Translations under genes and position numbers: made by a program
NCBI GenBank assembly: GCA_002067235.1
Contig: MVQP01000011.1
Location: 1-50,318 of the forward strand
Direction of reading: 5' to 3'
Source: Syntrophorhabdus sp. PtaB.Bin047
Lineage (GTDB): Bacteria; Desulfobacterota; Syntrophorhabdia; Syntrophorhabdales; Syntrophorhabdaceae
DNA: 50,318 nucleotides
The notes under the pieces: generated by a model
Told to the model about the DNA's origin: nothing
Seen by the model: only the letters and a program-made list of their open reading frames with translations
The model's database searches: none
In this document: piece after piece, positions 1-50,318 of the stretch
Layout of the letters: the number at the start of each line of letters is the position of its first letter
Position numbering within the stretch: position 1 is the stretch's first letter

Positions 1-73
1 TGATGAAGAACAAAGCAACATGGGCGGAGGCCCGTTCATGAAAAAGAAATCAATTGACATTCAACACAGTTGC

Positions 74-121
74 TGGAACCTGAGACTTGAAACAGTCTTT
101 TCCTCCTGATACCTGAGACGG
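74..121. repeat. heptamer array, CTGGAAC/CTGAGAC type
   Basis: Units CTGGAAC, CTGAGAC, TTGAAAC follow each other at exact 7-base steps, and after a short T-rich gap CTGATAC, CTGAGAC repeat the pattern in the same orientation. It is the same family as the arrays near 12005, 13019, 15504, 33205 and 50222. Confidence 0.6.
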
Positions 122-139
122 CCTTTTCGGTGAATTTCT

Positions 140-168
140 TTGACAAAACGGGGGTGATGCTATTAAGT
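140..168 (+). promoter_or_regulatory. putative sigma-70 promoter for the spermidine-synthase-like gene
   Basis: A perfect TTGACA lies at 140-145. Seventeen bases downstream is TTAAGT (163-168), a weak -10 box; TATTAA at 161-166 is an alternative with a shorter spacer. The next gene starts at 252. Confidence 0.45.
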
Positions 169-251
169 ATTAAGGTTTCCGGGTGAGCAAAAGGGACATC
201 TTCCCTACCAAAGGCCGAATACATGATAATGATACAGGGAGGTCTGCATCC

Positions 252-1802
252 ATGAGTCTTCTTGAAGCGTACATTATTACTTTCATCGCGAGTTTCTGTA
301 CCCTTGTGATCGAAATGGTCGCGGGGCGCATCCTTGCCCCTTTCGTGGGGGTCTCCATCTACACGTGGACGAGCATCATCGGCGTCATCCTTGCCGGCAT
401 CAGCATCGGCGCCTACATCGGGGGCAAGCTCGTCGACCGGTACCCCTCCAGGAAGACGCTGGGGTGGCTCCTTTTCATATCGGGTGTGATGGCGCTGACG
501 ATCATTCCCCTCACCTATGCCATCGCCGCTTACCGGTTCCCCGTTTCCCTGATGCTGCGGATCTTCATGGTCACATCCATCATCTTCTTCATCCCCGGCT
601 GCGTCCTCGGCACCATCTCACCCGTCGTCGTGAGGCTCACCCTCAAGAACCTCGAGAACGCGGGCAACGTCATCGGGAAGATATACGCCATCTCGACACT
701 GGGAGCCATCATCGGGACATTCGTCACGGGCTTCTTCCTTATCTCCTGGATGGGCACGCGGACGATCATCCTGTCCATGGGCATCGTCCTTCTCGTCGTG
801 GCCCTTCTGGCGGGATCGATCTTCCGGAAAAAGACCAGCATGGCCGTCTTCGTCATCATCGCGGTGCCGAGCCTCTTTTTCATCAACTCTTACCTCTACG
901 CCGTCCCGGCGAGCGGCAAGACATATCTCTACAAGGAAAGCGACTACTATACGATCAAGCTGTCGAAGACGCTGAGCTCCGACCGGAAGACGGAGCTCGA
1001 GGCAATGGTCCTCGACAACCTCATACACTCCTACGTGAACCTCAAGGACCCGAAACACATCGAGTACGAGTACGAACGAATCTATGCCGACGTTCTCAAG
1101 TGGAAGTTCGCGGAACAGACGCCCTTCAAGAGCCTCACGATCGGAGGAGGCGGATACACCTTCCCCCGGTACATGGAGATCACCTACCCCAGGGCCAAGG
1201 TCGACGTCGTCGAGATAGACCCCGAGGTGACGAAGATCGTCTACGACCATCTTGGCCTTCCGAAAGACACGAGGATCGTGAGCTACAATACTGACGGCAG
1301 ATGGTTCGTCATGAACTGCAAGGAGAAATACGACCTCGTCTTCACCGATGCCTACAACGACATCTCCATACCCTATCACCTGACGACGAAGGAGTTCCTC
1401 CAGCAGATCCACGACATCATGAACCCCGGGGCGATCCTGATGTCCAATATCATCGACAATTTCCAGAGGGGGCTCTTTCTGCCTTCCTATATCAAGACGT
1501 TGAGGCAGGTCTTCGGCGAGAAGAACGTCTATCTCATCTCCGTGAGCCCCAACTTCAGAAAGGTCCGAATCAGCACCTTCATCGTCATCGCCGGCAAGGG
1601 GAATTTCGACATTGCCAGCTTCCAGTCCTTCATCCAGCACGGCCTGGGTTCCCGGGCCACGTCCTCCATCGTGCCCGAAGACCTCATGGACGAGTTCATA
1701 AACAGAAAGGACGCCATCGTCATCCACGACGACCACGCCCCCATCGACAACCTTGTGGCCCCCGTCTTCGAGGAAAGGTTCGGGTATAATAGAAAGAACT
1801 AA
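252..1802 (+). CDS. membrane-anchored spermidine/spermine synthase-like protein
   Basis: A 516-residue protein in two parts. The first 210 residues or so are strongly hydrophobic, with six or seven likely membrane spans; the C-terminal 300 residues resemble the spermidine synthase fold. In that part GGGGYTFPRYM and VDVVEIDPEV match the SAM/dcSAM-binding glycine loop and acidic strand, and LVFTDAYNDISIPYHL matches the active-site loop region of the family. Proteins of this build are common in environmental bacteria and usually annotated as fused MFS/spermidine synthase; whether they make polyamines is unproven. The ATG at 252 is preferred over a GTG at 183 because AGGGAGG lies about nine bases before it. 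A long hairpin begins inside its stop codon. Confidence 0.8.
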   Translation: MSLLEAYIITFIASFCTLVIEMVAGRILAPFVGVSIYTWTSIIGVILAGISIGAYIGGKLVDRYPSRKTLGWLLFISGVMALTIIPLTYAIAAYRFPVSLMLRIFMVTSIIFFIPGCVLGTISPVVVRLTLKNLENAGNVIGKIYAISTLGAIIGTFVTGFFLISWMGTRTIILSMGIVLLVVALLAGSIFRKKTSMAVFVIIAVPSLFFINSYLYAVPASGKTYLYKESDYYTIKLSKTLSSDRKTELEAMVLDNLIHSYVNLKDPKHIEYEYERIYADVLKWKFAEQTPFKSLTIGGGGYTFPRYMEITYPRAKVDVVEIDPEVTKIVYDHLGLPKDTRIVSYNTDGRWFVMNCKEKYDLVFTDAYNDISIPYHLTTKEFLQQIHDIMNPGAILMSNIIDNFQRGLFLPSYIKTLRQVFGEKNVYLISVSPNFRKVRISTFIVIAGKGNFDIASFQSFIQHGLGSRATSSIVPEDLMDEFINRKDAIVIHDDHAPIDNLVAPVFEERFGYNRKN

Positions 1803-1886
1803 AGACAGGTGATGGGTTATGGGTAATGGGTGATGGGAAACAACCCTTCCCTATTACCTACTACCCATAACCCATCACCTGTCTTT
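1801..1886. repeat. ATGGGTN heptamer array folded as a perfect 23-bp inverted repeat, probable terminator
   Basis: Bases 1801-1823 are the exact reverse complement of 1864-1886, and the inner part continues as imperfect pairing. Each arm is a 7-base tandem (GATGGGT, TATGGGT, AATGGGT, GATGGG). The left arm begins inside the stop codon of the preceding gene, and the right arm runs into a T-rich tract. It could act as an intrinsic terminator before the tRNA gene. The sequence pairing is seen directly; terminator function is inferred. Confidence 0.75.
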
Positions 1887-1919
1887 TCCTTTGCTTTCTT
1901 CTTCCTTTTCTTTTAGAAT

Positions 1920-1925
1920 TATACT
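1920..1925 (+). promoter_or_regulatory. putative -10 box of tRNA-Gly
   Basis: TATACT ends five bases before the mature 5' end of the tRNA. A T-rich tract lies upstream with no clear -35 box at the right distance. Confidence 0.35.
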
Positions 1926-1930
1926 TCGGT

Positions 1931-2006
1931 GCGGGCGTAACTCAGTTGGTAGAGTGCAAGCTTCCCAAGCTTGATGCCGCGGGTTCGAGCCCCGTCGCCC
2001 GCTCCA
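1931..2006 (+). tRNA. tRNA-Gly(CCC)
   Basis: A full cloverleaf can be drawn. The acceptor stem is GCGGGCG with CGCCCGC, the D arm contains CTCAGTTGGTAGAG, the anticodon stem CAAGC/GCTTG encloses loop TTCCCAA (anticodon CCC), and the T arm contains GGTTCGAGCCCC. The 3' end TCCA is encoded, giving 76 bases. It reads GGG glycine codons. Heptamer arrays lie on both sides. Confidence 0.95.
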
Positions 2007-2009
2007 ATT

Positions 2010-2150
2010 GAAAACAATGCCCAATTTACCAATAACCAATTGAACAAAGGGAGGGGGCACAACGGACTGCCTGTATCGTTTTCTTGGTTCTTGGTTATTG
2101 TCTGTTTCTCTGGTTATTGGGATTTGGTTATTGGTCATTGTCTTTTCCTC
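2010..2150. repeat. GGTTATT heptamer inverted repeat, copy 1
   Basis: The left arm (ACCAATAACCAATTG) and the right arm (many GGTTATT and GGTCATT steps) are complementary and flank a core that includes GGCACAACGGACTG. The core and the right arm reappear in reverse orientation at 16915-17017 with high identity, so this is a dispersed element and not simple low complexity. It starts just after tRNA-Gly. Confidence 0.8.
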
Positions 2151-2155
2151 CCTCG

Positions 2156-2184
2156 TTGACATTCTGTCCCCTTCCGGTTATCCT
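2156..2184 (+). promoter_or_regulatory. putative sigma-70 promoter for the secreted protein
   Basis: TTGACA at 2156-2161, a 17-base spacer, and TATCCT at 2179-2184. It begins right after the repeat array and lies about 60 bases before the start codon. Confidence 0.5.
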
Positions 2185-2245
2185 TGCGGCAGTATGCCGG
2201 TTCCCGTGGAAGGAACGGACAGTCTCTGAATCAAGGGGTGTTGCC

Positions 2246-3394
2246 ATGAAAACCAGCCTGCGTTCCCTTTTGCTCGTCTTCGTCGCCTCGGGTCTTCTCG
2301 TCGCGGCGCATCCCTGTCCCGCCCGGAGTCAGATGACAGCCGAGGTCCTGCCCCTCAATACGATGGTCACCGTGAAGGCACCGGCCGAACCCGTCAACAG
2401 GGCGACAATCTACAAGAAGGTCCTCAGGTACTGCTCTTTTGAAAGCCAGAAGGTCCCCGATTACGTCAGGGTATTCCGGTTCCCGGTCACTACGGGGCAG
2501 AAGTACACCTTCTACGATTGTCATCCCGCGACTCCCGACGGCGCGCAGATATGGATCTACCTTTCCGGAGACACGCCCCTTACGAATGACACTCATTCCT
2601 ACGGGACGTCCACGGGGTTCACGCGCGGGTTTGTCACGCGGGGGCAGCAACCCTGGCCGATAAAGCAGGGCGAGAAGGCCTCCTGCGACCTTGTGCGACA
2701 CAATATCACCATTGCGCCGCAGAGCGAGCACAACAATCTCTATGTCATTGTCAATTTCCGGAAGCCGGGAACATTCACGCAGGTAATGCTGAAACAACCG
2801 GCCGACAGCGACGACGTGATCTCGAAGTCTGCCGGCAGGTTGAGGGGAACCGTCTGGAAGGCGCCTTTTCTTCTCACCAACATTCCCGGCGACCCGGCAG
2901 GGGCACAAAAACCTCCCACAACACCGCCGCAGCCAACGGGCCCCTCCGCGGGCCAAACCCCGGGCACCGCTGCCACGCCGGGCACCGTCCCGCCTCAACC
3001 CCCGGGACCGGGCATCTCTCAGCCTCCCCGGTCGGGTGTCGTGAAGGAGGCGCCGGCGACATCGGGCAATGCCACGGTCATCCCCTATAATTCCACGGTT
3101 CACGCCTATATCAACCGTTCGGACTATGATACGTTCCGTTTCGACTTCCCCGGGGGAAGGATGCGCATCGCCTCGCAGGGAGGCCTCGACATCGTGGCCG
3201 ACCTGTGGGACACGAAAGGTGCAAGGCTCGCCCGCGACGGTCAGGATGCCCGGAAAGACTTCCTCATCGAGGCCGATCTGCCGGCGGGCACGTACTACAT
3301 CCAGATCAGGTATATGTACCATGCCGGTGAGGGACCGTACACCCTCATCCTCGGCAACGGCGCCTCCGCGGTGTTGAAGGAGGCCGACCGCTGA
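2246..3394 (+). CDS. exported protein with C-terminal PPC-like domain
   Basis: A 382-residue protein with a clear signal peptide (LRSLLLVFVASGLLVAAHP, then a likely cleavage site after the CPARS region). Residues 30-215 form a domain I do not recognise. About residues 220-265 are a Pro/Thr/Gly-rich linker. The last 100 residues look like a bacterial pre-peptidase C-terminal (PPC) beta-sandwich: YDTFRFDFPGG, LDIVADLWDTKGARLA and LPAGTYYIQIR follow its usual strand pattern. Such domains are common on secreted proteins of anaerobes. An upstream in-frame extension to 2084 is rejected because it is repeat sequence. The next gene follows in the same direction after about 50 bases. No enzyme motif is visible. 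Confidence 0.65.
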   Translation: MKTSLRSLLLVFVASGLLVAAHPCPARSQMTAEVLPLNTMVTVKAPAEPVNRATIYKKVLRYCSFESQKVPDYVRVFRFPVTTGQKYTFYDCHPATPDGAQIWIYLSGDTPLTNDTHSYGTSTGFTRGFVTRGQQPWPIKQGEKASCDLVRHNITIAPQSEHNNLYVIVNFRKPGTFTQVMLKQPADSDDVISKSAGRLRGTVWKAPFLLTNIPGDPAGAQKPPTTPPQPTGPSAGQTPGTAATPGTVPPQPPGPGISQPPRSGVVKEAPATSGNATVIPYNSTVHAYINRSDYDTFRFDFPGGRMRIASQGGLDIVADLWDTKGARLARDGQDARKDFLIEADLPAGTYYIQIRYMYHAGEGPYTLILGNGASAVLKEADR

Positions 3395-3445
3395 GATGGC
3401 CCGCGTAAGCCACGGTGAAAAAGGCTGTTGTACCCGGAAGGCCCC

Positions 3446-4174
3446 ATGAGGAACGGGGTCGAAAGAACGGGCATGCCGGGCCGCAGGGCCTTCCTCGTGA
3501 AGGCCGCCCTTGTCGTGGCCGTGGGCATCATAGCCATCGTCCGACCTGATGTTCTCAAAGCCTTCTTTACCTTTGTGCTCGTCGGCCCCGTGAAGGTCTA
3601 CCATGCCCTCTGGGCCCTGGCGGTGTTCATACTCGTGAAGAGAATGATCCCCCGGTTCAACAGGAAGATCTCGTCGCAGAAGATATTCGGCCGGTTCTAC
3701 CGGCAGGCCGAGAACATCACACCGAAAAGGGATGAACAACTCCGCTCCCTGAAGGCAAGGACGGACAGGGGGGCGCTGAGATCGGCCTTCTACTGGCTGC
3801 TGCTTCTGGGGGACATCGCGCTGTGGCGCACGGTGGGCATGTTGAGCGACACCTGGATTTACATCATAGTCCTCTTCTTCGTCTTCATGGACCAGTTCTG
3901 CGTGAGCGTCTTCTGTCCCTTCAAGTGGCTCGCCGGCGGCAAGTGCTGCAGTACCTGCCGCATCAATAACTGGGGCTACCTCATGGCCTTCTCGCCACTC
4001 GTCTTCATACAGTCCTTCTGGACGTGGTCCATCGTCGCCCTCACTATCATCGTCGTCATTCAATGGGAGTACCTCTACCACCGCTTCCCCGAACGGTTCT
4101 ATGAGACCCACAATGCCGCCCTGATGTGCAGGAACTGCACCGTGGAGTGCACGGGGCACAGAAAATTACGTTGA
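3446..4174 (+). CDS. polytopic membrane protein with conserved-looking cysteines
   Basis: A 242-residue protein with about five hydrophobic segments (near residues 18-35, 45-60, 112-130, 138-155 and 190-215). Between the last two is a Cys cluster, FCVSVFCPFKWLAGGKCCS followed by TCR, and the C-terminus ends with CRNCTVEC. Paired cysteines of this kind could bind a metal or Fe-S cluster or act in thiol chemistry. The ATG at 3446 is chosen over a TTG at 3428 because GGAAGG lies five bases upstream. The gene stands directly before a thioredoxin reductase gene, which is compatible with a redox role. I do not recognise the family. Confidence 0.6.
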   Translation: MRNGVERTGMPGRRAFLVKAALVVAVGIIAIVRPDVLKAFFTFVLVGPVKVYHALWALAVFILVKRMIPRFNRKISSQKIFGRFYRQAENITPKRDEQLRSLKARTDRGALRSAFYWLLLLGDIALWRTVGMLSDTWIYIIVLFFVFMDQFCVSVFCPFKWLAGGKCCSTCRINNWGYLMAFSPLVFIQSFWTWSIVALTIIVVIQWEYLYHRFPERFYETHNAALMCRNCTVECTGHRKLR

Positions 4175-4260
4175 ATATTGCGGGGGGATTCCTTACAATG
4201 AGAGACACGGCAGGCGGCCTTACAGAAGGTCGCCGCGGTCTTTTCGGGAGGTTTTTGGAC

Positions 4261-5190
4261 ATGTCGGAGCAGTACGAAGCGATAGTCATCGGCGGCGGGC
4301 CCGCAGGGCTCACGGCCGGTCTCTATCTCATGCGGGGCGGTATAAGGACCGTCCTCCTGGAGAGGGTCCTTCCCGGCGGGACGCCTCTCAATACGGGACG
4401 CATCGAGAACTACCCGGGGTTCCCTGAAGGCATATCGGGCAGGGAACTGATGGAAAGGTTCACGGCCCACGCGAAAGCCTTCGGACTTCCCGTAAGGGAG
4501 TTCGCGGAGGTCCTCAGCGTCACGCGTCAGGAGGGACTCTTCACGGTGACGGTCAACGATGGAGCCCTCACGGCCCGGGGTGTCATAGTAGCCAGCGGCA
4601 CCGAACCCGTCAGGATGGGGATTCCCGGCGAGAACGAGCTCGTGGGCAGGGGTATCTCATATTGCGCCACCTGCGACGGCATGTTCTTCCGGGACCTCGA
4701 CGTGGCCGTCATCGGCGGCGGCGATTCGGCCATTGAAGAGGCGCTGTCACTCGCCAACATCGTGCGGAAGGTATACGTGGTCCATCGCCGGGACGCGCTC
4801 AGGGCTCAGAAGATACTCCAGGAGCGCGCCTTTCGGAGCCCGAAGATGGAGTTCCTCTGGAACAGGCGTCCCGTCGAGATCGCCGGCAGTCAGCAGGTGG
4901 AACGCCTTGTCATCGAAGACACGAAGACGGGCCGCCGCGAAGACCTTCCGGTAAGCGGCGTCTTTGTTTATGTCGGCAGCCGGGCCAACACCGGCTTTCT
5001 CGGGGACCTCGTCGAACGCGACCCGGCGGGCTTCATCATCACCGACGAAGGGCTCGCTACGGCGACACCGGGGCTGTACGCGGCAGGGGACGTCCGGAAG
5101 AAAACGCTCCGGCAGGTCTCCACGGCCGTCGGCGACGGGGCCGCCGCGGCGGTCGGCCTGGAAAGGTATATCCTTGGCACACAGCAGTAA
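4261..5190 (+). CDS. trxB: thioredoxin reductase (FAD/NADPH)
   Basis: At 309 residues it has the usual length for bacterial low-molecular-weight thioredoxin reductases. Visible motifs in order: the FAD-binding GGGPAG near the N-terminus, the redox pair in SYCATCDGMFF near residue 138, the NADPH-binding GGGDSAIEEA, and the C-terminal FAD-binding AAGDVR. It would transfer electrons from NADPH to thioredoxin or a related protein in the cytoplasm. The start at 4261 has GGGAGG ten bases upstream; an upstream in-frame ATG at 4198 would add an unmatched N-terminal extension. No thioredoxin gene is in the window; the Cys-containing membrane protein just upstream is a possible partner by position only. 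Confidence 0.9.
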   Translation: MSEQYEAIVIGGGPAGLTAGLYLMRGGIRTVLLERVLPGGTPLNTGRIENYPGFPEGISGRELMERFTAHAKAFGLPVREFAEVLSVTRQEGLFTVTVNDGALTARGVIVASGTEPVRMGIPGENELVGRGISYCATCDGMFFRDLDVAVIGGGDSAIEEALSLANIVRKVYVVHRRDALRAQKILQERAFRSPKMEFLWNRRPVEIAGSQQVERLVIEDTKTGRREDLPVSGVFVYVGSRANTGFLGDLVERDPAGFIITDEGLATATPGLYAAGDVRKKTLRQVSTAVGDGAAAAVGLERYILGTQQ

Positions 5191-5230
5191 ATCCTTCAAT
5201 CCGCCGGGTTCGGGAAGGCGGTCATCCCCG

Positions 5231-5821
5231 ATGGGCGGACTTCTCGCTTGTCTCGCCGGCCTGTTTCTCCTTGCAGCCGTGCAGCCCCTCTGCGCCGCGG
5301 AACGCATCGTCCTTTCCCGGGCCGGCGCAGGTGACGACGCCATTTGGAACGACTTCAGGAAATACCTGACCGGCAAGGGGTTCACCTTGAGCGTCCACGA
5401 TACCGCCGCTTCGATGGAAAAACAGGTCGAGACCGCGAACAGGGTCAACAAGGAAAAGGCGCTCTTCATGCTCGCCGTGGAACTCGTGCCATCGGACCGC
5501 ACCGACGCCTTCATCGCGGTGAGCAACGCGACGAAGGGGAAGGGCCTGATATTGAACGTGGACGAGGTGCCGGGGTCGCACGCTGCCCGGTCGGGAGAAC
5601 TGGCATCGTCCGTCGCGGCCGCATTCCGGAGAAAGGTGAAGGTCATCCCCCTTTTCATGTTCCTCGGGATAGACATGCCGGGCGTCTTCGTGAGGCTCGA
5701 GGTTGAGAAGACCCGGCCGGCCGAGGCCTTCGACAGGCTGCATGAAGGTCTGCTCAATTATACGAAAAGAGGTAAAGATGAGAGAGAACGACAGGGCGAG
5801 CGACGAAATACGTCACCTTAA
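5231..5821 (+). CDS. small exported protein, faintly like a degenerate Amidase_3 domain
   Basis: A 196-residue protein with a signal peptide ([21 protein letters not shown]). The mature part loosely follows the layout of N-acetylmuramoyl-L-alanine amidases: [19 protein letters not shown] stands where ANxxxADLFVSIHAN is expected, and [12 protein letters not shown] where MPAVLVELGF is expected. The zinc-binding His of SIHAN is not present and I cannot find the other ligands, so if related it is probably inactive. The resemblance is my own reading and is weak. The start has GGGAAGGCGG about nine bases upstream. Its 3' end overlaps the RNase PH gene by 44 bases. Confidence 0.5.
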
Positions 5822-6506
5822 GATAGAAAAAAGCTTCCTCAGGTATCCCGAGGGCTCCGTCCTCGTCGAAATGGGGGCCACGAAGGTCATCTGCGGGGTC
5901 AGCGTCGAGGAGAAGGTCCCCCCCTTCCTGAAGAACAGCGGGAAGGGATGGCTCACCGCCGAGTATTCCATGCTCCCCCGCGCCACTCACAACAGGTCGA
6001 TTCGCGAATCCGTCTCGGGCCGCATAGGCGGCAGGACCCATGAGATCCAGCGCCTCATCGGGCGGGCCCTTCGCGCGATAGTCAATCTCGATATCATCGG
6101 CGAGAGGACCATCTGGGTCGACTGCGACGTCATCCAGGCCGACGGCGGAACGCGGACCGCGAGCATCACCGGCGGCTACGTCGCACTCGTGGAGGCCCTG
6201 TGGGGGATGAAACGGCGGGGCATGATCGACAAGGTCCCCCTGCGCGACAGCGTGGCCGCCATCAGCGTAGGCATCGTCGGAGGGAACATCGCCCTCGATC
6301 TGTCCTACGAGGAAGACTCGAAGGCGGAGGTGGACATGAACTTCGTCATGACGGGCAAGGGACAGCTCATCGAGGTCCAGGGAACGGCGGAGAAAAAACC
6401 CTTCACAAAAGAGCAGTTTGACGTCATGTACCAGTACGCCCTGAAGGGCATAGGCGAGATAACGAGACAGCAGAAGGCAACACTCGGCCCTCTCTTCCCC
6501 GCATGA
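5778..6506 (+). CDS. rph: ribonuclease PH
   Basis: A 242-residue protein of usual length for RNase PH, which trims tRNA 3' ends phosphorolytically, releasing nucleoside diphosphates. Family motifs are plain: [16 protein letters not shown], the phosphate-site region [20 protein letters not shown], and [24 protein letters not shown] is split across the last third. The ATG at 5778 has AGAGG five bases upstream, which excludes the longer open frame from 5703. It overlaps the next gene by ATGA. The rph-rdgB pair is a widespread arrangement. Confidence 0.95.
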
Positions 6507-7087
6507 AGGATGTCGTCATAGCCACCACGAACAGGGGCAAGTTCGAAGAGATCCGGCGCCTCATTGCGGCGCAATTCGACACTATCCACTCCCTTCTCGA
6601 TTTCGACGACACCGTGGTCGTCGACGAGGACAGCCCCCGTTATGCCGAGAATGCAATGAAGAAAGCAAGAAAGGTGGGGGAGCATTTCGGCATGCCCGCC
6701 CTCGCCGATGATTCGGGACTCGAGGTAGCAGCCCTGGGCGGCAGGCCCGGCATCCATTCCTCGCGCTATGGCAGGGACGACAGGGATCGCATAGGGCGCC
6801 TTCTCGGCGAACTTGAGGGCGTGCCCTGGGAAGAGCGCAAAGCGACCTTCAAGGCGTACGTGGCCCTCTATCTGCCGCAGAAGGACCGCTGCTATGTCTT
6901 CTATGGAGAGCTCAAAGGATACATCGGTCTCGAGGAGCATGGCTCCGGCGGCTTCGGATACGACCCCGTCTTCTACTCCCCGGAACTCGGCAAGTACCTC
7001 GCCGAACTCTCCACGGAGGAAAAGAACACTTTGAGCCATCGCGGAAGGGCGATAGCGGCGCTGAAAAGATTCATAGGGAATGGATGA
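6503..7087 (+). CDS. rdgB: XTP/dITP diphosphatase (RdgB/HAM1 family)
   Basis: A 194-residue protein that hydrolyses non-canonical purine nucleoside triphosphates (dITP, XTP) to monophosphates and so keeps them out of nucleic acids. Motifs seen: [12 protein letters not shown] at the N-terminus (substrate loop), FAD-like position replaced by [21 protein letters not shown] in the centre, and [15 protein letters not shown] and LSHRGRA toward the C-terminus, all characteristic. Its ATG overlaps the rph stop (ATGA), so the two are probably translated together. A 9-base repeat array starts about 14 bases after its stop. Confidence 0.95.
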
Positions 7088-7100
7088 AGGGTCGGGGACA

Positions 7101-7180
7101 GGGAATAGGATCTATAGGAATGGATAGGACCGATGGGACATATAGGACCTATAGGACGCGTAGGACTTATAGGACGCGCC
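7101..7180. repeat. GGACNTATA nonamer array
   Basis: GGACATATA, GGACCTATA, GGACGCGTA, GGACTTATA, GGACGCG follow at exact 9-base steps after a less regular lead-in. The same unit family forms a long inverted repeat at 31379-31500. It lies between rdgB and the convergent tRNA-Glu. Confidence 0.75.
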
Positions 7181-7204
7181 AGGCCATAATTGCCGCTTCT
7201 GTCT

Positions 7205-7239
7205 CTGGCCTGTGACTTGCGACCTGTGACCTGTGACTT
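7205..7239. repeat. CCTGTGA heptamer array
   Basis: Four 7-base steps (CCTGTGA, CTTGCGA, CCTGTGA, CCTGTGA) end in a run of T, just downstream of tRNA-Glu in that gene's orientation. Confidence 0.6.
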
Positions 7240-7246
7240 TTTTATC

Positions 7247-7319
7247 TGGTCCCAACGAGAATCGAACTCGTGTTTTCGGCGTGAGAGGCCGACGTCCTGG
7301 GCCGCTAGACGATGGGACC
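7247..7319 (-). tRNA. tRNA-Glu(CTC)
   Basis: On the minus strand a 73-base cloverleaf is clear: acceptor GGTCCCA with TGGGACC, D arm CGTCTAGCGGCCCAGGACG, anticodon stem TCGGC/GCCGA around loop CTCTCAC (anticodon CTC), and T arm with GTTCGATTC. The 3' CCA is not encoded, unlike the tRNA-Gly in this window. It reads GAG codons. It is the only minus-strand gene among the first 11 kb. Confidence 0.95.
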
Positions 7320-7437
7320 GCCAAGCATGAATAGTATCAGAAATGGATTCCCATTTCCAGTAAAAAACCGACAAAACTCTATACATTTTGGTTGTTTCCT
7401 ATTATAATGGGTAGACATCATTAATAAGGAGGAAGCA

Positions 7438-7656
7438 ATGTTTGGCCTCGGAATGCCGGAACTGATCATCATACTCGTCATCGTGATACTCATTTTCGGC
7501 GCCGGCAGGATCTCGGAGATAGGCGGGGCGATAGGGAAAGGCATCAAGGGCTTCAAGAAATCCGTGAACGAGCCCGATTCCATCGATGTCACGCCGAACC
7601 AGAAAGAAAAGCAGGAAAAAGACAAGGACCCTCAAAAGCCGGTCGAACCGAAGTAA
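7438..7656 (+). CDS. tatA: Sec-independent translocase subunit TatA
   Basis: A 72-residue protein with the standard TatA layout: a short N-terminal tail, one membrane helix ([18 protein letters not shown]), a hinge with G, an amphipathic helix ([16 protein letters not shown]) and a charged, unstructured tail. The FGAG after the helix and the FKKS motif are typical of TatA/E. It forms the protein-conducting pore for folded twin-arginine substrates. AAGGAGG at 7426-7432 is an excellent ribosome site, and TATAAT at 7403-7408 is a likely -10 box, so the gene is probably transcribed alone. No tatB or tatC is in the window. Confidence 0.92.
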
Positions 7657-7735
7657 GCCTTCCTATCTTCCCGTAAGTCAAGAACAGGTAACATTTGGCC
7701 CTGCCCTCCGGCTCTAAAGCCGACTGAACAAACCC

Positions 7736-8725
7736 ATGGAGATCCTGAACGGCAAGGAGCGAACATCGATCTTAAGGGCGGTTGAGGCCCTCGAAGCGGG
7801 GGATGTTGTCGCCTTCCCTACGGAGACGGTGTACGGACTCGGGGCCGTCGCCGAAAACCCCTATGCCGTCGCAAAGATCTTCGAGGTAAAGAGAAGGCCC
7901 CATTTCGACCCTCTCATCGTGCACCTTGACGGACCGGAGCGGGTGAAGGAGTATGCAACCGACATCCCCGGGGAGGCACGAAGGCTGATGAAGGTATTCT
8001 GGCCCGGTCCCCTCACCATGATCCTCAGCAAGAAGCCGTCCATTCCCGACATCGTCACCGCCGGTCTTCCCACCGTGGGCATGCGTGTCCCTTCCCACCC
8101 CGTCGCGCTGGAGCTTATCGGCACCCTGCAGAAGCCTATCGCCGCGCCGAGCGCGAATCCCTTCGGCTACATGAGCCCAACCCGGGTGCGGCATGTGGCC
8201 CGGTCCTTCGCGGACCGTGTTCCTATCGTTCTCGACGGGGGAAACTCGGCCTACGGCATCGAGTCGACGATAGTATCCTTCCGCGAGGGAGGGGTGTTCG
8301 TCCACCGCCATGGGGCCATAAGCATTGAAGAGCTCTCGGAACACGTGCGGATAATCGAGGAAGAGAGGGCGGCGGATATCTGCGAGTCACCCGGCGAGCT
8401 TCCCTACCATTACGCCCCCATGAAACCGCTGCGGCTCGTTGCCGGCCCGTCCGATGCACGGCACGAAGCATCGTCCTACCTTGCCTTCCGGCAGCCTGTG
8501 GGAGAGGTGAGGTCCCGGCACGTGAGGATCCTCTCCCCATCGGGTGACCTCAGGGAAGCAGCCTCCAATTTCTTCTCCGCCCTCATTGAGCTCGATCGCG
8601 ACGATGTGGATATCATCTATGCCGAAAAGCTGCCGGAAAAGGGCATCGGCCGGGCGGTCATGGAACGGCTCAGGAAGGCCGCCCGCAAGCACCCTCCATC
8701 AGGTGGTCCACAACCCGTTGAATAA
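7736..8725 (+). CDS. tsaC: L-threonylcarbamoyladenylate synthase (Sua5/YwlC type)
   Basis: At 329 residues this is the long Sua5 form: a YrdC/TsaC domain (about 1-210) plus a C-terminal Sua5 domain. It makes threonylcarbamoyl-AMP from threonine, bicarbonate and ATP for t6A in tRNAs reading ANN codons. Motifs seen are VVAFPTETVYGLGA, the KRRPHFDPLIVH stretch, IAAPSANPFGYMSPT and, at the domain junction, SPGELPYHYAP, the loop typical of Sua5. TsaE, another t6A enzyme, is encoded at 41188. MtaB at 15643 acts later on the same base. No strong ribosome site is visible before the ATG. Confidence 0.93.
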   Translation: MEILNGKERTSILRAVEALEAGDVVAFPTETVYGLGAVAENPYAVAKIFEVKRRPHFDPLIVHLDGPERVKEYATDIPGEARRLMKVFWPGPLTMILSKKPSIPDIVTAGLPTVGMRVPSHPVALELIGTLQKPIAAPSANPFGYMSPTRVRHVARSFADRVPIVLDGGNSAYGIESTIVSFREGGVFVHRHGAISIEELSEHVRIIEEERAADICESPGELPYHYAPMKPLRLVAGPSDARHEASSYLAFRQPVGEVRSRHVRILSPSGDLREAASNFFSALIELDRDDVDIIYAEKLPEKGIGRAVMERLRKAARKHPPSGGPQPVE

Positions 8726-8849
8726 TTGGATGAACCGTGATAAGGTATCACCGGAAGCGCGATCGGAACAAAACGCGAAACCGTGATGAAAGCCTTTGAT
8801 AAGATTGAAAAAAAGTTTTTGCACGGTCTTTGGGCAGAGGGGAGATAGT

Positions 8850-9230
8850 ATGAGTATAATCAATAGGTTACAAATGTCTTTATACAATTTGTCAACAGCT
8901 TTTCCACAAAAATTGTGGAAAAATCTCAAAAGCCCCCGTTTTTCAGGGACCTGCATCATACTTCTGTCCTGTTTTGTTCTCCTTTCCTGTTCATACGTGA
9001 AGAAGGTTACGGGAAAACCGCAGCCGCTCATGGAGAACTCCCTCATCTCAATGAACGAGGAGGAGGTCCGCAAGAAACTGGGCGAGCCCACCATGGTAAG
9101 CCTTACGCCGGAGAACAAGATCATCTGGACATATCGCCCCGAGTGGAAGATCATGCCCGACAACAAAGGCACGGTCTACGTGGAATTCGACAAAGGCAAG
9201 GTAACAAAAGTGATCAAGGCGGAGCAATGA
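8850..9230 (+). CDS. small lipoprotein with SmpA/BamE-like motif
   Basis: A 126-residue protein. A hydrophobic segment (residues 33-47) ends with a lipobox, VLLSC, so the mature protein would start at that Cys and be lipid-anchored. MNEEEVRKKLGEPTMV in the mature part matches the SmpA/OmlA pattern (EVxxxLGxP) found in BamE and unrelated outer-membrane-associated lipoproteins; VYVEFDKGKVTKV fits the following strand. The 30-residue n-region before the signal helix is unusually long and is encoded by AT-rich DNA with two inverted DnaA-box-like sites, so a later start is possible, but only the ATG at 8850 has a ribosome site (GGGGAG). It overlaps the next gene by four bases. Confidence 0.7.
   Translation: MSIINRLQMSLYNLSTAFPQKLWKNLKSPRFSGTCIILLSCFVLLSCSYVKKVTGKPQPLMENSLISMNEEEVRKKLGEPTMVSLTPENKIIWTYRPEWKIMPDNKGTVYVEFDKGKVTKVIKAEQ
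8900..8922. promoter_or_regulatory. inverted pair of DnaA-box-like sites
   Basis: TTTTCCACA at 8900-8908 and its exact reverse complement TGTGGAAAA at 8914-8922 are separated by AAAAT. Each fits the consensus TTWTNCACA. The surrounding 100 bases are AT-rich compared with the rest of the window. The pair lies inside the 5' part of the lipoprotein gene. DnaA binding is inferred. Confidence 0.4.
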
Positions 9231-9490
9231 CCATGCTATGTGAGACATGTTCGAAGGAATTCGAGAGAACGGCCTGCCCCCACTGTAAGGAAGATGTCTT
9301 CCGGTTTGGCGCTTACTGCTATCTTTGCGGAGGGGCGCTGGCGGTCGAGGCGCCTGCCGGGGAAGAGACCGGCGAAGACGACGACTTTTCGAGGAGGGTC
9401 CTGTGCAGCGACGGAGCCTGCATCGGCGTGATAGACGAGAGGGGCATCTGCAAGGTATGCGGAAAGCCGTATACGCCGGAATCGGAATAG
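9227..9490 (+). CDS. small zinc-ribbon protein
   Basis: An 87-residue protein with at least three pairs of Cys spaced as CxxC: LCETC, ACPHC, YCYLCG and ICKVCG, which could form two zinc ribbons. The middle is an acidic linker (EETGEDDDF). It overlaps the lipoprotein gene before it by ATGA and the lipoprotein gene after it by 34 bases, so the three are surely cotranscribed. No catalytic motif is visible. An ATG at 9233 is an equally possible start. Confidence 0.6.
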   Translation: MTMLCETCSKEFERTACPHCKEDVFRFGAYCYLCGGALAVEAPAGEETGEDDDFSRRVLCSDGACIGVIDERGICKVCGKPYTPESE

Positions 9491-10020
9491 TCCTCGTTAC
9501 CTGCCTTTTCTGTTCCTGCACCACCTACAGCCTCTATTCGCGCAACGTTGGAGCGGGGAAGAACCTTATTTCCGAGAAGAGGTACGACGACGCCGTGAGG
9601 TGCCTCACCGAAGCCGCGCGGTACAATATTGATGGCGCGGCGTTCACATACCTCGCCGTTGCAGCCTACCGTCAGGGAGACCTGGACAAGGCCCTCGGCT
9701 ACATCGTGAGCGCGGAGAAATCGCCGCCCGACATGCTCACATCGCTTCGCATGTACGGCTACAAGGCGCTCATCCTGATCGGTCTTAAGGACCCGGGGGC
9801 AATGAAGGCGCTCAAGGAATACACGGACAACTATGGCTCGTTCTACCCTCTCGAATCCATCAACGACATAAAGGCGATGTCGCGGACGGGCACTGTCGAT
9901 CTGCCCCGCCTCACGGCCATCATCGAAGGGCAATTGCGGACACACGAAGAGGACCTGGAACTCTATATATATAATAACGTAGGTTTCTATGCCCGGGACA
10001 ACCGGGAAGGAGCGTACTAG
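9457..10020 (+). CDS. lipoprotein with TPR-like helices
   Basis: A 187-residue protein with a signal peptide (AVYAGIGIVLVTCLF) ending in a Cys-rich lipobox CSC. The mature part starts with VGAGKNLISEKRYDDAVRCL, then NIDGAAFTYLAVAAYRQGDLDKALGYI, which reads as two tetratricopeptide-like helix pairs, so it may be a protein-binding lipoprotein. It lies 12 bases before ftsY. I do not recognise a specific family. Confidence 0.6.
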   Translation: MRKAVYAGIGIVLVTCLFCSCTTYSLYSRNVGAGKNLISEKRYDDAVRCLTEAARYNIDGAAFTYLAVAAYRQGDLDKALGYIVSAEKSPPDMLTSLRMYGYKALILIGLKDPGAMKALKEYTDNYGSFYPLESINDIKAMSRTGTVDLPRLTAIIEGQLRTHEEDLELYIYNNVGFYARDNREGAY

Positions 10021-10031
10021 GGGACGACACC

Positions 10032-10940
10032 ATGGGTTTTTTCGAAAAGATAAAGAACGGACTGACGAAGACGCGGGACCAGTTCAAGACGAAGATCGAA
10101 TGGATGGTCTCGGGAAAACCGATCGAAGAGGAAGCCTTCGACGAGATAGAGGAGGCGCTGATACTGGCCGACGCCGGGCTTGAAACGACAGAGCTCCTCG
10201 TTACTACCCTCAAAGACAAATGGAAGCGCGGGTCCATCCGCACCGCCGAGGACATAAGGGCCTCCATGAAGGAAGAGGTGGAGAAGCTCCTCACACCCAT
10301 CGAGGCCCCGCTCGCCGTGAACGGCAGCAAACCCTTCGTCATTCTTGCCCTGGGCGTGAACGGCGTCGGCAAGACGACGACCATCGCCAAGATGGCCGGC
10401 ATTTACCTCAAGGACGGCAGGAAGGTCCTCCTCGGGGCCTGCGACACCTTCCGGGCGGCCGCCATCGAGCAGCTCGACGTGTGGGCAAAACGGCTAAATG
10501 TGGAGATGGTAAGGCATGCCGATGGGTCCGACCCGGCGGCGGTTGCCTTTGATGCCGTCAAGGCGGCAAAGTCCCGCGCCGCGGACATCGTCATCCTCGA
10601 CACGGCTGGCAGGCTCCACACAAAGGCCAACCTCATCGAGGAGATGAAGAAGATACACCGCGTCATAGCAAAGGAGGTTGCGGGAGCCCCCCACGAGGTT
10701 CTCCTTGTCGTGGACGCCACAAACGGCCAGAACGCCATCGCACAGGCGAAGACCTTCAACGAAGCCGTCGGCGTCACGGGCATCGTCATCACGAAGCTCG
10801 ACGGGACGGCAAAGGGCGGCTTCATCCTCCCCATCGCCCACCTTTTGGGCATTCCCGTCAGATACGTGGGAGTCGGCGAGAAGATCGATGATCTCATCCC
10901 CTTCAACGCAAAGGAATTCGCGGAAGCGATGTTCGCGTGA
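10032..10940 (+). CDS. ftsY: signal recognition particle receptor FtsY
   Basis: A 302-residue SRP GTPase. GVNGVGKTTT at residues 108-117 is the G1 loop, DTFRAAA (138-144) is the SRP-family G2 insertion, DTAGR (190-194) is G3 and TKLDG (254-258) is G4. The N-terminal 95 residues are the NG-domain helical bundle; the long acidic A domain of the E. coli protein is absent, which is common outside gammaproteobacteria. It receives ribosome-nascent chain complexes with Ffh at the inner membrane. The gene ends at a large inverted repeat. Confidence 0.96.
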   Translation: MGFFEKIKNGLTKTRDQFKTKIEWMVSGKPIEEEAFDEIEEALILADAGLETTELLVTTLKDKWKRGSIRTAEDIRASMKEEVEKLLTPIEAPLAVNGSKPFVILALGVNGVGKTTTIAKMAGIYLKDGRKVLLGACDTFRAAAIEQLDVWAKRLNVEMVRHADGSDPAAVAFDAVKAAKSRAADIVILDTAGRLHTKANLIEEMKKIHRVIAKEVAGAPHEVLLVVDATNGQNAIAQAKTFNEAVGVTGIVITKLDGTAKGGFILPIAHLLGIPVRYVGVGEKIDDLIPFNAKEFAEAMFA

Positions 10941-10942
10941 AA

Positions 10943-11319
10943 GGCAGACGGGTCTGCGCGCAAAAGCGCGCAAACGGGTCGGCGCTCACGCGCCTAACGG
11001 GCAGACGGGAGAAAGCCATACGGGCCGTGAAAGACAGCCGTTGGACAACCAGCCTGCCCCGATCTGGACATGTGTACCCTTTGTCTGTTGCCGCAGAGAC
11101 TGCCGGCAGGTTTATACACCACTACATAAAATGAGAGATTATGCATACAAACGTGCAAGACAGGTTCCCCGGCTTTCCTGGGGCACCGACAGGGTCTTTA
11201 CCCGTATGCCCGTATGCCCGTTTTTCGCGAAGCGAAAGACCCGTGAGCTTCTTCACCCGTATGCCCGTTAGGCGCGCGAGCGCCGACCCGTTTGCCCGAA
11301 GGGCAGACCCGTCTACGCC
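10943..11319. repeat. long composite inverted repeat filling the ftsY-purN gap
   Basis: The arm at 10943-11006 is closely complementary to 11259-11319 (ACGGGTCTGC, CAAACGGGTCGGCGCT, CGCGCCTAACGGGCA in both). Within each arm a small hairpin occupies the same place with different bases: GCGCGCAAAAGCGCGC on the left and a GCCC-TTCG-GGGC type on the right. The 250-base centre has further pieces, among them CCCGTATG in 8-base steps near 11198. The element starts two bases after the ftsY stop and ends one base before the purN stop. No gene is seen in it. Confidence 0.8.
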
Positions 11320-11320
11320 C

Positions 11321-11926
11321 TTACCGGCCCTCGCCGGCAAGGACTATCTCCCCTGTCGCTATCTTCTCCAGGGTTGCCGGGTAGATGATGTGCTCCTGTA
11401 TGAGGACGCGGGCCGCCAGGGTTTCTGGGGTGTCGCCGGGCATGACGGGAACGCGTACCTGGGCGAGGATGGGACCCCTGTCGTATTCCTCGTCCACGAG
11501 GTGCACCGTCGCGCCGGATTCCTTCTCCCCCGCCGCGATGACGGCCTCGTGGACGTGCATGCCCCACATCCCCTTGCCGCCGTGTTTCGGCAGGAGCGCC
11601 GGGTGGATGTTGAGGATACGCCCCTTGAAGTGAGCGAGCGTTTTGGGCCCGAGCTTCTTCATGTAGCCCGCAAGGGCGACGACATCGACATTGTGACGCA
11701 CCAGCGCATCGAGGATCGCCCGGTCCAGACCGTCCGGGTCGGGATGGGTCGTGCCGCTTAAGTGGTAGCTCGGGATCCCCTCGGTCCTCGCTCGCTCAAG
11801 GGCCCGCGAATCGCCGTTGTTGCTGATGACGACGACCGGCGCGGCATGCAGCCTCCCCGCTCTGCAGGCATCGATAATGGCCTGCATATTGCTCCCCCCA
11901 TGTGACGCAAGAAACCCAATATTCAT
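11321..11926 (-). CDS. purN: phosphoribosylglycinamide formyltransferase
   Basis: A 201-residue protein of usual length for PurN, which transfers a formyl group from 10-formyl-THF to GAR in purine synthesis. FLASHGGSNMQAIIDA is the phosphate-binding loop, ISNNGDSRALERA follows, and ILNIHPALLPKHGGKGMWG with the His-Val-His that follows carries the catalytic region; the usual Asp is in DEEYDRGPILAQ. The ATG at 11926 has AGGGGGCG upstream, so the longer frame to 11971 is not needed. It converges with ftsY and shares its direction with prmA, from which it is separated by a short heptamer array. Confidence 0.92.
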   Translation of the reverse strand: MNIGFLASHGGSNMQAIIDACRAGRLHAAPVVVISNNGDSRALERARTEGIPSYHLSGTTHPDPDGLDRAILDALVRHNVDVVALAGYMKKLGPKTLAHFKGRILNIHPALLPKHGGKGMWGMHVHEAVIAAGEKESGATVHLVDEEYDRGPILAQVRVPVMPGDTPETLAARVLIQEHIIYPATLEKIATGEIVLAGEGR

Positions 11927-12004
11927 AACGCCCCCTGACAAACTGGGATAGGATCCGGAAGTCCGGGTCATCGGCCCGGATCACCCCGTCTTTTGCTCTT
12001 CCCT

Positions 12005-12034
12005 TGAAACCTGAAACCTGCAACCTGGAACTAT
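12005..12034. repeat. CCTGAAA heptamer array
   Basis: TTGAAAC, CTGAAAC, CTGCAAC, CTGGAAC at exact 7-base steps, ending four bases inside the stop end of prmA. One arm only; no partner arm in this gap. Confidence 0.6.
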
Positions 12035-12858
12035 CTTCTCAGGACAAACCCCCTCCAGGCATTCTTCCGCGCCTCCATCACCGGCTCCCAGGGAACGAAG
12101 AGTTTCAGGGCCTCCTTCTTCTCGCGGCCGATGATGCCCGAGATGACAAGGGTCCCTTTCTTTTTCAGAAGGCCCATGATATGCCCCGACGAAAGGGCGA
12201 AGGTGCGGATGTCGAGATTGGCAAGGACAACGTCGTACCTGCCGCTTACGTCCATGAGGTCGGCGCAGACGACCTCCACGCCCGATGTCTCGTTGACGAG
12301 CACGTTCTTCTGCGCTGAAAGGACGGCGTCGAGGTCGTTGTCCACGGCTATGACGTGCCTTGCCCCCTTCAGGCGGGCATACAGCGAGAGCAGGGCGGAA
12401 CCGCAGCCGAGATCGAGGACGCGCTTACCCTCAAGGTCGATCTGTCTCATGAGCTTCATCACGAGCCGTGTCGATTCATGCCTGCCCGTGCCGAAGGCCA
12501 TCCCGGGCTCTATGGTGATATACGTGACACCTTTTCGTCGTCCGTTCCAGGGTGCCCGGATGACGATGTCCTCCACCGTGACGGGGCGGAAATATCGCCT
12601 GGCCACCTCCGAGTAATCGCGATGCGGTTCTTCAGTGATGCGAACCTTTCCGATGCGGATCCGGCTTTGCCGAATCGCCGCCAGGAAGGTTTCAACCTCC
12701 TCCGGATAGGCCCTCACCACCGTTTTCCCTTCCTCCTCCACGATCCATATTCCCGACGGAGAATGGATCGTGTAGACCTCCTCGGGAAGCAATTCCTGCG
12801 CGCCCTTGTCGACCTCGACGTCGACACGCTTCACCGTCTTCACCACATCGCCTTTCAC
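12031..12858 (-). CDS. prmA: ribosomal protein L11 methyltransferase-like (PrmA)
   Basis: A 275-residue SAM-dependent methyltransferase. EPGMAFGTGRHEST is the PrmA signature (usually DPGLAFGTGTHPTT), RVLDLGCGSALLSLYARLKGA is motif I, and VIAVDNDLDAV follows with the acidic residue. The later motif reads VVLANLDIRT where most PrmA have ANILA, so substrate use may differ. The GTG at 12858 is chosen over one six bases upstream because GGGAGG then lies five bases before it. PrmA trimethylates L11 in the ribosome; the enzyme is not essential in E. coli. Confidence 0.85.
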   Translation of the reverse strand: MKGDVVKTVKRVDVEVDKGAQELLPEEVYTIHSPSGIWIVEEEGKTVVRAYPEEVETFLAAIRQSRIRIGKVRITEEPHRDYSEVARRYFRPVTVEDIVIRAPWNGRRKGVTYITIEPGMAFGTGRHESTRLVMKLMRQIDLEGKRVLDLGCGSALLSLYARLKGARHVIAVDNDLDAVLSAQKNVLVNETSGVEVVCADLMDVSGRYDVVLANLDIRTFALSSGHIMGLLKKKGTLVISGIIGREKKEALKLFVPWEPVMEARKNAWRGFVLRR

Positions 12859-13018
12859 CCTCACCTCCCGACAGGTCTCCTCCGCATCGATCGCACCGCC
12901 CCCGGTTCTTCTTTATTGTCCATCGATACCCTATGCGAGATTATAGCGGAAAGCCCCTGCATTATCAATCGGGAGCGATGGAAAGAACGCCCGGAGCTCC
13001 GCCTCCCCCGTTTCTCCC

Positions 13019-13036
13019 GCCTGGAACCTGAAACCT
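13019..13036. repeat. short CCTGAAA heptamer array
   Basis: CTGGAAC and CTGAAAC at a 7-base step, followed by a T tract, just before the promoter at 13054. Confidence 0.4.
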
Positions 13037-13053
13037 TCTTTTACCCCGCCTCA

Positions 13054-13082
13054 TTGACACCGGTCCACCCTCCTGTTATAGT
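13054..13082 (+). promoter_or_regulatory. strong putative sigma-70 promoter for the UPF0280-NIL-nifS genes
   Basis: TTGACA at 13054-13059, exactly 17 bases, then TATAGT at 13077-13082. It is the best consensus match in the window. It lies about 65 bases before the first gene of the group and within the 290-base gap between the divergent prmA and UPF0280 genes. Confidence 0.7.
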
Positions 13083-13148
13083 ACAAACACCGCGCAGCGT
13101 TGAAGGCAGTCCCCGGGAGGGCTCTCCATGGAGACCGCGGCTTAAGCC

Positions 13149-13871
13149 ATGTACGAGGAAAGATTCTATCGCCGCATATCGAAGCCCGCGGAACTCGCCT
13201 GCTACGAGATACGATACAAGGAAACAGACCTCTTCTGCTGCACCGACAGTGACCTGAGCCCCTTCATAAAGGAACGGGTCCTCTTCTACCGGAACCAGCT
13301 CGAGGAGTACATCCGGATGAAACCTTCCTTCCAGGAGAGTCTCGCGCCCATCGGGGATGACCGTTTCGCTCCCGCCATCGCATCGGAGATGATACACGCC
13401 TCCGCCCTCATCGGGGTGGGTCCCATGGCGACCGTCGCCGGCGCCATCGCCGAGTTCGTGGGCCGCGACATCATGCCGCTGACCCGCGATTTCATCATCG
13501 AGAACGGGGGCGATATCTACCTCAGGACATCGGAGAGGCGCACCATACAGATCCATGCCGGGTCCTCTCCCTTCAGCGGGCGGCTCGGGATAGCACTCGG
13601 GCCTGCCCCAGAGCCCCGGGGGGTCTGCACCTCGTCGGGAACGGTGGGCCACTCCCTGAGCTTCGGCAAAGCAGACGCCGTGTGCGTCGTGGGAAGCTCG
13701 TCCCTTTTCGCCGACGGACTTGCAACTTGCCTCGGTAATAGTGTAAAAAAAAAGGACGATATCGCTGCCGCCGTCGAAAAAGGACAGCGCTTTCCCGGTG
13801 TAACGGGGATATTGATCATACTCGGCGATCAGCTCGGCGCCTGGGGAGATCTTGACATCGTCGAAATATAA
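13149..13871 (+). CDS. UPF0280 family protein (ApbE-like, COG2122)
   Basis: A 240-residue protein. MIHASALIGVGPMATVAGAIAE, FIIENGGDIYLRT and CTSSGTVGHSLSFGKADAV are the family's conserved stretches and show its relation to the ApbE flavin transferase fold. In methanogens COG2122 proteins have been linked to sulfide assimilation into homocysteine together with a NIL-domain ferredoxin and a DUF39 protein. Here the NIL ferredoxin and a cysteine desulfurase follow directly, but no DUF39 gene is present in the window. A strong promoter lies upstream. The exact reaction is not established from sequence. Confidence 0.88.
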   Translation: MYEERFYRRISKPAELACYEIRYKETDLFCCTDSDLSPFIKERVLFYRNQLEEYIRMKPSFQESLAPIGDDRFAPAIASEMIHASALIGVGPMATVAGAIAEFVGRDIMPLTRDFIIENGGDIYLRTSERRTIQIHAGSSPFSGRLGIALGPAPEPRGVCTSSGTVGHSLSFGKADAVCVVGSSSLFADGLATCLGNSVKKKDDIAAAVEKGQRFPGVTGILIILGDQLGAWGDLDIVEI

Positions 13872-13917
13872 CCCCTGAGTCCGCCGGCAGGGCTCTAACG
13901 AAATATGCGAGGACTCC

Positions 13918-14328
13918 ATGAAGAAGAGGATCATTCTCCGTTTTAAGAAAGATACCATCGACAAGCCCATCGTCTACCGGCTCGTCAAGGATTTCAATCT
14001 CGTTTTCAACATCCTGAGGGCCAACATCTCCCCCAGGGCAGAGTCTCTCATGGTCATGGAGGTGGAGGGTACGGAGGCGAATTTCAAGAAGGCCGTCCGG
14101 TACCTCAAGGACCTCAATATCGACACGGAGCCCATGGAGCAGGATATCAACCGCGACGAGACGCGGTGCGTTCACTGCGGCCTCTGTACCAGCGTCTGCG
14201 CACCGGGGGCCCTCTCTATCAGGGACAGGAAGGCCATGAAGGTGGAGTTCGACTACACCCGCTGCGTCGCCTGCGAGCTCTGTGTCAGGGTGTGCCCCGT
14301 CAAGGCCATGAACGTCTCCTTCGAGTAA
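13918..14328 (+). CDS. NIL-domain 2[4Fe-4S] ferredoxin
   Basis: A 136-residue protein. Residues 1-75 form a NIL domain, otherwise seen at the C-terminus of methionine ABC transporter ATPases, where it binds substrate amino acid. Residues 80-136 hold two ferredoxin motifs: Cys 84, 87, 90 and 94 (CVHCGLCTSVCAPG) and Cys 116, 119, 122 and 126 (CVACELCVRVCP). Proteins of this build partner with UPF0280 and DUF39 proteins in anaerobic homocysteine synthesis. It would act in the cytoplasm as an electron or sulfur carrier. It sits four bases before the cysteine desulfurase. Confidence 0.93.
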   Translation: MKKRIILRFKKDTIDKPIVYRLVKDFNLVFNILRANISPRAESLMVMEVEGTEANFKKAVRYLKDLNIDTEPMEQDINRDETRCVHCGLCTSVCAPGALSIRDRKAMKVEFDYTRCVACELCVRVCPVKAMNVSFE

Positions 14329-14332
14329 GAAC

Positions 14333-15493
14333 GTGTCTGCACCCCGGATATATCTGGACAACAACGCCACAACCCCCATCCATCCCCGGGTGGCGGACGC
14401 GGTGAGACCCTTCTTCAGCGGTCTCTTCGGAAACCCTTCGAGCCTCCATTTTGCCGGCCGGGACATCAAGGAGACTTACGAAACCGCCAGGGGACAGATA
14501 GCCGCCATCATCGGGGCGAAGGCGAATGACGTCGTCATCACGAGCTGCGGCAGCGAGGCCGACAACCACGCCATCAAGGGCATCGCCTACAGGGCGGGCA
14601 AGGGCCACATCATAACATCGGCGGTTGAACACCCGGCCGTGCTCAATTGCTGCAGGCACCTCGAAACGCAGGGCTTTGCCGTCACCTATCTTCCCGTCGA
14701 CGGGCATGGCCTTGTCGATCCGGCGGATGTGAAGGACGCCATCAGGAAGGACACCATCCTCATCTCCGTCATGTACGCGAACAATGAAACAGGGACGGTG
14801 ATGCCCATCGCCGACATCGCCCAAGTCGCCCACGAAAGGGATATCCTCTTTCATTCCGACATGGTGCAGGCCCTGGGCAAGATGGATGTGAATGTGGCCG
14901 CCCTCGGCGTCGACCTCGCCAGCTTCTCGGGACACAAGGTGTACGCCCCAAAAGGGGTGGGAGCCCTCTACATACGCGAAGGCGTCACACTGGACAACCT
15001 CATCCACGGCGGCCACCAGGAATCGGGAAGACGGGCGGGGACGGAGAACGTCATCGGCATCGTCGCCTTCGGCAAGGCCTGTGAACTGGCGAGAGAGGAG
15101 ATGAAAGAGCGGCGCGAGACGATCGAAGGGTTGCGGCAGCGGCTTCTCGACGGCGTCCTTGAGCGTATCGACCACGTGCGCCTCAACGGGCATCCCCTGC
15201 AGAGGGTCTCCAACACGCTCAATCTGAGCTTCGAGTTCGTCGAATCGGAATCGCTTCTGCTTGCCCTCGATATGAAGGGCGTTGCCGTCTCGTCGGGCTC
15301 CGCCTGCTCATCGGGCTCCTCGGAACCCTCCCATGTCCTGATGGCCATGGGCATACCCGGGCCTCTGTGCCAGAGCGCGCTCCGCTTCAGCCTGGGACGG
15401 GAGAACAGTTCGGCCGACGTGGATTACGTTCTCGACATCCTTCCGGGCCTCGTGAAAAGGCTCCGCGAGATGTCACCGTTCTACAAAGGATAG
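14333..15493 (+). CDS. nifS: cysteine desulfurase (NifS/IscS family)
   Basis: A 386-residue PLP enzyme that removes sulfur from cysteine as a protein persulfide. The PLP lysine is K202 in FSGHKVYAPKG, the cofactor-binding region EHPAVLN is at 100, and the sulfur-accepting Cys 325 sits in the loop SSGSACSSGSSEPSH, the group I layout. The GTG start at 14333 gives the standard N-terminus (RIYLDNNATTP). No iscU or nifU gene follows, so its sulfur may go to the two proteins encoded just upstream, or to thiolation of tRNA; the former is my inference from the neighbourhood. Confidence 0.93.
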   Translation: MSAPRIYLDNNATTPIHPRVADAVRPFFSGLFGNPSSLHFAGRDIKETYETARGQIAAIIGAKANDVVITSCGSEADNHAIKGIAYRAGKGHIITSAVEHPAVLNCCRHLETQGFAVTYLPVDGHGLVDPADVKDAIRKDTILISVMYANNETGTVMPIADIAQVAHERDILFHSDMVQALGKMDVNVAALGVDLASFSGHKVYAPKGVGALYIREGVTLDNLIHGGHQESGRRAGTENVIGIVAFGKACELAREEMKERRETIEGLRQRLLDGVLERIDHVRLNGHPLQRVSNTLNLSFEFVESESLLLALDMKGVAVSSGSACSSGSSEPSHVLMAMGIPGPLCQSALRFSLGRENSSADVDYVLDILPGLVKRLREMSPFYKG

Positions 15494-15503
15494 AAGACGG
15501 TCC

Positions 15504-15641
15504 CAGGTTTCAAGTCTCAGGTTTCAAGTTAAGAAACCCGATTCTTCTACCTGGAACCTGGAAAGGGAAAAGTACGGTTTCAGGTTTCAAGTCTCAGGCC
15601 AAGACAATCTGATTCTTTTACCTGGAACGTGGAACCTTGAA
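15504..15641. repeat. CCTGAAA-type heptamer array, tandemly duplicated inverted units
   Basis: A unit of about 60 bases (CAGGTTTCAAGTCTCAGG ... TACCTGGAAC) occurs twice in direct orientation, at 15504 and 15582. Each unit has CAGGTTTCAAG at the left and CCTGGAACCTGG-type arms at the right that can pair. Steps within the arms are seven bases. The right end touches the mtaB start codon. Confidence 0.75.
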
Positions 15642-15642
15642 C

Positions 15643-16920
15643 ATGAAACCTCGTTTCTTCATCCATACCACCGGCTGCAGGGCGAATCAGTGGGATTCTT
15701 CGGTCATTGCGGGGAATCTGGAGGGGGCCGGCTATGCGCCTGCGGGTGCGGACACGGCGGAGCTCGTGGTGATCAATGCCTGCACTGTCACCGAGGGCGC
15801 CGTCAGGGACATACGCCGCTTCATCAACCGCGTAAGGAGGGAGAACCCGGGGGCGAAGGTGGTCCTTGCCGGTTGCCACCCACAGGCCTATCCCGATGAC
15901 AGCTTCGGGGCCGACCTCGTTTTGGGACAGGCGGAGAAGCTCTCACCCGGCCGGTATGCGTCAGCGGCCGGCACCTTTGTCGGCCCGCGGCAGTCCCTTG
16001 CCATGGATGAGGCGCCGGAGGATCCGGCCATGAAGGGCAAGACGCGGCTCTTCTTCAAGATCCAGGACGGATGCGACAGGTTCTGCAGCTACTGCGTTGT
16101 TCCCTACGCGAGAGGAGCGCCGCGCAGCAGGCCCCTCGCGGAGATGCTGCGCACCATGGAGACGCTCGCGCGCCGGGGGACACAGGAAGTGGTCCTGACG
16201 GGGATCGAGATATCGGCGTGGCGGGACCCCGAGTCAGGGGCAGGTCTCACAGAGCTTATCGCCATCCTGGAGGACGCCCCCACCCCGCCCCGGATACGCC
16301 TCAGCTCCGTCGACCCTCTCATGTTCGACACGCACTTTATCGAAACCGCCGCCGCCTCGCGAAAGCTGGCGAGGAGCTTCCACATCCCCCTGCAGAGCGC
16401 GTCAGACAGTGTGCTCGCCGCCATGAGGCGGCCCTATCGTCAGGAAGATGTGAGGAAAATACTCGACAGGGTCTTCGCAAGGATGCCCGGCGCCGGGATC
16501 GGCATGGACGTGATAACAGGGTTCCCCGGTGAGAGCGAGGCCCTCTTCGAAGAGACCCGGGCGTTCCTGGAATCATGCCCCGTCTACTACCTTCACGTCT
16601 TCCCCTATTCCCCAAGGCCCGGGACGGCCGCAGCCCTCATGGACGGCACGGTCCCGCGAGGGGCCGTGAAGGCCCGGGTGAGGGCCTTGAGGGAGATCGA
16701 TGCAAGAAAACGGGAGGCCTTCCACCGTCGCTTCGCCGGCAGCCGGGCGCGGATAATCCCCGAAGGCGCGCGACGCCTCGGCCGCTACATGCGGGGATAC
16801 ACGGACAACTACATCCCCGTCCACATCCCCTACGACCGGAAACTCGAGAACAGGATGGTGGAGGTGAAGATAAACAAGGTGGAGGGGGGAATAGTCCTGG
16901 GAGAACCGATAATGCAATGA
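15643..16920 (+). CDS. mtaB: tRNA t6A37 methylthiotransferase MtaB
   Basis: A 425-residue radical-SAM methylthiotransferase. The N-terminal UPF0004 domain has TTGCRANQWDSS, NACTVTE and AGCHPQ, each with one of the three cluster cysteines; the radical-SAM cluster motif is KIQDGCDRFCSYCVVPYARG. GFPGESEALFEET and YSPRPGTAAA are typical of the MtaB branch, and a TRAM domain forms the last 60 residues. It converts t6A to ms2t6A in tRNAs, so it acts after TsaC and TsaE, both encoded here. The ATG at 15643 directly follows the heptamer array and has no Shine-Dalgarno sequence; a TTG six bases upstream is no better. Confidence 0.93.
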   Translation: MKPRFFIHTTGCRANQWDSSVIAGNLEGAGYAPAGADTAELVVINACTVTEGAVRDIRRFINRVRRENPGAKVVLAGCHPQAYPDDSFGADLVLGQAEKLSPGRYASAAGTFVGPRQSLAMDEAPEDPAMKGKTRLFFKIQDGCDRFCSYCVVPYARGAPRSRPLAEMLRTMETLARRGTQEVVLTGIEISAWRDPESGAGLTELIAILEDAPTPPRIRLSSVDPLMFDTHFIETAAASRKLARSFHIPLQSASDSVLAAMRRPYRQEDVRKILDRVFARMPGAGIGMDVITGFPGESEALFEETRAFLESCPVYYLHVFPYSPRPGTAAALMDGTVPRGAVKARVRALREIDARKREAFHRRFAGSRARIIPEGARRLGRYMRGYTDNYIPVHIPYDRKLENRMVEVKINKVEGGIVLGEPIMQ

Positions 16921-17148
16921 CCAATGACCAAATTCCAATGACCAGAGAAACAGACAATAACCAATAACCAAAGAAAAGCGATACAGCCAGTCCGTTGTGC
17001 CTTTCCATCTGTTCAATTGGTTATTGGTCATTGGTCATTGGTCATTATCCTTTCATTTGGTTATTGTAATTTGGTCAATTGGTCATTATCCTTTATTGGT
17101 TATCGTCTTTTTATGTGGTTATTGTGATTTGGTCATTGGTTATTACGC
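16913..17148. repeat. GGTTATT heptamer inverted repeat, copy 2 (reverse)
   Basis: Left arm AATGACCAATGACCAAATTCC and onward; right part GGTTATTGGTCATTGGTCATT and many further steps to 17148. The stretch 16915-17017 in reverse complement matches 2031-2150 nearly base for base, including the shared core (16971-17001 against 2056-2085). The left arm overlaps the mtaB stop codon and the right end stops just before the yggT ribosome site. Confidence 0.85.
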
Positions 17149-17163
17149 TCTCAGGAGTTGTCT

Positions 17164-17460
17164 ATGTCCGGTTTCGGTGTCTTTATCGTTTGGTTGGCCA
17201 AGGTCCTCAACGTGGCCCTCACCATCTATTTCTGGGTGATCTTTGCGCGGGCGCTATTCTCGTGGATACGGCCGAACCCTTACAATCCCATAGTGCGGAC
17301 GGTGTATAGACTCGTCGATCCCGTCACCAACCGCATAAGGAGGATCCTGCCCACCCGGTTCGGCATGATCGATATCGCTCCCTTCTTTCTCATGCTCATC
17401 ATCATCTTTCTCCAGGAGGCGATCACAAGGCTCCTGCTCCACCTTGCCCTGAAGTTCTAG
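17164..17460 (+). CDS. yggT: YggT family membrane protein
   Basis: A 98-residue protein with two membrane helices (FGVFIVWLAKVLNVALTIYF, and IAPFFLMLIIIFLQEAITRL near the C-terminus) around the conserved SWIRPNPYNPIVRTVYRLVDPVTNRIR split over two segments. YggT proteins are linked to osmotic shock tolerance and to membrane or division functions, but their action is not known. AGGAG at 17153-17157 supports the ATG at 17164 over a TTG at 17158. It lies 10 bases before yggU, a frequent pairing. Confidence 0.9.
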   Translation: MSGFGVFIVWLAKVLNVALTIYFWVIFARALFSWIRPNPYNPIVRTVYRLVDPVTNRIRRILPTRFGMIDIAPFFLMLIIIFLQEAITRLLLHLALKF

Positions 17461-17470
17461 GAAGCCCGCA

Positions 17471-17728
17471 ATGAACGTGGAGATCAAAGTGATACCCAAT
17501 GCAAAGAAGAGGGCGATAACCCGCACTCCGGCGGGGATCACCGTCAGGCTCACGGCACTGCCCCTCGAGGGCAGGGCGAACGACGAGCTGATCCGGTACC
17601 TGTCGAACGTTCTCAAGGTTAAACGATCGGCCATCAGGATACTCAAAGGCGAAAAGGACAGGCGGAAGGTGCTCGAGATCCCCATTGACGAGAAGGAGCT
17701 CGAAGCCCTCCTGGGCGGGCCCGCGTGA
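17471..17728 (+). CDS. yggU: DUF167/YggU family protein
   Basis: An 85-residue protein of typical size. VKVIPNAKK-like (VEIKVIPNAKKRAI) and LPLEGRANDELIRYLSNVL are the conserved family features, followed by KRSAIRILKGEKDRRKVLEI. The structure is known but not the function. It follows yggT in the same direction and is probably cotranscribed with it. Confidence 0.93.
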   Translation: MNVEIKVIPNAKKRAITRTPAGITVRLTALPLEGRANDELIRYLSNVLKVKRSAIRILKGEKDRRKVLEIPIDEKELEALLGGPA

Positions 17729-17831
17729 AGGGTGACCCCGACCGGCAGACGGCTCCCCTCCCGCGCGCCAGAACAACCGCTCCAGGGCCTTCTTCCGACA
17801 AAAAGGCAAGAGTTACAACAGGTTAATTTCC

Positions 17832-17861
17832 TTGACAAGAAAATGCTAAACTCTTTATATT
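17832..17861 (+). promoter_or_regulatory. putative sigma-70 promoter of the rpmF-fab-rib operon
   Basis: TTGACA at 17832-17837 and TATATT at 17856-17861 with an 18-base spacer (or TTATAT with 17). It lies in the 158-base gap after yggU, 26 bases before the DUF177 start. No other convincing promoter was seen before nusB. Confidence 0.65.
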
Positions 17862-17886
17862 ATCTATCTTCAAAAGAAGGCGACCC

Positions 17887-18402
17887 GTGTTGATACGACT
17901 TACGGAAATAGAAGACATACTGGTCGTGAAGGGTGAGATGGACACTCAACGATTCCCGAGGACTGACGATACCGAACTCACACTGCTAAAGCCTGTGCGC
18001 TACGAGCTTACCGTCGCGAAGTTCGACGACACCGTCAGCATCGAAGGGCCCGTGACGGTCGAGGCATCGATGGCCTGCTCGCGGTGTCTCGAGGAGTACA
18101 ACCTGTCCATGTCACTTCAGATGGCCATCAAGCTCACCCCGAAAAGCACGCTTCCCGAAGCGGCAGAGATGGAGCTTCACAACGACGACCTCGACGTCTA
18201 CTACTACGAAGGCGACGAGATCGATCTCGATCCCTTCATTTACGAGGAGGTCATGCTCAGCATCCCCGTGAGGCCGCTGTGCAGAGAGGAATGCAAGGGG
18301 ATATGCCCGACCTGCGGCAGGAACAGGAACACGGAACCCTGCGATTGTCCCGAGGCGCCCTCGAGTCTCCTCGGTGAGAAACTGAAATCTTTTTTAAATT
18401 GA
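17887..18402 (+). CDS. yceD: DUF177/YceD family protein
   Basis: A 171-residue protein always found beside rpmF. The Cys motif ACSRCLEEY in the middle and CKGICPTCGRNRNTEPCDC at the C-terminal end are typical; together they probably hold zinc. In plants and bacteria the family has been tied to 23S rRNA accumulation. The start is a GTG at 17887 with AGAAGG six bases upstream. It opens the long operon that ends with nusB. Confidence 0.9.
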   Translation: MLIRLTEIEDILVVKGEMDTQRFPRTDDTELTLLKPVRYELTVAKFDDTVSIEGPVTVEASMACSRCLEEYNLSMSLQMAIKLTPKSTLPEAAEMELHNDDLDVYYYEGDEIDLDPFIYEEVMLSIPVRPLCREECKGICPTCGRNRNTEPCDCPEAPSSLLGEKLKSFLN

Positions 18403-18415
18403 CAAGGAGTAGACC

Positions 18416-18598
18416 ATGGCTGTACCAAAACGAAAAACTGCGAAGGCAAGACGGGACAAGAGGCGCGCGCACTACACCGCATCGCCTGTCGCCGTGGTGG
18501 CGTGCCCGAACTGCAAGGAACCCAAACTTCCCCATGCGGTTTGCCCCAAGTGCGGAATGTACAAGGGCAAACAGTATATAGCGGTCGAGGAAGCATAA
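18416..18598 (+). CDS. rpmF: 50S ribosomal protein L32
   Basis: A 60-residue protein with the standard N-terminus MAVPKRKTAKARRDKRRAH and the zinc-binding pairs CPNC and CPKCG, so this is the zinc (C+) form. Its position between DUF177 and plsX is the usual one. Confidence 0.97.
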   Translation: MAVPKRKTAKARRDKRRAHYTASPVAVVACPNCKEPKLPHAVCPKCGMYKGKQYIAVEEA

Positions 18599-18605
18599 CC
18601 AGCGG

Positions 18606-19616
18606 ATGATACGGATCGCCGTCGACGGAATGGGTGGCGACTTCGCGCCCAGGGAGATCGTGAGGGGGGCACAATCGATCTCCCGTGAGGGCCTGGCTTC
18701 CATCGTCCTCGTCGGCGACGAGGAAAAGATGCGACCTTTCGTGACGGACCATGCGAACCTTGACATGGTCCACACGCCCGTTTGCGTGGACATGAACGAG
18801 GCCCCTTCGAACGCCCTCAGGAAGAAGAGGGACTCCTCCATGAACAAGGCCTTCGAACTGCACAAGAGCGGAGAGGTACAGGCCGTCGTTTCGGCGGGGA
18901 ATTCCGGCGCGGCGATGGCCTTCGCCATATTCACCCTCGGCCGGATCCCCGGTGTCGACCGCCCCGCGATCGCAACGCTCCACCCGCGCATGGGAGAAGG
19001 GGTTTCCATCCTCCTCGATGCCGGCGGCACCGTGGACTGCAAGCCCACGCATCTTGCCCAGTTCGCCCTGATGGGCAATTCCTTCGCCTCCTCCGTCCTG
19101 GGGATAGGATCCCCCCGCGTAGGCATCCTCTCGAACGGCGAGGAGGAAACAAAGGGCAACGAACTGACCCGGGAGGCGCATGCCCTTATCAAGGAGTTCG
19201 GCATCAACTATCTGGGCTACGTCGAGGGCACGGACATGTACAACGGCAGGACCGATGTCGTTGTGAGCGACGGCTTCGTCGGCAACATTGCGCTCAAGAT
19301 AAGCGAAGGCGTTGCCGACTTCATCTTTGAGTTCTTTAAGGAAGGCATCAGGAACAGTTTCAAGGCTCGGATGGGCTACCTCCTGTTGAGGGACCTTTTC
19401 AAGGAATTCCAGAAGAAAGCGGACTATTCCGAGACCGGCGGGGCGCCACTGCTGGGCGTCGACGGGGTCTGCATCATATGTCACGGGAAGTCGAACGAAA
19501 AGGCCATGCGCAATGCCATACTGCTGGCGAAGAAGTTCGTCGAGAAGGGCCTCAAGGAATCGATCAATGAGACCATGCAGAACTACCAATCGTTGCAGAA
19601 AGTAAAGGAGAGGTAA
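18606..19616 (+). CDS. plsX: phosphate acyltransferase PlsX
   Basis: A 336-residue protein of normal length. IAVDGMGGDFAP at the N-terminus, AVVSAGNSGAAMAFA near residue 95 and LLDAGGTVDCKP near 135 are the signature stretches; SDGFVGNIALKISEG follows. It makes acyl-phosphate from acyl-ACP, which PlsY then uses for glycerol-3-phosphate acylation. It starts seven bases after rpmF and ends three bases before the acyl-CoA dehydrogenase, so plsX and that enzyme are translated from one message. Confidence 0.95.
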   Translation: MIRIAVDGMGGDFAPREIVRGAQSISREGLASIVLVGDEEKMRPFVTDHANLDMVHTPVCVDMNEAPSNALRKKRDSSMNKAFELHKSGEVQAVVSAGNSGAAMAFAIFTLGRIPGVDRPAIATLHPRMGEGVSILLDAGGTVDCKPTHLAQFALMGNSFASSVLGIGSPRVGILSNGEEETKGNELTREAHALIKEFGINYLGYVEGTDMYNGRTDVVVSDGFVGNIALKISEGVADFIFEFFKEGIRNSFKARMGYLLLRDLFKEFQKKADYSETGGAPLLGVDGVCIICHGKSNEKAMRNAILLAKKFVEKGLKESINETMQNYQSLQKVKER

Positions 19617-19619
19617 CAC

Positions 19620-20783
19620 ATGGATTATTTTCTATCTGAAGACCAGAAGAGCATACAGAAGCTGGCGCGCAGGATCGCGGAGGAAAAGGTCGTCCCCGTT
19701 CGTGCCGAACTCGATGAAACGGGACAGTTCCCCTGGGAGATCATGAAGCACTGCGCCGAGACGGGGCTCTTCGGTGTCAGCATCCCCGAGGCATACGGCG
19801 GCATGGGTGGAGGGTCTTTCGAGAATTGCATCGTCGTCGAGGAACTGAGCAAGGCCTGCCTCGGCGTATCGGTGAGCTACGCGGCGAGCCTGCTCGGCGC
19901 CTATCCCATCCTGCTCGGCGGGTCGGAGGAGCAGAAGAAGAAATACCTGTCCCAGATAGCGAGCGGGTCGAAGCTGGCCGCCTTCGGACTTACCGAGGCG
20001 AACGCCGGCAGCGATGCCCAGGGCATAAGAACGGAGGCAAAGAAGGACGGCGACCATTACGTCCTCAACGGGACGAAACAGTGGATAACGAACGGCGGCG
20101 AGGCCGAGATCTACACCGTCATCGCCATGACGGACCGTGGGAAGGGTGGCCGGGGCGCCACCGCCTTCATCCTGGAAAAAGGCATGGAAGGATTCACTTT
20201 CGGTAAGAAAGAGAACAAGTTAGGCATCAGGGCATCGGCCACCCGGGAACTGGTATTTCAGGATTGCAAAGTCCCGAAGGAAAATGTTATAGGTAGAGAA
20301 GGTCTGGGTTTCATCCTGACAATGAGGACGTTCGACAGGACCCGCCCAGGAATAGGTGCGCAGGCGGTGGGGGTTGCCCATGGCGCACTTGAGGCAGCCG
20401 TACAATACGCGCGTGAAAGGGAACAGTTCGAGAAGAAGATCATCTCCTTTCAGGCGATACAGCATATCCTTGCCGATATGGCGATACAGGTGGAAGCGGC
20501 ACGGGCACTCGTGTACGCCGTGGCCCGGTACATCGACAGCAATCCCAGGGATTTCTCCAAGGTGTCGGCCATGAGCAAGGTGTTTCCCAGCGACGTGGCC
20601 ATGAAGGTCGTTGTCGATGCCATACAGGTCTTTGGCGGATATGGCTACATGAAGGAGTATCCCGTCGAGAAGATGATGCGCGATGCCAAGATACTCCAGA
20701 TCTACGAAGGCACGAACCAGATACAGAGAAACATCATCGGTCTCGAGCTCATCAAGGAATCGGCATCGAAGAAAAGGTCATAA
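19620..20783 (+). CDS. acyl-CoA dehydrogenase (short/medium-chain type)
   Basis: A 387-residue flavoenzyme of standard length. FGLTEANAGSDA (FAD/substrate loop), KQWITNGGEAE (flavin site), FGGYGYMKEYPVEKMMRDAK and the catalytic-base region QIYEGTNQIQR, with Glu as base, are all intact. It would oxidise an acyl-CoA to the trans-2-enoyl-CoA, passing electrons to ETF. Its place is odd: it lies between plsX and fabD, the position held by fabH in related operons. The substrate cannot be read from sequence; the motifs resemble butyryl-CoA dehydrogenases. A 52-base gap separates it from fabD. Confidence 0.93.
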   Translation: MDYFLSEDQKSIQKLARRIAEEKVVPVRAELDETGQFPWEIMKHCAETGLFGVSIPEAYGGMGGGSFENCIVVEELSKACLGVSVSYAASLLGAYPILLGGSEEQKKKYLSQIASGSKLAAFGLTEANAGSDAQGIRTEAKKDGDHYVLNGTKQWITNGGEAEIYTVIAMTDRGKGGRGATAFILEKGMEGFTFGKKENKLGIRASATRELVFQDCKVPKENVIGREGLGFILTMRTFDRTRPGIGAQAVGVAHGALEAAVQYAREREQFEKKIISFQAIQHILADMAIQVEAARALVYAVARYIDSNPRDFSKVSAMSKVFPSDVAMKVVVDAIQVFGGYGYMKEYPVEKMMRDAKILQIYEGTNQIQRNIIGLELIKESASKKRS

Positions 20784-20835
20784 CGTGAGATACTGATCTC
20801 GCGAGGAAGAGAATCCACACGGCGAGAGAGGATAG

Positions 20836-21774
20836 ATGAAGAAGACAGGTATAGTATTTCCGGGACAGGGTTCCCAGTACATCGGCATGGGCAGGGACCT
20901 TTACGACAGGTTCGACTATGTCCGCGACATGTTCGCCACCGCCGACAGGGTGCTCGGCTTCCCCATGACGGATCTTTGTTTCAACGGTCCTGAGGACGAG
21001 CTGCGCCAGACGTACAACACGCAGCCGTCGCTTCTGCTCGTCGGCTATGCCGTTTACGAGGTCTTGAGGAAAGAGGCGGGCGTTACGCCGTCTCTCGTCG
21101 CGGGCCACAGCCTCGGCGAGTACACGGCCCTTGCAGCAAGCGGCTTTTTCACCTTTGAAGAGGCCCTTTCCATCACCAGGAAAAGGGGGCTCTTCATGGA
21201 AGAGGCCTGCCCGAAAGGCAAAGGCGGCATGGTCGCCCTCATCGGCGCCGACATGGAAAAGATAGGCCCCGTCCTCGCGGAGATCTCCCACGACGACTAC
21301 GTGGCGGTCCCCGCCAATCTCAACTCCGCCGAGCAGGTCGTCCTGTCCGGCGACGCCGGCGCGCTAAAGGAGGCCGTGGAGAGATTGAAGGGGACGGGAT
21401 ACAAGAAGGCGGTCTTCCTCAATGTCTCGGGGCCTTTCCATTCACCCCTCATGCAGGCGGCCGCGGACCGTCTGAAGACCGAACTGGCCGCCCTCGGCCA
21501 CGGTGAGCTTTCGGTCCCCGTGGTTTTCAACGTCGACGCGGCCACCGGGAAAGACAAAGGGTCGGTGGACGACAGGCTCTATCGCCAGATGTTCTCCCCG
21601 GTGCTCTGGGAGAGGTGCGTCCGCACGATGGCCGACGAAGGCGTCGAGCTCTTCGTCGAGGCAGGTCCCGGGAAGGTTCTTTCGAACCTCGTCAAGAGGA
21701 TCGTTCCCGGCATCCCTTGCGTGAACGCGGAGAAATTCGAAGAAATAGAGTCGGTAAAGGAGCTTCTCGCATGA
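20836..21774 (+). CDS. fabD: malonyl-CoA-ACP transacylase
   Basis: A 312-residue protein. GQGSQ is at residues 10-14, the catalytic Ser 92 lies in GHSLGEYTA, the Arg and His of the active site lie in TRKRGLFMEEA and GPFHSPLM. It loads malonate onto ACP, supplying FabF and any initiating synthase. It overlaps fabG by ATGA. Confidence 0.96.
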   Translation: MKKTGIVFPGQGSQYIGMGRDLYDRFDYVRDMFATADRVLGFPMTDLCFNGPEDELRQTYNTQPSLLLVGYAVYEVLRKEAGVTPSLVAGHSLGEYTALAASGFFTFEEALSITRKRGLFMEEACPKGKGGMVALIGADMEKIGPVLAEISHDDYVAVPANLNSAEQVVLSGDAGALKEAVERLKGTGYKKAVFLNVSGPFHSPLMQAAADRLKTELAALGHGELSVPVVFNVDAATGKDKGSVDDRLYRQMFSPVLWERCVRTMADEGVELFVEAGPGKVLSNLVKRIVPGIPCVNAEKFEEIESVKELLA

Positions 21775-22496
21775 AGGGAACGGTGACCATCATTACAGGC
21801 GCGGCCCAGGGCATCGGCAGGGCGATCGCGGAGCTTGTCGCCGACAAGGGCGGAGATGTCGCGATCTTCGATGTGATCGACGGGTCCGGGGTCTGCGACA
21901 CAATCAGGTCGAAAGGCCGGCGCTGTGAGCTCTACACCGTCGACGTATCCGACTCCCAGACGGTCCAGGCGGCTGTCGACCAGGTGGTGAAGGACCTGGG
22001 GAAGATCGACAACCTCGTCAACAACGCCGGCATCACGGCAGACAAGCTCCTGCTCCGGATGAAGGACGAGGACTGGGACCGGGTCATGGCGGTGAACCTG
22101 AGGAGCGTTTTCAACTGCACGAAGGCCGTCGTCAGGCACATGTTGAGGTCGGGAGGCAGCATCGTCAACATCTCTTCCATCGCCGGCGTCATGGGAAACG
22201 CGGGACAGGCGAACTACGCGGCAAGCAAGGCAGGCATCATCGGCTTCACAAAGAGCGTGGCCAGGGAATACGCGGAGCGCTCCATCAGGGTCAACGCCGT
22301 CGCCCCGGGATTCATCAGAACGAAGATGACGGACGCCCTCGATGAGAAGGCGAAGGAATCGATGCACGCGGCGATCCCGCTCAAACGTCTCGGCGAACCC
22401 GAAGATGTCGCTAACGTGGTATATTTTCTTCTTTCGAAATACGGCAGCTATGTAACGGGGGAGGTGATAAATGTCAATGGCGGGTTGTACATGTGA
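21771..22496 (+). CDS. fabG: 3-oxoacyl-ACP reductase
   Basis: A 241-residue short-chain dehydrogenase. TGAAQGIGRAIAE is the cofactor glycine loop, NNAGITAD follows, and the catalytic Ser-Tyr-Lys are in ISSIAGVMGNAGQANYAASKAG. The C-terminal VTGEVINVNGGLYM is typical of FabG. It reduces 3-oxoacyl-ACP with NADPH. The start overlaps the fabD stop. An 88-base gap with no recognisable signal other than a strong ribosome site separates it from acpP. Confidence 0.95.
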   Translation: MKGTVTIITGAAQGIGRAIAELVADKGGDVAIFDVIDGSGVCDTIRSKGRRCELYTVDVSDSQTVQAAVDQVVKDLGKIDNLVNNAGITADKLLLRMKDEDWDRVMAVNLRSVFNCTKAVVRHMLRSGGSIVNISSIAGVMGNAGQANYAASKAGIIGFTKSVAREYAERSIRVNAVAPGFIRTKMTDALDEKAKESMHAAIPLKRLGEPEDVANVVYFLLSKYGSYVTGEVINVNGGLYM

Positions 22497-22584
22497 ACAA
22501 CGCGTGACCCGGGGCCGGGCGTTCTGACAAGACGGTCTGACGGGAGTTTGAAGGAAGCTTTCAATAAAACGAGGAGGTGGCTTA

Positions 22585-22824
22585 ATGTCAGTAACTGAAA
22601 AAGTAAAAAAGATGATCGTGGATCAGCTCGGGGTAAGCGAGTCGGAAGTCGTTCCGGAAGCTAAGTTCATCGATGACCTCGGCGCAGATTCTCTTGATAT
22701 CGTTGAGCTTATTATGGCACTCGAAGACGAGTACAGCATTGAGATCCCCGACGAGGATGCGGAGAAGATGGAAACCGTGGGGGACGCGATCAGGTACATA
22801 GAAGATCGCCTGGCGGGCAAATAA
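22585..22824 (+). CDS. acpP: acyl carrier protein
   Basis: A 79-residue acidic protein with the 4'-phosphopantetheine Ser in [17 protein letters not shown] and the family ending [18 protein letters not shown] upstream is a very strong ribosome site, as expected for this abundant protein. The holo form would be made by AcpS, encoded at 39310. Confidence 0.97.
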
Positions 22825-22840
22825 TCCAGCGAGGTGTCGT

Positions 22841-24082
22841 TTGAAAAGACGGGTTGTAATCACCGGTGTTGGTCTCGTAACGCCCCTCGGAGTGGGGATC
22901 GACAACGTCTGGACGGAGATCCTGAAGGGGAGATCCGGGATCGCACCGCTAACAAGATTCGACAGTACGCAGCATGATACCAAGATAGCCGGCGAGGTGA
23001 AGGGCTTCAATGCCGAGGAGTATGTCTCGGCGAAAGAGATGAAGCGGATGGACCTTTTCATCCAGTACGCCCTCGCCGCCACCAAGGTTGCGATGGGGGA
23101 CTCCGGTCTCGACATCTCCAAAGAGGATGCCGAACGGATCGGGGTGATCGTGGGCACGGGCCTCGGCGGCCTGCCGACACTCGAGAGATACCACAGTATC
23201 CTGCTCGAAAGAGGACCGGGGCGCATCTCCCCCTTCTTCATCCCCATGCTCATAGCCAACGAGGCGCCGGGGCACATCGCCATCCAGTACGGGATAAAGG
23301 GGCCCAACCTCTGCATCGTGACCGCCTGCGCCACCGGCGCTCATTCCATAGGCGACGCCCTGAGGGTCATTCAGTACGGTGACGCCGACATGATGGTCGC
23401 GGGCGGCTGCGAGGCGAACCTGACGCCTCTCACCGTGGGTGGATTCAACGCCATGAAGGCCCTTTCCACCCGCAACAGCGAACCTGAAAGGGCTTCGCGG
23501 CCCTTCGACAAGGACCGCGACGGTTTCGTCGTGGCCGAAGGAGCGGGCGTCGTCATCCTTGAAGAACTCGAACACGCCCGGAAAAGGGGAGCGAAGATCT
23601 ACGCAGAGATCGCCGGATACGGGTACAACGGGGACGCCTATCATATAACGGCCCCCTGCCCCGACGGAGACGGGTTCATCCGGTGCATCAACATGGCGCT
23701 CCGCGACGCGGCGCTCCCCCCGGACGCGGTGGACTACATCAACGCCCACGGGACCTCGACGGACCTCAACGATCAGACGGAGACCCTGGCCATAAAGAAG
23801 GTCTTCGGCGAGAAGGCATACAAGTTGCCCGTGAGTTCCACGAAATCCATGACGGGCCACCTTCTTGGCGCCGCGGGCGCGATAGAGGCGATCTTCACCG
23901 CACTGGCGATCAGGGACCAGGTCTGTCCTCCCACGATCAACTACGAGACACCCGACCCCGACTGCGACCTCGACTACGTGCCCAACGAGGCGCGCAAACA
24001 CACCATCAACGTGGCGCTGTCCAACTCTTTTGGGTTCGGGGGCACGAACTGCGTTCTCGTCCTTAGGAGGTTCGAAGGATGA
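22841..24082 (+). CDS. fabF: 3-oxoacyl-ACP synthase II
   Basis: A 413-residue condensing enzyme. [14 protein letters not shown] carries the active-site Cys, [12 protein letters not shown] the first His, and [13 protein letters not shown] the Lys and second His. It elongates acyl-ACP with malonyl-ACP. The start codon is TTG at 22841, with GCGAGGTG seven bases before it; no ATG fits the standard N-terminus [10 protein letters not shown]. It is the only ketoacyl-ACP synthase in this operon. It overlaps rpiB by ATGA. Confidence 0.96.
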
Positions 24083-24528
24083 AGATAGCCGTCGGCTCGG
24101 ACCATGCCGGTTTCGAGCTGAAGGAATACATAAAGGAGATTCTCCCGGCCGGAGAGTACCAGGTGACGGACGTGGGGACGCATTCCCCGGAATCCGTCGA
24201 CTACCCTGATTTCGGTTTCGATGTCGCGAGGCGTGTTGCGGCCGGTGAAGCGGACAGGGGCATACTCGTCTGTGGAACGGGGATCGGGATGAGCATCGCG
24301 GCGAACAAGGTCAAAGGCATCCGTGCCGCTCTCGTTAACGATCTCTACACTGCGGCTCAGAGCCGCAGGCACAATGACGCCAACGTACTTGTCCTCGCGG
24401 GCAGGATCATCGGAAAGGGGCTGGCCGAGGAGATCGTGAAAACGTGGCTTTCCACTGAGTTCGAAGGCGGCAGGCACCTCGGCAGGTTGAGGAAGATAGA
24501 AGCTTTCGAAAAAAACACGGACAGGTAA
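24079..24528 (+). CDS. rpiB: ribose-5-phosphate isomerase B
   Basis: A 149-residue protein. [14 protein letters not shown] is the N-terminal substrate region, [14 protein letters not shown] carries the catalytic Cys, and [14 protein letters not shown] follows. It interconverts ribulose 5-phosphate and ribose 5-phosphate. The gene overlaps fabF and lies three bases before glyA, a frequent order in deltaproteobacteria. Confidence 0.95.
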
Positions 24529-24531
24529 GAC

Positions 24532-25779
24532 ATGAAACTTGACGGAAAAGACACGAAGGTGTTCGAGCTGATGAGGCGCGAACTGGACCGCGAGGAGTAC
24601 AGTCTCATACTTATCGCTTCCGAGAACTACGTCAACGAGGATGTCCTCGCGACACAGGGATGCGTCCTCACGAACAAGTACGCCGAAGGATATCCGTCGA
24701 AGAGATATTACAGCGGCTGCGCCTATCTCGACGAGATAGAGAGCATTGCGATAGAGCGCGCGAAGGTACTTTTCGGCGTGGACCACGCCAACGTCCAGCC
24801 CCATTCCGGCTCGTCGGCGAACATGGCCGTATTCTACGCCGCGCTGGAGCGGGGCGACACGGTCCTGGGGATGGATATCGCCCATGGCGGCCACCTGACC
24901 CACGGCGCGAGGCCCAGCTTCTCGGGCAAGTGGTACCGGGCGGTGTCATACGCGGTGTCGGCGGAGAACGAGATGCTCGATTACGACGAGATACGGAGCA
25001 TCGCCCGCAAGGAAAGACCGAAGCTCATCATCGCGGGCGCCAGCGCCTATTCGAAGATCATAGACTTCGCGAAGTTCAGGGAAATCGCCGATGAGGTGGG
25101 GGCCTACCTGATGGCCGACATAGCCCACATCGCCGGTCTTGTCGCGGCCGGGCTCCATCCAAGCCCGGCAGGGTACGCCCACTTCATCACCACGACCACG
25201 CACAAAACCCTGAGAGGCCCGAGGGGCGGACTCGTGATGTGCAACGCCGACCTGGCGAAGAAGATAGACTCCGCGGTCTTTCCCGGCATCCAGGGTGGAC
25301 CTCTCATGCACGTCATCGCCGCCAAGGCGGTGGCCCTGGGCGAGGCCATGACAGAGGAGTTCAGAGAGTACCAGCGCCAGATCATCGCGAACGCGAAGCA
25401 CATGGCAAAGTGCATGGCGGATCTCGGCTTCCGCATCGTGTCGGGAGGCACCGACAACCACCTCTTCCTCGTGGACCTCACCCCGAAGAACGTAACGGGG
25501 AACGAGGCCCAGATAGCCCTCGAGGCAAGCGGCATCATGGTCAACAAGAACCTCATCCCCTTCGACACGAAGACCCCCGGTGTCACGAGCGGCATCAGGC
25601 TGGGCACGCCCGCCATCACCACCCGCGGCATGAAGGAAAGGGAGATGGAAATCATCTGCGAGATGATCGATGCCGTCCTGAAACGCCCTGGCGACAGGTC
25701 GTTCATGGACAGCACGCGTGCGAGGGTGAGGGAGATGTGCAAGAGCTTCCCCTTCTACTCGCGCATATACGACATATGA
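24532..25779 (+). CDS. glyA: serine hydroxymethyltransferase
   Basis: A 415-residue PLP enzyme. The PLP lysine is K225 in [38 protein letters not shown] and [14 protein letters not shown] are standard. It makes glycine and methylene-THF from serine and THF, supplying one-carbon units for purN, thymidylate and methionine. It overlaps the following deaminase by ATGA. Confidence 0.97.
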
Positions 25780-26312
25780 AGAACCATCGTCCTGACTGGG
25801 GTTCCTATTTCATGGAAATAGCACACATCGTCTCCATGAGGTCGACCTGCCTGCGCCGAAACGTGGGGGCCGTCATCGTGAAGGACAAACGGATCCTCTC
25901 CACCGGTTACAACGGGGCCCCTTCGGGACTGAAACACTGCCTGGAGGTCTCCTGCCTCAGGGAGAGGCTCGGGATCGCACCGGGAGAGCGTCATGAACTG
26001 TGTCGCGGGCTTCACGCGGAACAAAATGCGATCATACAGGCGGCATACCACGGGGTGTCCATAGACGGCGCACACCTTTATTGCACTCACCTGCCGTGCT
26101 CGATATGCATAAAGATGCTCATCAACGCCGGTATCCGTGAGGTCTACTACGAGGACGGATATCCCGACGAGCTTTCCTTGAGCCTCATTGAGGAATCGGA
26201 CATTGTGCTCAAGAGGATAGAAAGGATCAAGACGAAGAGCCCCTCGGCCCGAAGAACACCACCGGCGTCGAAGGACAGTACAAAACGGAAGACGGGGTCG
26301 CGCAGCACCTGA
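25776..26312 (+). CDS. dCMP deaminase-like (ComEB family)
   Basis: A 178-residue zinc deaminase. The zinc site is [12 protein letters not shown] (His and catalytic Glu) with [12 protein letters not shown] (two Cys); the N-terminal [21 protein letters not shown] is typical of dCMP deaminases, which make dUMP for thymidylate. The last 25 residues are a Lys/Arg/Ser/Pro-rich tail with no counterpart I know of. It overlaps glyA and stands 19 bases before nrdR. Confidence 0.9.
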
Positions 26313-26331
26313 GCGTGGTCGGGGTGGCCTT

Positions 26332-26796
26332 ATGAAGTGTCCCTTCTGCAACTACGTGGAAAGCAAGGTCCTTGATTCGAGGATGAGCAAGGAGATGGAC
26401 ACGATCCGGCGGCGGCGCGAGTGCCTCAAGTGCGGCAAACGGTTCACCACCGCCGAAAGGCTTGAGGAGGGACTGCCCCTCGTCGTCAAGAAGGACGGGA
26501 GGCGGGAGGTCTTCGACAGGGCAAAGATCCTCGGCGGGTTGAACAAGGCCTGCGAGAAGAGGCCTATCAGTGTCACCAACCTGGAAAAGATCGTCTCGAG
26601 GATCGAGTACAATCTCCTCGAGAGGGGCGAGCGGGAAATAAAGGCGACGGAGATCGGCGAGATGGTCATGGATGAGCTCAAGACCCTCGATGAGGTCGCC
26701 TACGTCCGCTTCGCTTCCGTTTACAGGCAGTTCCGTGATATAAAGGAGTTCATGAGCGAGCTGACACAACTACTCTTGAAAAAGGACGAGGAGTGA
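26332..26796 (+). CDS. nrdR: transcriptional repressor NrdR
   Basis: A 154-residue protein with an N-terminal zinc ribbon (CPFC at 3-6 and CLKCGKRF) and an ATP-cone domain from about residue 48 ([18 protein letters not shown], then the segment ending [11 protein letters not shown]). It represses ribonucleotide reductase genes according to ATP/dATP level. No ribonucleotide reductase gene is in the window; the neighbouring dCMP deaminase keeps it in a nucleotide context. Confidence 0.96.
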
Positions 26797-26804
26797 CTTA
26801 ACCG

Positions 26805-27908
26805 GTGAAAGACGAACAGTACATGCGCATGGCCCTTGCCCTCGCTAAAAAAGGCCTCGGAACGGTGTCGCCCAATCCGATGGTCGGGGCGCTCCTCGTG
26901 AAAGACAATGCCGTTGTCGGCAAGGGCTATCACAGGAAGGCCGGCTCCCCCCACGCGGAAGTGGGCGCCATCGAGAGTGCCGGCGAGAACGCCCCGGGCT
27001 CGACGCTGTACGTCAACCTCGAACCCTGCGTCCATTACGGCAGGACGCCGCCCTGCGCTGACCGGATCATCGCCGCCGGCATCAGGAGGGTGGTGGTGGC
27101 CACCCTCGACCCCAACCCTCTCGTGAACGGAAAGGGTGTGGAGATGCTCCGCAGGGCGGGCATCGATGTCAAGGTGGGGATGCTCGAGGACGAGGCCCGC
27201 CGCCTCAACGAGGTGTTCATAGGCTCCATGGAAAAGAAGAGGCCCTTCGTCACCATGAAGGCAGCAGTGAGCCTCGACGGCAAGATCGCCACCAAGACCT
27301 GCGATTCCCGGTGGATATCCAACGAGGAATCCCGGCGGCAGGCGAACCTCCTGCGCTGCATCAACGACGGGGTGCTCGTGGGCATCAACACAGTCATCTC
27401 CGACAATCCGCTTCTCGTACCAAGGCTTAAGAACCCGAAGAAGATACCTGTGAGGATCATCCTCGACTCCAAGCTCCGTATCCCGCTCGCCTGCGACGTG
27501 GTGAAGACATCGGAAAAGTACCGGACGTGGGTGTTCACGAACGAGGATTCCCGCACCGACAAGGAGACCAAACTGACCGCACTGGGCGTCGAAGTGATCA
27601 GGGTGCCGAAAGACGACAACGGCAGGGCATCGGTGCGGCACGTTTGCGAAGAACTCTACCGGCGTGAGGTCACGAGCGTTCTCGTGGAGGGAGGCGGAGA
27701 GGTCAACTCCACTCTCCTGCGCGAAGGCCTCGTCGACAAGGTGGTCCTCTTCTACGGCACCATCCTCATAGGCGGCAAGGGAGCACTTAACCTCGTGGGC
27801 GGCAAGGGGATCGACTTTTTGAAGGACGCCTATCGGATCGATGTCGCCACCCTGAAGAGGCTGAAGGAAAACATCTACATAGAGGGATATGTTCACAGGA
27901 ATCATTGA
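26805..27908 (+). CDS. ribD: bifunctional riboflavin deaminase/reductase
   Basis: A 367-residue protein in two domains. The deaminase part (1-145) has SPHAEVGAIESAG and the zinc Cys in NLEPCVHYGRTPPCADRI; the reductase part has KAAVSLDGKIATKTCDSRWI and VEGGGEVNSTLL. It performs steps two and three of the pyrimidine branch of riboflavin synthesis. The start is a GTG. It overlaps ribE by 20 bases. No FMN riboswitch precedes it; it lies inside a longer operon. Confidence 0.96.
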   Translation: MKDEQYMRMALALAKKGLGTVSPNPMVGALLVKDNAVVGKGYHRKAGSPHAEVGAIESAGENAPGSTLYVNLEPCVHYGRTPPCADRIIAAGIRRVVVATLDPNPLVNGKGVEMLRRAGIDVKVGMLEDEARRLNEVFIGSMEKKRPFVTMKAAVSLDGKIATKTCDSRWISNEESRRQANLLRCINDGVLVGINTVISDNPLLVPRLKNPKKIPVRIILDSKLRIPLACDVVKTSEKYRTWVFTNEDSRTDKETKLTALGVEVIRVPKDDNGRASVRHVCEELYRREVTSVLVEGGGEVNSTLLREGLVDKVVLFYGTILIGGKGALNLVGGKGIDFLKDAYRIDVATLKRLKENIYIEGYVHRNH

Positions 27909-28536
27909 GGACACAGGCGTGATCGCCGCAATAGAGAAGGGAAGCGGTAGCTGGGTCTTCGTCGTTAGGACCTCCTTCGAGCCCGGCAGTGTCCGGGAAG
28001 GCGACAGCGTGAGTGTCGACGGCGTGTGCCTGACGGCGACAACCGTCCGCGGCCAGACCTTCAGTGTCGACGCCTCCCTGGAGACCCTGCGGCTGACGAC
28101 CCTCAAAGACAAGGCCCCCGGGCAGAAGGTGAACCTCGAGAGGGCGATGGCGGCTGACGGCCGCTTCGGGGGCCACATCGTGACGGGCCACATCGACGCC
28201 GTGGGAACCATCACGGAAAGACGCAACGAAGGCGACTCGATCCGGATGACGATCGAAGTCCCCCCCGAAACAGCCCGTTCGATAGTGAAGAAGGGCTCCG
28301 TTGCCATCGATGGAATAAGCTTGACAGTAAACGATCAAAGTGATAATAAATTCACGATCAATATTATTCCGTACACCGCTTCCCGGACTACCATTCTAGA
28401 AAAGAACCAGCGGGATAAAATAAATATTGAGACCGATATCATCGGTAAGTACGTGGAAAGTTTCCTGGCGAAGCGGGACGGCAAGGGAATCGATCTCGAC
28501 TTCCTGGCTCGTCACGGGTTTGTGAAAGGAGCGTAA
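27889..28536 (+). CDS. ribE: riboflavin synthase alpha chain
   Basis: A 215-residue protein made of two similar lumazine-binding barrels. MFTGIIEDTGVIAAIE is the standard N-terminus; SVSVDGVCLTAT and its second copy SVAIDGISLTVN mark the duplication, and GGHIVTGHIDAVG lies at the junction. It forms riboflavin from two molecules of lumazine. Its start lies inside the end of ribD. Base composition dips to AT-rich around 28330-28440 for unknown reason. Confidence 0.96.
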   Translation: MFTGIIEDTGVIAAIEKGSGSWVFVVRTSFEPGSVREGDSVSVDGVCLTATTVRGQTFSVDASLETLRLTTLKDKAPGQKVNLERAMAADGRFGGHIVTGHIDAVGTITERRNEGDSIRMTIEVPPETARSIVKKGSVAIDGISLTVNDQSDNKFTINIIPYTASRTTILEKNQRDKINIETDIIGKYVESFLAKRDGKGIDLDFLARHGFVKGA

Positions 28537-28539
28537 CAC

Positions 28540-29745
28540 ATGGCAATCTCGAGCATCGAAGAGGTCCTTCAGGACATACGCGAAGGCAGGATGGTCATCA
28601 TCGTCGATGACGAGGACAGAGAGAACGAGGGCGATGTCATGATCGCCGCCGAGAAGGTGACGCCCGAGGCGATCACCTTCATGGCCCGCTTCGCCTGCGG
28701 CCTCATCTGCCTGTCCCTCACCGAGGACAGGGTGAAACAGCTCGACCTTCCCCTCATGGTACAGGAGAACACATCCCCCTACAACACGGCCTTCACCGTC
28801 TCCATCGAGGCAAAAGAGGGCATTACGACGGGCATATCCGCCTACGACAGGGCTCGGACCATACAGGTCGCCATCGACCCTGGATCCACTGCCGACGACA
28901 TATCACGGCCGGGCCATATCTTTCCCCTGGCCGCCCGAAGCGGCGGCGTCCTCGTGCGGGTCGGCCACACCGAGGCATCCGTCGACCTCGCCAGGCTCGC
29001 CGGGCTCAACCCTTCGGGCGTCATTTGCGAGGTCATGAAAGAGGACGGCACGATGGCGCGTCTGCCCGACCTTGAGGTCTTCGCCGAAAAACATGGTCTC
29101 AAGATCGTCACCATAGCCGACCTCATCAAGTACAAGACGAAGAACGAGAGGCTCGTGCGCCGCGTGGCCGAGACGCGGATACCCACCCGCTTCGGCGGTG
29201 AGTTCACCCTCATCGCGTACGAGAACGACGTGGACAAGAAGACCCACCTTGCCCTGGTCAAGGGAGAGATCAACCCTGACGACGCGGTGCTCGTGCGCGT
29301 CCACTCGGAATGCTTCACGGGAGACGTGCTGGGATCCATGCGCTGCGACTGCGGAGAGCAGCTCCAGAAAGCACTCAAGATGATCGAGCATGAGAAGAAG
29401 GGCGTCTTCGTCTACATGCGCCAGGAAGGGCGCGGGATCGGCCTCGCCAACAAGCTTAAGGCCTACAGCCTGCAGGATTGCGGCCATGACACCGTCGAGG
29501 CGAACATCGCACTCGGTTTCTCCCCCGACCTCCGGGACTACGGCATCGGGGCGCAGATACTGAGGGACATCGGCGTCCGCAAGATGCGCCTCCTCACGAA
29601 CAACCCGAAGAAGATAAAGGGCCTGGAGGGATATGGCCTGACCGTCGTGGAGAGGGTTCCCATAGAAATGGTGCCGACGAAGGACAACATAGCCTATCTT
29701 ACGACCAAGCAGAAAAAGCTGGGTCATATCCTAAACAACATATAA
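28540..29745 (+). CDS. ribBA: bifunctional DHBP synthase / GTP cyclohydrolase II
   Basis: A 401-residue fusion. The RibB part (1-200) has [17 protein letters not shown] and [14 protein letters not shown]; the RibA part has the zinc site [18 protein letters not shown] and [15 protein letters not shown], with the GTP region [14 protein letters not shown]. It supplies both precursors of riboflavin. All key residues appear intact. It starts four bases after ribE. Confidence 0.97.
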
Positions 29746-29755
29746 AGGGGTGAAC

Positions 29756-30244
29756 ATGGTACGGGAGGGCAAGCTCAACGCAAAAGGCTTCAGGTTTGCA
29801 ATCGTCGTAAGCAGGTTCAACAGCTTCATAACGGACCGCCTGGTCGAAGGCGCTCTCGATGCCTTGAAGAGGCACGGGGCCGATGAGAACAAGATAGACA
29901 TTTACCGGGTGCCCGGCTCCTTCGAGATCCCGCTGGCCGCGAAACTGCTCGCGAAGAAGAGAGACGTCGACGCCGTCGTGTGCCTCGGTGCCGTCATCAA
30001 GGGGGCAACGCCTCACTTTCACTACGTCGCGTCGGAAGTGACAAAGGGGATAGCCCAATCCTCCCTCGAGCTGGAAAAACCCATTGCCTTCGGGATCATC
30101 ACCAGCGACAGCATAGAACAAGCCATTGAGCGGGCCGGCACAAAGGCGGGCAACAAGGGATACGATGCCGCCATATCGGCCATCGAGATGGTGAACCTCA
30201 TCAAGGAAAGCAACTTGTGCGCAGACGGAAAGCGAGAGAGTTAG
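29756..30244 (+). CDS. ribH: 6,7-dimethyl-8-ribityllumazine synthase
   Basis: A 162-residue protein. [16 protein letters not shown] is the substrate strand, [14 protein letters not shown] and [16 protein letters not shown] follow, with the catalytic His in the latter. It condenses the products of RibD and RibBA. AAAGGGG five bases before the ATG at 29756 supports that start over a GTG at 29750. It overlaps nusB by 28 bases. Confidence 0.96.
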
Positions 30245-30633
30245 CCCTGAGGATGCTCTACCAGGTGGAGACGGCCGGTGAAGACCCGGAACGCGCCCTC
30301 ACCAAGTATTGCTCGCTCTTTCCGTACCAGCAGGACATTGTCGATTACGCGAGGCTTCTTCTTACCGGGACCAGCGCCCACAGGGAGCAGATAGACGAAT
30401 TCATCCGGAAGGCGTGTGAACACTGGAGGATAGAGCGCATCGCCTACGTGGATAAGAACGTCCTGAGGATCGGGGTGTTCGAGATGATATTCTCCGGCGA
30501 CGTGCCTCCCAAGGTCGCCATCGACGAAGCCATCGAGATGGGTAAGAAGTACGGCAGCGAAGACTCCCGTGAATTCATAAACGGTGTCCTGGACAGGATA
30601 CTCAAGGATTTTTATGAGGAGAAAAGGTTTTAA
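30217..30633 (+). CDS. nusB: transcription antitermination factor NusB
   Basis: A 138-residue helical protein. The N-terminal [16 protein letters not shown] and the C-terminal [20 protein letters not shown] and FINGVLDRI are the family marks. It binds rRNA boxA with S10 in antitermination complexes. The GTG start is inside ribH, with AAGGAAAG six bases before it. It closes the long operon; a GTTTTAA repeat overlaps its last codons and stop. Confidence 0.95.
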
Positions 30634-30839
30634 GTTTTAAGTTTTAGGTTTTAAGTTTGGACTTCTCAGTTTTAAGTTTTACGTTTTAAGTTTTAAGCAA
30701 GAGACCAGCGGCATAGCGGATGCTTCGGTAATCCCCGAAAAAGCTCTCTTTCTTCCGGTCTTCAACTTAACACTTAAAACCGTCTTTGTTTCTGTCTTTG
30801 GTCTTTTACTTAAAACCTAAAACCTGAAACTTAAAACGG
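30626..30839. repeat. GTTTTAA heptamer inverted repeat between nusB and the NYN gene
   Basis: The left arm (GTTTTAA repeated at 7-base steps, 30626-30700) and the right arm (CTTAAAA, CCTAAAA, CCTGAAA, CTTAAAA, 30809-30838) are complementary. The left arm overlaps the nusB stop codon; the right arm ends nine bases before the next start. The units change by single transitions into the CCTGAAA family, which links the two. The 110-base middle holds no gene. Confidence 0.8.
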
Positions 30840-30847
30840 GTTTTTTT

Positions 30848-31348
30848 ATGCATCTCGTTATCGACGGCTATAATTACATCAACCGGATCAATGCCTCCTC
30901 CGTGCAGAAGGGGGCATCGATGGACCTTCTTCGCAGGGACTTCCTGGAAAGATGCGCGCGGTACAAGAAGATGAGGTCCGCGCGGATGACCGTCGTTTTC
31001 GATGCCTGGGACACCCCTGCGCCGGGAAGGCACAGCGAGAACGTAAGAGGGATAGAGGTCGTCTATTCCCGGCAGGGCGAGACGGCCGATGACGTCATCA
31101 TCGGTTGGATCCGCAAACGGCCGGCGGGCCTCATTGTGGTCAGCTCCGACCGCGCCATCATCGACGAGGCAAAAGCAAGAGGCGTCGCGTTCCTCACCCC
31201 CGTGAAGCTCTCCGAAATGATGGCCGCGCCCGCCTTCGAGGCGAAAGACGAAGACGATTACGACGAAACCCCCCGCCCCAGAAAAGGTAACCCCCGCAAG
31301 CTCCCCAAAAAAGTCCGCAAAGCGGTAAAGGCGATAGACAAGCTCTGA
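30848..31348 (+). CDS. NYN-domain RNA-binding/nuclease protein (YacP/DUF901)
   Basis: A 166-residue protein with a PIN-like NYN fold: LVIDGYNYIN at the N-terminus carries the first Asp, TVVFDAWDTP the next acidic pair, GETADDVIIGWIRK the third, and LIVVSSDRAIIDEAKARG the fourth. Family members such as Rae1 cut mRNA on ribosomes. The last 30 residues are a basic Lys/Pro/Arg tail that could bind RNA. The ATG follows the repeat and a T run and has no Shine-Dalgarno sequence. Confidence 0.88.
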   Translation: MHLVIDGYNYINRINASSVQKGASMDLLRRDFLERCARYKKMRSARMTVVFDAWDTPAPGRHSENVRGIEVVYSRQGETADDVIIGWIRKRPAGLIVVSSDRAIIDEAKARGVAFLTPVKLSEMMAAPAFEAKDEDDYDETPRPRKGNPRKLPKKVRKAVKAIDKL

Positions 31349-31375
31349 ACAACCCCCCAACCCCTGTCTCAAACC

Positions 31376-31500
31376 TTGTTTGTCCTATAAGTCCTAAGCG
31401 TCCTATTGGTCCTATAAGCCTTTTTATAAGACCTATAGGACACGGATAAGACCTATAGGACATATTGGACCTATAGGACGCTTAGGACTTATAGGACAAA
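31376..31500. repeat. GGACNTATA nonamer long inverted repeat
   Basis: Bases 31379-31412 are complementary to 31467-31500 with one mismatch. Each arm steps by nine bases (TCCTATAAG, TCCTAAGCG, TCCTATTGG). The centre holds more units in both orientations. The same unit family is at 7101-7180. Confidence 0.85.
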
Positions 31501-31589
31501 AAAATGGGCTTGCAGAGGGGGAGAAAACATTTTGTTGCCCCTCTCGTCCCTGTCTTCTGACTATTGGTCCCTGCCCCTTTTTATTGGCC

Positions 31590-31618
31590 TTGACAAGTGC
31601 CGGAGGCGTTGATAAAAA
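31590..31618 (+). promoter_or_regulatory. possible porin promoter
   Basis: TTGACA at 31590-31595. A -10 box is uncertain: the region 31611-31618 is GATAAAAA, which gives a spacer of 15 to 17 bases. Confidence 0.35.
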
Positions 31619-31779
31619 TTAAAAAAAATTAATGAAGGAGGTACACCGACAGACTGCTTCATGCAACACAGGCCGCACCAGTAATTTCAAAGACTGCCCG
31701 TGAGGGCGCCTTCAAAGAGTAATTTCAAAGAGAACAGTTTCGGCAGAGATTTAAAAAAACTATCCCAAAGGGGGAAACC

Positions 31780-33075
31780 ATGAAAAGAACAGCTTTCCTT
31801 CTGCTTGCAATGCTCCTTATCATTCCGGCAGTGAGCAACGCCGGCAGCATGACAAGCAGGTACGATGTCACATTCGGCGGCTTCGTGAAGTTCGACGTCG
31901 GCTGGACCTCACAGAACGCCAACGCGGATGCGGTAAACGCTTCCCGGTCAAGCACATCCTCACGTAAGGTCCTTGCCGACGAGTACGGCAACACCTTCAT
32001 GAGCGGTGCCGAGACCCGTTTCAACTTCCTCGTCAAAGGTCCCGATCTGTGGGGCGCCAAGACGAGCGCTTTCATCGAAGGCGACTTCCGCGGCACGTCA
32101 ACAGGCAACGCCTACGGCGGATTCCAGCTCAGGCACGCCTTCATGACCTTGAAATGGGATTCAGCGGAATTGATGATGGGCCAGAACTGGCAGCAGTGGG
32201 GCATGCCCTACTACGTCCCGACGGTCAGCATCCTTGACTATGCCCAGTACCTGAAAGGTATCAGGACTCCGCAGATGGCATTCCGCTATTTCTTCACGAA
32301 GGAGGTCAACGCCATGGTAGGCCTCACCTCCGCGACGGAGTGGTCGGGCTTCCGCGGAATCCGTCAGTCCAATGACGGCTTCGCCAGAAGCAGCTGGCCG
32401 GGACTCCAGGGCGAGATCGCATACTGGACCGACCGCTGCGGCAAGATCGGCCCCCAGAACCTGAAGTTCGCATTGGGCGGCTACTATGGAAAAGACAACA
32501 GCACGTCTCAAACCTACGTTACCACCACCGGCAACGACTACAGGGATGATACTCTCAATTCCTGGGCGGTGGCCTTCCGGTATTCAGTACCTATCGTTCC
32601 CGAGAAGGCAGGCAACAAGGCAATGGCCGTCCTCCTCAACGGCAACTTCTGGGTCGGCCAGAACCTGAACGGCAGCGGCTGGCTCTATGACTCCAACTAC
32701 GCCGCGTACCAGAGGCCCGATGGCAGCATGGCCGCCCCGACAATGTTCGGCCTCCAGGCGAACCTGTCATGGTGGATCACCAACACCCTCCACCTCAACG
32801 GAAACTACGGCTATCTGAAACACAACGCCAGCGATTACGCGCGGAACGCCGCGGTCAGCACCTACAACATGACCCAGAGCTACGGCGCAAACCTGCTGTG
32901 GGATGCAAACCAGGCCATCAGGTTCGGTGTCCAGTGGGTCCGGAACTACACAGGCTACAATGGATACGGCGTGCCTGTCACCAGCACTGGCGCCCCCCTC
33001 AGCGTGGGCACGGGCAATGCCGATCGCACAGGCATAGCCGACGTTTACAGGTTCGGCGCCTGGTATTTCTTCTAA
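31780..33075 (+). CDS. outer-membrane beta-barrel porin-like protein
   Basis: A 431-residue protein with a signal peptide (RTAFLLLAMLLIIPAVSNA, cleaved before GSMTS). The rest alternates polar and hydrophobic residues in strand-sized pieces, with many Trp, Tyr and Gly, and ends in RFGAWYFF; a C-terminal Phe is the usual barrel signal for BamA. FGGFVKFDVGW after the signal peptide resembles the first strand of DcaP-type porins. It probably lets small solutes across the outer membrane; the substrate is unknown. It has its own leader and a terminator, so it is a single-gene unit. Confidence 0.8.
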   Translation: MKRTAFLLLAMLLIIPAVSNAGSMTSRYDVTFGGFVKFDVGWTSQNANADAVNASRSSTSSRKVLADEYGNTFMSGAETRFNFLVKGPDLWGAKTSAFIEGDFRGTSTGNAYGGFQLRHAFMTLKWDSAELMMGQNWQQWGMPYYVPTVSILDYAQYLKGIRTPQMAFRYFFTKEVNAMVGLTSATEWSGFRGIRQSNDGFARSSWPGLQGEIAYWTDRCGKIGPQNLKFALGGYYGKDNSTSQTYVTTTGNDYRDDTLNSWAVAFRYSVPIVPEKAGNKAMAVLLNGNFWVGQNLNGSGWLYDSNYAAYQRPDGSMAAPTMFGLQANLSWWITNTLHLNGNYGYLKHNASDYARNAAVSTYNMTQSYGANLLWDANQAIRFGVQWVRNYTGYNGYGVPVTSTGAPLSVGTGNADRTGIADVYRFGAWYFF

Positions 33076-33084
33076 AAGAACAGT

Positions 33085-33108
33085 CGAGGGGCCTGTTAGG
33101 GCCCCTCG
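33085..33108 (+). terminator. intrinsic terminator of the porin gene
   Basis: CGAGGGGCC (33085-33093) pairs with GGCCCCTCG (33100-33108) around a six-base loop, followed by ATTTCCGTTT. It lies nine bases after the stop codon. Confidence 0.75.
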
Positions 33109-33112
33109 ATTT

Positions 33113-33229
33113 CCGTTTCACGTTTCAGGCAAAGACAGGAAGACCATTCCGGGTTTCAGGCTCAACGAGAGACCGCAAGATGTTGTCTTTGTCTTTTTCC
33201 TGAAACCTGAAACCTGAAACTGTCTTTAC
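33113..33229. repeat. CCTGAAA heptamer inverted repeat between convergent genes
   Basis: CGTTTCACGTTTCAGGCAAAG on the left pairs with CCTGAAAC steps on the right (three exact 7-base steps near 33201-33222). The right end touches the stop of the flavoprotein gene. Confidence 0.75.
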
Positions 33230-34062
33230 CTCGGTGGTTCCACCCACTCCCCGTCGTCCTTGTAAGGAATGATGGTCTTCATGATCTCTCTTTTCTTTTC
33301 CTTGAAACGCTCCTTCATGCCCCGGAGCCATTCGCGGTGAAGGAGCATGTGTTCGGGAGACCCCAGAATGCCGCCTTCCTTTCCTTTGACAAAACGGCCC
33401 TGCGGTCCCATGGTGAAAGAGCCGTGGCAGACAGTGCAGACGAAACCTTTCGGGACGACGCGGACTATCTCGCAGCCGCAGAAAGGGCAACCCCCCGCCC
33501 TTTTTTCTTTCCCCGGTGAAAAGAGGGTCTTTCCCAGGCGCGCGGCCCGGGCGGCGTTGGCCTTGTTCATAAGGGCCTCGCCGGGGAGCGCCGCCTTGAT
33601 GGAAAGGTTCGCCCTGACGGACAGACCGAGAAAGGCCGCGAGGGTCTCGAGCATCTGCGGTGCCGCTCCGATCCGCCCCGGCATTCCATAGAAATTGAGG
33701 AGCACCGCCGGTTTGCCGTGTGTCTTTCGGAGGATGTCGAAGAAGAGGAACCCCCTGTCAAGAACGGCCTTGATGCTGGCGTTCGCTCCGAGGTAATAGA
33801 CCGGGGAGGCAACGATGAAAGCGTCGGCGTTCGCGATCTCGTCGAGGAGGAAGGCCATGTCGTCATCAACAGGGCACCTGTTGCCCACGACACATCCGTA
33901 ACAGGCCCGGCACCTCCCTATCTTCAGCGACGTGAGCCTCACGAGTCTCAACCTGTGCCCTTCCGGGACATTGCGGGATACCTCCTTGGCGAAGGTCTCA
34001 CAATTGCCAAGCGTCCTCGGTGAGGCGATGAGTGCAAGAACCGTCCGTATCCCGTCATCCAT
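33226..34062 (-). CDS. iron-sulfur-flavoprotein-like NAD(P)H-FMN reductase with C-terminal zinc ribbon
   Basis: A 278-residue protein. Residues 1-180 follow the flavodoxin-like reductase fold: ALIASPRTLGNCETFAKEV is the FMN phosphate loop, CRACYGCVVGNRCPVDDDM is the Cys-rich stretch of iron-sulfur flavoproteins of anaerobes, and VASPVYYLGANASIKAVLDR the FMN-ring loop. After that, GGCPFCGCEIVRV and FVCTVCHGSF form a zinc-ribbon-like pair not usual for the family. The ATG at 34062 begins the fold without excess. It could reduce flavin or oxygen-derived species; no partner is adjacent. It converges with the porin gene. Confidence 0.82.
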   Translation of the reverse strand: MDDGIRTVLALIASPRTLGNCETFAKEVSRNVPEGHRLRLVRLTSLKIGRCRACYGCVVGNRCPVDDDMAFLLDEIANADAFIVASPVYYLGANASIKAVLDRGFLFFDILRKTHGKPAVLLNFYGMPGRIGAAPQMLETLAAFLGLSVRANLSIKAALPGEALMNKANAARAARLGKTLFSPGKEKRAGGCPFCGCEIVRVVPKGFVCTVCHGSFTMGPQGRFVKGKEGGILGSPEHMLLHREWLRGMKERFKEKKREIMKTIIPYKDDGEWVEPPR

Positions 34063-34218
34063 AGATCCCCGTCCTTTACCTGTGGTCTGTCTCGCTTCTT
34101 TATTGCACACCATGGTACCAAAAGCAAGGGGGAAGGGGGAAGAGGATGCCGTTCTCCAACCTTTCAGGATCTTCCGAATCGTGAAAATATAAGGGTTTTT
34201 CTCACCTTTTCCCCGCTC

Positions 34219-34258
34219 CCTTCACCCTGAACCCTGAATCCTGACTCTTAATGCCTGA
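34219..34258. repeat. CCTGAAC heptamer array
   Basis: CCTGAAC, CCTGAAT, CCTGACT at exact 7-base steps, preceded by TTCACCCTGAA, and ending just before the ftsH promoter. Confidence 0.55.
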
Positions 34259-34263
34259 CAATA

Positions 34264-34293
34264 TTGAAAATTACGGACTTTTTGTGGTACACT
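34264..34293 (+). promoter_or_regulatory. putative ftsH promoter, nearly at the start codon
   Basis: TTGAAA at 34264-34269 and TACACT at 34288-34293 with an 18-base spacer. The expected transcript start is at about 34300, and the ATG is at 34301. No Shine-Dalgarno sequence lies before the ATG. Confidence 0.5.
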
Positions 34294-34300
34294 CTGACCT

Positions 34301-36127
34301 ATGTCAAAAAGCACCGGTCAAGGACCAACAAACAAGAGCATCATCACCGTGCTGGTGATAATACTTCTGGGGCTTTTCGTCTTCCAGGTCTACAACAAGC
34401 CCAAGAAGAACCACGAGAACATAGCCTTCAGCGACTTCTCGGAGGCCCTGCGCGCCGACAAGGTAGCATCCGTCCTGATGCAGGGACGGAACATCACGGG
34501 AACATTCAAGGACGGCAAGGAGTTCAAGACCTTCGCCCCCGAAGATCCCGATCTCGTGAAGACGCTCCGGGAGAAAAACGTGAAGATCACCGCCAAGCCC
34601 GACGAGGAATCGGGATTGTGGCAGTCCATCTTCATTTCCTGGTTTCCCATGCTCCTGCTCATCGGCGTCTGGATCTTCTTCATGCGCCAGATGCAGTCCG
34701 GGGGCGGCAAGGCGATGGCCTTCGGCAAGAGCAAGGCACGGCTCTTCACCGGGCGCGAGAACAGGGTGACCTTTCAGGACGTGGCCGGGATCGACGAGGC
34801 GAAGGAGGAACTCCAGGAGGTGATCGACTTCCTCGTGGACCCGAAGAAGTTCACCAAGCTTGGCGGACGCATCCCCAAGGGGGTCCTTCTCGTGGGGCCT
34901 CCCGGCACCGGCAAGACGCTCCTTGCCCGCGCCATAGCAGGTGAGGCCAATGTGCCCTTCTTCACCATAAGCGGGTCGGATTTCGTCGAGATGTTCGTCG
35001 GCGTCGGCGCATCACGGGTTCGCGACCTCTTTAACCAGGCGAAGAAGAATGCCCCCTGCATCATTTTCATCGACGAGATCGACGCCGTGGGGAGACACCG
35101 CGGCGCAGGGCTCGGCGGAGGTCACGACGAGCGCGAGCAGACACTGAACCAGCTCCTCGTGGAGATGGACGGTTTCGAATCCAACGAGGGTGTCATCGTC
35201 ATGTCCGCCACGAACAGACCCGATGTCCTCGACCCGGCCCTTCTTCGTCCCGGCCGTTTTGACAGGCAGATCGTCGTGTCCACCCCCGACGTCAAGGGCA
35301 GGGAGGAGATCCTCAAGGTGCACACGCGCAAAACCCTCATCGCCGAGAATGTCGATCTTTCCATCATCGCACGGGGGACACCGGGATTCTCCGGGGCCGA
35401 TCTTGCCAACCTCGTCAACGAGGCCGCCCTCATCGCGGCGCGGCGCGACAAGAAGGCCATCGAAATGGACGACTTCGAGCATGCCAAGGACAAGGTCCTC
35501 ATGGGGGTCGAGAGGCGCAGCATGATAATCCCCCTGGAGGAAAGACGGCTGACCGCCTATCACGAGGCCGGCCACACCCTCGTTGCAAAGATGATCCCCG
35601 GCACCGACCCCATCCACAAGGTCACGATCATACCCAGGGGCAGGGCGCTGGGGCTCACCCAGCAGCTTCCCATCGACGAACGCCACACCTATTCCCGGGA
35701 CTATCTTCTCAACAGCATCTCCATTCTCCTCGGGGGGCGCGTCGCTGAGGAGCTCGTCATCGGCCAGCTCACGACGGGGGCGGGCAACGACATAGAACGA
35801 GCCACCGAGATCGCCCGGAAGATGGTCTGCGAATGGGGCATGAGCGACAAGCTGGGGCCCCTCAACTACGGTAAGAACGAAGAACATATATTTTTGGGCA
35901 GGGAGATCGCCCGCCACCGGGATTTCAGTGAACAGACCGCGCAGGGCATAGACGAAGAGCTGAAGGCGCTTGTCGGCAGGTGCTACTCGCAGGCCAGGGA
36001 TATCATTTCAAGGCACATCAGCTCCCTTCACGCTCTGGCGAAGGCGCTCCTCGAAAAGGAAGTCCTCGACGGCCTCGAGATCGATGCTATCATCAGAGAT
36101 ACCGATGGCGCGGTCGCTCCGGCGTAA
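34301..36127 (+). CDS. ftsH: ATP-dependent zinc metalloprotease FtsH
   Basis: A 608-residue membrane protease. Two membrane helices (about 13-30 and 107-127) enclose a short periplasmic domain. In the AAA part: Walker A GPPGTGKT at 199-206, Walker B IIFIDEID at 254-261, and the second region of homology RPGRFDR around 317. The zinc site HEAGH is at 421-425, with a later Asp ligand in the [13 protein letters not shown] stretch. It degrades membrane and unstable cytoplasmic proteins. The tail is shorter than in E. coli. Its end overlaps folP by 23 bases. Confidence 0.97.
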
Positions 36128-36923
36128 GACAACCCCCGTCATCATGGGGATCCTCAACGTCACTCCCGACTCCTTTTCCGACGGGGGGAGGCACCGGAGC
36201 GTGGGGGAGGCCATTGACCATGCCCGGCTGATGATCGAGGAAGGCGCGGACATCATCGACGTCGGCGGAGAATCGACCCGGCCCTTTTCAGAACCTGTAA
36301 CCGAAAAAGAAGAGCTCCATCGGGTAATACCTGTTATAGAGAGGCTTCGCGACATACCCGGCGCGTTCATATCCGTGGATACATACAAGGCGAACGTGGC
36401 CCGGGAAGCCCTTCTGGCGGGAGCCGATATGGTCAACGACATCAGCGGTCTCACTTACGACGACGCCATGGCCGGGGTCATCGCCGAGAATGATGCCCAC
36501 GCGGTCATCATGCACATCAAGGGCACGCCCCGGAACATGCAGGAGAACCCCCGATATGACGACGTCATCGGCGAGATCAAGGGATTCCTCCGCGAACGCG
36601 TCGAATACGCTGTGCGCAACGGCGTTGACAGGGAGAAGATCGTTGTCGACCCAGGCATCGGTTTCGGGAAACGGGTCGAGGACAATCTGCGCATCCTCAA
36701 AATGCTCGCAGACTTCAAGGAACTGGGCAGACCCGTCCTCATCGGCACCTCGATGAAATCCTTCATAGGAAAGCTCACGGACATGCCCCTTGAAGAGAGG
36801 GTCGAGGGGACCCTGGCGAGCCTTGCCGTCGCGATCATGAACGGGGCGGATGTGCTGAGGGTCCATGACGTGAGGCGCGCAAAGAAAGTCCTCAAGATCG
36901 TGAAGGCGGTAATGGACGCATGA
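36105..36923 (+). CDS. folP: dihydropteroate synthase
   Basis: A 272-residue TIM barrel. [16 protein letters not shown] is the first pterin loop, [14 protein letters not shown] the second signature, and [19 protein letters not shown] and [10 protein letters not shown] complete it. It joins pABA to the pterin in folate synthesis. Its start lies inside ftsH, a common arrangement. The TG of its stop overlaps the start of cdaA (ATGA). Confidence 0.96.
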
Positions 36924-37660
36924 TACCCAACGTCAGATGGCAGGACATCCTCGATATCATCGTCGTCGCCTTTATCATCTACCGCATCTTCGTCGTCATA
37001 AAGGGAACACGGGCGATACAGCTTCTTCTCGGCCTCGTCATCGTAATGTTCGCCTTCGCCATCGCGAAGAGGCTGGAGCTTTTTACCTTAAGCTGGATAT
37101 TCAACAGTTTCATAGGCTCCATCGTGTTCGTGGTCATCGTCATATTCCAGGACGACCTGAGGAGGCTTCTTCTTGCCCTCGGAAGGAGCCCTTTCTTCCG
37201 GAAGATCAGCTACGTCAAGGAGACCCTTTTCCTCGATGAGCTCATGAACGCGTGCCTCGTCATGAAGAAGCGCACCATGGGCGCCCTCATTGTCATTGAA
37301 CGGGAGGTCGGACTGGAGGAGTTCATGGAGGCGGGCGTGCGCTTCGACGCCGAAGTAAACGCCGAGCTCGTCGTCAGCATCTTTCAGTTCGCTTCTCCGC
37401 TGCACGACGGAGCCATGATAATCCGTGAAGGAAGGATCGTTTCGGCAGGGTGCGTGCTTCCCCTGACGACGGCGGATGAGATCGACAAGAGCCTGGGCAC
37501 CCGGCACCGGGCGGCGATCGGCATCACCGAGGTCACCGATGCCGTCTCCATCGTCGTCTCCGAGGAGAGAGGCGTGATATCCTACGCCCAGCATGGACAG
37601 ATCCACGGGAATATCAGCACCGACGAGCTCAGGCGTGTCCTCAAGGAGGTCTTGAGCTGA
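36920..37660 (+). CDS. cdaA: diadenylate cyclase (CdaA/DacA type)
   Basis: A 246-residue protein with three N-terminal membrane helices (about 10-27, 33-50 and 62-77) and a DAC domain. The catalytic DGA is at 163-165 in SPLHDGAMII and RHRAA at 195-199. It makes c-di-AMP from two ATP. It is followed by a YbbR protein, the known partner, but not by glmM as in Firmicutes. It overlaps folP by four bases. Confidence 0.96.
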   Translation: MIPNVRWQDILDIIVVAFIIYRIFVVIKGTRAIQLLLGLVIVMFAFAIAKRLELFTLSWIFNSFIGSIVFVVIVIFQDDLRRLLLALGRSPFFRKISYVKETLFLDELMNACLVMKKRTMGALIVIEREVGLEEFMEAGVRFDAEVNAELVVSIFQFASPLHDGAMIIREGRIVSAGCVLPLTTADEIDKSLGTRHRAAIGITEVTDAVSIVVSEERGVISYAQHGQIHGNISTDELRRVLKEVLS

Positions 37661-37679
37661 TAAAGGGATCGAAACACCT

Positions 37680-38351
37680 ATGATGAAGACCCTCTTCGAA
37701 AGATACGTGGTCAAGGACTGGAAGCTCAAGCTCCTGTCCCTCGTCCTCGCCATCATGCTCTGGTACACGGTGTTCCAGATAGGAGAACCGAAAAAGGATA
37801 TAACCGTTCCCCTCTCCGTGTCCCATCTCCCGAGGAACATGGTGTTGATGAAGATGGACCCCGAGAGGGTCTTCGTCACGGTGAGCGGACGCGTCTCCAT
37901 GCTCAAGGACGTCAAGGAGCGTGACGTGACGGCCATCATCAACCTGAACGGCATGAAAGAAGGTGAGACGGTCTTCGAGATATCGAAGGCCAACGTGGCC
38001 CTGCCCAAGGGGATAGATATCGTGGATGTGAAGCCGGGGACCGTCAGGGTGGTCGTCGACAGGGTCATCGAGAAGAGGCTGAAGGTCGTGCCGGTCCTCG
38101 ACAGGAAATGGACCGGACGCTACGACATCACCCTCGCGAGCCCGGAGTACATCGTCGCGGAAGGTCCGCGCAAGATCCTTGAGAGTGTGGCGACGGTGGA
38201 GACGCTGCCGGCGAACGGCGAGCTCAGGCGCGTCGAAGAGACCGTGAACGTAGGTTTCAACACGGAGAGCCTCCCTCATGTCAGGGTGCGGCCGGATTCG
38301 GCACGGATCGTCTTGAGGAGGCACCCGGGAAAAGAGGTCCACTGGGATTGA
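37680..38351 (+). CDS. ybbR: YbbR-domain protein (CdaR-like)
   Basis: A 223-residue protein with one N-terminal membrane helix (LKLLSLVLAIMLWYTVFQIG) and probably two YbbR repeats outside the membrane; VPLSVSHLPRNMVLMKMDPERVFVTVSG is split over the first and VDVKPGTVRVVVDRVIEKRLKV over the second. YbbR/CdaR proteins modulate CdaA. Firmicute homologs usually carry four repeats, so this one is short. It starts 19 bases after cdaA. Confidence 0.88.
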   Translation: MMKTLFERYVVKDWKLKLLSLVLAIMLWYTVFQIGEPKKDITVPLSVSHLPRNMVLMKMDPERVFVTVSGRVSMLKDVKERDVTAIINLNGMKEGETVFEISKANVALPKGIDIVDVKPGTVRVVVDRVIEKRLKVVPVLDRKWTGRYDITLASPEYIVAEGPRKILESVATVETLPANGELRRVEETVNVGFNTESLPHVRVRPDSARIVLRRHPGKEVHWD

Positions 38352-38458
38352 GTATCCCCGCGGAGCGTTCCGCGGGCGGCCTTCGCCGGATGATCACGCT
38401 TCAAAGCCCTGGATGAAAAGACCGGGGCCGTTCAAATACAGTTCCTGGAGGTATGAAG

Positions 38459-39175
38459 ATGCCCGAGCTAATGGTAAACATAGATCACGTGGCAACACTG
38501 CGGGAAGCACGGGGCATCCACTATCCCGATCCCGTCTTCGCGGCGGGTATCGCCGAGATGGCGGGGGCCACGGGGATCATCACACACCTTCGCGAAGACC
38601 GCAGGCACATCAAGGACCGCGACGTCAGGATCCTTCGCGACGTGGTGCGCACGAAACTCAATCTTGAAATGGCGGCGACGCCGGAGATGACGAAGATAGC
38701 CGTCTCAACGAAACCCGACATGATCACCCTCGTTCCCGAGAAACGTCAGGAGCTTACGACCGAGGGTGGCCTTGATGTGATCAAGTACGCGGCAAAGATC
38801 GAGAAGGTCATAGCCGCGGTGAAGAAGCGGGGCATAACCGTCTCACTCTTCATAGACCCCGCCGAGGCACAGATCAAGGCATCGGCCGGGATCGGCGCCG
38901 ACATGATTGAGATACACACGGGGTCCTACGCCGATGCCCGCACCGAGAGGATGAAGAAGAAGGAACTCGACAAGGTCATCCGGTCGGCTGTCCTCGGCAA
39001 GGAGCTCGGGCTTGGCGTCAATGCCGGCCACGGGCTCCACTACCACAACGTGCGGGAGGTCGCCGTCATCCCTCAGATAGACGAACTGTCGATCGGCCAC
39101 AGCATAATAGCCCGCGCCATCTTCGTCGGCCTCGACAGGGCGGTGAGAGACATGATAGAGGTGATAAAAAAATGA
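38459..39175 (+). CDS. pdxJ: pyridoxine 5'-phosphate synthase
   Basis: A 238-residue TIM barrel. [43 protein letters not shown] and [14 protein letters not shown] are the conserved stretches, with catalytic His and Glu intact. It makes PNP from 1-deoxy-xylulose 5-phosphate and aminoacetone phosphate. The ATG at 38459 is preferred over one six bases upstream because GGAGG lies seven bases before it and only one before the other. A repeat array starts at its stop. Confidence 0.95.
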
Positions 39176-39308
39176 CCAATAACCAAATCACAATTGACCA
39201 AACGTAACGACAGTTCTTCCCTTTGGAGACCAAGTCCGGTTACCGATCATTGGTCAATTGGTTATTGTTTTCTTATTTGGTTATTGGAATTTGGTCATTG
39301 GTTATTCA
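39173..39308. repeat. GGTTATT heptamer inverted repeat, copy 3 with a different core
   Basis: AATGACCAATAACCAAATCAC on the left overlaps the pdxJ stop; GGTCAATTGGTTATT and later steps on the right end one base before the acpS ATG. The arms resemble those at 2010 and 16913, but the roughly 40-base core is unrelated. Confidence 0.8.
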
Positions 39309-39309
39309 G

Positions 39310-39633
39310 ATGGTTGGGATCGATATCGTTGATATAGCGCGGATTGGCGCGGTGCTTGAGCGGCACGGGGAGAGGTTCCTCGAGAAGGTCTTCGCGCCTT
39401 CGGAGATCGCCCGTGCGCGGGAAAAGAGACAGCCGCAGGAATACCTTGCCGGGAGATTCGCCGCGAAGGAGGCCTTCATGAAGGCCCGCGGCGGGCGGCT
39501 CCCCTGGCGGGATATCGAGGTGATGAGCGAAAAAGGCAGACCCTTCATCGTCTTCCGGGGAAAACGCTATGACGGGGTCAGCATCTCCCACGAGAGATCC
39601 TACGCTGTATCCGTCGTGATCTGCGGCGACTGA
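39310..39633 (+). CDS. acpS: holo-[acyl carrier protein] synthase
   Basis: A 107-residue protein, slightly short for AcpS (about 120). VGIDIVDIARI carries the metal-binding Asp and RFAAKEAFMKARGG the Glu and Lys; SISHERSYAVSVVI is the end strand. It places 4'-phosphopantetheine on AcpP (22585). The ATG is set by the conserved start; no ribosome site precedes it, because the repeat reaches to one base before it. Confidence 0.92.
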   Translation: MVGIDIVDIARIGAVLERHGERFLEKVFAPSEIARAREKRQPQEYLAGRFAAKEAFMKARGGRLPWRDIEVMSEKGRPFIVFRGKRYDGVSISHERSYAVSVVICGD

Positions 39634-39650
39634 CAAAGGGGGCAAAGCGC

Positions 39651-41225
39651 ATGAAGGTCCTTTCACCGAAGAGGATGGCAGGCTATGACGAGTATGCCAT
39701 CAAGACCTGGGGCATCCCCTCGGCGGTGCTCATGGAGAACGCCGGAAGGAACACGTACCGGCTCATGAAGGAGCGTTATCTTTCCGGCGGCGAGGCCATC
39801 GCCGTCATCTGCGGACGCGGCAACAACGGCGGCGACGGCTTCGTCATCGCCCGCTATGCCCTGATCGACCGTTTTCGGGTGCGCGCGTACCTCATCGGAA
39901 GGAAGTCGGAACTCAAAGGTGACGCGGCGCTCAACATGGGCCTCTTCGAATCCCTCTCAGGCGAGGTCATCGAGTGTGTGGAAAGACCGAAACCGGTCAA
40001 AACAGGCATCAAAGAGGCGGACCTTATCGTCGACGCCATCTTCGGCACGGGCCTTTCGAAACCCGTGGGCGGAATGGAAAAGACCGTCATCGATGAGATC
40101 AACGCCTCGGGAAAGCCCGTCATCGCCGTCGACATCCCTTCGGGCATCGACGGGGCCACGGGCAAGGCCCTGGGAAGCGCCGTACACGCGCTCCACACCT
40201 TCACGTACGCGTACCCCAAGCTCGGCCAGGTCTTAAGCCCCGGTGGCGACCACTGCGGCAGGCTCACCGTCATCGATATATCCATCCCCTCCTTCCTCGA
40301 AAGGCAAGTCGGCTTCGACGGAGAGATAACCGACGGCGACATGATACGGGGCTTTCTCAGAAAACGTGCCCCCTGGTCGCACAAGGGGAGCTTCGGCCAC
40401 GCTGTGGTCGTGGCAGGTTCGCCGGGGAAGACGGGGGCGGCCCACATGGCATCGCTCGCTGCCCTGAAGATCGGTGCCGGGCTCGTCACGCTCGTCATTC
40501 CCGAGACATTGAACGCCATACTGGAGACAAAGACGACGGAGGTGATGACGTACCCCGTCGCGGACGACGGCAGAGGCTTCTTCATCCCCCGCTCCTTTGA
40601 TGAGATAGCCGCCTTCGTGGAAGACAAGGACGTGGTCATCATGGGGCCCGGCCTTTCCCAGAACGAGGGGGTCATGGAGCTCGCGCGGAGGATATACAGG
40701 GAGATCGACAAACCCTTCGTCATAGACGCCGACGGCATCAACGCCTTCCGGCGACACGCGCAGCTCCTGAAGAAAAGAGGAAGCCGGGCCGTCCTCACGC
40801 CCCACCCGGGCGAGCTGGCCCGCCTCATCGACAGGACCCCGAAAGAGGTGAACGACGACCGGATGGGAGCGGCGCTCACCTGCGCCCGCGCATGGGGTGT
40901 AAATGTCCTGCTCAAGGGAGCAGCCAGCGTGCTGGCGACGACCGACGGCGGGATGTTCATCAACCCCACGGGAAACCCTTCCCTCGCGAAAGGGGGAAGC
41001 GGCGATATCCTGACGGGCTTTATCGGCGGGCTTGCCTCCCAGGGCTACAACCTGACCCAGAGCGCCCTCTTCGGGGCTTACCTTCACGGGTACATGGCCG
41101 ACACCTGGGTGGAGAACCATTCCGACATGGACCTTCTTGCCCTTGACCTCGTGACGGGGCTGGGCGACGCAATCGAGGAGATCCGTAATGGAACGGACAG
41201 AGTATATATCGAAAGATCCCTCTGA
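39651..41225 (+). CDS. nnr: bifunctional NAD(P)H-hydrate epimerase / ADP-dependent dehydratase
   Basis: A 524-residue fusion that repairs hydrated NAD(P)H. The N-terminal epimerase (1-215) has GRGNNGGDGFVIAR and VDIPSGIDGATG; the C-terminal ribokinase-like dehydratase has GSPGKTGAAHMAS, TPHPGELARL and KGGSGDILTGFIGG with the catalytic Asp. It starts 17 bases after acpS and overlaps tsaE by 38 bases, the usual neighbour. Confidence 0.96.
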   Translation: MKVLSPKRMAGYDEYAIKTWGIPSAVLMENAGRNTYRLMKERYLSGGEAIAVICGRGNNGGDGFVIARYALIDRFRVRAYLIGRKSELKGDAALNMGLFESLSGEVIECVERPKPVKTGIKEADLIVDAIFGTGLSKPVGGMEKTVIDEINASGKPVIAVDIPSGIDGATGKALGSAVHALHTFTYAYPKLGQVLSPGGDHCGRLTVIDISIPSFLERQVGFDGEITDGDMIRGFLRKRAPWSHKGSFGHAVVVAGSPGKTGAAHMASLAALKIGAGLVTLVIPETLNAILETKTTEVMTYPVADDGRGFFIPRSFDEIAAFVEDKDVVIMGPGLSQNEGVMELARRIYREIDKPFVIDADGINAFRRHAQLLKKRGSRAVLTPHPGELARLIDRTPKEVNDDRMGAALTCARAWGVNVLLKGAASVLATTDGGMFINPTGNPSLAKGGSGDILTGFIGGLASQGYNLTQSALFGAYLHGYMADTWVENHSDMDLLALDLVTGLGDAIEEIRNGTDRVYIERSL

Positions 41226-41649
41226 AACGATAGACATCGGGGAGATGATAGGCCGCTCGGCCGTAGCCGGCGAGGTCTACGCGATCTACGGCGACCTGGG
41301 AGCGGGAAAGACCCGGCTCGTCAAGGGTATCGCGCGGGGTATCGGCGTCCCCGACTGGGAATACGTGGTAAGCCCCTCCTTTACGCTTATGAACGTGTAC
41401 GAAGGAGCGATGACGCTCTGTCACGTGGACCTCTATCGCCTTGAAGAGACGGACCTTGCCGACCTCAACATCGAAGAGTTCCTCTCCGGCGGGATCGTCG
41501 CCGTCGAGTGGGCGGAAAGATCCCGCTGGTGGGAGGGAGTGATAGAGGTGCGCATAGAAATTAGTGGAGAAATGGAACGAAAAATTGTTATTATCAAGCA
41601 GGAAAGACCGGGTGAGCAGCGCCTCAAGCCTGGCCCCAATGACCCGTAA
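41188..41649 (+). CDS. tsaE: tRNA threonylcarbamoyladenosine biosynthesis ATPase TsaE
   Basis: A 153-residue protein. Walker A GDLGAGKT is at 35-42, [12 protein letters not shown] follows, and HVDLYRLEE carries the later Asp. It works with TsaB and TsaD to transfer threonylcarbamoyl to A37. TsaC is encoded at 7736; tsaB and tsaD are not in the window. The last 20 residues are divergent. Confidence 0.94.
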
Positions 41650-41690
41650 TTCCTGACGTTATCACGTTCATTCTAGACCTGGAGGATATC

Positions 41691-42923
41691 ATGCTCGTTG
41701 TTCAGAAATATGGCGGCACGTCGGTCAGGGACGTGCAGAGGATACAAAATGTCGCAAAGCGCGCCATCGAATACAAGGGGCGCGGCATGGATGTGATCGT
41801 GGTTGTCTCCGCCATGTCCGGCGAGACTGACAGGCTTCTCAACCTGGCCCACGAGATAGCGAAGTTCCCCGATGAAAGGGAAGTGGACGTGCTCATCTCC
41901 ACGGGGGAGCAGGTCACGTCCGCCCTTCTCGCGATAACCCTCAGGGAGATGGGCCACAAGGCCGTGTCACTCCTTGCTGACCAGATAAGGATCATCAGCG
42001 ACTCAAGCTACGGGACCGCCCGCATCGCCAGCATCGAGGATGCGAAGATCCGGAGCGAACTCAAGGAAGGCAGCATCATCGTCGTGCCCGGGTTCCAGGG
42101 CGTCGATGACAGAGGAAACATCACCACCCTGGGAAGGGGCGGCTCGGACACCACCGCCGTCGCCCTTGCGGCGGCCCTCAGAGCCGACCTGTGCGAGATC
42201 TACACGGACGTGGACGGCGTCTATACCACAGATCCGAACATCTGCGAAAGGGCGAGACGCCTTGACAAGATATCCTACGAAGAGATGCTCGAAATGGCAT
42301 CTCTGGGGGCAAAGGTCCTTCAGATACGGTCCGTCGAACTCGCACAGAAGTACAACGTCCCCATCCTCGTCAAATCATCGCTCGTCGAGGGAAAAGGAAC
42401 ACTTGTCTGCAAGGAGGACATGATCATGATGGAAAAGGTCGTCATTTCCGGTATCACTTATAACAAGAACGAAACGAAGATAACGATCAACAAGGTGCCC
42501 GACAAACCGGGCGTCGCGTCGAAGATATTCAGCGCCCTGAGCGCGGCCAACATCGTCGTCGACATGATCGTCCAGAATGTCAGCCACGAGAACTACAACG
42601 ACATCACCTTCACGGTGGTGAAGGCCGACGGGAAGAAGGCCTTCAAGATCACCGAGGAGATAGGGACCGAGATAGGGGCGAAGGTCGCCATGGACGAAGA
42701 CATGGCCAAGGTCTCCATCGTCGGGCTGGGCATGCGCTCCCACTCCGGTGTCGCGTCCAGGATGTTCACGCTCCTTGCCAACGAGGGGATCAACATAGAG
42801 CTCATATCCACGTCGGAGATCAAGATATCCTGCGTCATCGAGAGCAAGTACGGCGAACTGGCCGTGCGGGCGCTCCACAAGGGATTCGACCTTGACGCCG
42901 GGGACATCGCGGAGGAGAGTTGA
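41691..42923 (+). CDS. lysC: aspartate kinase
   Basis: A 410-residue protein of the monofunctional type. [11 protein letters not shown] at the N-terminus, [16 protein letters not shown] and the Asp in [12 protein letters not shown] are the kinase marks; two ACT domains follow from about residue 265, with [14 protein letters not shown] and [16 protein letters not shown], so feedback by lysine or threonine is likely. It begins the aspartate family pathway. GGAGG lies before the ATG. Its stop overlaps the TTG start of cimA. Confidence 0.96.
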
Positions 42924-44491
42924 GGGTCGACTTTTACGATACCACCCTCAGGGATGGGGCCCAGTCGGAGGACATCGCCTTCAGCCTCACCGACAAACTG
43001 AGGATAACGGAAAAGCTTGACGAGTTCGGCATCCACTACATAGAAGGAGGCTGGCCGGGCTCGAACCCGAAAGACCTGCAATACTTCAAAGAAGTAAGGA
43101 AGCTCTCCCTCAGGAACGCCCGCATCGTGGCCTTTTCGAGCACGGTGAAGGCCAACGCCCGCCCCGACACGGACCCCGTGATGAAGGCCCTCCTCGACGC
43201 AGGGACCGACGCGGTGGCCATCGTGGGAAAGGCCTGGGACCTGCATGTGCGGGACGCCCTTCGCGTCAGTCTCGACACGAACCTCAAGATGATAGGGACA
43301 ACCATCGCCCATCTCAAGAAGTTGGCCAAGACCGTCTTCTTCGACGCGGAACATTTCTATGACGGGTACAAACGCAACGCCGGGTATGCCCTCGAGGTCA
43401 TACGTACCGCCCGGGACGCCGGCGCAGACGTCATCGTCCTGTGCGACACCAACGGCGGGGCCATGCCCTTCGAGATCTTCGACATCACGCGGACCGTGGG
43501 AAAAGAAACAAAGACAAGACTGGGCATCCACACCCACAACGATACGGAGCTCGGCGTCGCCAATTCCCTGATGGCGGTGAAGGCGGGATGCAACCTCGTG
43601 CAGGGCACCATCAACGGCTACGGGGAGCGCTGCGGAAACGCGAACCTCTGCTCCATCATCCCCAACGTCATCCTCAAGATGGGACACACCGGCATCGACA
43701 GGGAAAGGATCCCCCGTTTGCGGGAGTTGAGCCTCTTCGTCGACGAGATGGCCAATTTCATACCCGACAAGCACAGGCCCTACGTGGGAGAGAGCGCCTT
43801 CGCGCACAAGGGCGGCATACACGTCAGCGCCATCAGGAAGAACCCCGAGACCTACGAACACATACGCCCGGAGCTCGTCGGCAATTCCCAGCGCGTCCTC
43901 ATCTCGGACCTCTCCGGCGAGAGCAGCATCCGCTACAAGGCGAAGGAGTTCAACATCGACATCGACAGGGACCCGAAGGTGGTCAGGGATGTCGTCAAGA
44001 GGATAAAGGACCTGGAGATGGGCGGATACCAGTTCGAGGGGGCCGAAGGCTCTCTGGAACTCCTCATCAAGAAGAAGCTGGGTATCCACAGGTCCTACTT
44101 CGAGCTCATCGGTTTTCGGATCATCGTCGAAAAGAAGGAGACCTCCCAACCCGTGACGGAGGCGACGATCCTCGTCAGGGTCGGCGACCGCGTGGAGCAC
44201 ACGGCGGCGCTCGGCAAGGGCCCCGTCAATGCCCTCGACAACGCGCTCAGAAAGGCCCTTCACACCTTCTATCCCCAGCTGAAGAAGATGGACCTGGTCG
44301 ATTACAAGGTGAGGGTCCTTTCCACGCGGGAGGGCACCGGGGCTCCCACCCGGGTCCTCATCGAAAGCTCCGACGGCAAACACACCTGGGGAACGGTGGG
44401 CGTGTCGGAGAACATCATCGAGGCGAGCTGGCGGGCACTCGTCGACTCCATCGACTACAAGCTTCTCATTGAAGAGGAAAAGAAGCTGTGA
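42920..44491 (+). CDS. cimA: (R)-citramalate synthase
   Basis: A 523-residue protein of the isopropylmalate synthase superfamily. [18 protein letters not shown] and [13 protein letters not shown] are specific for the citramalate/CimA branch; [13 protein letters not shown] holds the metal His pair, and a LeuA-type regulatory domain occupies about 395-515. It condenses pyruvate and acetyl-CoA, giving isoleucine without threonine. The TTG start has GGAGG four bases before it. The final ATGA-like overlap joins it to a second, free regulatory domain. Confidence 0.95.
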
Positions 44492-44955
44492 GAAAACTGG
44501 TCAACGTCATCGACGCCACGAAGGAGCTCAACATCCTGCGATCGAAGAGGGACTACGACAGGCCCTTCGAGGTGGTCGGCACCTACCGGCTCATCGACGA
44601 TGGGCAGAGACCGGAGGCAACGGTCATTATCAAGACCCGGGAAAGGGAGACGCACGAGGCATCCACCGGGGTCGGCCCCGTCGACGCCCTCGCCAACGTC
44701 CTCAAGAAATCCCTTTCGTCGATCTTCCCCGTCATCCAGGAAGTGAAGCTCGTCGACTTCTCTTCCCGAATCCATGATTCCCGGTCGGGGACATCGGCGA
44801 ACGTCGAGGTGAACATAATCTTCTCCGACGGCGAGACCATCTGGAGCGTCGTTGCCATATCGGAGAACATCAATATGGCCTCCTTCGTGGCCCTCATCGA
44901 CGGGTTTGAATACGCCATTCTCGCGAAAAAGGTGAAACGCTCACGAAGAGCCTGA
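44488..44955 (+). CDS. free-standing LeuA-type regulatory (dimerisation) domain protein
   Basis: A 155-residue protein that consists of only the isopropylmalate synthase allosteric domain: [37 protein letters not shown] and later [20 protein letters not shown] match the repeat pattern of that domain in the CimA just upstream, without any barrel. It overlaps cimA by four bases. It might join CimA or a distant LeuA as a regulatory subunit. The equivalent stretch in CimA reads [17 protein letters not shown], so the two are recognisably related. The start is GTG. Confidence 0.85.
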
Positions 44956-45000
44956 GAACCGGGGGATCCACGGACACCGGGCACAACAAACCGTGAGGAA

Positions 45001-46497
45001 ATGCCTGTGAACCAGGAAGAAGAATACGCGGTACCCGACGAACAGGGGTCGGAAAGGTCCCTGAGGGCCATCCTCTCGGCGTCTCCCATAGGGATCTGCC
45101 GCGTGCGCGGCAGTGTCTTCGAATGGGTGAACGACGCCATGTGCCGCATGACCGGCTACCCGATGGAGGCGCTTCAGGGAAAGGGCATGGACCTGCTCTT
45201 CGAGAAGGAGGATGAATGCCTGCGGGTGTCTGACTCCCTGCACGGCGGGGGCTACGTCGAAACAACGCTGCGAACGAAGGACGGCGCTCTGATCGACGTC
45301 CTCGCCCAGGCAGCGTCCGTCGACGACGCGTCGCGGATAATCACCGTAACGGACATAACCTACCGGGCCCGGGCCGAACGGGAGCAGGCCAAGATCGGCA
45401 AGCTCGAATCACTGGGCGTGCTCGCCGGCGGCATCGCCCATGACTTCAACAATATCCTCACCATGATCCTCGGCAATATCACCCTGGGAAAGATGTACAT
45501 GGACATGGACAAGGACAAGGCGAAGGACAAACTCAGCCTTGCCGAGCAGTCCATCGCGCGGGCAAAGGAGCTCACCCAGCAGCTCCTCACCTTTTCCCGG
45601 GGAGGTGCGCCCATCACGAAGGTCGCCTCCATAGCCGACCATCTCAGGGAAACCGCCGTGTTCGCCCTGACGGGTACGGGAGTGACCTGCAGGTTCGATA
45701 TCGCCGACGACCTTTTTCCCGTCGCCATCGACGAGGGCCAGATAAACCAGGCCATAGGCCACATCGTCATCAACGCCCACCAGGCGATGCCCCAGGGGGG
45801 AACGATACTTATCGGCGCCCGGAACGTGGCCTTTGAGAATGCCGACGTCAACCTCCCGGCAGGCAGGTACGTCCATATCAGCATCACCGACAACGGGATC
45901 GGCATCCCCGAGGAACACGTCGACCGCGTCTTCGACCCCTATTTCACGACCAAGCAGAAGGGCAGCGGCCTCGGACTTGCCACATGTTATTCCATAATAA
46001 AGAACCATCACGGGAGCATAACCGTTGAGTCAACACTGGGTGTGGGCAGCACCTTTCACATATATTTGCCTGTGCACGATGCACCATCTTTGGGGGAAAG
46101 GAGAAACAGAGAGGACATGACCAAGGTGATCGGGGGAAACGTTCTCGTCATGGATGACGAGGAAGCGATACTGGAGATAGTCGGAGACATCCTGGCCTAT
46201 CACGGCTTCACCGTGGATTTTGCCCGGGACGGCGAGGAAGCGCTCTGCCTCTACCAGGAAAGACGGTACGACGCGGTGATACTCGACCTGACCGTGCCAG
46301 GCGGAATGGGGGGACAGGAGGCAATGAAAGAGCTTCTCAGGATAGACCCCGCAGTGCGCGCCATCGTATCCAGCGGCTACTCCAACGACCCCATCATGTC
46401 CGATTACAGCCAGTACGGGTTCAAGAACGTTATCGCGAAACCCTACGATCTTGAAGAACTGGGCGAGGTTCTCAGGTCGGTAATAGCGGAAAACTGA
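45001..46497 (+). CDS. hybrid sensor histidine kinase (PAS-HisKA-HATPase-REC)
   Basis: A 498-residue cytoplasmic protein without membrane helix or signal peptide. A PAS domain covers about 20-125, the histidine box GGIAHDFNNILTMILGN gives His 147, the ATPase domain has VINAHQAMP, DNGIGIP, FTTKQKGSGLGLA, and a receiver from about 380 has acceptor Asp 429 in VILDLTVPGG. The HDFNNIL type box is common in delta-proteobacterial NtrB-like kinases. No DNA-binding regulator is next to it. The ATG has GAGG only two bases upstream; a GTG at 45007 is a possible true start. Confidence 0.92.
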   Translation: MPVNQEEEYAVPDEQGSERSLRAILSASPIGICRVRGSVFEWVNDAMCRMTGYPMEALQGKGMDLLFEKEDECLRVSDSLHGGGYVETTLRTKDGALIDVLAQAASVDDASRIITVTDITYRARAEREQAKIGKLESLGVLAGGIAHDFNNILTMILGNITLGKMYMDMDKDKAKDKLSLAEQSIARAKELTQQLLTFSRGGAPITKVASIADHLRETAVFALTGTGVTCRFDIADDLFPVAIDEGQINQAIGHIVINAHQAMPQGGTILIGARNVAFENADVNLPAGRYVHISITDNGIGIPEEHVDRVFDPYFTTKQKGSGLGLATCYSIIKNHHGSITVESTLGVGSTFHIYLPVHDAPSLGERRNREDMTKVIGGNVLVMDDEEAILEIVGDILAYHGFTVDFARDGEEALCLYQERRYDAVILDLTVPGGMGGQEAMKELLRIDPAVRAIVSSGYSNDPIMSDYSQYGFKNVIAKPYDLEELGEVLRSVIAEN

Positions 46498-46546
46498 AGA
46501 AAACGGTTTGAACTGATCTTGCCCTCCCCCCGGTGGGCGCCGCCCT

Positions 46547-47254
46547 CTACTTGAGGGCCCGGACCGCAGGCAGGAACCAGGCGCCTCGGGCCTTCATGTC
46601 CGCGATCGCCTGTGCTGAGGTGTCCGGAGCCACGCCCCGGATCAGGTCCTCGATGACAACAACGGAGTAACCCAGGTCAAGGGCGTCCATCACCGTGGCC
46701 TTGACACAGTAATCCGTGGCTATGCCGTACACAATAAGGTGCGTTACCCCCAGGGCTGTGAGGATCCCGTCGAGTTCGGTGTTTGCCCCGCCGTCGTCCC
46801 GGAAGGCGGAATAGCTGTCATAGTTCCTATCCTGACCCTTCTTGACCAGTTCGTAGAACAGGTTGTTATCGACGAGTTCGCGGGAGTCCCCGGCCGTCTG
46901 CACGCAGTGAGGCGGCCAGAGGACCTGCATCCTGCCGTCAGGCAGTTCGATCACGTCGAAAGGCTGAGTTCCCGGATGGTTGGTGTAGAAGGAGATGTGA
47001 TCGGACGGATGGTAGTCCCGGCTCCCCAGTACCTTCAGACCCATGTAACGGAACCACCTCGTAGCCCACTGCACGTCGCGGACATAGGCCGCGTTCGCGT
47101 CTGCGACGGCGAGAGAACCGCCCTCGACGAAACAGGGCTGGACATCGATCACCAGAACAGCCCACTGGGCTTTCGAAGGCTGGTCGTTCCCGTGAGCCCA
47201 GGACGGGAAGACCGTCATCAGGAGAAAGAACGAAATCACGAACAGCTTAGCCAT
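46547..47254 (-). CDS. pncA: exported nicotinamidase/isochorismatase-family amidase
   Basis: A 235-residue protein. Residues 1-20 (KLFVISFFLLMTVFPSWA) are a signal peptide. The catalytic triad of nicotinamidases is present: Asp 37 in LVIDVQPCF, Lys 139 in ELVKKGQD, and Cys 183 in YGIATDYCVKAT. The metal ligands are Asp 80, His 82 and His 86 in SRDYHPSDH. It would turn nicotinamide into nicotinate, outside the inner membrane. Usual PncA lacks a signal peptide. AGGAGG lies upstream of the ATG. The gene faces the histidine kinase tail to tail. Confidence 0.88.
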   Translation of the reverse strand: MAKLFVISFFLLMTVFPSWAHGNDQPSKAQWAVLVIDVQPCFVEGGSLAVADANAAYVRDVQWATRWFRYMGLKVLGSRDYHPSDHISFYTNHPGTQPFDVIELPDGRMQVLWPPHCVQTAGDSRELVDNNLFYELVKKGQDRNYDSYSAFRDDGGANTELDGILTALGVTHLIVYGIATDYCVKATVMDALDLGYSVVVIEDLIRGVAPDTSAQAIADMKARGAWFLPAVRALK

Positions 47255-47613
47255 GATACCCCTCCTTTTTTGTTTTGATCTTGGACCTCATGGTTTCGAT
47301 TGCGCCAGACGAGGATGCCACCCTCTTAAAGGGTATGTGGTACGGTGTGCCTGGTCAGTTCCGGCAGATTCGCGCCTTAAGAGGTACAAGTGAATGACGG
47401 ATGCTTCCTGCCCGTCGCGGTGATGCAGCATGATGCGGAGTTACCTGTCTCCCAAATGGCAGTCTGCTATCTGGTCTCTAGCAGACGATCCCATTTTTGT
47501 CAAGGCGACAACGAGCCGTATCTAGTTGTAATAACAGGAGTTATCCAAGCGATGGTGCCTTCCCGGTCTGTGCCCTGCCTCTTGAAATGTTGAATGCCTG
47601 AACGGTGTGAAGG
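47255..47613. other. 359-base gap with a stable stem-loop and no supported gene
   Basis: The gap holds ACCCTCTTAAAGGGT (about 47318-47332), a short palindrome, and a larger stem-loop at 47454-47498 (see separate entry). A 67-codon frame at 47390 in the + direction has no ribosome site and no recognisable sequence. No heptamer array is present, unlike most other gaps of this size. Confidence 0.45.
47454..47498 (+). other. long stem-loop with T run
   Basis: GTCTGCTA at 47462-47469 pairs with TAGCAGAC at 47479-47486, and AAATGG before pairs with CCATTT after, followed by further T. In the + direction it looks like an intrinsic terminator, but no + strand gene precedes it. It could end an unseen small RNA, or act in the minus-strand transcript between the orphan gene and pncA. 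Confidence 0.45.
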
Positions 47614-50070
47614 TTATTTCACGCCGGAGCATTTCAGACGTGTTCTCATACACCCGGACAGGGCGAAAAGAAAGTCGCGGATGTCTCTCTTCCTTGCATC
47701 CACCTCGGGAGGGTGAACGCCCAGGCGCAGGGCGCATGCCGTGAGATACCTGTTGGCCTCGTCACTGATGACGGGGTCGACCCCGAAACGCAGAAGCTGG
47801 ATCTTCCCCGACAGAACCCTCTCCTGGCCGTCCTTCGCGGTCATCAGGGCACGCTCGATCAGGTTGTCGACATCGAACTGCACGACGCTGCGCAACATCA
47901 CGCGGTCCCCGCCGTCGTAACGGGCCAGCAGCCTGTCGAACTGCTGCAGGACCCACCCGTCGATGCTTCCCATGTAGCCGGCCGCCATACCGGCCAGCAT
48001 CATGACGAAATGCCGCTGGTCCCAATCGACGCATTGCTCGATGAGATCACGGACAGTGCGTCTTTCCTCCCCGGTGATCGCGATATTGCCGGCAAAACCG
48101 TCACGCTCGTCGGAAACTATCTCCGCCAGGAGCAAAAGGAGCATGGCCCCTCCCCTGATCATCTCTCCCGGACGCATGGCCTTCCGCGCCTGCCCCAGAA
48201 GTTCGGGGAAATGGGAACGGATCCTCGCCGTCAGCTCGTCCTCGGTGCTTCCCCACCGGTACACCTGGTGCAGGCAAAAGCCGATGAGGCCGCTCGCCCT
48301 CGTTCCCATCACACGGACCATCCGGTCCACATCGTCCGTTGTCTTGACCCTCAGCTGCTGGACCACATGGTCCGGCAGGCCCGACAGGATACCGATGATG
48401 GAGCGACGGGTCTCGGGAGAAAAGCCGGCCCAGTTCAGAAGGTACCCCGTGACGGCCTCAGCCTCCAGGCATTCCACGGGGTCCGAGACGATCTCGTATA
48501 TCTTCACGCGGTCAAAGACAAAGATGTCGTGCATGACCTTCGATATATAGGCGCTGACCATCTCGAAACGCGGGTCCTTCTCGCGGCCCAGTGTCCAGAT
48601 GTAAACAAGGAGGCTCTTGTTCACTTTCGTGAGGACCTTGAGCAGCATCTTGTAGTCATTCTTGAAGACCTTCGGCGCGTTGATGAGGTCGTACAGGAAT
48701 GTCCTCAGGAGGAGCCACTCGCTGACATCCACGACGCACCTGTTGTCGAGGCGGCCCGTGCGCAGGAATTCCGCCAGCCGCAGGTGGTCGAAGCTGTCGC
48801 TGCGCAGGATCTCGATCAACTTCCCGTGATTGATGTTGTTCCGCATCAGGGTCGTGTTGAGTCCCCGGACCACGTTCGACAGCCGTTCAAAGTCAGCGGC
48901 CCCCTTCTCGCCGCGCCCTTCGCCGGGAGCTTCCGGCCTCTCCGGGAACCCCTCCCGGGAGGAATAGTGCTGGAGCATAATGAAGTCATCCACGCGCTCC
49001 CTGTTCTGTCCGCCGACCATGCACTCCGACAGGCTGCGGCACTCCTGTTCCGTGGTGGACCGGGAGAACCCGAACAGTTCGCGCACGCCGGGTTGTTCCG
49101 TGGATTCGTCGAAGCTCAGGTACCGGTTCCAGGTCTTCATCAGGGCGAGGTGCATGCATTTCTCATCGCTGCCCCCTGCCGGCGAGCGCAGCATGGCGAA
49201 CATGATCGCGTATCCCAGGCTCAGGTAGACCACGGGCTTCCAATCGGACTGATAGATGAGCGGATGGATGTTGACGACTATGTCCCTGTCTTCGCACGTC
49301 ACCATGCCCTGCCCCGAACGGGCACCCAGGGTGATCCTGTACCTCTGCGTCCAGAGGTAATCCCCGTAGCGAAAGGCGTAGTTCTTCACGATCCTGTGAA
49401 TAAAGCCCGTAAGCTCGTCGAGGAACTCGGGACCCACAAAGGGGGCGTCCGCCGCGTCGGAGATGTCGATCTCGAGGCGGTGGGCGTCATTCGCCGTGAA
49501 GACCCTGTTCAACCAGATCCGGGTCGGGCGGATATGATAGATCGTGGGTTTGTTGAAAATATCGAGTGAAGCCAGGAGAAGCTTCGGCTCCGCCCTGTAG
49601 GCGTCGATCACGCGGTCCCTCGCTCCATCCCTTACCGTCCCGCCCTGTTTCATGGTGAGGGCCATGTAAAGAAAGACCGCCGCGGCAAAGATATCCAGTA
49701 TCCCCGGATGAACGACGGGAAGGGGCTTGATGTGGTCAAAATAGGGGACAAAAAGGTTCCAGTGCGCCTCGACGGCGATGGCCTGCCCCTTTCGGGTGAT
49801 CTTCACGAGCGGCGAGCGGCGGCCCGTGATGGTGACGGTGATTGCCGAGCCCGCGCATTCGGACAGGACAGGTCCAAGCAGGGTCTTCAGCCGCGCGTCG
49901 TCAAGGCCCTTTGCCCTGTCCGCCGCGGCCGCGGTCTTCCCGGAAACGAATCCCTCCACCGTCGTCGACGGAACAAAGACTTCCCCATCCGCGCTCCTCA
50001 GAAATGTCAGTTCCGGCAGATCGACGCTGTCCGCCACTGCCGGATAAACGATCACCCTGCCCTGTTTCAC
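47614..50070 (-). CDS. large protein of unknown function
   Basis: An 818-residue protein without recognisable catalytic motif. It has no signal peptide; one moderately hydrophobic stretch (ILDIFAAAVFLYMAL) lies near residue 125 and may be buried. Much of the second half reads as amphipathic helices of about 30 residues with Leu/Ile heptads, in the manner of helical-repeat scaffold proteins. A Gly/Glu-rich loop (about 385-400) divides the halves. The GTG at 50070 is chosen because GGGGAG lies five bases before it. TATACT on the minus strand (about 50139-50134) may be its -10 box. Confidence 0.7.
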   Translation of the reverse strand: MKQGRVIVYPAVADSVDLPELTFLRSADGEVFVPSTTVEGFVSGKTAAAADRAKGLDDARLKTLLGPVLSECAGSAITVTITGRRSPLVKITRKGQAIAVEAHWNLFVPYFDHIKPLPVVHPGILDIFAAAVFLYMALTMKQGGTVRDGARDRVIDAYRAEPKLLLASLDIFNKPTIYHIRPTRIWLNRVFTANDAHRLEIDISDAADAPFVGPEFLDELTGFIHRIVKNYAFRYGDYLWTQRYRITLGARSGQGMVTCEDRDIVVNIHPLIYQSDWKPVVYLSLGYAIMFAMLRSPAGGSDEKCMHLALMKTWNRYLSFDESTEQPGVRELFGFSRSTTEQECRSLSECMVGGQNRERVDDFIMLQHYSSREGFPERPEAPGEGRGEKGAADFERLSNVVRGLNTTLMRNNINHGKLIEILRSDSFDHLRLAEFLRTGRLDNRCVVDVSEWLLLRTFLYDLINAPKVFKNDYKMLLKVLTKVNKSLLVYIWTLGREKDPRFEMVSAYISKVMHDIFVFDRVKIYEIVSDPVECLEAEAVTGYLLNWAGFSPETRRSIIGILSGLPDHVVQQLRVKTTDDVDRMVRVMGTRASGLIGFCLHQVYRWGSTEDELTARIRSHFPELLGQARKAMRPGEMIRGGAMLLLLLAEIVSDERDGFAGNIAITGEERRTVRDLIEQCVDWDQRHFVMMLAGMAAGYMGSIDGWVLQQFDRLLARYDGGDRVMLRSVVQFDVDNLIERALMTAKDGQERVLSGKIQLLRFGVDPVISDEANRYLTACALRLGVHPPEVDARKRDIRDFLFALSGCMRTRLKCSGVK

Positions 50071-50221
50071 CGGCACTCCCCCCTGCGCTCAACAATGACC
50101 ATTCTCTCTACCCCTTTTCGGACGCATCCCCCAGTATAGCACGGACCACCCCGCCAATTCCTCACCCAAATCACCCCCATCGTTCGTATTATAAAAGCAT
50201 TTTTGTATCGTCTTTATCCTT

Positions 50222-50248
50222 TCACTTGAAACCTGAGACCCGAAACCT
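50222..50248. repeat. CCTGAAA heptamer array
   Basis: TTGAAAC, CTGAGAC, CCGAAAC at 7-base steps, between the divergent orphan gene and the gene cut by the right edge. Confidence 0.55.
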
Positions 50249-50263
50249 TGTATGTTACTCCCA

Positions 50264-50318
50264 ATGGAATATCACAGGCAGTCCATGATAAGAAGAATGA
50301 AAGTAAGGTTACCGGCGT
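50264..50318 (+). CDS. start of a gene cut by the window edge, possibly homoserine kinase
   Basis: An open frame runs from an ATG at 50264 (others in frame at 50285 and 50297) to the edge. The end reads MKVRLPA, which resembles the beginning of GHMP kinases such as ThrB (KVxVPASxANLGPG). That would fit with lysC nearby, but seven residues are not enough to decide. Confidence 0.25.
   Translation, partial: MEYHRQSMIRRMKVRLPA

Follow-up and report, generated by a model that had tools for sequence, protein, structure and literature searches.

What kind of protein stands behind an open frame that resembles nothing known by sequence? This question is raised by the window (the whole 50,318-nucleotide stretch of DNA from Syntrophorhabdus sp. 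PtaB.Bin047 analysed here), in which an 818-residue orphan protein, referred to below as P0001, is encoded. The reading that we prefer, with belief and doubt about evenly balanced, is that P0001 represents a lineage-restricted cytoplasmic protein, in which tandem pseudo-zincin units are followed by an ARM/HEAT-like solenoid, and that it serves as a scaffold or adaptor without catalytic activity. The features on which this reading is built are collected in Table 1.

Table 1. Coordinates of the P0001 gene, of the predicted parts of its product and of an upstream element in the window
Feature	Position	Strand	Remarks
P0001 gene (818-residue orphan protein)	47614..50070	-	GTG start, TAA stop; 13 family members; dN/dS 0.12-0.25 in 7/8 comparisons
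Unit 1, residues ~40-182	49525..49951	-	alpha-beta-beta-beta-alpha; putatively zincin-like; no HExxH; two M48 rows
Unit 2, residues ~196-345	49036..49485	-	zincin-like fold in the model; no HExxH; SPRTN Z 9.4, YbeY Z 8.1, Wss1 Z 7.9
C-terminal half, residues ~390-818	47617..48903	-	helical, ARM/HEAT-like solenoid in the model; Z 11.9
Possible extended -10 element, TGCTATACT	50133..50141	-	TGnTATACT in 5/5 close relatives aligned, window included; our own reading

A real gene confined to one lineage

The open frame of 818 residues on the minus strand, as originally predicted, was borne out. It comprises 818 codons and a stop, running from a GTG at 50070 to the stop at 47614, and a second GTG lies in frame at 50076. 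Thirteen distinct proteins could be aligned as a family; the identity of the other 12 to P0001 ranges from 56 to 85%, and full-length frames were present in all 13. Eight of the 12 orthologues were compared with the window gene (four further ones were left out), yielding dN/dS values of 0.12-0.25 in seven cases, while dS was saturated in the eighth. Since none of the 13 members has an internal stop and the dN/dS ratio is this low in seven of eight comparisons, the frame is a real gene under purifying selection, present in one copy per genome, and not a chance ORF. The plus-strand shadow ORF at 47713-49569 is not conserved: from 3 to 27 stops interrupt it in the eight orthologues read, against one in the window.

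A profile search found full-length relatives of P0001, one copy each, in 10 of the 12 genomes of the genus (its own included) and in one of 27 other genomes of the family, again full-length and single-copy. At the family level, this gives 11 of 39 genomes, own included, after removal of a chance match, G012:C46 (E 0.003 and 0.001), where the matching stretch has stops and the ORFs listed around it do not continue the family frame. Another match, G000:C21 (E 0.17), was rejected as chance, no continuing family frame being seen in the ORFs listed around it. The survey across Desulfobacterota that the original prediction had recommended returned the own genome alone among 297 sampled genomes of the phylum, a sample which contained no other carrier of the family. 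A scan of genome contigs with short patterns drawn from one sequence, a method that detects close relatives only and that distant relatives outside the phylum could escape, led to six loci, four already found and two new. The carriers that bear names are Syntrophorhabdus sp. PtaB.Bin184, Syntrophobacterales bacterium Delta_02 and four Deltaproteobacteria MAGs; the group is therefore Syntrophorhabdus-like. No relative was found in the plasmids and phages searched or in viral contigs, where none of 257 pattern matches was confirmed. In four of the 11 assemblies (loci L001, L002, L003 and L004, from the window genome, G005, G001 and G002), the gene lies less than 800 bases from a contig end.

Such a narrow and patchy occurrence (10/12 genomes in the genus, 1/27 elsewhere in the family), together with changing neighbours and, in two relatives, a gene for an IS200-like transposase located 2-3.5 kb upstream, might suggest a fast-diverged remnant or a passenger of a selfish element with no function of its own. 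However, purifying selection in seven of eight comparisons largely refutes this idea; full-length frames in all 13 members and the failure to find anything in plasmids, phages and viral contigs also speak against it, and we regard it as very improbable. P0001 is a lineage-restricted protein and a genuine orphan.

Its orphan status holds at the sequence level, exactly as first described: there is no recognisable domain, and nothing significant was found in Pfam, NCBIfam, PHROGs, PADLOC or the PDB sequences. P0001 matched no Pfam or NCBIfam family at E up to 10 and no model of the anti-phage defence set PADLOC at E up to 1, while PHROGs gave a single line (E 0.21). Scans of the 13 members against Pfam and NCBIfam produced chance-level lines, with no SprT, ARM or HEAT among the Pfam matches at E up to 1. 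Among PDB sequences, the best E was 0.32 with P0001, and there was none with the family profile. We discarded CO-dehydrogenase (E 0.32), CitG (0.093), Y_phosphatase3 (0.091), BCA_ABC_TP_C (0.14), a portal protein (0.21) and GlxA (0.04) as chance-level lines. A reading of VVKNYAFRY as a GHKL/histidine-kinase N-box was also dropped, as by eye no glycine-rich box follows the motif. Titles and abstracts of the literature contained no description of the protein that we could find. Overall, a clear match to a known family, the outcome that would have contradicted the original prediction, did not emerge by sequence, whereas by fold a weak one did (see below).

The most likely reading is that P0001 is cytoplasmic. 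No signal peptide is evident by eye, in agreement with what had been noted for the sequence. The most hydrophobic 19-mer (residues 119-137, Kyte-Doolittle 1.78) includes D126, and because this residue is conserved in 12 of 13 members, we do not call the stretch a membrane helix.

Predicted architecture of the two halves

Structure prediction, proposed for P0001 from the start, proved to be the right test. The AlphaFold2 input was a 13-row alignment of fairly similar sequences. The full-length model reached a mean pLDDT of 66.3 and a pTM of 0.45, and a model of the N-terminal 360 residues alone reached 65.7 and 0.64; the weaker part of the latter holds unit 2, with block means of ~43-71 over residues 200-340. 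In both models, residues 1 to ~345 are predicted to be alpha/beta and to form two successive alpha-beta-beta-beta-alpha units. Hence, the texture described as mostly helical-repeat applies to residues ~390-818, helical and solenoid-like in the model, but not to the N-terminal part. The secondary structure of unit 1 is H58-72, E76-82, E89-94, E97-103 and H122-141. That of unit 2 is H214-241, E245-249, E257-260, E263-267 and H278-295 in the full-length model and, slightly differently, H214-235, E244-247 and H278-294 in the N-terminal one; for both units, the two models nearly agree. Invariant positions are densest in four 30-residue blocks (211-240, 451-480, 511-540 and 691-720), with 16-19 of them in each.

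The idea of a tandem SprT/YgjP-type zincin with a degraded HExxH helix had been noted from the sequence and the secondary structure of the first model, before the results of any fold search were obtained. When the N-terminal model was compared with known structures by VIA-align, SPRTN (6mdx) came first, with 3.1 A over 100 residues (model 216-348) and a Z of 9.4, somewhat above the Z of 7-8 typical for models with no clear match. Three chains had a Z of at least 8, all of zincin fold (6mdx 9.4, 6mdw 9.2 and 1oz9 8.1). Further scores for unit 2, beside those of YbeY and Wss1 (5ln5) in Table 1, were 7.7 for selecase, 7.5 for a predicted zincin-like protease and 7.0 for jannalysin. Judged by titles, and partly by what we take to be their family, 48 of the best 50 rows are structures of zincin-type proteins, although in three of these (1pwq, 1pwv and 1pww) the alignment lies outside the catalytic domain; the remaining two are an HExxH-domain oxygenase and a terpene synthase. 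Because the list re-ranks chains preselected by Foldseek and middling Z values are common, we take this ranking as support and not as proof. Overall, the models support a zincin-like fold for unit 2. Unit 1 might be zincin-like as well, judging by its element order; among the VIA-align rows listed, just two align solely within residues 1-198, and both are M48 peptidases, 3c37 (Z 5.0) and ZMPSTE24 (4aw6, Z 4.8).

Foldseek gave no match to the N-terminal model at E 0.001 or less among PDB structures or viral models. Against the PDB, CorA came first (E 0.28), and selecase (0.85), YbeY (1.1) and SPRTN (6mdw, 2.7) were also listed. Against viral models, the best E was 0.082, for a phage protein with no named function, and two of the 50 matches listed are SprT-like (E 2.0 and 2.3). 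Profile-profile comparison by hhalign was not significant for unit 1 against unit 2, nor for either unit against SprT/YgjP alignments drawn from the relatives and the phylum. When unit 2 was aligned with the SprT set, the best result short of the threshold paired columns 26-83 with 10-70 (P 0.28). By our own count, this pairing falls in the register suggested by the fold, which is no evidence by itself. The two proteins that scored best there, the controls L035_13 and L036_7, are IS200-like transposases. In an unfiltered hmmsearch with three SprT/YgjP models, control proteins filled the best 14 rows of each. With hhalign and hmmsearch both negative, homology to YgjP/SprT is not supported by sequence.

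Alternatively, the shallow alignment may have produced a spurious likeness to zincins, and the N-terminal half would be an alpha/beta domain with a different or novel fold. P0001 would then be an orphan in which a helical solenoid follows an N-terminal domain that binds or catalyses. The moderate pLDDT of the N-terminal model, the lack of a significant Foldseek match in the PDB and viral models, the negative hhalign and hmmsearch results with SprT/YgjP and the failure of unit 1 to align with unit 2 would all agree with such a scenario. On the other hand, by our own reading zincin-type proteins occupy nearly the whole top of the VIA-align ranking, and the zincin idea preceded the fold search. 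We consider this scenario possible, if rather doubtful.

Returning to the zincin-like reading, the closest counterparts of unit 2 in predicted element order and modelled overall fold are the SprT-like (Spartan/Wss1) metallopeptidases of PF10263. In contrast to these, P0001 lacks HExxH (as do all 13 members), shows no Pfam or profile-profile match, and has two tandem units and a solenoid. The compact zincin core of minigluzincins (jannalysin), selecase and YbeY also resembles unit 2 (Z 7.0-8.1). These are small single-domain proteins with metal ligands, and P0001 differs from them in having no HExxH. The resemblance to M48 peptidases in the N-terminal part comes with weak scores, no HExxH in 13/13 and no sequence match.

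For the C-terminal half, VIA-align of the full model placed the ARM repeats of beta-catenin (9i8x) at Z 11.9 (3.9 A, 150 residues, model 572-771), a value in the range, below ~13, where a match between helical repeats may mean a common helical arrangement only. The Foldseek list for the full model consisted largely of long solenoid proteins; its lowest E was 0.0077, so that no match reached 0.001, and a designed ARM protein appeared at E 0.11 and prob 0.93. The modelled likeness extends to transportin and CAND1, although P0001 has no Pfam match to ARM or HEAT. Taken together, the models support an ARM/HEAT-like solenoid of ~400 residues.

As a separate observation, a common SprT-like family of ~380 residues exists in other Desulfobacterota (L040, L085-L104), mostly with the motif HEMAHQ; the part after its SprT domain resembles DUF2786 by eye. 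In the genome of the window itself, PF10263 matches nothing at E up to 0.01.

Active-site positions and a possible binding role

The HExxH motif is absent anywhere in all 13 proteins, and HxxxH occurs in a single member (L006). In the register that we infer, the H, E and H positions are occupied by A/G, V/A and Y in unit 1 and by G, Y/H and M/V/I in unit 2 (G286, Y287 and M290 in P0001). Read in this way, the metal-binding HExxH appears to have been lost in both zincin-like units.

Loss of HExxH is not without parallel. Metallopeptidase pseudoenzymes that have lost it, as the units of P0001 seem to have done, are reported in a review to play binding or scaffolding roles toward other proteins (PMC11266112); that text nowhere uses the terms SprT, M48 or zincin. 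In the reading that we prefer, the two consecutive zincin-fold units of P0001 would be pseudopeptidase units, followed by the ARM/HEAT-like solenoid of ~400 residues, and partner proteins or peptides might be bound in the groove of the solenoid and in the clefts of the zincin units, which would have been remodelled. P0001 would then most likely hold other proteins and not cut them, a binding role deduced from the predicted architecture. It is tempting to go further and suppose a new architecture, in which an ARM-like solenoid is joined to a tandem pair of zincins devoid of catalytic activity and which was born or retained in one syntrophic genus as a dedicated scaffold for protein assembly or substrate presentation; we offer this as a tentative, though quite conceivable, proposal.

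A different scenario would keep the chemistry, with P0001 being a hydrolase or metalloenzyme whose zincin-like scaffold carries a non-canonical metal site (involving, for instance, the invariant H103, H121 or H225) and a solenoid that serves as a substrate-presenting arm, as in M1-family enzymes. Six histidines are indeed invariant in the family (H103, H121, H225, H429, H601 and H687), along with several acidic residues. A zincin domain followed by a helical solenoid is the layout of the M1 family, and its members LTA4H and EryP appear for unit 2 at Z 5-6. However, these rows score below SPRTN and YbeY, the N-terminal half is different, and the HExxHx18E signature of M1 aminopeptidases and LTA4H does not occur in P0001, given that HExxH is found in none of the 13 proteins and HxxxH in one. 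We regard such an enzyme as unlikely.

If the pseudo-zincin reading is true, what looks like an orphan has arisen from copies of a known fold that diverged far, lost their chemistry and are paired with a binding solenoid. P0001 would thereby be a defined protein, open to testing, from syntrophic bacteria, a group in which genetics is still poorly developed. It would also warn that, when a family is shallow and restricted to one lineage, a domain search that finds nothing may conceal a fold already known.

Genomic neighbourhood and upstream region

The gene was thought to stand alone on the minus strand, which turned out to be wrong: an isochorismatase-family protein (PF00857) is encoded on the same strand at 46547-47254 (-), ~360 bases downstream of the P0001 gene. 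In the window and in G001, G002 and G006, the P0001 gene is convergent with a gene row, which in the window encodes PdxJ, a YjeF/Carb_kinase protein, TsaE, an amino-acid kinase with ACT domains, HMGL/LeuA-type proteins and a hybrid histidine kinase. In G005, the orthologue lies 188 bases after an HlyD-ABC-FtsX-FtsX gene row. A homologue of the last gene of this row, cut by the contig start, is found 184 bases upstream of the orthologue in G001, and homologues of the first three are found ~1.4 kb upstream in G006. Among the clades, the called neighbours vary (MFS, OmpA, SLT, FAA hydrolase, carbohydrate phosphorylase, FtsX exporter), as called by a simple codon-usage script that overlooked genes in several loci, with a single gene called in L015 and the orthologue itself left uncalled in L015 and L016. 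Because the called neighbours differ between clades, we rejected an operon-based function by guilt by association. Such changing neighbours would fit a protein acting alone or with partners encoded elsewhere.

A strict sigma-70 scan of the region upstream of the gene returned no promoter. The conserved element given in Table 1 would be compatible with an extended -10 promoter and with a transcript of its own for the P0001 gene, which would be expected to start near 50126.

Several minor observations concern the surroundings of the gene and of its orthologues. Short AGGTTTCAGGTTTCAAGT-like repeats are located upstream of the P0001 gene at 50200-50250, and similar ones occur upstream of some orthologues. 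The IS200-like (Y1_Tnp) transposase genes mentioned above, RAYT-like by eye, are at L035:13945-14925 and L036:14194-15153, ~2 and 3.5 kb upstream of the respective orthologues. The plus-strand gene at 31780-33075 encodes a 431-residue protein with no Pfam match; in G003, a protein 63% identical to it, by eye an exported outer-membrane porin, is encoded adjoining the P0001 orthologue. Finally, a stand-alone LeuA dimerisation domain (PF08502) of 155 residues is encoded at 44488-44955 (+) and is kept in G001, G002 and G006. The gene immediately before it, of full HMGL/LeuA type, carries a PF08502 copy as well.
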